This document shows positions 1-29,250 of a stretch of 29,250 nt of DNA, piece after piece. Positions within the stretch are counted from its first letter, which is position 1; each line of letters begins with the position of its first letter. Origin of the DNA: a virus; IMG/VR virus record IMGVR_UViG_3300023176_000862, positions 1 to 29,250 of that record; one strand, 5' to 3'. The translations under genes and the position numbers were made by a program. The notes under the pieces were generated by a model, which was given only the letters and a program-made list of their open reading frames with translations, was not told where the DNA came from and made no database searches.

Positions 1-768
1 ACTCTTCTTGTTAAATTAAATTCGACTAACGGTAGTATTGTTACAGGATATCATATATCTGCTGCAGATACACTTCATAATATACAATGTAATTGTATAG
101 AAATAGATGGTGAGGGTAATTTACTATTGGGAGGCAAAGGTAGAAATATTTCTACTAATTCTGATAACGCTGTATTAATTAAACTTAATCCAAGTGACGG
201 TAGTATAATTTGGATTAAGAGGTATACAAACAGTCTGCATCCATCTTCTAGTTGGAGAGTGGCAGGAATTAATCCACTTAGTGACGGAAATATCGTAGTA
301 TCTGTAAGTGCTTGGTCGCAAGCAACATATATATTGAAGTATGATACTACAGGTGAATTATTATCAGATGTTGGTTTGACAACAATAGCATCAAATTCTT
401 ACGGATACAATGATATTTTTATTAATGGAGCCGATATAGATTCTAATAATCAGTTATTAATATCTGGTTCTACTATGCCGTCTGATCCAACAAACTATAA
501 CTCTTCTTTTGTAGCTAAAATCCCACATAATGATCCAAATGGTGAGTTATTGGGTACATACGGAGACTATGTATTTGCTGATGTATCTTCTACAAGAACA
601 GATGGTACATTAACTGCTTTAAGCGCAGGTCATGGATTATCACAAGCAACCCCACAGGCACCTACAAGTCAAAATGGTTTCTCTGGATATTCTTCTGGTC
701 TTTCAAGTCCGTATGATAATACCACAAATACAATTGATAAAACCGATATTAATTCAATAGGAAGTTAA
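1..768 (+). CDS. Virion/tail-fibre-like protein, C-terminal part (5' end outside window)
   Basis: The reading frame is open from base 1 to the TAA at 766-768, so about 255 C-terminal residues of a longer protein are present. A TTG at 127 is only an internal codon. The visible protein has repeated short beta-strand units of the type 'D-G-N-L-L-x-G', 'Y-D-T-T-G-E-L' and 'LL-I-S-G-S-T', as in beta-propeller or delta-60-type repeats, then a Ser/Thr/Gly-rich tail with no obvious domain. The 2-base gap to the following tail-fibre gene suggests one late transcript. Low-complexity tails after repeat-rich beta segments are typical of phage adhesins. The role as a fibre or other virion surface protein is inferred; no catalytic motif is visible. 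Confidence 0.6.
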   Translation, partial: TLLVKLNSTNGSIVTGYHISAADTLHNIQCNCIEIDGEGNLLLGGKGRNISTNSDNAVLIKLNPSDGSIIWIKRYTNSLHPSSSWRVAGINPLSDGNIVVSVSAWSQATYILKYDTTGELLSDVGLTTIASNSYGYNDIFINGADIDSNNQLLISGSTMPSDPTNYNSSFVAKIPHNDPNGELLGTYGDYVFADVSSTRTDGTLTALSAGHGLSQATPQAPTSQNGFSGYSSGLSSPYDNTTNTIDKTDINSIGS

Positions 769-770
769 AG

Positions 771-1910
771 ATGCCATCATATTCGATTCAGTTCCGCAGA
801 GGAACATCAACCGACCACTCAGCATTTACTGGTGAGTTAGCAGAAATTACTGTTGACATCACAAACAATAGAATTATTTTACACGATGGCGAAACTCCTG
901 GTGGGATTCCTATCGCTAAGGTTAGTGATGTACCCGTAGATGTTGGTGATTTGAGCGATGACTTATCGCATATTGCAGCGGCTAATGTTCCAGCCGTTAA
1001 CTGGTACGGCGATAGGGCTTTAGTTGCTGGTGGTAGCGGGGTGTCCACGTATAAAACCATAGATTATTTTGATATCAATACTGGTGGGACTGCTACTGAT
1101 TGGGGCGAACTGCCAATCGTTAGAACTGGTATGACCGCAATGTCTGACGGTACATATGCATATATTGCAGGTGGTGGTGGAACTTCCGTATTTGTTGCAA
1201 ATATTTCTACAACCGGATCTGCAGTTGAGTTTGCTAGACATTTAGATGGTGGGGTTAGTAGATACTTATCCACTCAACGTATAGAGCCAGGTTCTGCAAG
1301 TGATGGCACATATGGTGTTATAATGGGCGGAGATGAAGGTGGTACCAGCTGGGTACTTCAAAATGACCAAATAACATTTGCTACAGCCGCACATGCAGTT
1401 GATCATGGTGATCTAACTGTAGCTAGAGGCCATGGAGATGGCGGATGCGGAGATGGTACTTATGGTCTATACGGTGGTGGAGCCATTTCAAATTTTGTCT
1501 ATGAAGATACAATAGACTATTTAACAATCGCATCAGCTGGAAACTCACAAGACTTTGGTGATTTAACTATAGCCAGAAGACATATAGCAGCACTAGCAGA
1601 TGAAACTCGAGGTGTATTTTCCGGTGGAACATCGACTTCTGCCGGTTACTTGAATAGAATGGACTATGTTACTATAGCATCACCGGGACATGCTACAGAT
1701 TTTGGTGATTTGATAGGACCTACTGGACTTATTCAACACACAGGAACATCAAATGATACATATGGTGTATTTACTAGTGGTAAACCTACACAAACTACAT
1801 ATGGGCAAGATATTCATAGATTTACAATACAAACGCTAGGTAATACAACAGATATTGGAGACTTAACACAAGCACGTGAACGTGCAGGAGCAACATCAGG
1901 TAACGCATAA
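771..1910 (+). CDS. Tail-fibre/receptor-binding-like protein with Mtd-like N-domain and kelch-like propeller
   Basis: This 379-residue protein starts with a segment (residues 4-49) with the pattern QFRRGT...GELA...ILHDG-ETPGG-IPIA. That matches the small N-terminal domain of phage tail proteins related to the Bordetella phage major tropism determinant. Residues ~78-379 contain six repeats of about 50 residues built on 'DY-x-TIA-S-x-G-x-A-x-D-F-GDL-T-x-AR' followed by 'DGTYG-x-x-GG'. The first partial strand (GDRALVAGGSG) appears to complete the last repeat, as in a ring closed by a velcro strand. It starts 2 bases after the previous stop. The fold is inferred from the repeat pattern, and receptor binding is inferred from architecture and position before packaging genes. 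No enzyme motif is seen. Confidence 0.65.
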   Translation: MPSYSIQFRRGTSTDHSAFTGELAEITVDITNNRIILHDGETPGGIPIAKVSDVPVDVGDLSDDLSHIAAANVPAVNWYGDRALVAGGSGVSTYKTIDYFDINTGGTATDWGELPIVRTGMTAMSDGTYAYIAGGGGTSVFVANISTTGSAVEFARHLDGGVSRYLSTQRIEPGSASDGTYGVIMGGDEGGTSWVLQNDQITFATAAHAVDHGDLTVARGHGDGGCGDGTYGLYGGGAISNFVYEDTIDYLTIASAGNSQDFGDLTIARRHIAALADETRGVFSGGTSTSAGYLNRMDYVTIASPGHATDFGDLIGPTGLIQHTGTSNDTYGVFTSGKPTQTTYGQDIHRFTIQTLGNTTDIGDLTQARERAGATSGNA

Positions 1911-1919
1911 TAAAACAAC

Positions 1920-1948
1920 TTGACATTTAAGCATAAATAAGTTATATT
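1920..1948 (+). promoter_or_regulatory. Sigma70-type promoter nested with a late box
   Basis: TTGACA (1920-1925), a 17-nt spacer and TATATT (1943-1948) form a near-consensus promoter. A T4-type late box ATAAATA (1933-1939) lies inside the spacer. The -10 lies in the left arm of the hairpin at 1937-1967. It probably serves the putative small-terminase gene. Confidence 0.55.
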
Positions 1949-1970
1949 AGAAGTTAATATAACTTATTTT
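1937..1970 (+). terminator. Perfect 13-bp inverted repeat with T-run
   Basis: The arm 1937-1949 is exactly complementary to 1955-1967, with a 5-nt loop GAAGT and TTTT ending at 1970. It may end the tail-fibre transcript. The stem is AT-only apart from one G-C pair, so it is weaker than a usual rho-independent terminator. Because it also overlaps a -10 box it could be an operator or mRNA 5' structure. Confidence 0.5.
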
Positions 1971-1987
1971 CCACCATGGAGTCATTA

Positions 1988-2905
1988 ATGAGCGAAGAAG
2001 ATAAATCAACACAATTAAGTGCTGAAACACAACAAACCACACAAATTGTAAATGCCGAAAACGTAGTTACATTTAATATGCCTACTGTAACAAAAGATGT
2101 TATTAATTCAACAGCAGTAGCAAAAGTAAACGCAGGGTTACCTGAGATTGAAGCAAAGACACGCTTCTTTGATAGAAACAATTCACAAACAACACTAAGC
2201 ATGATGAGTATTACTATGCTTAATGGTCAATCACCAATGCGTATGATGCGTCAGGTAATGGCTGAGGTTGAAAAGCGTAAGATGGCATTAGCAGAAGCAC
2301 AAGTTTCACATGCTAAACAACTTAAAAAGATTGAGCGTCTACAAGAGCAAGCTGATGCTGATCCAGATGATCATGTATTACAAGCGCAGCTAAGACTAGC
2401 ATTTGTAAGTATTAGTACACTTGAAAGTAAAATCAACGGTTCCTTCAAGGATATTGCTACGCTGATTGACAGTTATGAGAGTCTAAAAGAAAAACACGGC
2501 GTAGATGATTGGGATGAAGAAGACTTTGAACGTGAAGAAAAACGCCACCATGTTCGTAGAGGCTTTGAATTGATGTATCGTAATCTAATGGATGGCGGTC
2601 GTGCTTCTACAGCCACAATTGAATATATGCAGCAATACGGTGTACACCCACAAGTAGGTCTTACAGAAGTAAGTGGATACATTAAGTTTGTGAATGACGG
2701 GATCTCAAAAGGAAACATTCCACATTCAAATCATTTAGAAGAATTCTTAGATGAAATGGCAGACAAGTACTTTAAGTTTGCTGATGAAACTACTGACCGT
2801 ATCTATGGTAAGAAAGATGTATTCAATACTGAATATATGAATTTGTTACCAAAACAAGAAGCAACTGAAGAAAGTACCGAAGAGGATACTTCTACTGAAG
2901 AATAA
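1988..2905 (+). CDS. Putative terminase small subunit (gp16-like), coiled-coil protein
   Basis: An ATG at 1976 is in frame, but the ATG at 1988 has GGAG (1978-1981) six bases upstream, the same geometry as uvsX, so 1988 is preferred (305 residues). The protein is polar and mostly helical. It has a Lys/Glu/Gln-rich coiled-coil-like stretch around residues 85-130, acidic DDWDEEDFEREEK around 175, and a very acidic Glu/Thr C-terminus. Its stop codon overlaps the terL start (TAATG), so the two are probably translationally coupled. T4 gp16 is much shorter (about 164 residues), and no sequence motif proves the assignment. Small terminases are helical oligomers that recognise DNA and stimulate gp17. 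The call rests on position and helical character. Confidence 0.45.
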   Translation: MSEEDKSTQLSAETQQTTQIVNAENVVTFNMPTVTKDVINSTAVAKVNAGLPEIEAKTRFFDRNNSQTTLSMMSITMLNGQSPMRMMRQVMAEVEKRKMALAEAQVSHAKQLKKIERLQEQADADPDDHVLQAQLRLAFVSISTLESKINGSFKDIATLIDSYESLKEKHGVDDWDEEDFEREEKRHHVRRGFELMYRNLMDGGRASTATIEYMQQYGVHPQVGLTEVSGYIKFVNDGISKGNIPHSNHLEEFLDEMADKYFKFADETTDRIYGKKDVFNTEYMNLLPKQEATEESTEEDTSTEE

Positions 2906-4464
2906 TGGCTGACTTAACTAAACGTGCGTACAGCAAAACAGAGTATACAGATGAACAATTACTTGAATTTAGTAAATGTATAGATGATCCTTATTATTTT
3001 CTAAATGAATACTTTACAATTCAACACCCTACAAAGGGTAGTATGATATACAAAGCATATAATTATCAGGATGAACTTGTAAACTCTTATCACAATTATA
3101 GATATTCTATATCAATGCTCGGCAGGCAAATGGGTAAATCTACTACAGCTGCCGGGTATTTGCTGTGGTACGGTATGTTTATTCCAGACCAAACTATTCT
3201 TATAGCAGCACATAAGTATTCTGGTGCACAAGAAATTATGCACCGTATTAGATATGCGTATGAAATGTGTCCTGACCACATACGCTGTGGTGTCACATCA
3301 TATAACAAAGGTTCAATTGATTTTGATAATGGTTCTCGTATCATTGCTCAAGCTACAACAGAAAACACAGGTCGTGGTCTTTCTATCTCACTGTTATATG
3401 CAGATGAATTTGCATTCGTTAGACCTACTATTGCGAAAGAATTCTGGACTTCAATCTCTCCTACACTTGCTACAGGTGGTAAAGCGATTATCACAAGTAC
3501 GCCTAACTTAGATGATGACCAGTTTGCTCTTATCTGGCAAGGCGCAAACAAAAAGATAGATGAATATGGTAACGAAACAGAAGTGGGTGTTAACGGCTTT
3601 AGACCATATATGGCTATATGGAGTGAACATCCAGACCGTGATGATAAATGGGCAGGCGAAGAACGTGGTAGAGTTGGAGCAGAACGATTTATGCGAGAGC
3701 ATGAATGTAAGTTCGTAGCATTTGACGAAACACTAGTAGACAGTATAAAACTTTCACAGTTAAAAGGAAAAGAACCACAGCAAAAAACTGGGCAGATAAG
3801 ATGGTATGAACCTATTAAAAAGGATTCTACTTATGTTGTAGGTCTTGATCCTGCTATGGGTACAGGTGGTGATAACGCAGCGATAGAAGTTTGGAGCCTA
3901 CCAGAGCTTAAGCAAGTCGCAGAATGGCAGCATAATAAAACAGATATACGTGGACAAGTTAGAATATTAAATGAAATTTTACATGTAATTAAAGATGAGC
4001 AATTAGAACTTGGTAATAGGCAACCAGAACTATATTGGTCAGTTGAAAACAATACACTAGGAGAAGCAGCACTTATCGTTATTGATGAAATGGATGAAGA
4101 TAAGTTCCCAGGTGAGTTTTTACATGAACCAAAGAAACGTGGAGTACAACGTTCTATTCGTAAAGGTTTCACAACTACATATAAGACAAAGATTACAGCA
4201 TGTATGAAGTTGAAGTCTTGGATTGAAAGCGACAAAATGCATCCACTTAGTAAAAACTTGATACGAGAGTTGAAAACATTTGTTGCCAAAGGAAAATCAT
4301 ATGAGGCAAAATTAGGAGAAACAGACGATTTAGTTTCAGCGACACTTCTATGTGTCAGACAAATACAAGTAATTTCACGTTTTGATGAACAATATGAAAG
4401 TATATTAGGGGAAAGTTTAGATGGAGACGACTACGACTTGGATCCCTTGCCAGTTATATTTTAA
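2905..4464 (+). CDS. terL: Terminase large subunit (gp17-like): packaging ATPase and nuclease
   Basis: This 519-residue protein pumps DNA into the prohead and cuts the concatemer. The ATPase half shows Walker A GRQMGKST (73-80), a Walker B LLYADE (163-168) with catalytic Glu, and a coupling motif TSTPN (198-201). The RNase H-like nuclease half shows the expected acidic residues: D315 in VVGLDPAMGTGGDNAA, E381 in WSVENN, and D474/D475 in GETDDLVSATLL. The length is a little below T4 gp17 (610) but all motifs are intact. The start overlaps the upstream stop by one base, which supports coupling to the putative small subunit. This is one of the most secure calls in the window. Confidence 0.96.
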   Translation: MADLTKRAYSKTEYTDEQLLEFSKCIDDPYYFLNEYFTIQHPTKGSMIYKAYNYQDELVNSYHNYRYSISMLGRQMGKSTTAAGYLLWYGMFIPDQTILIAAHKYSGAQEIMHRIRYAYEMCPDHIRCGVTSYNKGSIDFDNGSRIIAQATTENTGRGLSISLLYADEFAFVRPTIAKEFWTSISPTLATGGKAIITSTPNLDDDQFALIWQGANKKIDEYGNETEVGVNGFRPYMAIWSEHPDRDDKWAGEERGRVGAERFMREHECKFVAFDETLVDSIKLSQLKGKEPQQKTGQIRWYEPIKKDSTYVVGLDPAMGTGGDNAAIEVWSLPELKQVAEWQHNKTDIRGQVRILNEILHVIKDEQLELGNRQPELYWSVENNTLGEAALIVIDEMDEDKFPGEFLHEPKKRGVQRSIRKGFTTTYKTKITACMKLKSWIESDKMHPLSKNLIRELKTFVAKGKSYEAKLGETDDLVSATLLCVRQIQVISRFDEQYESILGESLDGDDYDLDPLPVIF

Positions 4465-4472
4465 TAGTTTTG

Positions 4473-4479
4473 ATAAATA
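4473..4479 (+). promoter_or_regulatory. Late-type promoter box ATAAATA
   Basis: The sequence TGATAAATAC matches the T4 late -10 box (TATAAATA) in seven positions. It lies in the 33-base gap between terL and the next gene, with AAAGGA then ATG at 4498. The same GATAAATAC string recurs at 20981 and 27922. Confidence 0.5.
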
Positions 4480-4497
4480 CTATAAAGGAAATTAAAC

Positions 4498-5928
4498 ATG
4501 GCTGTAAATTTTAGTAACATATCAGAAAAAGTAATGCGTGTAATTCAGGGTAATGGGTTACAGCCTAGTATGTTTTCATCACAAGATGGAAAAAGTGTAG
4601 CAGACCCAACAGAAGCTAGATTTTTCTATGTCAAAGAACCAAACATCATGGTTCAAATTGATGAAGACAGTAAAGAAATTAAATATCATCTAGGTGAACA
4701 AGTTGATATTGATAACTCACAAGTTCACACTATAATGAAATCACTAAAAAATATTTCACGTGAATATATGTTAGATTTCGATATTAGAACATTTGGTAAA
4801 CATATTGAGCCAAAAAATTATGCATACAAAGTAGAACAAAACAAGGAGGAGACTATGGCTGATGTATTCGAGGGATTTGATCCATTAGAAGGCTCATCAC
4901 GTACAAGTCGCCAAACACTAGAAAATGTAAGACTTATCGTAAAACATAAAGCGCCAGTTAATGAAGAACAGCGTGGTGCACGTTCTCGTAACATTTCATC
5001 AATCTTTATTGAGAATGCCGACGGTGAACGTTTTAAGTATCCATACAAGCATCTTAATGGTGCGAGAGCAATGGCTAGACATGTGGCAAGCGGTGGTGTT
5101 CCAAGTGATATGGTTGGCGAAGCGATTGTTGAACATTCGTCAAATCTATCAAAACTAAAAGAATTTATGAACGTTGTAAACAAGCAAGGACTTGTAAATG
5201 AAAACAATCGTTCAATCGTTGCTAACGTAAAGCAAAAGATGGAAAGCATCAAAGAGTCAATCAAACGTATTCAAACTGCAAAAGGTTATACATCATTTGT
5301 TGAATCAATGGCTCTAAATGAAAAGTCAGAAGAAGCAGAAATTACAGAAGAAACTGTAAATGATTACGTAGCAAAATTCACAAAGTCAACATTTGAAGAA
5401 TCATTAAAAGACATTCTGCCACTTGTTCATCGTGTAAATGAAGAAGAAATGGAAAACAACCGTGCTAACCAAGTTGAACGTGTTAAATCAATCATTATGG
5501 GTAAAGATAAAAAGACAGGTGAAAATCTTAATCGTATCTATTTCCCAGCAAGACAAGATGGTTACGACTTTGATAAAATTAAAAAGCAATATAGTGAACC
5601 TTCTGACAAAGAAAACGCAGCAGAGCGTAAAATGGATATGATTGCGTTAGAATTAGACGATATCGCACATCGTGTAGATGTTGATGCGTCTGATGATAAG
5701 AAACGTAAGAATAAAGGACACGATAGAGCAGCAGAATTATCTAACTTCTTATCTGATGTTGCGGAAGAAATACGTAAAAATCCTAAAGGTGTAGGAAAAG
5801 ATAAAATTCAACTAGCAGGTTATCTTTTAAAACTTTCGAAAGTACAGAAAGAAGAAGATGCTAAATCAGCAGATGAGCGTATTGATGAAATGCTGAGTGA
5901 AGCATTTTCAAGATTTGATTTAGACTAA
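4498..5928 (+). CDS. Conserved-looking phage protein of unknown function with internal start
   Basis: This 476-residue, charged, largely helical protein has no recognised catalytic motif. The N-terminal ~115 residues are more beta-like (RFFYVKEPNIMVQID...). The rest is rich in Lys/Glu with long helices (for example residues 225-265, and an extreme C-terminal KVQKEEDAKSADERIDEML). An in-frame ATG at 4855 (residue 120) is preceded by AGGAGG (4844-4849) at ideal spacing, far stronger than the signal at 4498 (AAAGGA). A second 357-residue product is therefore likely. A late-type box upstream, terL before it and a terminator after it suggest a late head or packaging-related role; this is inferred from context only. 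Confidence 0.75.
   Translation: MAVNFSNISEKVMRVIQGNGLQPSMFSSQDGKSVADPTEARFFYVKEPNIMVQIDEDSKEIKYHLGEQVDIDNSQVHTIMKSLKNISREYMLDFDIRTFGKHIEPKNYAYKVEQNKEETMADVFEGFDPLEGSSRTSRQTLENVRLIVKHKAPVNEEQRGARSRNISSIFIENADGERFKYPYKHLNGARAMARHVASGGVPSDMVGEAIVEHSSNLSKLKEFMNVVNKQGLVNENNRSIVANVKQKMESIKESIKRIQTAKGYTSFVESMALNEKSEEAEITEETVNDYVAKFTKSTFEESLKDILPLVHRVNEEEMENNRANQVERVKSIIMGKDKKTGENLNRIYFPARQDGYDFDKIKKQYSEPSDKENAAERKMDMIALELDDIAHRVDVDASDDKKRKNKGHDRAAELSNFLSDVAEEIRKNPKGVGKDKIQLAGYLLKLSKVQKEEDAKSADERIDEMLSEAFSRFDLD
4844..4857 (+). promoter_or_regulatory. Strong internal ribosome binding site and start codon
   Basis: AGGAGG (4844-4849), 5-nt spacing and ATG (4855-4857) lie in frame within the gene at 4498. 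This is one of the two best Shine-Dalgarno matches in the window and would give a 357-residue C-terminal product. Confidence 0.6.
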
Positions 5929-5950
5929 AATCACAAAAATATTTTTACAA

Positions 5951-5977
5951 AAAAAGGGAGCTTAGGCTCCCTTTTTC
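5951..5977 (+). terminator. Rho-independent terminator
   Basis: GGGAGC (5956-5961) pairs with GCTCCC (5966-5971) around loop TTAG, extended by AAAAA/TTTTT on either side. The T-run supports termination, and the A-run would also allow function in the reverse direction. It ends the packaging-region transcript just before the gp32 promoter. Confidence 0.9.
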
Positions 5978-5979
5978 GC

Positions 5980-6008
5980 TTGACATTGATAAATAAAACT
6001 GTTATTAT
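5980..6008 (+). promoter_or_regulatory. Promoter for gp32 with extended -10
   Basis: TTGACA (5980-5985), 17-nt spacer ending TGT (extended -10 TGn), and TATTAT (6003-6008). An ATAAATA late box (5989-5995) lies in the spacer, so early and late transcription may both start here. It lies directly after a terminator. Confidence 0.75.
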
Positions 6009-6038
6009 CAATCTATTAACTTAGAGAGGTAGTACATC

Positions 6039-6075
6039 TAGGCTAATACAAAAACTAATATAGGCTAATATAGGA
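6039..6075 (+). promoter_or_regulatory. Direct repeats in gp32 leader, candidate autoregulatory site
   Basis: CTAATA occurs at 6043, 6055 and 6065. The last two are part of a tandem 10-mer CTAATATAGG (6055-6064 and 6065-6074) whose end runs into the ribosome binding site TAGGAG. T4 gp32 represses its own mRNA by cooperative binding to an unstructured AU-rich leader. A similar role here is inferred. Confidence 0.45.
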
Positions 6076-6084
6076 GTAAACATT

Positions 6085-7098
6085 ATGGCAACTTTAGCAG
6101 AAATCCGTGCAAAACTGCTGGCACAAGAAAACAAAGCAGAAACTAATTCTAATCAAAATCGTGGTACAGACGCAATCTATCCATTCTGGAATATGGATAA
6201 TGATAGTACTGCGGTTATTCGCTTCTTACCAGACGCAGACTCAAGTAACGTATTCTTCTGGCGTGAACGTCAGGTCATCAAAATGCCTTTCGCAGGTGTT
6301 GTAGGTGGCGAACAGAAACCAGTTACTGTTCAGGTCCCATGTATTGAAATGTGGGGCGATACATGTCCAGTACATGCTGAAATTCGTCCTTGGTTCAAAG
6401 ATCCAGCAATGGAAGAACTTGGTCGTAAGTATTGGAAAAAGCGTTCATACATCTTCCAAGGGTTTGTAGTAACTGACCCGATGAACGAAGAAACCCCAGA
6501 AAATCCAATCCGTCGTTTTGTGATTGGTCCACAAATCTTCAAACTGCTAAAAGCAGCGTTGATGGATCCAGATATGGAAAATCTTCCAACTGATTACGAT
6601 GCAGGTACAGACTTCCGTTTGACAAAAACGCAAAAAGGTCAGTACGCAGATTACTCTACTTCAAATTGGGCACGTAAAGAGCGTTCTCTAAATGAAGCAG
6701 AGCGTCAGGCAATCGAAACTCATGGTTTGTTTGACTTGAATGAGTTCATGCCAAAGCGTCCTTCACAGGATGAATTAAATGTAATCATGGAGATGTTCGA
6801 AGCATCAGTAGATGGTGAATTATATGATCCACAGCGTTGGGGTAACTTCTATAAGCCATATGGTCTTGAGGTTCCTGAAGGTGCAGCTACTAATTCATCA
6901 TCAGGTTCATCAGCTCCAAAAGCTGCTCCTGCTCAGGCTCCAAAGCCTGCTCCAGCACCAGCAGCAGTAGAGGAAGACGATATTCCTTTTAAATCAAATG
7001 AAGAAGCTGAAGCTGAAGCTGTCACAACTGAGTCTCCAAGTGCTGGCAAGGATGCTTCAGATATTCTAGCAATGATTCGTGCCCGTAAGAGCGACTAA
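6085..7098 (+). CDS. 32: Single-stranded DNA-binding protein (gp32-like)
   Basis: This 337-residue protein coats ssDNA during replication and recombination. The N-terminal basic helix (MATLAEIRAKLLAQ) is the type used for cooperative filament contacts. The core has an aromatic-rich OB-like region with a metal-site-like cluster C86...C94-x2-H97 (CIEMWGDTCPVH), reminiscent of the zinc site of T4 gp32 but with fewer visible ligands. After residue ~270 comes a Ser/Pro/Ala linker and then an acidic tail (VEEDDIPF, EEAEAEA), the usual docking site for replication partners, ending in a short helix DASDILAMIRARKSD. The start is set by AGGAG upstream of 6085. It is transcribed alone between a promoter and a terminator, and uvsX follows. 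Confidence 0.88.
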   Translation: MATLAEIRAKLLAQENKAETNSNQNRGTDAIYPFWNMDNDSTAVIRFLPDADSSNVFFWRERQVIKMPFAGVVGGEQKPVTVQVPCIEMWGDTCPVHAEIRPWFKDPAMEELGRKYWKKRSYIFQGFVVTDPMNEETPENPIRRFVIGPQIFKLLKAALMDPDMENLPTDYDAGTDFRLTKTQKGQYADYSTSNWARKERSLNEAERQAIETHGLFDLNEFMPKRPSQDELNVIMEMFEASVDGELYDPQRWGNFYKPYGLEVPEGAATNSSSGSSAPKAAPAQAPKPAPAPAAVEEDDIPFKSNEEAEAEAVTTESPSAGKDASDILAMIRARKSD

Positions 7099-7113
7099 TC
7101 ATTTTACTAACTT

Positions 7114-7140
7114 AGAGGGCTTTATTAGCCCTCTCTTTTT
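7114..7140 (+). terminator. Rho-independent terminator after gp32
   Basis: AGAGGGCT (7114-7121) pairs exactly with AGCCCTCT (7127-7134) around loop TTATT, followed by CTTTTT. It separates gp32 from uvsX. No clear promoter is seen between it and uvsX, so read-through probably feeds uvsX. Confidence 0.9.
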
Positions 7141-7158
7141 CACAACATGGAGTAGATT

Positions 7159-8274
7159 ATGGCAAAAGCATTTGATGCGAGTAAATTTCGTAAAAGTATT
7201 ACAAAATCAGTTCCAGGTATGTCAATTGGGTTTCGTGACCCGGACACATGGATTTCAACAGGTAACTACTGTCTAAACAAGTTAATCTCAGGTGATTTTC
7301 ACAAAGGTATTCCGCTAGGTAAAGTAACAGTTCTAGCAGGCGAAAGCGGCGCTGGTAAGTCTTATATTGCGTCAGGTAACGTAGTAAAGAACGCACAGGA
7401 TCAGGGTATCTATGTAGTTCTTATTGATAGTGAAAATGCACTAGACAACTCTTGGCTAGAAGCACTTGGTGTAGATACAAGCGAAGATAAACTTCTAAAA
7501 CTAAACGTAGCAATGATTGATGATGTTGCTAAAATCATTTCAGACTTTATGAAAGAGTATCGTTCTGATTATGGTGACGCAGACGAAGAAGATCGTCCTA
7601 AGGTTCTATTCGTACTTGACTCATTGGGTATGATGTTAACACCAACAGATGTTGACCAGTTCAATAAAGGCGATATGAAAGGTGATATGGGTCGTAAGCC
7701 TAAAGCACTATCAGCACTTGTTCGTAACTGTGTGAATATGTTTGGCGATTTTAACGTAGGTATGGTAGCAACTAATCACACATATGCGTCACAAGATATG
7801 TTTGATCCAGATGATAAGATTTCAGGCGGTCAAGGCTTTATCTATGCGTCAAGTATTGTTATCGCTATGCGTAAGTTGAAACTGAAAACAGACGCAGACG
7901 GTAACAAGACATCACAAGTTCATGGTATTCGTGCGGCATGTAAGATTATGAAAACACGTTATGCGAAGCCGTTTGAAAGTGTACAGGTAGAAATCCCATA
8001 TGAAACAGGTATGTCTCCTTATTCAGGTCTACTTGAATTCTTTGAAGCAAAAGGTCTGCTTGTAAAGCAAGGTAATCGTCTAAAGTATGTGACCAAATCT
8101 GGTGAAGAAATGATTGAGTTCCGTAAAAATTGGACTGATGAAAAACTAGATGTTATCATGGCAGAGTGGAATATGGAAGATATTGACGCTGAAAAGCACG
8201 GCCTTGAAGCACTACAAGTAGATGATAATGGTGAAATTATTGATGAAAACGCTGAACTTAATGGTAATGAATAA
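7159..8274 (+). CDS. uvsX: RecA-like recombinase UvsX
   Basis: This 371-residue strand-exchange protein would work with UvsY, gp32 and UvsW in recombination-dependent replication. It carries Walker A GESGAGKS (61-68) and Walker B VLFVLDSLG (about residues 150-158). A QGFIYASSIVIAMRKLKLK region follows where RecA/UvsX proteins bind DNA. The acidic C-terminal tail (DNGEIIDENAELNGNE) is typical of the family. GGAG at 7149-7152 lies six bases before the start; that GGAG is itself within a two-codon ORF (ATGGAGTAG). The stop overlaps the next start (TAATG). The downstream presence of a UvsY candidate supports the assignment. Confidence 0.93.
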   Translation: MAKAFDASKFRKSITKSVPGMSIGFRDPDTWISTGNYCLNKLISGDFHKGIPLGKVTVLAGESGAGKSYIASGNVVKNAQDQGIYVVLIDSENALDNSWLEALGVDTSEDKLLKLNVAMIDDVAKIISDFMKEYRSDYGDADEEDRPKVLFVLDSLGMMLTPTDVDQFNKGDMKGDMGRKPKALSALVRNCVNMFGDFNVGMVATNHTYASQDMFDPDDKISGGQGFIYASSIVIAMRKLKLKTDADGNKTSQVHGIRAACKIMKTRYAKPFESVQVEIPYETGMSPYSGLLEFFEAKGLLVKQGNRLKYVTKSGEEMIEFRKNWTDEKLDVIMAEWNMEDIDAEKHGLEALQVDDNGEIIDENAELNGNE

Positions 8275-8723
8275 TGGCTAAATATCTTTCTACAAAAACA
8301 TATGGACACAACATAGGATTATCAGCAGTCTTTCGTCAACCACATGCAGACCACTCACATTGTAGATTTTTACATGGATACAGTCTCGCATTCAAATTTA
8401 CATTTGGGTGCGATGAACTAGACCATCGTAATTGGGCTGTAGACTTTGGCGGACTTAAACCGCTTAAAGCATGGTTAGAAGATAACTTTGATCATAAAGT
8501 AGTGGTTGACAAAAATGATCCTATGCTATATAAATTAAAAGAACTAGAATCAGATGGTATTGCTGAACTTACTATATTTGATGGTGTCGGAGCAGAACGC
8601 TTTGCCTATCATGCATGGAAACAGGCAGACGAACTGGTTCGTAATATGACAGATAACCGATGTTGGTGCGTTTCGTGTGAATGTTCAGAACACGGAGCAA
8701 ACTCAGCAATTTATGAGGCATAA
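8274..8723 (+). CDS. QueD-like 6-carboxy/6-pyruvoyl tetrahydropterin synthase family protein
   Basis: This 149-residue protein resembles the QueD/PTPS fold, which makes pterin precursors (for QueD, toward queuosine or other deazapurines). Visible signatures are HSHCRFLHGYSLAF (Cys 30 as the likely catalytic residue), FDHKVVVDKNDPML, and a C-terminal ECSEHGANSAIYE with the substrate-binding Glu and catalytic His. The usual zinc pair HGH is HGY here, and the usual early His (FSAAH) is Phe (LSAVFR), while extra His residues sit in QPHADHSHC. This pattern matches my memory of an alphaproteobacterial subfamily. A role in modified phage DNA or tRNA bases is possible but no other queuosine gene is in the window. 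It is coupled to uvsX by TAATG. Confidence 0.75.
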   Translation: MAKYLSTKTYGHNIGLSAVFRQPHADHSHCRFLHGYSLAFKFTFGCDELDHRNWAVDFGGLKPLKAWLEDNFDHKVVVDKNDPMLYKLKELESDGIAELTIFDGVGAERFAYHAWKQADELVRNMTDNRCWCVSCECSEHGANSAIYEA

Positions 8724-8724
8724 T

Positions 8725-8967
8725 ATGGCAGCAATTGAAACTGATTTTATCTTTGATATGTGGGAAGCAATGAAACCTTTAGTACCAGCTAAAGATAAAA
8801 TGGAAGCTGCTGAACGTATCATTAAACTGTGTGACGATTATGGTATATCAAAAACTGATATTGAAGAAATGACTGAAAATGATAAAATACTAGAAACAGC
8901 ATTTGATAGATATTTTGTTGATGATTACGAAGATGAAGACGATGAATGGGATGAGTATGACGAATGA
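8725..8967 (+). CDS. Small acidic protein, unknown function
   Basis: An in-frame alternative start lies further upstream, but ATG 8725 has GAGG (8715-8718) six bases before it and avoids a long overlap, so it is preferred (80 residues). The protein has a predicted helical body (FIFDMWEAMKPLVPAKDKMEAAERIIKLCDDYGIS) and a strongly acidic end (YFVDDYEDEDDEWDEYDE). No known motif is recognised. It lies between the QueD-like gene and uvsY and shares an ATGA overlap with the latter, so it belongs to the recombination operon. The acidic tail might mimic DNA or dock on basic partners; this is speculation from composition. Confidence 0.75.
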   Translation: MAAIETDFIFDMWEAMKPLVPAKDKMEAAERIIKLCDDYGISKTDIEEMTENDKILETAFDRYFVDDYEDEDDEWDEYDE

Positions 8968-9431
8968 GTTGGTATCGTAAAGTTGTACAAGACTGGAATA
9001 ATATTCCTTCTTGTCTTGACCACTTTGATAAAGAACTTGCTGAAGCACGTGCTGAAGTTAAGATCAAAGGAAATGTAGAGAAAAATTCTACAGAACTACC
9101 AGCATATGTTGAACTAAGATTTTCTCAACTACAAGAGTTAGAAGCCATTCTAGAACATCTAAATATAAGTTTACGCAAAAAGCGTAGCGAATACCTAAGA
9201 AAATATCTGGAGAACTACAACAAAGCACTGTCTAGCAGGGACGCAGAAAAGTACGCAGATGGTGAAGATGAAGTTGTAGCAATTTCAGAATTAATAAACC
9301 AAGTAGCATTTATGCGAAATCAATTTCTTGGTATTACGAAAGGATTTGAAATTAAACATTTCCAACTAAGTAATATTATTAAGCTACGTGTAGCTGGAAT
9401 GGAAGACGCAGATATAAACAACAGATATTAA
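8964..9431 (+). CDS. uvsY: Recombination mediator UvsY-like
   Basis: This 155-residue basic, helical protein resembles T4 UvsY (137 residues), which loads UvsX onto gp32-coated ssDNA. The central stretch has the family feel: LRKKRSEYLRKYLENYNKALSSRDAEKY, then acidic residues, a helix ISELINQVAFMRNQFLGI, and TKGFEIKHFQLSNIIKLRVAGM, which aligns with the T4 UvsY end GFAIKHIQDMRAFEAG. The start ATG overlaps the previous TGA (ATGA). Its place one gene after uvsX-queD-orf supports the call. The assignment is by my own motif comparison. Confidence 0.72.
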   Translation: MSWYRKVVQDWNNIPSCLDHFDKELAEARAEVKIKGNVEKNSTELPAYVELRFSQLQELEAILEHLNISLRKKRSEYLRKYLENYNKALSSRDAEKYADGEDEVVAISELINQVAFMRNQFLGITKGFEIKHFQLSNIIKLRVAGMEDADINNRY

Positions 9432-9481
9432 GTTAATAGTAATGTGTGTAAATACATTGCAATTTTGGAGATATAAAAACA

Positions 9482-11779
9482 ATGAGTAATATTCAAGTTA
9501 CTAAAAGGGATGGAACAAAAGAACAATTAGATTTAGAGAAAATGCACAAAGTTGTATTTTTCGCTTGTGATGGAGTAAACGGTGTATCACCGAGTGAAGT
9601 AGAAATCAAATCACATATTCAATTCTATAATGGAATTACAAGTTCTGAAATCCAAGAAACTCTTATTAAAAGCGCCGCTGATTTGATTAGTGAAGACACT
9701 CCAAACTATCAGTGGGTAGCAGGTAACTTAATTAATTACCATATTCGTAAAGAAGTATATGGCGACTTTGAGCCAATGCATGTTCTTGACCTTGTTAAAA
9801 ATAATGTAGAACGAGGTTTTTATGATCCAGCATTACTAGAAGACTATTCAGAAGAAGAATGGGATAGAATTAACGGTTTCATTAAGCATGAACGTGACTT
9901 CAATATCTCATACGTTGGAATGGAACAGTTTCGTGGAAAGTATCTAGTACAGAACAGAGTAACGAAACAACTATTCGAAACACCACAAATGGCATACATT
10001 CTTATTGCGGCGACATTATTCAGTCAATATCCTCGTGATGAAAGAATGCGTTGGGTGAAAGATTATTATGATGCTATCAGCAATTTTGATATTTCACTTC
10101 CAACACCAGTCATGGCAGGCGTTCGCACTCCGCAGAGACAATTTTCCTCCTGTGTTCTAATTGAAACAGATGACTCGCTTGATTCAATCAATGCGACATC
10201 TTCATCAATTGTTAAATATGTTTCACAAAAAGCGGGCATTGGTATTGGTGCTGGTAGTATTCGTGCTATCAATTCACCGATACGTAATGGCGATGCGTCA
10301 CATACAGGTGTTATTCCATTCTATAAGATGTTTCAGTCTGCCGTGAAATCTTGCTCACAGGGCGGGGTCCGCGGTGGGGCTGCGACACTTTATTATCCTA
10401 TCTGGCATTTAGAAGTAGAAGATTTACTAGTTCTAAAAAATAACAAGGGAACTGAGGATAACCGTGTACGACACTTAGATTATGGCGTACAGTTTAATAA
10501 ACTAATGTATGAACGTCTAATGACAGGCGCCAACATTACATTATTCTCTCCAAGTGATGTTCCAGGATTATATGAAGCATTTTTTGCTGACCAAGACAAA
10601 TTCCGTGAACTATATGAAACAGCAGAAAGAAATACTAGACTACGTAAAAAGTCTATACCTGCTGCAGAATTATTCTCATCATTTATGAACGAACGTAAAA
10701 ATACAGGTCGTATCTATTTGATGAATGTTGACCACGCTAACGACCATGGTTCATTTAAACCTGATGTAGCTCCTATTCGTCAATCAAATCTATGCTGTGA
10801 AATTGATCTACCAACTAAACCGCTAAAGCATGTGTTTGATGAAGAAGGCGAAATTTCACTATGTACACTTTCAGCAATCAATTGGGGCAACATCAAAACA
10901 CCAGTAGACTTTGAAAAACCGTGTGAATTAGCAGTACGTGGGCTTGACGCATTACTAGATTATCAAAAGTATCCAGTTCTAGCAGCAGAACTATCAACTA
11001 ATAATCGTAGACCACTTGGCGTAGGTATTATTAACTTTGCTTACTGGCTTGCGAAGAACGATACAAACTATTCTAACCCAGATTTAAATCTAGTAGATGA
11101 ATGGGCAGAAGCATGGTCATACTATTTGATTAAAGCATCAAACACATTAGCAAAAGAACAGGGTGCGTGTCCTGGTGTCGGTGAAACAAAATACGGTGAC
11201 GGTATTGTTCCAATGGATACACGTAAGACTGATGTTGACGAATTAGCGGAGTACGTTGAACGTCAGGATTGGGCATCATTACGTGCAGACCTAAAAGAAC
11301 ACGGTATTCGTAATAGTACACTAATGGCACTGATGCCAGCAGAAACATCAGCGCAGATTTCAAACTCTACAAACGGTATTGAGCCGCCACGTAGCTATGT
11401 GTCTGTAAAGCAATCAAAGCATGGTGTTCTAAAGCAAGTTGTACCAGGCATTCATAAACTGAAAAACAAATATGAACTACTATGGGATCAACAGACACCA
11501 GAAGGTTATCTAAAGATTATGGCTGTTCTGCAGAAATATATCGACCAGGGTATTTCAGTGAATACATCATACAACCCTGTATTCTTTGAAGACGAAAAGA
11601 TTCCAATGTCACTTATGTTACAACACTTAATCATGTTCTACAAATATGGTGGCAAGCAACTTTACTACTTTAATACATTTGATGGGCAAGGAGAAATCGA
11701 TGTAAACAAACTAATGGACGATCCATTAGCACAGACAGAATTAGACGATGACGCAGCTTGTGATAGCTGTGTAATTTAA
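9482..11779 (+). CDS. nrdA: Ribonucleoside-diphosphate reductase class Ia, alpha subunit
   Basis: This 765-residue protein reduces ribonucleotides to deoxyribonucleotides for phage DNA synthesis. The N-terminal ATP-cone (VTKRDGTKEQLDLEKMHKV) is present, so dATP feedback is possible. Active-site cysteines are C224 (QFSSCVLIE), C438 with N436 and E440 (QSNLCCEI) and C461 (SLCTLSAINWG). The C-terminal redox pair is in CDSCVI (C760, C763). Long stretches match the E. coli enzyme as I remember it, including SLPTP and SCSQGGVRGGAAT. The length equals the cellular enzyme. The leader 9432-9481 has GGAG 13 bases before ATG and no clear promoter. nrdB follows after 13 bases. Confidence 0.97.
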   Translation: MSNIQVTKRDGTKEQLDLEKMHKVVFFACDGVNGVSPSEVEIKSHIQFYNGITSSEIQETLIKSAADLISEDTPNYQWVAGNLINYHIRKEVYGDFEPMHVLDLVKNNVERGFYDPALLEDYSEEEWDRINGFIKHERDFNISYVGMEQFRGKYLVQNRVTKQLFETPQMAYILIAATLFSQYPRDERMRWVKDYYDAISNFDISLPTPVMAGVRTPQRQFSSCVLIETDDSLDSINATSSSIVKYVSQKAGIGIGAGSIRAINSPIRNGDASHTGVIPFYKMFQSAVKSCSQGGVRGGAATLYYPIWHLEVEDLLVLKNNKGTEDNRVRHLDYGVQFNKLMYERLMTGANITLFSPSDVPGLYEAFFADQDKFRELYETAERNTRLRKKSIPAAELFSSFMNERKNTGRIYLMNVDHANDHGSFKPDVAPIRQSNLCCEIDLPTKPLKHVFDEEGEISLCTLSAINWGNIKTPVDFEKPCELAVRGLDALLDYQKYPVLAAELSTNNRRPLGVGIINFAYWLAKNDTNYSNPDLNLVDEWAEAWSYYLIKASNTLAKEQGACPGVGETKYGDGIVPMDTRKTDVDELAEYVERQDWASLRADLKEHGIRNSTLMALMPAETSAQISNSTNGIEPPRSYVSVKQSKHGVLKQVVPGIHKLKNKYELLWDQQTPEGYLKIMAVLQKYIDQGISVNTSYNPVFFEDEKIPMSLMLQHLIMFYKYGGKQLYYFNTFDGQGEIDVNKLMDDPLAQTELDDDAACDSCVI

Positions 11780-11792
11780 GAGAGGTTAAGAT

Positions 11793-12935
11793 ATGTCAGT
11801 ATTCAATGCACAAAATAAAGCAGACCACACGAAGGCACTAGCATTCCTAGATCCAAACGGCGGTGTAACAATTCAACGTTATGATATGCTAAAGTATAAG
11901 CAGTTCGATAAGTTGACAGATAAGCAATTGGGTTTCTTCTGGCGTCCAGAAGAAGTAGATGTAACAAAAGATTCTAATGATTTTAAAAATCTTACAGAAC
12001 ATGAAAAGCATATCTTTACATCTAATCTAAAACGTCAAATTCTTTTAGATTCAGTACAGGGTCGTGCGCCAACAGAAGCATTTGCTCCGCTAGTATCTAT
12101 TCCAGAACTAGAAGCATGGATCCAAACTTGGACATTTAGTGAAACAATTCATTCACGTTCATATACACATATCATTCGTAACGTGTATGCTGACCCATCA
12201 AAAGTATTTGACGAAATGATGGAGATCGAAGAAATCATGGACTGTGCTGATGATATTTCAAAGAACTACGATGAACTGATTGAAATGTCAATGTGGTATA
12301 ATTTATTGGGTGAAGGTACTCACCAAGTTACTTCAAACCGTGAAGCACGTAATGTCAATGTTAATTTGTATGAAATTAAGAAATCGCTTTACAAAACTCT
12401 AATGAGTGTGAATATCCTTGAAGGTGTTCGCTTCTATGTTTCATTCGCATGTTCGTGGGCATTTGCTGAATTGAAGAAGATGGAAGGTAACGCAAAAATT
12501 ATTAAACTAATCGCACGTGACGAAAACTTACATCTTGGTTCAACACAAACTCTACTGAAACTTCTACCAAAAGATGATCCTGATTATGTAAAAATTGCGC
12601 AAGAAACAGAAGAAGAATGTATCAAAATGTTTGTTGATGCTGTAGAACAAGAAAAACAATGGGCTGAATATCTATTTAAAGATGGTTCAATGATTGGTCT
12701 AAACACACAACTTCTAAGTGATTATATTGAATGGATTTGCTGTAAGCGTATGACCGCAGTTGGACTAAAATGTCCATACACAACACCACAAGCTAACCCA
12801 CTGCCGTGGACACAAAAATGGATTGCGGGTGCAGAAGTACAAGTTGCTCCACAAGAAACAGAGATTTCGTCTTATGTTATTGGCGGTGTTAAGCAAGATG
12901 TTGACACAAATACATTTGGTGGAATGTCACTATAA
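11793..12935 (+). CDS. nrdB: Ribonucleoside-diphosphate reductase class Ia, beta subunit
   Basis: This 380-residue subunit carries the di-iron centre and tyrosyl radical. Metal ligands and radical are visible: D86 (ILLDSVQG), E117 and H120 with Y124 (SETIHSRSY), then the second helix pair with ELIEMSMWYNLLGEGTH, MSVNILEGVRFYVSF and IARDENLHL. The presence of the Tyr and all carboxylates argues for an ordinary class Ia enzyme, not a radical-less variant. The C-terminus (VDTNTFGGMSL) is the tail that docks in NrdA. It shares the operon with nrdA and is closed by a terminator. The RBS is AGAGG, about 9 bases before the ATG. Confidence 0.97.
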   Translation: MSVFNAQNKADHTKALAFLDPNGGVTIQRYDMLKYKQFDKLTDKQLGFFWRPEEVDVTKDSNDFKNLTEHEKHIFTSNLKRQILLDSVQGRAPTEAFAPLVSIPELEAWIQTWTFSETIHSRSYTHIIRNVYADPSKVFDEMMEIEEIMDCADDISKNYDELIEMSMWYNLLGEGTHQVTSNREARNVNVNLYEIKKSLYKTLMSVNILEGVRFYVSFACSWAFAELKKMEGNAKIIKLIARDENLHLGSTQTLLKLLPKDDPDYVKIAQETEEECIKMFVDAVEQEKQWAEYLFKDGSMIGLNTQLLSDYIEWICCKRMTAVGLKCPYTTPQANPLPWTQKWIAGAEVQVAPQETEISSYVIGGVKQDVDTNTFGGMSL

Positions 12936-12957
12936 AAATTAAAACATATTAAAAAGA

Positions 12958-12979
12958 GGGCGTTTATCGCCCTTTTTTT
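12958..12979 (+). terminator. Rho-independent terminator after nrdB
   Basis: GGGCG (12958-12962) pairs with CGCCC (12968-12972) around loop TTTAT, followed by seven Ts, with an A-rich 5' arm upstream. It separates the nrdAB transcript from the early-type promoter that follows at once. Confidence 0.9.
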
Positions 12980-12990
12980 ATGGATAAAAC

Positions 12991-13031
12991 TTGACAATAC
13001 TGAGAATCATGCTATATTAATTAAGTAATCA
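12991..13031 (+). promoter_or_regulatory. Early cassette promoter with GAATC and GTAATCA elements (1)
   Basis: TTGACA (12991-12996), 16-nt spacer containing GAATC (13004-13008) and ending TGC, TATATT (13013-13018), then GTAATCA (13025-13031) at the predicted transcription start. The ATG follows the -10 by 31 nt. Confidence 0.8.
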
Positions 13032-13049
13032 GATAAGAGAGGATTTCTT

Positions 13050-13361
13050 ATGACACAGCTTCAGTCAAATACACAAGACTTGATTAACGCAATTGATGCT
13101 ATTCGCAAAATTCAAACACAAGATGATTTGAATGCTCTTGCTAAAGTTTGGAAAGACCAAATGACTTTCATCGGAAATCAAGCAAAGCGTGGTTTGAAAA
13201 AAGGTGACACTGTTGAATGGGCAAACAATGGTTATGTTCGTCGTGGTGTTATTACTAAAATGAATCGCAAAACTATTGAAGTAGTAGACGCAGGTGCTAC
13301 ACCTTTCGGTCGCACAGTAACACGGGTTCCTACTTCAATGATTGTTGGAAAAGTTGCCTAA
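13050..13361 (+). CDS. Small protein with SH3/KOW-like C-terminal domain
   Basis: This 103-residue protein has a helical N-terminal half (SNTQDLINAIDAIRKIQTQDDLNALAKVWKDQ) and a C-terminal beta-rich half (KKGDTVEWANNGYVRRGVITKMNRKTIEVVDAG). The pattern GDTVEW...GVITKMNRKTIEV looks like a small SH3-like or KOW barrel. Such domains often bind nucleic acid or RNA polymerase, but function here is unknown. It has its own early-type promoter and an AGAGAGGA ribosome site, and a second promoter of the same family starts right after its stop. It is likely an early-expressed accessory gene. Confidence 0.8.
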   Translation: MTQLQSNTQDLINAIDAIRKIQTQDDLNALAKVWKDQMTFIGNQAKRGLKKGDTVEWANNGYVRRGVITKMNRKTIEVVDAGATPFGRTVTRVPTSMIVGKVA

Positions 13362-13366
13362 AAAGG

Positions 13367-13408
13367 TTGACAGTAATAGCGAATCACTATATAGTAATTA
13401 TGTAATCA
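13367..13408 (+). promoter_or_regulatory. Early cassette promoter with GAATC and GTAATCA elements (2)
   Basis: TTGACA (13367-13372), 17-nt spacer with GAATC (13381-13385), TATAGT (13390-13395), GTAATCA (13402-13408), then AAAAGGA and ATG at 13427. Confidence 0.8.
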
Positions 13409-13426
13409 AGAGAAAAGGACTATCAC

Positions 13427-13861
13427 ATGGCTTATATTTCTACTAACGAAGTTAAAGAAATTCGTAAAGCACTAAAAGAAAAGTTTGGTAAGAATATCAA
13501 ATTTGGTGTTCGTCGGGATAACTATAGTTCTGTTATTATCACGCTTAAAGAAGGCGTCATTGACTTTTATGATGGTTCTATGGATAGCATTGACAAGTAT
13601 GACGGGCGGGTGCGTAAGTTCACAGGTCATGAGCAAATCAATCAGTATCATACTCATTTCTATGGTGAGCATGAAAATCTTTTCAATGATATTGTAGAAA
13701 TTGTAAAGTCTGCTCCTGCTAAGGCAGAAGGTGGCCGTGCTTGGTATAACAATAGCGATGCTCAGATTGACTACTTTGATACAGCATTTTATATGAGTAT
13801 CAATGTTGGTTACTGGGATAAACCCTATATCTGTACAAATAAACAAAAGGCAGCAGCATAA
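13427..13861 (+). CDS. LPD29-like small protein
   Basis: This 144-residue protein opens with YISTNEVKEIRKALKEKFGKNIKFGVRRDNYSSVIITLKEGVIDF. That resembles the 'large polyvalent protein-associated domain 29' type: a helix that ends in K-F, then a beta-strand with 'V-x-x-x-x-Y-S-x-V-I-I'. The middle has KFTGHEQINQYHTHFYG, and the C-terminus has DYFDTAFYMSINVGYWDKPY. The function of this domain class is not established; it often occurs in phage and plasmid proteins transferred early in infection. It has its own promoter, and its stop overlaps the next start (TAATG), forming a small early operon with three more tiny genes. Confidence 0.7.
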   Translation: MAYISTNEVKEIRKALKEKFGKNIKFGVRRDNYSSVIITLKEGVIDFYDGSMDSIDKYDGRVRKFTGHEQINQYHTHFYGEHENLFNDIVEIVKSAPAKAEGGRAWYNNSDAQIDYFDTAFYMSINVGYWDKPYICTNKQKAAA

Positions 13862-13989
13862 TGTATATTGTAAAAGTAAAAGGTGGGCAAACTGTAGCGG
13901 TTTGTTCACGCCGTGAAGATGCGGAAGCATATGTAAAAGGTCAAGAAGTTGACAAAACCATCTATGAAATTAAAGAGGTGTCTGAATGA
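13861..13989 (+). CDS. Very small protein (42 aa), unknown
   Basis: ATG 13861 overlaps the previous stop (TAATG), and the frame runs to TGA at 13987-13989. The product reads MYIVKVKGGQTVAV-CSRREDAEAYVKGQEVDKTIYEIKEVSE. It has a compact beta-beta-alpha-beta look (YIVKVKGG, ...REDAEAYV..., TIYEIKEV). No known family is recognised. Codon use matches its neighbours, and both ends are stop/start overlaps, so it is very likely a real gene in this early operon despite its size. Confidence 0.7.
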   Translation: MYIVKVKGGQTVAVCSRREDAEAYVKGQEVDKTIYEIKEVSE

Positions 13990-14150
13990 GTGCAACAGGT
14001 AATTTTATTCTTGAAGTACAAGAACGTGTTTATGACTTAATTGAAGAAGGAAATAATGTAGATAAAGTATACGAAATTATTCGTTCCGAATATGGTAGCA
14101 TGGGCGAAAGCCTTGTTGCTGATTGTTATTTTGAATTGTCGGAGATGTAA
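13986..14150 (+). CDS. Very small protein (54 aa), unknown
   Basis: ATG 13986 overlaps the TGA of the preceding small gene (ATGA), with AAAGAGG about nine bases upstream. The frame ends at TAA 14148-14150. The product is acidic and helical: FILEVQERVYDLIEEG, then DKVYEIIRSEYGSMGESLVADCYFELSEM. No motif is recognised. Its stop is two bases before the next start, and the GGAG of the next ribosome site (14141-14144) lies within its last codons. It is a plausible early accessory gene. Confidence 0.7.
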   Translation: MSATGNFILEVQERVYDLIEEGNNVDKVYEIIRSEYGSMGESLVADCYFELSEM

Positions 14151-14152
14151 AT

Positions 14153-14395
14153 ATGAAATTAGAATCAGCAATTGATGCTGGAATTCCAGTGTATGTAGTT
14201 TATAAATTGGATACTAAAGAAATTGTAGATTGGTATTCGTTCGGTCAAAAATTGGCAGAAAATGCTGCCGAGTCACGTAATAATAAGTTTGGTCCAGAAA
14301 CACATGATTTCGCAGAGTGGAAATCATATGTACATATTCGTGACCAACATGAAAAGCATTTAGCACAGTTAGAAGAAATAGAAAGGCGATTGTAA
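14153..14395 (+). CDS. Small protein (80 aa), unknown
   Basis: This 80-residue protein begins with a short beta-hairpin-like region (GIPVYVVYKLDTKEIVDWYSFGQKLAENAAE), followed by a charged helix (HIRDQHEKHLAQLEEIERRL). There is no recognised family. It is the last gene of the small early operon that begins at 13427. The next early promoter starts 3 bases after its stop, so each unit is packed head-to-tail with no spacer. Confidence 0.75.
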   Translation: MKLESAIDAGIPVYVVYKLDTKEIVDWYSFGQKLAENAAESRNNKFGPETHDFAEWKSYVHIRDQHEKHLAQLEEIERRL

Positions 14396-14398
14396 AAC

Positions 14399-14440
14399 TT
14401 GACAAATATAACGAATCGCTTTATAGTATAAATGTAATCA
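14399..14440 (+). promoter_or_regulatory. Early cassette promoter with GAATC and GTAATCA elements (3)
   Basis: TTGACA (14399-14404), 17-nt spacer with GAATC (14413-14417), TATAGT (14422-14427), GTAATCA (14434-14440), then AGAGAGAAAGGA and ATG at 14458. Confidence 0.8.
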
Positions 14441-14457
14441 AGAGAGAAAGGAAGATT

Positions 14458-15432
14458 ATGTCTATAGTTCAAATCACTTCAGGTTTTTATCGCAATCAAG
14501 AAATTGCAGGTATCTTTCCTGTTGTACAAGAAATAAAAGAAGCAAAAGACGGTTCAACATTTATTACAGTTGACGGTTCTGAAACTGAGTTTGGTCGTGC
14601 TAAGATGCGTATCAAAGTAAAGCCTGAGGATGTTGAGGTTGTTTGTGAACATGACGAAACAGATGAACAAGTAATGAATCGCATTGCTGAACGTTTCGAC
14701 ATTCTTGATGAAATGACTGCTGCTACACTTGACGGTATCGTGCGTGGCATGGTTGTCTCAGGACCTCCTGGTGTCGGTAAGACATATGGCATTGAACAAG
14801 TCATTGAGAAAGATTCTCTATTTGACGTAATGGCAGAGCGTCCGCTACGTCACACATTTGTCAAAGGTACAATGTCACCGATTGGTCTATATGCTACACT
14901 GTACAAGTATTCTGACCCGAAGTCAGTTGTTGTACTTGACGATTGTGATAGCATCTTGTTCAACGAGGATGCACTAAACATTCTGAAGGCAGCACTTGAT
15001 AGCGGTAAGAAGCGTAAGATTTCTTGGAACTCTGACTCTCACTTTCTTCGCCGTGAAGGAGTTCCTGATACTTTCGAGTTCAAAGGTTCAGTTATCTTTG
15101 TGACTAACTTGAAGTTTGACAATGTGCGTTCAACTAAAATCAAGGATCACTTAGAAGCTATCATGTCTCGTTGTCACTATCTTGATTTGACAATGGACAC
15201 TACACGTGAAAAGATTTTGCGTATTAAGCAAATCGCACGTGACGGTGGTCTGTTCGATACTAAAGGACTAAGTAAAGAACAAGAGGATGAAATTGTAAAG
15301 TTCTTAGAAAATAATCAATCTAAAATGCGTGAAATCTCGCTGCGTATGGCTCAAAAACTTGCAGACTTGTGTAAGATGAACCCGACACGCTGGCAGCGTT
15401 TCGCAGAAACAACTTGTATGAAGCGGGCATAA
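14458..15432 (+). CDS. AAA+ family ATPase, role unknown
   Basis: This 324-residue single-domain AAA+ protein has Walker A GPPGVGKT (102-109), Walker B VVVLDDCD (157-164), a sensor-1 segment VIFVTN (212-217) and a conserved Arg near the end of the fold (SRCHYLDL). Residues 1-95 are a non-ATPase leader with beta-rich and charged segments. AAA+ proteins use ATP to remodel nucleic acids or proteins. In this neighbourhood a clamp-loader-like or remodelling role is conceivable, but the sequence alone does not assign one, and it lacks features that would identify gp44. It has its own early-type promoter with a strong AAAGGA site, and a distinctive terminator hairpin follows. Confidence 0.85.
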   Translation: MSIVQITSGFYRNQEIAGIFPVVQEIKEAKDGSTFITVDGSETEFGRAKMRIKVKPEDVEVVCEHDETDEQVMNRIAERFDILDEMTAATLDGIVRGMVVSGPPGVGKTYGIEQVIEKDSLFDVMAERPLRHTFVKGTMSPIGLYATLYKYSDPKSVVVLDDCDSILFNEDALNILKAALDSGKKRKISWNSDSHFLRREGVPDTFEFKGSVIFVTNLKFDNVRSTKIKDHLEAIMSRCHYLDLTMDTTREKILRIKQIARDGGLFDTKGLSKEQEDEIVKFLENNQSKMREISLRMAQKLADLCKMNPTRWQRFAETTCMKRA

Positions 15433-15446
15433 CTCGCTTCACAAGT

Positions 15447-15494
15447 AGACGGATACTGGGTCTTCTCCTTTCTCTCCCTGGTATCCGTCTTTTT
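15447..15494 (+). terminator. Terminator hairpin with all-pyrimidine loop
   Basis: AGACGGATAC (15447-15456) pairs exactly with GTATCCGTCT (15481-15490), and up to four more pairs (two wobble) extend the stem. A T-run follows. The 16-nt loop (15461-15476) is only C and T. Eleven bases of it (15466-15476) are the exact complement of 14442-14452, the ribosome binding site of the gene it terminates. Confidence 0.75.
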
Positions 15495-15499
15495 ATATA

Positions 15500-15537
15500 T
15501 TGACTTCCGATACTAAAAATGTTATTATAAAAAAATG
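15500..15537 (+). promoter_or_regulatory. Promoter predicted to give leaderless uvsW mRNA
   Basis: TTGACT (15500-15505), 17-nt spacer ending TGT, TATTAT (15523-15528), then six As and the ATG at 15535. A normal start 7 nt after the -10 is the A of the ATG. There is no ribosome site between. Confidence 0.7.
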
Positions 15538-16980
15538 AAAAAGTGTACAATCGTAATCAAAGATGAAGTGAACGTAAAGTTGGAAGGACTTGATCCAGCA
15601 ACACGACGAAAGTGTTCTGATAAACTCAAGTTCTTTTTACCACATGCGTATCATATGCCTGCGTATAAACTCGGGAGATGGGATGGAACAGTTCGCTTTT
15701 GTGATGTAGGTGGTAGAACATATTTAAATCTATTAGATGATTTATTGCCTATTATCATTAGTGCGGGTTACGAGATAGATATTGATGATAAACGTGAACA
15801 CACTGCTTTAGAATTTAATGAAATAGATACTGAATTTTGGGGAGACACATGTTGGCCTAAAGGACATCCAGTTGAAGGTCAAACAATTCGTTTGCGTGAT
15901 TATCAAGTTGAAGTTATTAATAAATTTATTGAGAACCCACAATCACTACAAGAGATTGCGACAGGAGCAGGCAAAACTATTATGACTGCTACACTGTCTA
16001 AAATTGTAGAGAAGTATGGTCGCTCTATTGTTATTGTACCAAATAAGGACTTGGTTCGACAGACAGAAGAAGACTATATAAATTGTGGGTTGGACGTTGG
16101 GGTGTACTTCGGAGACCGTAAAGATATTGGTAAGACACATACTATTTGTACTTGGCAATCTCTCAATAGTCTATTGAAGAAAACTAAAAAGGGCGAAGAT
16201 AACATCATGGACTTTATCGAAGATGTTATTTGTGTTATGGTTGACGAAGTACACCAAGCGAAGGCAGACGTTTTAAAAGATTTACTTACAAGTGTATTTG
16301 CTAATGTTCCTATTCGTTGGGGATTAACAGGTACTATTCCAAAAGCAGATTATGAGTTTGCGTCACTGCGTAGTTCATTGGGTGAAGTTACCAATAGACT
16401 AGCAGCAAAAGAATTACAGGATCAAGGTGTACTTGCTAACTGCGAAGTGAATATTGTACAAACACAAGAAACTGCTGAATATACAAGTTATCAAAGTGAA
16501 CTTAAATTTTTACTAGAAGATAAAAAGCGTATGGAGTTTCTAGCAAATATGATTAAAGAAATTTCAACAACTGGTAATACTCTTGTACTAACAGGAAGAA
16601 TAAACAACGGTAAACTTTTACAAGAACTTATACCTGAAGCAGAATTTGTTCAGGGCGAAATGAAAACTAATGACAGAAAAGAAGCATACAATGAAATCAA
16701 TCAAGGAACAAATAACATTACTATTGCAACCTATGGAGTTGCGGCTGTCGGTATTAACATTCCTCGTATATTTAATCTTGTTCTCCTGGAGCCTGGTAAA
16801 AGTTTCGTCCGTGTTATTCAGTCAATAGGACGTGGGGTTCGTATTGCTAAAGATAAAGACTTTGTACAGATTTGGGACATCACAAGTAGATGTAAGTTTA
16901 GTAAGCGTCATTTGACCGAACGTAAGAAATATTATAAAGATGCAGAATACCCATTTAACATACAGAAAGTAAATTACTAA
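15535..16980 (+). CDS. uvsW: Recombination helicase UvsW (SF2)
   Basis: This 481-residue superfamily 2 helicase would unwind branched and R-loop structures during the switch to recombination-dependent replication. Motifs in order: N-terminal substrate-recognition region with YKLGRWDGTVRF (44-55), Q-like RDYQ (121-124), Walker A ATGAGKT (142-148), motif II DEVH (237-240), motif III LTGT (264-267), motif IV-V segment LVLTGR and ATYGVAAVGIN, and motif VI QSIGRGVR. Length is close to T4 UvsW (about 500). The start at 15535 has no Shine-Dalgarno and lies at the predicted transcription start. The stop overlaps the next start (TAATG), opening a long run of coupled genes. Confidence 0.94.
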   Translation: MKKCTIVIKDEVNVKLEGLDPATRRKCSDKLKFFLPHAYHMPAYKLGRWDGTVRFCDVGGRTYLNLLDDLLPIIISAGYEIDIDDKREHTALEFNEIDTEFWGDTCWPKGHPVEGQTIRLRDYQVEVINKFIENPQSLQEIATGAGKTIMTATLSKIVEKYGRSIVIVPNKDLVRQTEEDYINCGLDVGVYFGDRKDIGKTHTICTWQSLNSLLKKTKKGEDNIMDFIEDVICVMVDEVHQAKADVLKDLLTSVFANVPIRWGLTGTIPKADYEFASLRSSLGEVTNRLAAKELQDQGVLANCEVNIVQTQETAEYTSYQSELKFLLEDKKRMEFLANMIKEISTTGNTLVLTGRINNGKLLQELIPEAEFVQGEMKTNDRKEAYNEINQGTNNITIATYGVAAVGINIPRIFNLVLLEPGKSFVRVIQSIGRGVRIAKDKDFVQIWDITSRCKFSKRHLTERKKYYKDAEYPFNIQKVNY

Positions 16981-17480
16981 TGAAAATATTAACACCAGAA
17001 AATCGATGTTTTGAAATGAATAACTTACCTGATGAAATCGAAGATATAAGATATTGTGTGTTGGACGTTACTGACAAACAAGAACCTGATTTCTTTTTTA
17101 TTCCACTGGTTTTTATTGAAACATTTAATGCACCTAGCATCAGTTTAAGTATAGGAGAATTCAAAGTAGAAATGCCGATTGATTGGAATATTTTAATCGG
17201 TGATAGAGAAATCGGTGAACTAGAATTTATTCCACTTACAAGTATTAATGAGCGTTCATTCGATACTATATTGACAAATCCATTGGGTGGATTTACAATG
17301 GAATGGAAACCTATCAAAGTAAATAATGTATTCGCAGATGTGAAATGGTTTTTCCCTAAATTAAAATATGGTCACATTCTTGCTATACCACTTGAACATA
17401 AAGAAAAACCAAGATGTGCGTATTTTGTAAAAGATTTAAATCGTATACCAGATGTATTAAGTAGTTATGAGTTCTTCTAA
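16980..17480 (+). CDS. Conserved-looking protein downstream of uvsW, unknown function
   Basis: This 166-residue protein is beta-rich with clusters of aromatic and proline residues (MPIDWNILIGD, GELEFIPLTSINERSF, NPLGGFTMEWKPI, DVKWFFPKLKYGHILAIPL). I recall similar proteins next to uvsW in marine T4-like phages but know no function. No catalytic motif is visible. It is joined on both sides by TAATG overlaps, to uvsW before and to the next small gene after, so it is expected to be made with the replication set. Confidence is high that it is a gene and low on function. Confidence 0.85.
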   Translation: MKILTPENRCFEMNNLPDEIEDIRYCVLDVTDKQEPDFFFIPLVFIETFNAPSISLSIGEFKVEMPIDWNILIGDREIGELEFIPLTSINERSFDTILTNPLGGFTMEWKPIKVNNVFADVKWFFPKLKYGHILAIPLEHKEKPRCAYFVKDLNRIPDVLSSYEFF

Positions 17481-17959
17481 TGAGTGATAAATTACCACTG
17501 AATGATATTTTGAATGCGATGGATAGGCGTGACTTTAATTGGTATGCTAATCTATCAGATGAACATAAAAAGAAGTGGAGCAGTTGGTTATTCCTCAGAT
17601 ATGCTAGTAGCGTCAATGGGAAGTCCCGTGACGATGCTTTATTAAATACAAATGAATTTGTTAATAAACATTACGTTGATTTATATAAACATGATGAATT
17701 AATGTGGAAGTTATTTTGTTTAACAGGTTCAGGTAAAAAAGAATTCCATCAGTGGATAAAAGCACCTAATTCAAAAAAGAAAACAGACAAAGTATCTGAA
17801 TTTATTTCTGAAGTTTATCCTCATTTAAAGAATGATGAAGTGGAATTATTTATGGAAATAAATGATGAAAACGAAATAAGACAATTAGCACTTGATGTGG
17901 GAAAAAGCGAAAAAGAATTAGAAGAAATATTTGGTAAAAAGAAGCGTAAAAAGAAATGA
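17480..17959 (+). CDS. Possible clamp-loader small subunit (gp62-like)
   Basis: This 159-residue protein is helical, with a very basic end (GKKKRKKK). It shows the arrangement NTNEFVNKHYVDLYKHDELMWKLFCLTGSGKKEFHQWIK. I compare this with the gp62/clamp-loader A family pattern 'N-E-M-N ... L-D-K-x-L-Q-x-D-F-L ... K-R-F-x-K-W-x-K'. Gp62 is a small helical partner of gp44 that helps load the sliding clamp. Size and pattern fit, but identity is low and gp44 or gp45 are not next to it, so this is a tentative call. It is coupled to its neighbours by TAATG and ATGA overlaps. Confidence 0.4.
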   Translation: MSDKLPLNDILNAMDRRDFNWYANLSDEHKKKWSSWLFLRYASSVNGKSRDDALLNTNEFVNKHYVDLYKHDELMWKLFCLTGSGKKEFHQWIKAPNSKKKTDKVSEFISEVYPHLKNDEVELFMEINDENEIRQLALDVGKSEKELEEIFGKKKRKKK

Positions 17960-18630
17960 GTTTTGAGTGTCAATTTTGTGGAAAGAGTTTCAAGCGTGAA
18001 AAGACTCTTGCTGTTCATTTGTGTGAACAAAAGCGAAGATGGCTAAATAAAGACTCTAAGTATGTTAGATTGGGTCTATTGGCATACAATAGATTTTATG
18101 AATTGACTCAAGGAGCAACAAAAGAAAAAACTTATGAACAGTTTGCGAAGAGTAATTACTATACGGCGTTTACCAAATTTGGTAGACACATATTAGAAAT
18201 AAGTGCTATCGATCCTGAAAAATTCATTGACTTTGTTATACGAAATAGTGTAAAATTAGATAAATGGTGTAGCGATTCAGTATATGAAACATACATAAGA
18301 GAGTTAAACAAAAAAGAAACAGCAGAACGTGCGGTAGAACGTGGTATTCTGTTGATGGAACAATGGAGTAGAGAAAATGATAGACCGTATAATGTATTCT
18401 TTAGGGAGATTAGTAAGCCGCGTCTTATTCATTGGGTCAAATCCGGAAGGATTAGCCCTTGGATTATTTTTAATTGCTCTAGCGGGAGCGCAGCTATTGA
18501 CGCATTAAGCAATCAGGAACAAAATTTAATTATGGAATATTTAGAACCTACATTTTGGACACGAAAGTTTTCAACAAGAAAAGAAGATGTTGATTTTGTT
18601 CAGATGGTATTAAAGGAGGCGGGATTGTGA
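17956..18630 (+). CDS. Zinc-finger protein, possible helicase-loader (gp59-like)
   Basis: This 224-residue protein starts with a finger C5-x2-C8-x12-H21-x-C23 (CQFCGKSFKREKTLAVHLC) followed by a basic patch KRRW. The rest is helical: YTAFTKFGRHILE, FIDFVIRNSVKLDKWCSD, YETYIRELNKKETAERAVERGILLMEQW, LIHWVKSGRISPWIIFNCSSG, then YLEPTFWTRKF. The spacing of 'W..D......YIREL' and 'L..WV..G.ISPW..F' recalls the two-domain layout of T4 gp59 (217 residues), with the finger taking the place of its N-terminal DNA-binding domain. This comparison is mine and by eye. The gene lies in the uvsW-led operon (ATGA overlap with the preceding gene), consistent with a replication role. Confidence 0.4.
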   Translation: MSFECQFCGKSFKREKTLAVHLCEQKRRWLNKDSKYVRLGLLAYNRFYELTQGATKEKTYEQFAKSNYYTAFTKFGRHILEISAIDPEKFIDFVIRNSVKLDKWCSDSVYETYIRELNKKETAERAVERGILLMEQWSRENDRPYNVFFREISKPRLIHWVKSGRISPWIIFNCSSGSAAIDALSNQEQNLIMEYLEPTFWTRKFSTRKEDVDFVQMVLKEAGL

Positions 18631-18821
18631 GTACTAAAAAAGTATCAACTAAAAGAACCGACACAGTTTTAGAAATACAAGAGGATGAAGACGGTGAACT
18701 ATACATCGAATTACCTCAAAAAGTATTGGAACAGCTTGGCTGGAACGAAGGCGATACATTAGTTTGGTATGAGGATGAAAAAGGTAATTGGAATATAAAA
18801 AAGGCAACTGAAGATGAATAA
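18627..18821 (+). CDS. Small AbrB/SpoVT-like protein
   Basis: This 64-residue protein begins at GTG 18627, which overlaps the previous TGA and has AAGGAGG (18613-18619) at seven bases, one of the two best ribosome sites in the window. The core ELYIELPQKVLEQLGWNEGDTLVWYEDEKGNWNIKKA matches the swapped-hairpin AbrB/SpoVT pattern ('L-P-x-x-V-L-x-x-L-G-W-x-x-G-D-x-L'). Members often bind DNA or act as antitoxins; a stand-alone phage copy could be a small regulator. No toxin partner is seen next to it. Confidence 0.7.
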   Translation: MSTKKVSTKRTDTVLEIQEDEDGELYIELPQKVLEQLGWNEGDTLVWYEDEKGNWNIKKATEDE

Positions 18822-19170
18822 TGCTGATTTGACTATTAATATAACTGGTGATTGGTTAGATATGTCAGATAGTACTACAATTACCATGAATACTCCTACT
18901 GTATTACCAGATGATATTATTGATTTAGATGATTTAACATTTAATTTAGATGATTTAACATTTAATTTAGATGATTATAAATCACCGCAAGATGTAACAA
19001 ACGAAAGACTTGATAAAATAGAAAAGTATCTAGGTATTTTAAGGCCCGATCCTGAAAAATTAGAAGAGTATGATTTGTTAAAAAGTCTTTATGAACAATA
19101 TAAAGCAGCCGAAGCATTACTATTGGGTGAACAACCATTAGATGATGATGAAGATTTAGTAAACAGGTGA
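18814..19170 (+). CDS. Acidic protein with in-frame 21-bp tandem repeats, unknown
   Basis: This 118-residue protein overlaps the previous gene by 8 bases. Residues ~37-55 are built from 2.5 copies of the heptad LDDLTFN, encoded by perfect 21-bp DNA repeats (18924-18976). The second half is helical: NERLDKIEKYLGILRPDPEKLEEYDLLKSLYEQYKAAEALLLGE. I recall a similar 'RLDKIE..LGIL.P...' helical pattern in proteins of marine T4-like phages, without known function. Highly acidic throughout (pI clearly low by eye). No catalytic motif. It lies in the uvsW-led cluster. Confidence 0.75.
   Translation: MNNADLTINITGDWLDMSDSTTITMNTPTVLPDDIIDLDDLTFNLDDLTFNLDDYKSPQDVTNERLDKIEKYLGILRPDPEKLEEYDLLKSLYEQYKAAEALLLGEQPLDDDEDLVNR
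18924..18976 (+). repeat. 21-bp tandem repeat, 2.5 copies, within a gene
   Basis: TTTAGATGATTTAACATTTAA at 18924-18944 is repeated exactly at 18945-18965, and an 11-nt part at 18966-18976. The unit is a multiple of three, so copy-number change keeps the reading frame. Confidence 0.9.
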
Positions 19171-19173
19171 CAC

Positions 19174-19722
19174 ATGAAACTGATAACTTATGACTGGAAA
19201 AGAGTAGAGCGTTCTGTACAAGATATAGCAATGCAGATGTATAAAGATAATTGGCGACCAGACTATATTATAGGTATTACCCGTGGTGGATTAGTTCCAG
19301 CAGTAATGTTATCACATATGACAGATATCCCAATGCACACACTTTGTGTACAATTAGCAGCAGATGGATTAGAAGAAAATACTGAAAGTAATTGCTGGAT
19401 GGCAGAAGATGCTTATGGTTATGTGAACGTACCAGATAGAGATAATATTTTTAACTCTTGTACTTCAAACAATGAGAAAAGAAAGAATATCTTAATAATA
19501 GATGATATTAATCGTGGCGGAGATGCACTTGCTTGGATTATGAATGATTGGAAGTCTAATTGTATGCCGAATGATACTATTGCTTGGGAAGAAACTTGGC
19601 ATGGAAACGTAAGATTTGCTTCTATAATGATGGATCCTAATTCAATTGTAGATACTGATTATTATAGTGCTGAATTACCAACTGAAGTTGAAACATGGGT
19701 AGAGTTTCCTTGGGAATGCTGA
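19174..19722 (+). CDS. Phosphoribosyltransferase-family protein
   Basis: This 182-residue protein has the type I PRTase signature: PDYIIGITRGGLVPAVMLSHM (29-49) near the N-terminus and the PRPP-binding loop KNILIIDDINRGGDALA (104-120). Such enzymes transfer phosphoribose from PRPP to bases such as guanine, hypoxanthine or xanthine. The opening YDWKRVERSVQDIAMQMY resembles the xanthine-guanine PRTase type. Between them is an unusually long loop with the Cys- and Asn-rich NCWMAEDAYGYVNVPDRDN. A role in nucleotide salvage beside phage nrdAB is plausible. The AGGTGA ribosome site lies just upstream. Substrate cannot be read from sequence. Confidence 0.82.
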   Translation: MKLITYDWKRVERSVQDIAMQMYKDNWRPDYIIGITRGGLVPAVMLSHMTDIPMHTLCVQLAADGLEENTESNCWMAEDAYGYVNVPDRDNIFNSCTSNNEKRKNILIIDDINRGGDALAWIMNDWKSNCMPNDTIAWEETWHGNVRFASIMMDPNSIVDTDYYSAELPTEVETWVEFPWEC

Positions 19723-20012
19723 AACATAGTAATGTAAGAGAACGCTTAGATAGACTAAGAGCCATTCAAGGAAAGATAGATTATAGAAGAAAGTTTTTAA
19801 GTGACTTCAATAATAAAGAATTCTTAGAATGGACTCCAGTATCTAAAGAGAATATAAAATTTGAAAATGAGTTAGTACCCGGCAGTGGTGTACTAACAGA
19901 GTTAATCGATTGGTGTAATGAAAATTGCTCTGGGTATTATGTAGCCCACAGAGGTGATTTATATTTTGAAGATGAACAAGATGCTGCTATGTTCATTATG
20001 GTATGGAAATGA
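19716..20012 (+). CDS. Small protein, unknown function
   Basis: ATG 19716 is chosen over 19695 because it shortens the overlap with the preceding gene to 7 bases, although neither has a clear ribosome site. The 98-residue protein has a basic helical N-terminus (NVRERLDRLRAIQGKIDYRRKFLSDF) and a mixed C-terminus with SGYYVAHRGDLYFEDEQDAAMFIMVWK. The last part resembles a small alpha/beta segment that ends many tiny phage proteins, and I can assign no function. Its stop overlaps the next gene. Confidence 0.7.
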   Translation: MLKHSNVRERLDRLRAIQGKIDYRRKFLSDFNNKEFLEWTPVSKENIKFENELVPGSGVLTELIDWCNENCSGYYVAHRGDLYFEDEQDAAMFIMVWK

Positions 20013-20596
20013 GTAATCAAACTGATATTGATATTGATGTATTAGATCGGGATGTAGTTCTATCCAAGATATGTCATGTTCCAGCGTCTATCAACAAGAA
20101 AGGTGTGTATACAAAGCATAACAGTGGCGTCTATGTCAGTAAAATACCACATGATCCTGTTTCTAATCTAGCAAGCATTGAATACAAAGAAGCAGAAGAA
20201 CGTGGCTACTTCAAACTAGATTTTCTTAATAACTCACTGTATGATGGTGTGCGTGACGAAGAACACCTTGTTTCTCTTATGGAACAAGAACCTGTATGGG
20301 ATTTATTTCAGCATGAGGAAGTAGTACAGAACTTAGCACATGTTGCTAATCATATCGAAGTACTGCGGGTATTAAAGCCGCAGAGTGTTGAAGAACTAGC
20401 AGAGGTACTTGCCATCATTCGTCCCGCTAAAAGGTATCTACTAAACGAAAACAAAGAAAAAATCAAAAGTGAAGTTTGGTCTAAACCAAAAGACGATAGT
20501 TATTATTTTAAAAAAGCACACGCTGTTGCGTATGCGGTCAGTATTGTAGTTCAGCTTAATCTATTTTGCGAACAAGTTGAACAGAACGGCGTTTAA
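20009..20596 (+). CDS. Miniature DnaE-like (DNA polymerase III alpha-related) protein
   Basis: An ATG at 20003 is in frame, but 20009 overlaps the previous TGA (ATGA) and is preferred (195 residues; numbers below count from 20003). Motifs run in the same order as in DnaE: TDIDIDVLDRDVVLSKI (7-23) with D8 and D10 like the DnaE PDFDVDF pair, HNSGVYVSKIP like HAGGVVIAP, YFKLDFLNNS (69-78) with D73 like KFDFLGL, VWDLFQHEE...LKPQSVEELAEVLAIIRPAK like VFQLES...[20 protein letters not shown], and YYFKKAHAVAYAVSIVVQ like FNKSHSAAYALVSYQ. PHP, beta-binding and most of the polymerase are missing (about 195 versus about 1160 residues). Catalytic activity is unproven; a structural or regulatory role is equally possible. 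Confidence 0.72.
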   Translation: MSNQTDIDIDVLDRDVVLSKICHVPASINKKGVYTKHNSGVYVSKIPHDPVSNLASIEYKEAEERGYFKLDFLNNSLYDGVRDEEHLVSLMEQEPVWDLFQHEEVVQNLAHVANHIEVLRVLKPQSVEELAEVLAIIRPAKRYLLNENKEKIKSEVWSKPKDDSYYFKKAHAVAYAVSIVVQLNLFCEQVEQNGV

Positions 20597-20942
20597 TACG
20601 CTTCTGCATTATATTGTTTAGTGATGTTTCAGGTCCCCATAATATCTGAACATCTTTAGAATTCATATTTAAAATCCAATTTCGGTATTCACTAATCTGT
20701 GATCCTAAAAATAGATTAATTGGTATTAGTCTATTAGACTCCCACCACCATTGTTCACCTAATTCGATAAAAGATTTTCTAAGTTCAGGTGTAGGAATAT
20801 CTTCAAAATTATACATAGAGGTAATAATTTGATCGGTGTTGATTACAATACCAAGATAATCTTTATATTCTTTTTTACCATAGCGGACGCAAGAGAAAAA
20901 AGGGTAATTCTCTTGTATCCATTCTACTTTGTCTTTATCCAT
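20556..20942 (-). CDS. Minus-strand protein of unknown function
   Basis: This is the only convincing minus-strand gene: the region 20597-20940 has no + strand gene, and the minus frame is open with a sensible product. A longer open frame extends upstream, but ATG at 20942 is preferred because a late-type box ends 5 nt before it. The 128-residue protein has MDKDKVEWIQENYPFFSCVRYGKKEYKDYLGIVINTDQ, then LGEQWWWESNRLIPINLFLG and a basic end. I recall WWWESNR-type proteins in marine T4-like phages, function unknown. Its 3' end overlaps the DnaE-like gene by 41 bases in opposite orientation. Confidence 0.78.
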   Translation of the reverse strand: MDKDKVEWIQENYPFFSCVRYGKKEYKDYLGIVINTDQIITSMYNFEDIPTPELRKSFIELGEQWWWESNRLIPINLFLGSQISEYRNWILNMNSKDVQILWGPETSLNNIMQKRIKRRSVQLVRKID

Positions 20943-20947
20943 AAAGA

Positions 20948-20954
20948 TATTTAT
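20948..20954 (-). promoter_or_regulatory. Late-type promoter box on minus strand
   Basis: TATTTAT on the + strand reads ATAAATA on the minus strand, with five bases between the box and the minus-strand ATG (20942). T4 late transcripts start six bases after the box, so the start would be the A of the ATG. Confidence 0.5.
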
Positions 20955-20981
20955 GCTTAATAAAAAAGTAGCTTCTGGGAG

Positions 20982-20988
20982 ATAAATA
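20982..20988 (+). promoter_or_regulatory. Late-type promoter box on plus strand
   Basis: ATAAATA at 20982-20988, again exactly five bases before an ATG (20994). It is divergent from the box at 20948-20954 with about 27 bases between them. Confidence 0.55.
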
Positions 20989-20993
20989 CATGT

Positions 20994-21794
20994 ATGATTA
21001 ATGTAAATGTATTTCAATATAGCAGAGAAATAGAAGTAGTGTGTCAGGACGGGAACGGTACCACTACTATGAACACTTACCTGGGGAATATGCCAATGTA
21101 TGACGGACATCACAAATTACACAAGGGTATAGATAATACTCTTAGATTTAAAATTAAAGATACTGATAGAAAGCCTATCGATCTAACAAATAAAACAATC
21201 ATCTGGAAAATGTATGATAGAGAAAGTCGTGAAAATGTCTTATTCAGATATGCAGATATAACAAACGCATTACGTGGTCAGTGTTCCCTAACTATTCCAA
21301 CTGCTGATACAATTATGCTGCCAGAAGGTTTCTATCAATTTGCTATGTACACTGTCGAAGATGGTGTGGAACAAATCATTTACACTGATACATATGATAA
21401 CGCAAAAGGTACAATTGAAGTTATCGATGATGTATATCCAGAGTTTGAAGACTCACAAGAAACAACTACATTCTTTAATGATGGTAGTAAGTTTGTGACA
21501 ACAACATTTGACGGCTCTGGTAATACAGTAAAGTCCAAGTCACTACACACTGTTGCTATATACTATGATGGCTTTACAGGTACAGTTAACATTCAAGGTG
21601 ATTTGTCAGTTCAGCCGTCTACTAATGATAATGACTGGTTTGATTTAACACCTGCTTTACTATATGATCCAAATATTATTGTTAACAATGAAACAGGTGT
21701 TCAGGGTTATGTGGTACGTGCTAACGTTAACTGGATTAGAATTACATACACAGCAACTAGTGGATCAATTTCAAAAATACTACTACGCAACTAA
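20994..21794 (+). CDS. Baseplate/fibre-type virion protein with BppU-like N-domain
   Basis: This 266-residue protein has an N-terminal region HHKLHKGIDNTLRFKIKDTDRKPIDLTNKTIIWKMYDRESRENVLF...GQCSLTIPTADTIMLPEGFYQFAMYT (about residues 39-120). It looks like the Ig-like domain of BppU-type phage baseplate proteins ('tl.f.l.D..g.piDLt...i...+.......'). The C-terminal half is beta-rich (AIYYDGFTGTVNIQGDLSVQP). This identifies a late virion protein lying alone among early genes, with a late-type box just upstream. A later in-frame ATG at 21069 is possible but cuts the N-terminus. The exact virion position is unknown. Confidence 0.65.
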   Translation: MINVNVFQYSREIEVVCQDGNGTTTMNTYLGNMPMYDGHHKLHKGIDNTLRFKIKDTDRKPIDLTNKTIIWKMYDRESRENVLFRYADITNALRGQCSLTIPTADTIMLPEGFYQFAMYTVEDGVEQIIYTDTYDNAKGTIEVIDDVYPEFEDSQETTTFFNDGSKFVTTTFDGSGNTVKSKSLHTVAIYYDGFTGTVNIQGDLSVQPSTNDNDWFDLTPALLYDPNIIVNNETGVQGYVVRANVNWIRITYTATSGSISKILLRN

Positions 21795-21796
21795 AC

Positions 21797-21837
21797 TTGA
21801 CAATATAGCGAATCGTGTTATCTTTATTATGTAATCA
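21797..21837 (+). promoter_or_regulatory. Early cassette promoter with GAATC and GTAATCA elements (4)
   Basis: TTGACA (21797-21802), 16-nt spacer with GAATC (21810-21814) and ending TGT, TATCTT (21819-21824), GTAATCA (21831-21837), then AAGGA and ATG at 21856. Confidence 0.78.
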
Positions 21838-21855
21838 TTAATAAGGATAACAAAA

Positions 21856-22164
21856 ATGCTAGACAATCAAAAACCTGCTTACATCGTAACTGAACCTGCT
21901 CTTACATCACTTCACACTTCACAAATTTTAACACTACAAGAATACTATGACGCACAGTGTGTGTGGGGAGAGTATGCATTTAATGTAGATGCATACAGCG
22001 AAAAACTGTATTCAAAACTGTTCAATGAATATGTAATGAGTGATGAATTCATGAAACGTGACTTTGTAAATGAGCGTATGAATCAACCTGACTATATTAA
22101 AGCACATAAAAAATTCTACGAACAAATGATGCAACGTGAAGATAATTGGTATGAAATGTCTTGA
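21856..22164 (+). CDS. Small early protein, unknown function
   Basis: This 102-residue protein is polar, helical and aromatic-rich (LQEYYDAQCVWGEYAFNVDAYSEKLYSKLFNEYVMSDEFMKRDF...KFYEQMMQREDNWYEM). No motif is recognised. It is a self-contained cassette: an early-type promoter with the shared leader immediately upstream, and its TGA (22162-22164) lies inside the -35 box of the next promoter. Such one-gene, one-promoter units in phages often encode host-takeover proteins; that function is inferred only from context. Confidence 0.8.
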   Translation: MLDNQKPAYIVTEPALTSLHTSQILTLQEYYDAQCVWGEYAFNVDAYSEKLYSKLFNEYVMSDEFMKRDFVNERMNQPDYIKAHKKFYEQMMQREDNWYEMS

Positions 22165-22200
22165 CACATTAGAGAATCGTGTTATGTTAATATGTAATCA
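22161..22200 (+). promoter_or_regulatory. Early cassette promoter with GAATC and GTAATCA elements (5)
   Basis: TTGACA (22161-22166), 16-nt spacer with GAATC (22174-22178) and ending TGT, TATGTT (22183-22188), GTAATCA (22194-22200), then GAGGA and ATG at 22218. The -35 contains the stop of the preceding gene. Confidence 0.78.
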
Positions 22201-22217
22201 AAAATGAGGATAATGTT

Positions 22218-22502
22218 ATGATTCTATGCTATCAAGATAACGAAGTTCGTCGTTCAACGAAACCTTTTTACGCAGAAGACTATAATGCTAATCATATGAT
22301 TTGTAAGCACTTAGAAAACTATTTCTTCTTAAAATTCATCCTGATGAAAAGTGATGATATTGTAGAGAAACATCGTGCATCTAAAGAGTTAGACATCTGT
22401 GAGCGTAAGATGAATTATTGGAAACGTCAGAAAAACTTTTGTCAGAAACAATACGAAAAAGACATCAAAATTTGGAGTGAAACATATCAAGTAAATTCTT
22501 GA
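22218..22502 (+). CDS. Small early protein, unknown function
   Basis: This 94-residue protein is basic and helical: NHMICKHLENYFFLKFILMKSDDIVEKHRASKELDICERKMNYWKRQKNFCQKQYEKDIKIWSETY. The C-terminal half looks like a single charged coiled-coil helix. Four Cys residues are present but not in a zinc pattern. It is again a one-gene cassette with its own promoter, and its stop TGA (22500-22502) is again embedded in the next TTGACA. No family is recognised; an early host-interacting role is an inference from the cassette type. Confidence 0.8.
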   Translation: MILCYQDNEVRRSTKPFYAEDYNANHMICKHLENYFFLKFILMKSDDIVEKHRASKELDICERKMNYWKRQKNFCQKQYEKDIKIWSETYQVNS

Positions 22503-22544
22503 CATTTATTTGATAATATAGTAATCTATATATATCAATAATCA
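22499..22544 (+). promoter_or_regulatory. Divergent member of early promoter family
   Basis: TTGACA (22499-22504) overlaps the preceding stop. The best -10 at standard spacing is TAATCT (22522-22527), but TATATA (22527-22532) would place TAATCA (22539-22544) where the others have it. No GAATC is present. It drives the nuclease gene after a longer leader. Confidence 0.45.
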
Positions 22545-22565
22545 AAGAGCAAGTTGATTCTACAA

Positions 22566-22604
22566 ATGAGTTGTCAGAACGATAAATGCTCAGATAAAGG
22601 ATAA
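22566..22604 (+). CDS. Possible 12-codon leader ORF upstream of nuclease gene
   Basis: ATG 22566 to TAA 22602-22604 encodes MSCQNDKCSDKG, ending three bases before the ATG of the nuclease gene and in the same frame. The nuclease ribosome site AAAGGA lies inside it. It has no strong ribosome site of its own, so translation is uncertain. Confidence 0.3.
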   Translation: MSCQNDKCSDKG

Positions 22605-22607
22605 AAC

Positions 22608-23192
22608 ATGAATAAACCACTATTTGAAGTGAATGCCGTTACACTTAAAAATGACGGACCATTGAATAAGTTTTTTGCCGACTGCTTAGAACTTCCATAC
22701 AAATCAAATTCACAAGATAACCCAGAACATGAAAACCAAGTTGAAGAACTGTTGAAGAAGCACGGCTTGGAATACGAGTCACAGCCCAATGGTATTCAGA
22801 ACTCACCTGATTTTTATGTTTATTATAACGGCAATCGTTATAGCGTGGAGTGTAAGTCGAGCAAGGGTCATTATCCCGTGTACAATGGTGGGCTACCTAA
22901 GCCCGATGTGATTTATGTTTTCAGTTCAGCAAAATATAACGCAACAACCGTCTTTAATGCAGATGATGTTGTTTCTCCATCAAAGCGTAAGATGTATGAA
23001 ACTTTACTTGAAAAGTATGAAGCAGTATTAGCAGAAATGCGTCAATTACCAGAGTGGTCAGAAGACAAAAGAGGATTTGACTTTTACATGCGGGCAATGT
23101 ATACTCAGAGCGGTGGTGCAGTAAAGACAAATTACTTTACACATGAAGACCGCGCCATGTGTGAACATAACGTATTAGAGCGAGAATATTAA
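22608..23192 (+). CDS. PD-(D/E)XK restriction-endonuclease-like protein
   Basis: This 194-residue protein carries the nuclease core SPDFYVYYNGNRYSVECKSSKG (66-87): P67-D68, then a beta strand and E81-x-K83. A helix with Glu precedes it (HENQVEELLKKHGLEYE), as in type II restriction enzymes. NGGLPKPDVIYVFSSAKYN (93-111) resembles the continuation of that fold in several restriction endonucleases. Its stop overlaps the start of a DNA methyltransferase (TAATG), the arrangement of a type II restriction-modification pair. Cleavage specificity cannot be read. In a phage it might instead degrade host DNA while the methyltransferase protects phage DNA. It has a long leader and a divergent early promoter. 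Confidence 0.72.
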   Translation: MNKPLFEVNAVTLKNDGPLNKFFADCLELPYKSNSQDNPEHENQVEELLKKHGLEYESQPNGIQNSPDFYVYYNGNRYSVECKSSKGHYPVYNGGLPKPDVIYVFSSAKYNATTVFNADDVVSPSKRKMYETLLEKYEAVLAEMRQLPEWSEDKRGFDFYMRAMYTQSGGAVKTNYFTHEDRAMCEHNVLEREY

Positions 23193-24079
23193 TGAACTAT
23201 AACTTACTATGCGGAGATAATGTCGAACTACTAAAAGACATCAAAGAAAACTCAGTTGATTTAGTTGTAACTGATCCTCCGTATGGTATGGATATCGCAG
23301 GTGTTGGGTGGGATAAAGATGTCCCGCCTGATACTACTTGGGAAGAAGTGTTACGTGTTCTTAAACCCGGTGGATGGGCATTAAGTTTTTGTTCACCTGA
23401 GTTGTATCATCGTATGGCGTGTAAAATGGAAGACGGTGGTTTTGATATTAAAGACCAAGTTATATGGATGATTACAACTAAGATGGCTAAAGCAAATAAA
23501 CTAAAGCCAGCACACGAACCTATTGCTGTAGCACAAAAGCCTATTAGTGAGAAAACAATTAAAGCGAATATAGAACGTTGGGGAACAGGTACAATCAATA
23601 TTGATGATAATCGTGTTCCTTGGGAGGGCAAGCCACCGACTGGTTGGGTAAGCGGTGGTGCCAAACGCAGAGCATTCGGTAGTGATGTTACTAAGTCAAC
23701 AGAACAAGAAACTGAGCGTGTAAACGCAAATCCAGATGGTCGTTATCCAAGCAATATAGTAGGACACTTTGACATAGCAGAACATCAAAAGTATTTCTAT
23801 GCTCCTCGTGTCACACGTAAAGAGCGTGGTGAATATAATACACATCCTACACCAAAGCCTATTGACTTGATGCGTTGGTTGATTAATGTATACGCACCTG
23901 GACCAAACTCGGTAGTTCTTGATCCGTTTAATGGTAGTGGTAGTACTGGTATTGCGGCACTACGTTTAGGTCACTCGTATATCGGTATGGACTTGACACA
24001 AGAATATATTGATATCAGTGAACGCCGTATTAAAGATATGGTAGATGATGTAGAAGAAGATATTTTCGATTTTTCTTGA
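23192..24079 (+). CDS. Beta-class DNA adenine/cytosine-N4 methyltransferase
   Basis: This 295-residue enzyme has motif IV DPPYG (28-32) near the N-terminus and the SAM motif I VLDPFNGSGSTG (242-253) near the C-terminus, with HPTPKP (218-223) and GMDLTQEYIDIS between and after. That order defines the beta group, the same group as M.HinfI and CcrM. The middle (130-215) with DDNRVPW, GRYPSNIV and FYAPRVTRKER is the probable target-recognition region. DPPY favours N6-adenine. The recognition site is unknown. It overlaps the nuclease gene and is followed directly by an early-type promoter whose -35 contains its stop codon. Confidence 0.9.
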   Translation: MNYNLLCGDNVELLKDIKENSVDLVVTDPPYGMDIAGVGWDKDVPPDTTWEEVLRVLKPGGWALSFCSPELYHRMACKMEDGGFDIKDQVIWMITTKMAKANKLKPAHEPIAVAQKPISEKTIKANIERWGTGTINIDDNRVPWEGKPPTGWVSGGAKRRAFGSDVTKSTEQETERVNANPDGRYPSNIVGHFDIAEHQKYFYAPRVTRKERGEYNTHPTPKPIDLMRWLINVYAPGPNSVVLDPFNGSGSTGIAALRLGHSYIGMDLTQEYIDISERRIKDMVDDVEEDIFDFS

Positions 24080-24117
24080 CAGATATAGCGAATCACACTA
24101 TATTATATATGTAATCA
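24076..24117 (+). promoter_or_regulatory. Early cassette promoter with GAATC and GTAATCA elements (6)
   Basis: TTGACA (24076-24081), 17-nt spacer with GAATC (24090-24094), TATATT (24099-24104), GTAATCA (24111-24117), then AAAGGAAAGG and ATG at 24136. The -35 contains the stop of the methyltransferase gene. Confidence 0.8.
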
Positions 24118-24135
24118 AAGGAAAGGTTTACGCAA

Positions 24136-24729
24136 ATGGAACAGAAAACTACGTTTGCTATATTTAAAAATGAAAAACTGAAACTCTTTCACATTTGGAA
24201 CACTAAACAAGAAAATCCAGAAGTAAACGTCAATGTGGTAAATGCTTTTTCAAAAGCATCTTACGCCTTATCCGGTAAGGACGCAGGACAATGTGCAGCG
24301 ACAACTTCTTTTTTACGTGTAATATCAAGTACAAAAAAAGAAGATTGGGATGTAGAGTATGTTGAACTTGGTGTCGTAGATAAAAATATTGTTCGTACAG
24401 AGTATGAACAATGGATTCAAGTTTTGACAGAATTGGGATACATTTGTATCACTCGGGACCCTAAAGTTCGTATTCAGTCGGGTAAGTATGCAGGTCGCAA
24501 ATGGAAAGCGACAATCATACAAAATCTATCAACGCAAAAAGTAATCAAGCATGTTGAAAATATGATGAAAGATTGCTTTGTAAAAGATGATATAATAAAA
24601 TCTGATGCATCTTCTATAGGTTTTGGTGCTGTTTACGGTAAACTATCAAATGATGTAAAAAATATTAGTGAACTTTGGTCGTATGTTTTTAATCAATATT
24701 CAGAATATGCAGATAAAGACGTAGCATAG
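24136..24729 (+). CDS. Early-type protein, unknown function
   Basis: This 197-residue protein has a beta-rich N-terminus (TTFAIFKNEKLKLFHIWN), a central mixed region (SFLRVISSTKKEDWDVEYVELGVVDKNIVRTEYEQWIQVLTELGYICITRDPKVRIQSGKYAGRKWKATIIQNLS), and a helical C-terminus (KHVENMMKDCF...ISELWSYVFNQYSEYADKDVA). No catalytic motif or family is recognised. It has its own promoter with the shared leader, and lies between the methyltransferase and the leaderless primase. Whether it relates to the nuclease-methyltransferase pair is unknown. Confidence 0.8.
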   Translation: MEQKTTFAIFKNEKLKLFHIWNTKQENPEVNVNVVNAFSKASYALSGKDAGQCAATTSFLRVISSTKKEDWDVEYVELGVVDKNIVRTEYEQWIQVLTELGYICITRDPKVRIQSGKYAGRKWKATIIQNLSTQKVIKHVENMMKDCFVKDDIIKSDASSIGFGAVYGKLSNDVKNISELWSYVFNQYSEYADKDVA

Positions 24730-24732
24730 AGA

Positions 24733-24770
24733 TTGACAACCGTTCATAAAACTGATATATTATAACTATG
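24733..24770 (+). promoter_or_regulatory. Promoter predicted to give leaderless primase mRNA
   Basis: TTGACA (24733-24738), 17-nt spacer ending TGA, TATATT (24756-24761), six bases (ATAACT) and ATG at 24768. No ribosome site is present between the -10 and the ATG. Confidence 0.72.
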
Positions 24771-25766
24771 GATCTACAACAATCTTTATATAATGCACTT
24801 CCACATCAACGTAGAATGGCAAGTGGCGGTTGGCTTTCGTTCAACTGCCCTTGTTGTGTTGATAATGGTGAAGCACGTAATGACACACGTATGCGTGGTG
24901 GTATCAGACACGATGATGAAAGTATCTCATATCACTGCTTTAATTGTGGGTTCAAGGCTTCACATAAACGTGGTAGAGTGTTGAATAAAAAGATGTTGCT
25001 GCTAATGCGTAATCTTGGTATACCAGAAAGTGATATCAAACGACTTCAACTTGATGCAATCAGAGATAAAGAGTTAGTAGATGGTCCTACACTTTTTATA
25101 AATAAGACGCAACCAACACGTGTTCCAACTTTTACAGACTGTGAACTACCTGAAGGAGCAGACAGTTTAGATAATATTCTAAATACAGATGCGCCCGATG
25201 AACGTGTTATTATGGGTGCGAAGTATTTAATAGATAGAGGCATCTACGATTATATTGACGCATACTGGTCGCCACACGCTGTCTTTAGAAACCGAGTTAT
25301 TATACCGTTTTGGCAAGGTGACAGAATAGTTGGTTACACAGGTAGAGACTTCACGGGAAAGTCTGAAGCTAAGTATATGAACAAGTCGCCCAAGAACTTT
25401 TTATACAATGTTGATGCTGTAAAGAGAAATAAACGGTATCTCATTGTCACTGAGGGAGTTATAGACGCTGCTTGTTTAGACGGTGTAGGTGTAATGAGTA
25501 ACGAGGCCTCACCTGCTCAGATTGATTATATCAATCAGTTTCAAGGAGAAGTTATAGTTTCTCCAGACAGAGACAAAGCAGGTGAGCGCCTTATTAAACA
25601 AGCAATAGAAAATGGATGGAGTGTATCATTTCCAAATTGGGAAGACGATATAAAAGACGCAGCAGATGCGGTTAATAAATATGGTAAATTATATACACTA
25701 AAAAGTATAATTGATGGCAGAATAAGTAATAGTACAAAAATAAATGTACGAATGCGATTAGGATAA
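24768..25766 (+). CDS. 61: DNA primase (gp61-like)
   Basis: This 332-residue primase lays RNA primers for lagging-strand synthesis with the gp41 helicase. It shows a zinc ribbon C27-x2-C30 ... C57-x2-C60 (NCPCC, YHCFNC), then a TOPRIM domain with IVTEGVIDAACLDG (catalytic Glu 229) and VSPDRDKAG (D267, D269). IPFWQGDRIVGYTGRD is the usual strand segment before TOPRIM. The length matches T4 gp61 (342). The start has no ribosome site and lies at the predicted transcription start. It is followed after 10 bases by a ClpP-like gene and then the helicase. Confidence 0.93.
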   Translation: MDLQQSLYNALPHQRRMASGGWLSFNCPCCVDNGEARNDTRMRGGIRHDDESISYHCFNCGFKASHKRGRVLNKKMLLLMRNLGIPESDIKRLQLDAIRDKELVDGPTLFINKTQPTRVPTFTDCELPEGADSLDNILNTDAPDERVIMGAKYLIDRGIYDYIDAYWSPHAVFRNRVIIPFWQGDRIVGYTGRDFTGKSEAKYMNKSPKNFLYNVDAVKRNKRYLIVTEGVIDAACLDGVGVMSNEASPAQIDYINQFQGEVIVSPDRDKAGERLIKQAIENGWSVSFPNWEDDIKDAADAVNKYGKLYTLKSIIDGRISNSTKINVRMRLG

Positions 25767-25776
25767 GGAAAACTAA

Positions 25777-26475
25777 ATGGCAAAAAAACCAGAAAAAAAG
25801 AAAGCACCGGCAAAGAAGGCACCGGCAAAAACTAAAAAGCCGGAAGAGGAAGTAACAATCATCCCTGCTCCAAAGGAACAACCTGCTCCTCCTCCCCCTC
25901 CTCCGGCTCCACAAATGCCGCCTCAACCTAAAAAGCCAGGTGAGATTTTATGGGAGAACGGCGTACTATTCATGGACAAAGAATTCAATCAGGAAAACTG
26001 TATGCCACTAGTGAGAGCAATTATGGAATACAATATGTCACCTGAGGGGCAGCGCCCAGAAGTAATTCATCTGTATATTAACTCACCGGGAGGTGCAGTA
26101 AACAGTGCGTTACATTTAATTGATACAATTAAACAAAGTAAAATACCAGTACATACATATGGTATGGGTATGATTGCATCATGTGGTGTACTACTAATGA
26201 TGTCTGGTGAAAAAGGGCATCGTTATATCACACAAAACACAAGCGTAATGTCACACCAATATTCTTGGGGTTCACGTGGTAAAGAACACGAACTAATGTC
26301 TATTGTAAAAGAGTTTGAACTATCAACAGAACGTATGTTAGACCATTATAAGAAATGTACAGGTAAGAGTGAAGCATATATTCGCAAATACTTGCTACCA
26401 GAAAGTGATATGTGGTTAACTCCCGAAGAGACAGTTAAGCATGGTATCGCAGACCACATCATTCAAACTTACTAG
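25777..26475 (+). CDS. clpP: ClpP-like serine protease with Lys/Pro-rich N-terminal extension
   Basis: This 232-residue protein has ClpP landmarks: YINSPGGAVNSALHLIDTI (100-118), nucleophile S135 in GMIASCGVLL, catalytic H160 in SVMSHQYSWG, and D211 in ESDMWLTPEETVKHGIAD. The triad is complete. Residues 1-55 are unusual: Lys/Ala/Pro repeats (KKAPAKKAPAKTKK) followed by a run of seven prolines, with no signal-peptide hydrophobic core. A ClpP normally works with a Clp ATPase; none is in this window. It sits between primase and helicase, probably on the primase transcript. The target may be a host or phage protein during replication or head maturation, but this is inferred. Confidence 0.9.
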   Translation: MAKKPEKKKAPAKKAPAKTKKPEEEVTIIPAPKEQPAPPPPPPAPQMPPQPKKPGEILWENGVLFMDKEFNQENCMPLVRAIMEYNMSPEGQRPEVIHLYINSPGGAVNSALHLIDTIKQSKIPVHTYGMGMIASCGVLLMMSGEKGHRYITQNTSVMSHQYSWGSRGKEHELMSIVKEFELSTERMLDHYKKCTGKSEAYIRKYLLPESDMWLTPEETVKHGIADHIIQTY

Positions 26476-26513
26476 TTGACAAACGCAACCCTTTTTGATA
26501 TAGTAGAAGAATG
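26476..26513 (+). promoter_or_regulatory. Promoter predicted to give leaderless helicase mRNA
   Basis: TTGACA (26476-26481), 17-nt spacer ending TGA, TATAGT (26499-26504), six bases (AGAAGA) and ATG at 26511. It starts directly after the clpP stop (TAG 26473-26475). Confidence 0.7.
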
Positions 26514-27923
26514 TCAGAAGTAAAAAATTATAGCCTCGATTTACAAACACTATTCGTACAATTCATGGTTACAAACCCCGAACTCTATACAAGGGTTCGG
26601 GGTATTATCAAACCTGAATATTTCGACCGCGGAATCCGTCCTGTGGTTAAGCAACTTGTAGATTACAGTGAAGAATATTCAACATTGCCTGATACTGTTA
26701 TGATTAAAGCAGAGACAGGCCACAGTATAGAGAAGTTGGACAACATCTCCCAGCACGAAGACTGGTTTGTAGACGAATTCGAGACATTTTGCAGACACAA
26801 GGCTATTGAGAAGGCTATTATCGATAGTGCTGATTTATTAGAGTCTGGAAAATATGGTGAAGTAGAACTTAGAATTAAAGAGGCGGTTCAGACTGGACTA
26901 GCACGTTCTTTGGGTACTGATTATTATGCAGATCCAAGAGGTGTTCTGGAGCGCATGAAAGATAACAACGGTCAGATTACGACTGGTTGGAAAGCTCTTG
27001 ATGATAAGTTGTATGGTGGCATAAATCGTGGGGAGATTACGATTTTCGCAGGTGGTTCTGGGGCAGGCAAATCCCTATTCATGCAAAATATGAGTCTGAA
27101 CTGGGCCGAGGCTGGGATGAATTGTGTCTACTTTACACTCGAACTTAGTGAAGAACTTTCAAGTATGCGTATGTATGCTATGCAGACGGATCGCAGTACA
27201 AAACGCATTTTCAAAGAACTAGATGATGTTGAACTAGAAGTCAAGGCGAAGGGCAAAAAGTCTGGTATGCTACGCATCAAATATCTCCCATCTGGATCAA
27301 CAGTCAATGATCTACGTTCTTACTTGAAAGAACTTCAAATTCAGACTGGCAAGAAAATTGATTGTATTTGTATCGACTATTTGGATTTGCTTATGCCAGC
27401 AACTAAAAAAGTAGCAGCAGGCGATCTGTTTATCAAAGACAAATATGTAACTGAAGAAGTTAGAAACTTTTCAATGGAAACACAGTGTGTAACTGTAACA
27501 GCATCACAGTTGAACCGTTCGGCGGTCGAAGAAATTGAATTCGATCACTCACATATCGCAGGTGGTATCTCTAAAATTCAAACAGCAGATAACGTTATTG
27601 GTATCTTTACATCAAACGCAATGCGTGAACGTGGTCAGTATCAACTACAGTTGTTGAAAACTCGTTCATCTAGTGGTGTTGGTAGTAAAATCAATCTTGT
27701 ATTTGATAGAGATAGTCTACGTATCTCAGATGATACAAGTGAGGGCTATGATGATGGGGATCAAATATCAAATACTTTGAATGTAGTAGATACACTGCGA
27801 AAAAAGACAACTATAACTAAAAAACAAGAAGATGATGAACCAGTTTTTGAAAAAACTGATGCTGCTTCATCATTAAGAGCAATGCTTAAAACTAAAAGTC
27901 GCTCCGCTTTTGACGAAACGTGA
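26511..27923 (+). CDS. 41: Replicative DNA helicase (gp41/DnaB-like)
   Basis: This 470-residue hexameric helicase drives the fork with gp61. Residues 1-135 form the helical N-domain. The RecA-like core has Walker A GGSGAGKS (181-188), VYFTLELSEELSSMRM (206-221), Walker B CICIDYLDLL (about 284-293), and a sensor segment VTASQLNRSAVEE. TRSSSGVGSKINLVFD matches the C-terminal arginine-finger region of DnaB proteins. Length is close to T4 gp41 (475). The stop TGA (27921-27923) overlaps the next late-type box. The start lies at the predicted transcription start, with only a weak GAAGA before it. Confidence 0.94.
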   Translation: MSEVKNYSLDLQTLFVQFMVTNPELYTRVRGIIKPEYFDRGIRPVVKQLVDYSEEYSTLPDTVMIKAETGHSIEKLDNISQHEDWFVDEFETFCRHKAIEKAIIDSADLLESGKYGEVELRIKEAVQTGLARSLGTDYYADPRGVLERMKDNNGQITTGWKALDDKLYGGINRGEITIFAGGSGAGKSLFMQNMSLNWAEAGMNCVYFTLELSEELSSMRMYAMQTDRSTKRIFKELDDVELEVKAKGKKSGMLRIKYLPSGSTVNDLRSYLKELQIQTGKKIDCICIDYLDLLMPATKKVAAGDLFIKDKYVTEEVRNFSMETQCVTVTASQLNRSAVEEIEFDHSHIAGGISKIQTADNVIGIFTSNAMRERGQYQLQLLKTRSSSGVGSKINLVFDRDSLRISDDTSEGYDDGDQISNTLNVVDTLRKKTTITKKQEDDEPVFEKTDAASSLRAMLKTKSRSAFDET

Positions 27924-27948
27924 TAAATACAGATAACGGAGATTTATC
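27922..27948 (+). promoter_or_regulatory. Late-type box and hairpin with ribosome site in the loop
   Basis: ATAAATA (27923-27929) overlaps the helicase stop. GATAAAT (27922-27928) is complementary to ATTTATC (27942-27948), and the ribosome site CGGAG lies in the 13-base loop. ATG follows at 27951. Confidence 0.5.
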
Positions 27949-27950
27949 GC

Positions 27951-28187
27951 ATGAAACGTAAAAGTTTATTTGAAGAACTAAACTCAATATCTTATGACAG
28001 AGATAATAAACGTTTAGTTGAACAAAAGGGTGAACATATTATTGCAGGTGCAATCAATTTAATAGAATTTATCGAAAGTAATTTTGATGAAGACACTGCA
28101 GCCGACTTAAAAAAGCGTTTGGTGAATAGTATCCGTGCTAAAGACCCTCGTAAATTTAAGAGAGGCATGAACAGTGTTGATGATTAA
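27951..28187 (+). CDS. Small late-type protein, unknown function
   Basis: This 78-residue protein is basic and helical (KSLFEELNSISYDRDNKRLVEQKGEHIIAGAINLIEFIESNFDEDTAADLKKRLVNSIRAKDPRKFKRGM). I see no catalytic motif. It follows a late-type box and GGAG ribosome site, and its stop overlaps the start of the next small gene (TAATG). Small basic helical proteins in this position are common in T4-like phages, but I cannot assign a role. Confidence 0.78.
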   Translation: MKRKSLFEELNSISYDRDNKRLVEQKGEHIIAGAINLIEFIESNFDEDTAADLKKRLVNSIRAKDPRKFKRGMNSVDD

Positions 28188-28414
28188 TGGATTTTGAACA
28201 GCAGCTTAAACAGTTAAAAGTATTAGCAGGAATTTATCAACCTTATAAGGTTGATGACCCTTCTACATCCCAAGAAAATCAATCTCATACTGGCACGGAA
28301 AAAGGTGAATATCAGCGTAAGCATAATATTCAACCTGGTACTCCTGAATGGTTTAAATTATGGTTCTCACGACCAACATTAACTGGTGAGGATCCTTTTG
28401 GGAAGAGTAAATGA
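28187..28414 (+). CDS. Small late-type protein, unknown function
   Basis: This 75-residue protein starts with a helix (DFEQQLKQLKVLAGIYQPYKV), then a polar linker (DPSTSQENQSHTGTEKGEYQRKH) and a tryptophan-containing end (IQPGTPEWFKLWFSRPTLTGEDPFGK). No family is recognised. The short conserved-looking aromatic end could be a docking peptide. It is coupled on both sides: TAATG with the previous gene and ATGA with the next, so it shares the late transcript that ends in the nucleotidyltransferase-like gene. Confidence 0.75.
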   Translation: MDFEQQLKQLKVLAGIYQPYKVDDPSTSQENQSHTGTEKGEYQRKHNIQPGTPEWFKLWFSRPTLTGEDPFGKSK

Positions 28415-29250
28415 AGATTAGTGAGATTATATTAGGTAAAGGCAGAGAGCGTAGATTTAGAGGCCCTCGTAAACCACGCCTAAAACAAAAAGGTTTTCAT
28501 CAGCGTATGAAAGGTCTTTTAGACGCCACACAAGAAGTAACAGAAGCAAAAAACACACACCTTGACCATGCTGAAGAACTTGTTTTTATGTATGGCGATG
28601 AAGGAATAAAGCGTGTAGTAGGTACATTTTCTAAATTACTAGATACACTTGATGGCGCTGGTGGAGGCGATGCTGTAACTACAAAATGGGACGGTTCGCC
28701 CGCTGTATTCTGTGGTATTGATCCTGCAGATGGTAAATTCTTTGTAGGTACAAAAGGTGTATTCGCTAAAAATGCGAAACTTAACAAATCACCTGAAGAT
28801 ATTCAGACAAATCATCCAGATACAACGAATAAAGGTGAAGCAGTTAGTAAACAAGGATTACGTGATAAACTTTCTTCATCATTAGAACATCTTAAAGACT
28901 TAGGTATTAAAGGTGTACTACAAGGTGATCTATTGTTTACTAAAAGTGATTTAAAAACTGTTAATATTGACGGCAAAAAGCATTTAGCATTCAAACCAAA
29001 TACAATTACATACGTTGTACCCGCTGATAGTGAAACAGCACGTGAAATGTTAGCAGCAGAAATAGGTATTGTATTCCATACAAGCTATGAAGGTGACTCT
29101 ATTGAAGATATGAGCGCAAAGTTTGGTTTTGACGCAAGTTCATTGCGTAAATCTCCAAATGTATGGTTTACAGATGCTAGAATTAAAGATGTATCTGGTC
29201 AAGTACAGTTAGATAAATCAGATAGCGCAGTAATCAGAGCAGCCATTAAA
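28411..29250 (+). CDS. Nucleotidyltransferase/ligase-like protein, 3' end outside window
   Basis: ATG 28411 overlaps the previous TGA, and the frame is open for 280 codons to the window edge. After a basic start (GRERRFRGPRKPRLKQK) comes DAVTTKWDGSPAVFCGIDP (87-105) with a KxDG motif (K92, D94, G95), the nucleotide-attachment motif of DNA/RNA ligases and capping enzymes. GTKGVFAK (113-120), LQGDLLF (170-176, motif-III-like) and AFKPNTITYVVP (193-204, motif IV/V-like) follow in the expected order. It is probably a member of the large nucleotidyltransferase group found in marine T4-like phages. The substrate (DNA, RNA or protein) is unknown. The C-terminal domain lies beyond the window. Confidence 0.72.
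   Translation, partial: MKISEIILGKGRERRFRGPRKPRLKQKGFHQRMKGLLDATQEVTEAKNTHLDHAEELVFMYGDEGIKRVVGTFSKLLDTLDGAGGGDAVTTKWDGSPAVFCGIDPADGKFFVGTKGVFAKNAKLNKSPEDIQTNHPDTTNKGEAVSKQGLRDKLSSSLEHLKDLGIKGVLQGDLLFTKSDLKTVNIDGKKHLAFKPNTITYVVPADSETAREMLAAEIGIVFHTSYEGDSIEDMSAKFGFDASSLRKSPNVWFTDARIKDVSGQVQLDKSDSAVIRAAIK

Follow-up and report, generated by a model that had tools for sequence, protein, structure and literature searches.

In phage lambda, the int gene is subject to retroregulation by sib, in which RNase III processes a 3' hairpin downstream of the gene. In S. aureus, the 3' UTR of icaR carries an anti-Shine-Dalgarno motif, UCCCCUG, that complements the ribosome site of its own mRNA, and this pairing has been shown to block initiation and to allow RNase III cleavage (PMC3868564). 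A review gives the motif as absent in the near relative S. epidermidis, and describes a 14-nt interaction that joins both ends of the B. subtilis hbs mRNA and protects it from RNase Y (PMC7821165). OppZ and CarZ of V. cholerae are sRNAs derived from 3' UTRs that exert negative autoregulation on their own transcript; OppZ is released by RNase E and acts with Hfq in trans and not through contact between distant parts of one mRNA (PMC7398697).

We describe here an early AAA+ ATPase gene, present in many uncultured phages, in which the 3' end of the mRNA is often complementary to its own leader, and in which this complementarity has been maintained through changes on both sides. As in icaR, a 3' motif complements the Shine-Dalgarno region of the same mRNA; however, icaR has a long bacterial 3' UTR, whereas the phage 3' end is short, holds the motif mostly in or beside the terminator, and is known from sequence alone. 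The icaR motif is not kept in S. epidermidis, whereas the phage pairing is kept by covariation across lineages. As with OppZ and CarZ, an element behind the stop codon complements a leader of its own transcript, but OppZ targets oppB inside an operon, and the phage element would target the promoter-proximal leader. With hbs the phage case shares complementary ends of one mRNA, although the hbs pairing is described as protecting the mRNA, not as masking the ribosome site; with lambda int/sib it would share control of a gene by an element downstream, but sib does not pair with the leader. The putative phage system is laid out like icaR and OppZ but is not assigned to either, the likeness being one of complementarity layout. 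While icaR, hbs and OppZ/CarZ are single cases, comparative sequence data show the end pairing here to be kept by selection across large sequence distances in phages, and both partners and the anatomy turn over repeatedly while complementarity persists. A title-level literature search, covering few subscription journals, found no prior report on the 3' end of phrog_1250 genes.

The AAA+ gene and its terminator loop in the window

The window, i.e. the whole stretch of 29,250 bases that was analysed, is a tailed-phage genome fragment in which profile searches found terminase, gp32-like and RecA-like genes; it also encodes the two subunits of ribonucleotide reductase, as well as a DNA helicase that we take to be UvsW-like. 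The nearest cultured phages by terminase in the phage collection are PA5oct and its relatives (57%), and the IMG/VR contigs that carry relatives of the AAA+ gene reach 342 kb (best 80 of 96 stretches). The T4 homologue of the gene is labelled phrog 1250, and the family is named nrdC.10 in Ac42 and Acj9. Promoters resembling that of the window's AAA+ gene (Table 1) stand upstream of the gene in many relatives, and since the promoter-like site in the window ends at 14427, the leader is probably only about 24 nt long.

Table 1. Positions of the features discussed, in window coordinates unless a locus is named.
Feature	Position	Strand	Basis
AAA+ ATPase gene, 324 aa, phrog_1250 (T4 nrdC.10 family)	14458-15432	+	PHROG E 4e-92; Pfam AAA
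Sigma-70-like early promoter of the AAA+ gene, TTGACA-17-TATAGT	14399-14427	+	consensus scan, 11/12
Predicted short 5' leader, about 24 nt	14434-14457	+	promoter position, assuming that the RNA begins 7 nt past the -10 hexamer
Leader site GAGAGAAAGGA around the Shine-Dalgarno sequence	14442-14452	+	complements terminator loop; covaries in relatives
Intrinsic terminator hairpin, 14 pairs (two G-U), 16-nt loop	15447-15490	+	sequence and folding
Hairpin arms	15447-15460 and 15477-15490	+	sequence
All-pyrimidine terminator loop TCTTCTCCTTTCTCTC, 16 nt, all C/T	15461-15476	+	sequence
Anti-leader element TCCTTTCTCTC in the loop	15466-15476	+	exact reverse complement of GAGAGAAAGGA
Terminator U-run, TTTTT	15490-15494	+	sequence
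Early gene with LPD29 domain	13427-13861		domain search
Shared early-promoter arrangement	13367-13433, 14399-14457, 21797-21858, 22161-22220, 24076-24138		promoter scan of window
Extra ORFs between AAA+ gene and terminator, mutually different	L198 about 2826-2972; L208 about 4028-4420; L322:4052-4498		

The hairpin behind the gene has the stable G+C-containing stem directly before a U-run that is expected of an intrinsic terminator (predicted -20.8 kcal/mol, z -5.0; none of 200 shuffles equally stable), and its 16-nt loop departs from the usual but not essential short loop, which concerns the typical form and not the function. Among 145 distinct terminator-like hairpins in the loci, loops measure 3-8 nt in 113 and at least 9 nt in 32, and 18 of the latter 32 belong to AAA+ 3' ends. 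The original prediction, that this loop consists of C and T throughout and that 11 of its bases are the exact complement of the AAA+ ribosome site, proved correct in both coordinates and sequences when the record was searched on both strands; GAGAGAAAGGA occurs once per strand in the 29,250-base record and nowhere else, its leader copy lying at -16 to -6 relative to the start codon. The best duplex partner of the loop among 40 window gene starts is the AAA+ leader (-18.1 kcal/mol; runner-up -12.6), and Rfam covariance models gave no match above the gathering score in the window. When the letters of the loop were shuffled, a match of at least 11 nt arose in 1.8% of 10,000 trials. The window case alone is therefore only suggestive, and it is the comparative evidence from relatives that marks the match as more than chance.

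Complementarity persists while both partners change

We searched IMG/VR with five proteins from different clades (best 80 of 96, 173, 113 and 262 stretches, and all 72; one more search, all 22 stretches, postdates the set used here). Of 348 loci with a hit, 309 were kept, and 39 were dropped because the gene was incomplete or the 3' flank shorter than 60 nt; the 309, among which the same contig often recurs, were reduced to 114 distinct leader/3'-end pairs. The ingroup consists of 58 of these, with a protein identity of 60% or more and a best query other than L063, and the other 56 are the distant relatives. Both the group labels and the leader window, from -24 to +3, were picked after the pattern had been seen, and control genes were given the same leader window.

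A 3'-terminal anti-leader element was assigned, by a reader's judgement of the matches and not by a program threshold, in 40 of the 58 ingroup relatives (3 each in clades A, B, C and E, 12 in D, 14 in F, and L208 and L322). At least 7 exact bases match at the element in 30 of these; the other ten (L051, L054, L198, L208, L308, L318, L319, L322, L324 and L327) show bulged or mismatched pairing or carry the element behind an extra gene, and the match in L308, of 6 exact nt (P 0.2), is a weak one. L029, with an 11-12-nt match, was left uncounted because its AAA+ frame is broken; the break lies near the start (L029:628-1530, 39-codon frame) and reflects either an assembly error or real damage. The matched leader sequence differs between clades: GAGAGAAAGGA in A (11 nt exact), GAGAAAGAGA (10 nt) or, in L016, AGAGAATCA (9 nt) in B, AGGAGTGAGA (10 nt) or GGAGTGAGA (9 nt) in C, GAGTGAGA (8 nt, at the Shine-Dalgarno sequence and/or codons 1-4) in D, AATGGGAG (8 nt; L309, L314) in E, and up to GAGGGTTAA (9 nt) in group F. 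The element lies within the terminator loop in clades A-E, and in group F, where the terminator loop is GAAA, directly 5' of the stem (TTAACCCTC, TCAACCC etc.). Between L196 and L194 an A-U pair is exchanged for a G-C pair (leader TTAA with flank TTAA versus TTGA with TCAA). In the tree, clade E is nested in F with strong support, suggesting that the element left the flank for the loop as the leader changed.

In L198, L208 and L322, an extra ORF separates the AAA+ gene from the terminator, and the element adjoins the terminator, downstream of the inserted gene; in L208, the leader GGG[A]GAGGTTA pairs with TAACCTCCCC over 10 bp with one bulge. The match therefore belongs to the end of the transcript and not to the AAA+ stop codon, and since the three ORFs differ, the spot seems open to insertion. 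The own AAA+ leader was the best duplex target of the loop among the scored starts in 13 of 14 contigs, L013 being the exception and L008 showing a tie with another start. In a 245,963-base contig, the only occurrences of GGAGTGAGA of clade C are one in the leader of AAA+ and one, on the opposite strand, in its terminator loop, and it is likewise confined to this pair in a 49,965-base contig.

The original prediction had also drawn attention to CTCCTTTCT in the window loop, which we take to be the 3' end of alphaproteobacterial 16S rRNA. The motif is indeed there, as well as in L037, and the loop might accordingly be read as a mimic of the 16S rRNA 3' end that competes for ribosome sites generally. 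However, among the clades with a loop element the motif is confined to clade A, and the loops of B, C, D and E match their own leaders without it, so that we rejected mimicry as a general explanation and consider it highly improbable.

Eighteen of the 58 ingroup relatives show no own-leader match. Thirteen of them (L009, L012, L014, L017-L024, L049 and L246) have small-loop terminators, and the others are L058, L328, L329, L139 (doubtful start) and L013. Relatives that keep the stem and lose the loop complementarity had been named beforehand as evidence against the pairing; one type, L013, fits that description, with a large loop and only 4 nt matching its AAA+ leader. With the leader of an extra gene that has been inserted upstream, the L013 loop has 8 nt in common (AAAAGGAG), and it may target that leader instead, which is just a lead as the duplex reaches only -10.1 kcal/mol. 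The extra gene (L013:1233-1570) stands upstream of AAA+ under its own copy of the early promoter, and a 13-bp hairpin holds its ribosome site in a loop of 16 nt and its start codon in the stem.

We permuted the 3' elements among the leaders. With seven types, 2 of 5040 arrangements were as good, the true one included; with five merged types, it was 1 of 120, the true arrangement; and with 12 rows that included types without a match, none of 20,000. Leaders were then swapped among single-linkage clusters, each represented by its first member, short leaders or 3' ends being dropped here and in the within-genome test. At 90, 80 and 70% identity (46, 23 and 11 clusters), the own sum was reached in none of 20,000 swaps each, and the mean longest exact match was 6.52, 6.39 and 7.27 for own against 5.24, 5.32 and 5.38 for cross pairs; clustering at 60% leaves two clusters only. 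Swaps gave 18/20,000 in the ingroup alone (17 clusters) and 0/20,000 in the outgroup alone (29 clusters). Within group F only, the result was not significant (4615/50,000), and for group F together with L208, L322 and E it was 0/50,000. Ranking within each genome controls for each phage's own Shine-Dalgarno style; here the own leader ranked strictly first in 16 of 44 clusters, where no more than 4.5 would be expected (ingroup 4/16, 1.4 expected; outgroup 12/28, 3.1 expected), 44 of the 46 clusters being used and those with fewer than four other genes or not relocatable being omitted.

In the run with control genes, AAA+ again gave 0/20,000 (45 clusters), with at least 8 nt in 14 of 45 clusters versus 3.9% of swapped pairs. 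The same swap test showed no effect for the helicase gene (9350/20,000; 36 clusters), the gene at 17480 (10241/20,000; 31 clusters), the gene at 16980 (8588/20,000; 18 clusters) or the LPD29 gene with its own 3' end (18880/20,000; 18 clusters), and nrdB gave 10126/20,000 with 3 clusters only. Pyrimidine-rich terminator loops might match purine-rich ribosome sites without any selection, as the shuffled window loop does at times; but the swaps at three cluster levels, the within-genome ranking, the control genes and the position that the element takes when genes are inserted all argue against chance, which we regard as extremely unlikely. As a further candidate line of evidence, we considered synonymous-codon constraint on AGT GAG at codons 2-3 of group D, and rejected it for want of a signal: among the conserved columns, 8 of 17 for Ser and 8 of 16 for Glu vary just as little.

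At least 8 exact bases match in 12 of the 56 distant relatives, one of which, L342, is A+T-rich with a doubtful start. The others are L123 and L124 (AGGAGCTAAAA, 11 nt), L264 (CAACATAGCAA, 11 nt), L130 (CACTGACAAA, 10 nt), L226 and L229 (CTGTGGGAG, 9 nt), L155 (AGGAGCGTG, 9 nt), L349 (ATGAAGGAG, 9 nt), L120 and L122 (CGGAGCAA, 8 nt) and L126 (CTAGACAA, 8 nt). In the predicted folds of L123, L126 and, with two inner pairs, L155, the element occupies the loop region of a separate hairpin, whereas in L349, L120 and L130 it adjoins the stop codon. Nothing of note was seen in the leaders and 3' ends of many distant relatives, e.g. L063-L069, L067, L079, L082, L127 and L131. Two separate stretches in the 3' hairpin of L264, TTGCTATGTTG and AACTCCT, complement the leader, but their order precludes simultaneous simple-helix pairing with one leader. 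In the 15 cultured homologues, among which are T4 and KVP40, the excess is not significant (own 6.2 versus cross 5.9; 1834/20,000); one of them, PA5oct, has an 8-nt match (AGTAGCAT). Klebsiella phage LilPanda has one of 10 nt (AAACAAAACA), with the partner 75 nt past the stop codon, inside the annotated next gene.

What the end pairing may do

The original prediction held that the 3' end of the mRNA might mask its own ribosome site. Its pairing part is strongly supported by comparison, the match surviving changes on both sides in several clades, and its masking part we can so far only infer. We consider it probable, though by no means assured, that the 3' end of the AAA+ mRNA pairs with its own Shine-Dalgarno sequence or leader and masks the ribosome site, i.e. 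that the gene is autoregulated. An anti-leader element at the 3' end, as a rule within the terminator or next to it, would pair with its own leader or that of a sister transcript, so that once a transcript is finished, or a pool of transcripts has accumulated, ribosome binding would be blocked and less AAA+ protein made, which would amount to a self-contained negative feedback. Pairing in the cell, lowered translation, and action within one molecule or between molecules are all presumed. Consistent with masking, Shine-Dalgarno-like bases lie within the match in most types that have one. We judge an 11-bp helix within a 16-nt loop to be sterically tight, and L130 and L264, in which the matched stretch lies upstream of the Shine-Dalgarno sequence, fit masking less directly.

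In these two loci, the match falls on or close to the predicted 5' end, off the Shine-Dalgarno core, which is what one might expect if a real pairing mainly protected the mRNA, closing its ends against nucleases, with translation unrepressed or even favoured. The persistence of the element at the transcript's 3' end despite inserted genes, and nested folding in group F, which predicts a helix joining both ends, agree with such a role as well, for which B. subtilis hbs offers a precedent (PMC7821165). But while paired, a match over Shine-Dalgarno-like bases, as in most types, would hinder initiation, and we find protection as the main role unlikely. The folding of the mRNA ends had been proposed as a check on the pairing; end pairing is also predicted in L014 and L329, both without the element, and is not predicted in several relatives that have the loop element, so that folding alone is weak evidence and we rejected whole-mRNA folding as proof.

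The 3' end might also be released as a small RNA acting in trans on the AAA+ and other leaders, either in the manner of OppZ and CarZ or as a wider early-gene regulator. The single-stranded element of group F, directly 5' of the terminator and U-run, resembles the seed of a 3'-end sRNA, and OppZ acts in this way (PMC7398697). On the other hand, the own leader is the preferred target, and in types A-E, as in some outgroup phages, the element is part of a hairpin loop. We know of no processing site or small RNA for the AAA+ 3' end. Action as a released small RNA is a possibility that we rate as doubtful, if somewhat better placed than protection.

The suggestion that related early ribosome sites might be masked too found limited support. 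Against the AAA+ 3' end, the leader of the LPD29 gene did better than swapped leaders (88/10,000 in 32 genomes, compared with 43/10,000 for the AAA+ leader in the same genomes), and the nrdB leader was marginal (491/10,000; 16 genomes); the helicase leader (7236/10,000) and that of the gene at 14153 (4533/10,000) showed nothing, and the runner-up in the window is far weaker than the AAA+ leader. In several group F phages, the LPD29 leader is nearly identical to the AAA+ leader, with a perfect 9 nt in L055, so that it may be a second target there, a site that would also suit a small RNA acting in trans. Among 310 terminator-like sites at 130 non-redundant loci, 22 listed rows have at least 9 bases matching an upstream start; AAA+ with its own leader makes up 11 of the 22. 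The other 11, a point in favour of chance matching, comprise among others A+T-rich matches, matches in coding sequence, an LPD29 leader (L056) and an nrdB leader (L008). Given this share, we rejected the notion that terminators with long loops and long matches are a general phage habit.

Returning to masking, the element is found in a terminator loop, a terminator flank, a separate hairpin or the stop-codon region in different phages. We tentatively propose, at somewhat less than even confidence, a phage-specific rule of self-closure in which selection acts on end complementarity only, and not on sequence, position or hairpin, such that each completed AAA+ transcript silences itself. The AAA+ protein (phrog_1250, function unknown) may be one whose dose these phages need to limit; many natural leader/element pairs are available for simple reporter tests, and covarying end complementarity, instead of conserved sequence, may be a way to find other self-regulating mRNAs. 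As a separate observation, the early promoters of several window genes share TTGACA, a spacer GAATC and TGTAATCA near the expected RNA start, and similar arrangements stand 5' of the AAA+ gene in relatives.

Follow-up and report, generated by a model that had tools for sequence, protein, structure and literature searches.

Methyltransferases encoded by phages are commonly interpreted as solitary enzymes that shield phage DNA from restriction by the host. The locus described here raises the question of whether a phage methyltransferase and the nuclease gene next to it make up a complete restriction-modification (R-M) system. It lies in a 29,250-base virus record (IMG/VR record IMGVR_UViG_3300023176_000862, positions 1 to 29,250), referred to below as the window, in which a nuclease gene, N, is followed by a methyltransferase gene, M (Table 1). 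The two genes very probably constitute a two-gene type II R-M system of a large tailed phage, in which N would cleave, and M would protect, a site that both recognise. What seems to be the matching cutter stands next to this phage methyltransferase and belongs to a nuclease family of unknown function in public libraries.

Genomic setting and gene organisation

The other genes of the window encode a terminase, a ribonucleotide reductase, SSB, helicases and a primase, and no R-M helicases are found among the immediate neighbours of the pair. The replicative helicase, located 2.4 kb downstream of N-M, is nearest to that of the Pseudomonas jumbo phage PA5oct and its relatives (~51% identity). The sequence-only reading had placed the pair in a T4-like early region and had considered it unusual there. 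The first term is loose, with the helicase nearest to PA5oct; the second is right only in part, as the pair recurs in T4-like cyanophages such as S-SKS1 and S-CAM4. A ClpP-like protein of the head-maturation-protease type is encoded between the primase and the replicative helicase (window 25777-26475).

The TAATG overlap previously reported between nuclease and methyltransferase is exact in its coordinates, and both genes are intact and on the same strand. The A at 23192 is common to the stop codon of N and the start codon of M, giving a one-base overlap through which the translation of the two genes is likely coupled, and a GAGCGAG motif just upstream could act as a ribosome-binding site. Judging from promoters known as pattern matches only, N-M looks like one two-gene transcription unit, since the candidate promoter directly after M provides the next gene (24136) with a promoter of its own.

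Promoter-like patterns occur elsewhere in the window as well. The pattern TTGACA-N15-19-TANNNT is observed 16 times against 4.1 expected, and six promoter-like sites on the + strand (12991, 13367, 14399, 21797, 22161 and 24076) have in common the arrangement TTGACA - A[GA][CA]GAATC[GA] - TATATT-like, with TGTAATCA or a similar sequence downstream. The window is poor in GAATC (28 copies on both strands, 64 expected), yet 6 of the 14 copies on the + strand fall inside the spacers of those six sites. GANTC is the methylation site of CcrM.

Table 1. Positions of the N-M pair, its associated sites and the genes found upstream beside relatives of M
Feature	Record	Positions	Strand	Basis
N, predicted type II restriction endonuclease, PD-(D/E)XK fold, PHROG_18119, 194 aa	window	22608..23192	+	
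M, beta-class amino-methyltransferase, 295 aa	window	23192..24079	+	
TAATG stop/start overlap of N and M	window	23190..23194	+	
Promoter candidate, sigma70-like, TTGACA-N17-TAATCT, upstream of N	window	22499..22527	+	consensus match only
Promoter candidate, TTGACA-N17-TATATT, directly after M	window	24076..24104	+	pattern match
Upstream gene beside M relative	L021	521-1369		
Upstream gene beside M relative	L022	2107-2955		
Upstream gene beside M relative	L040	2115-3008		
Upstream gene beside M relative	L073	1286-1960		
Upstream gene beside M relative	L092	1150-1821		

Sequence features and predicted fold of the two proteins

The motifs P67-D68 and E81-C82-K83 are located in the open reading frame of N, bearing out the PD...ECK spacing that had been read from it earlier. 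In an alignment of 50 diverse phage and bacterial homologues, down to 26% identity, the catalytic set E42, D68, E81 and K83 is invariant, and the only other invariant positions are P60, G62, P67, N93, Y103 and R162. In the usual PD-(D/E)XK arrangement, E42 would sit in a helix, and D68 and E81-x-K83 at the central strands. Purifying selection acts on both N and M; between the N genes of the window and of L098, synonymous sites are saturated (pS 0.85) and pN is 0.15. The relatives, the invariant catalytic residues and the selection, all read from sequence, identify N and M as real genes and not chance frames.

The sole family match of N is a PHROG of unknown function (phrog_18119, 3.9e-70 in PHROGs). 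No significant match to a named restriction enzyme family was obtained in Pfam, NCBIfam, PADLOC or the PDB, and searches of the PDB with N, both single-sequence and profile, returned no meaningful match. A profile match to a non-cleaving family, which had been named in advance as a reason to abandon the R-M reading, was searched for and none was found, so the reading is not refuted on this point.

The AlphaFold model of N (pLDDT 91, pTM 0.84) contains a PD-(D/E)XK core. Compared with the PDB by Foldseek, it has PD-(D/E)XK nucleases as its best matches, Hjc, RecU and I-Ssp6803I coming first and EcoRV being weaker, at E-values of 5e-3 and above. The similarity is limited to the common nuclease core (TM ~0.3 by query), and the matches of the model support the fold class, not any family. 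Because the best matches are to Hjc, RecU and a homing endonuclease, N could be taken for a repair or recombination enzyme (Holliday-junction resolvase-like), or for a free-standing PD-(D/E)XK homing nuclease, standing beside an orphan methyltransferase. Orphan methyltransferases are indeed common in phages, and the family of M is large among them, with 1,253 matching phage records. This alternative is nevertheless improbable: by sequence, N matches neither resolvase nor homing families, the N of the window has no match to the Hjc and RecU families in Pfam or PHROGs, and the fold likeness is confined to the common core. The neighbourhood of N homologues, considered below, weighs against it too.

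M carries the motifs TDPPYG (27-32), HPTPKP (218-223) and DPFNGSG (244-250), with a target-recognition region at ~98-215. In the beta class, motif IV comes first, followed by the variable region and then by motif I. This is the order found in M, where TDPPYG at 27 precedes DPFNGSG at 244 with the variable region between them, in agreement with the class initially assigned. M matches the Pfam family N6_N4_Mtase (PF01555) at 3.1e-33, its catalytic and SAM motifs (TDPPYG, DPFNGSG) are intact, and the nearest solved structures are those of DpnA, CcrM and MboIIA-type enzymes. The DPPY motif and these nearest hits indicate that its product is most likely m6A, m4C being the alternative.

An ATP-driven translocase would indicate a type I or III R-M system instead, and N, with its 194 aa, has no such domain. 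The locus combines separate linked genes, intact nuclease residues and fold, intact M motifs and no ATP-driven translocase, as in type II systems.

Association of N with methyltransferases in phages and bacteria

Relatives of N are encoded in 131 IMG/VR stretches and relatives of M in 127, and the counts of their pairing rest on 80 of the 131 N matches and 80 of the 127 M matches, clustered at 90%. The M-seeded clusters number 40, and in 29 of them N is adjacent to M; of the 29 N-seeded clusters, 21 have M within 2 kb of N. A strong N neighbour is missing from ten of the 40 M clusters, and M is absent from some contigs with N, such as G001 (44 kb), the records being fragments in both cases. 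The 72 distinct pairs fall into recurring spacing classes: a short overlap, a gap close to zero, or 1.05-1.5 kb of intervening DNA occupied by a third gene. Unlinked copies on the same contig also occur, in G020, G021 and G022 (L078, L079, L085; L189-L191); the two genes of G021 are ~10 kb apart, with N at 14.0 kb and M at ~24.6 kb. That an N without an adjacent M is always solitary is ruled out by these three contigs, which hold M elsewhere, and that M-only loci always have an N elsewhere is ruled out by the long contigs G008, G010, G014 and G016, which have none. Separately, the M relatives of L023-L029 (64-66% identical) directly follow a clamp-loader-like (RFC-type) gene; a search of their contigs, of up to 86 kb, gave no N, and they are apparent orphan methyltransferases.

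The distance matrices of N and M are correlated (r 0.69, the highest of 2,000 permutations being 0.31), a value to which the shared descent of linked genes adds, so that it backs co-inheritance more than physical matching. This bears on another account of the locus, in which N would be a modification-dependent nuclease acting on modified host or rival DNA and M would serve only to evade host restriction. Such an account could draw on the position of N outside the classical restriction enzyme families and on the use of methyltransferases by phages against host restriction (PMC4190342). It is highly improbable, however, as an N that cut M-marked DNA would destroy the phage, and a matched pair agrees better with the conservation of the pairing and the correlation of the distances.

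To judge by motifs, the cutter seems to be exchangeable beside a conserved M. In the closest M relatives beyond near-identical contigs (L021 and L022, 84-85% identical), the place of N upstream of M is taken by an unrelated protein of 283 aa that carries a VELK motif. In L073 and L092 the proteins beside M differ from N but have PDF and ECK motifs, and the one upstream of M in L040, also with PD-(D/E)XK-like motifs, is strongly diverged. The long-gap pairs present a further variation: one of three third-gene families is found between N and M in 19 of 19 distinct pairs, and all three carry ParB-like motifs (L002:4631-5584, L003:4503-5900, L092:1844-3001 and others). The model of one of these proteins (pLDDT 78, pTM 0.55) resembles, at weak E-values, PadC, which is ParB-like, and the DpnI winged helix. 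The inserted ParB-like, winged-helix protein is perhaps a controller in one subset of the pairs; the window has no third gene between N and M.

Homologues of N of bacterial type were collected from 21 loci, comprising 19 from a genome scan, a Helicobacter record and a Mycoplasmopsis record, and in every one of the 21 the N homologue has a DNA methyltransferase gene adjacent or close by. These methyltransferases belong to three families, none of which is that of M: a gamma-class N6 methyltransferase in 11 Brachyspira loci; an NPPF-type enzyme in Poribacteria, a spirochaete, Nautiliaceae, Helicobacter and Mycoplasmopsis; and a C5 methyltransferase in an Arcobacteraceae genome and in an Epsilonproteobacteria genome (L188), where only a fragment of it is present, close to the end of the contig and one gene from the N homologue. 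Plasmid-borne homologues are found in Mycoplasmopsis only. A nuclease kept beside non-homologous methyltransferases, of four families in all when the phage pairs are included, is what is expected of a restriction enzyme, and not of a resolvase or a homing enzyme. At its end, the record of Helicobacter phage Pt11470_1 (L004:4576-6482) carries genes for cytochromes c1 and b. Part of the record is therefore probably host chromosome, to which the Helicobacter methyltransferase/N pair may belong rather than to the phage; no paper on the locus of this N homologue was found.

The type II R-M layout proposed from the sequence alone is thus supported by the invariant catalytic residues, the PD-(D/E)XK fold and the association of N with M across unrelated phages, and further by their correlated divergence and by the three other methyltransferase families beside bacterial N. 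A broader view can be put forward tentatively, as possible but somewhat short of probable: PHROG_18119 would be an unrecognised restriction-endonuclease family, forming a mobile offensive R-M cassette that is widespread in aquatic T4-like and jumbo phages, in which unrelated nucleases can take the place of the nuclease beside a conserved methyltransferase and, in one subset, a third protein is added.

Proposed mode of action and comparison with known systems

In the proposed mechanism, M would methylate a short DNA sequence, most likely at adenine N6, and N, as a PD-(D/E)XK endonuclease, would cut the same sequence when unmethylated. The virion DNA would already have been methylated in the previous host, so that N could be made at once and act early, without a delay switch and without harm to the phage, and M would keep pace with the new copies of phage DNA. 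This pre-methylation would account for N preceding M and for the apparent lack of a separate controller gene in the window. DNA in the cell that lacks the methylation, whether the host chromosome, that of a co-infecting phage or both, would be cut. As candidates for the target site, the under-represented palindromes of the window, G001, G021 and G022 were rejected: TGCA, AGCT and CATG are low in all four, and none is specific to N/M.

Compatible with the R-M reading, there is an appreciable, if less than even, chance that the pair serves to exclude co-infecting phages and not to break down the host chromosome. Viral precedents exist for either use: chloroviruses recycle host DNA, according to work cited in PMC7253447, and marseilleviruses appear to exclude rivals, their R-M having spared host DNA while being able to cut the DNA of rivals without the system (PMC7253447). 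A review on jumbo phages proposes that phage-encoded R-M acts in such conflicts (PMC7824862), whereas the ribonucleotide reductase encoded by the window phage fits nucleotide harvest. Host-DNA breakdown and rival exclusion fit the present evidence alike, and the pair may have both roles together.

If the R-M reading is true, active weapons directed at the DNA of hosts or rivals are present in many aquatic phages, the cultured cyanophages S-SKS1 and S-CAM4 offer a way to test what phage-borne R-M does, and the N family represents a new source of restriction enzymes. Virus-borne R-M is already known; what is new, relative to Pfam, NCBIfam, PADLOC and the PDB, is the assignment of the N family, together with its breadth in aquatic phages. 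An exact-phrase search of the literature on phage-encoded R-M returned nothing on this family.

Among named viruses, the Synechococcus phages S-SKS1 and S-CAM4/ACG-2014j and the marine virus AG-345-F15 encode N and M proteins that are, respectively, 55-59% and 51-56% identical to those of the window, in the same order and strand, with N annotated as hypothetical or unannotated. They differ from the window at the junction, as the annotated genes of S-SKS1 overlap by about two dozen bases, and in S-CAM4 and AG-345-F15 N is separated from M by a third gene. The type II R-M systems of chloroviruses and marseilleviruses (CviAI-like GATC system, melbournevirus, PMC7253447) are likewise virus-borne, with adjacent nuclease and methyltransferase, although they belong to giant viruses of eukaryotes; they are likened to N-M by gene layout. 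For the Mom-type enzymes and restriction-fold nucleases of jumbo phages, a combination of modification and nuclease against host or rival DNA has similarly been proposed (PMC7824862), but there adenine is acylated and the nuclease is typically fused, whereas in the window the modifying enzyme is a SAM methyltransferase and the nuclease is encoded separately. Finally, the bacterial members of the N family (Brachyspira, Poribacteria, Helicobacter, Mycoplasmopsis and Arcobacteraceae) have the catalytic motif of N and a methyltransferase neighbour in common with the phage pair, but they are about 30-35% identical to N and are accompanied by methyltransferase families other than that of M, so that the target bases or sites probably differ.
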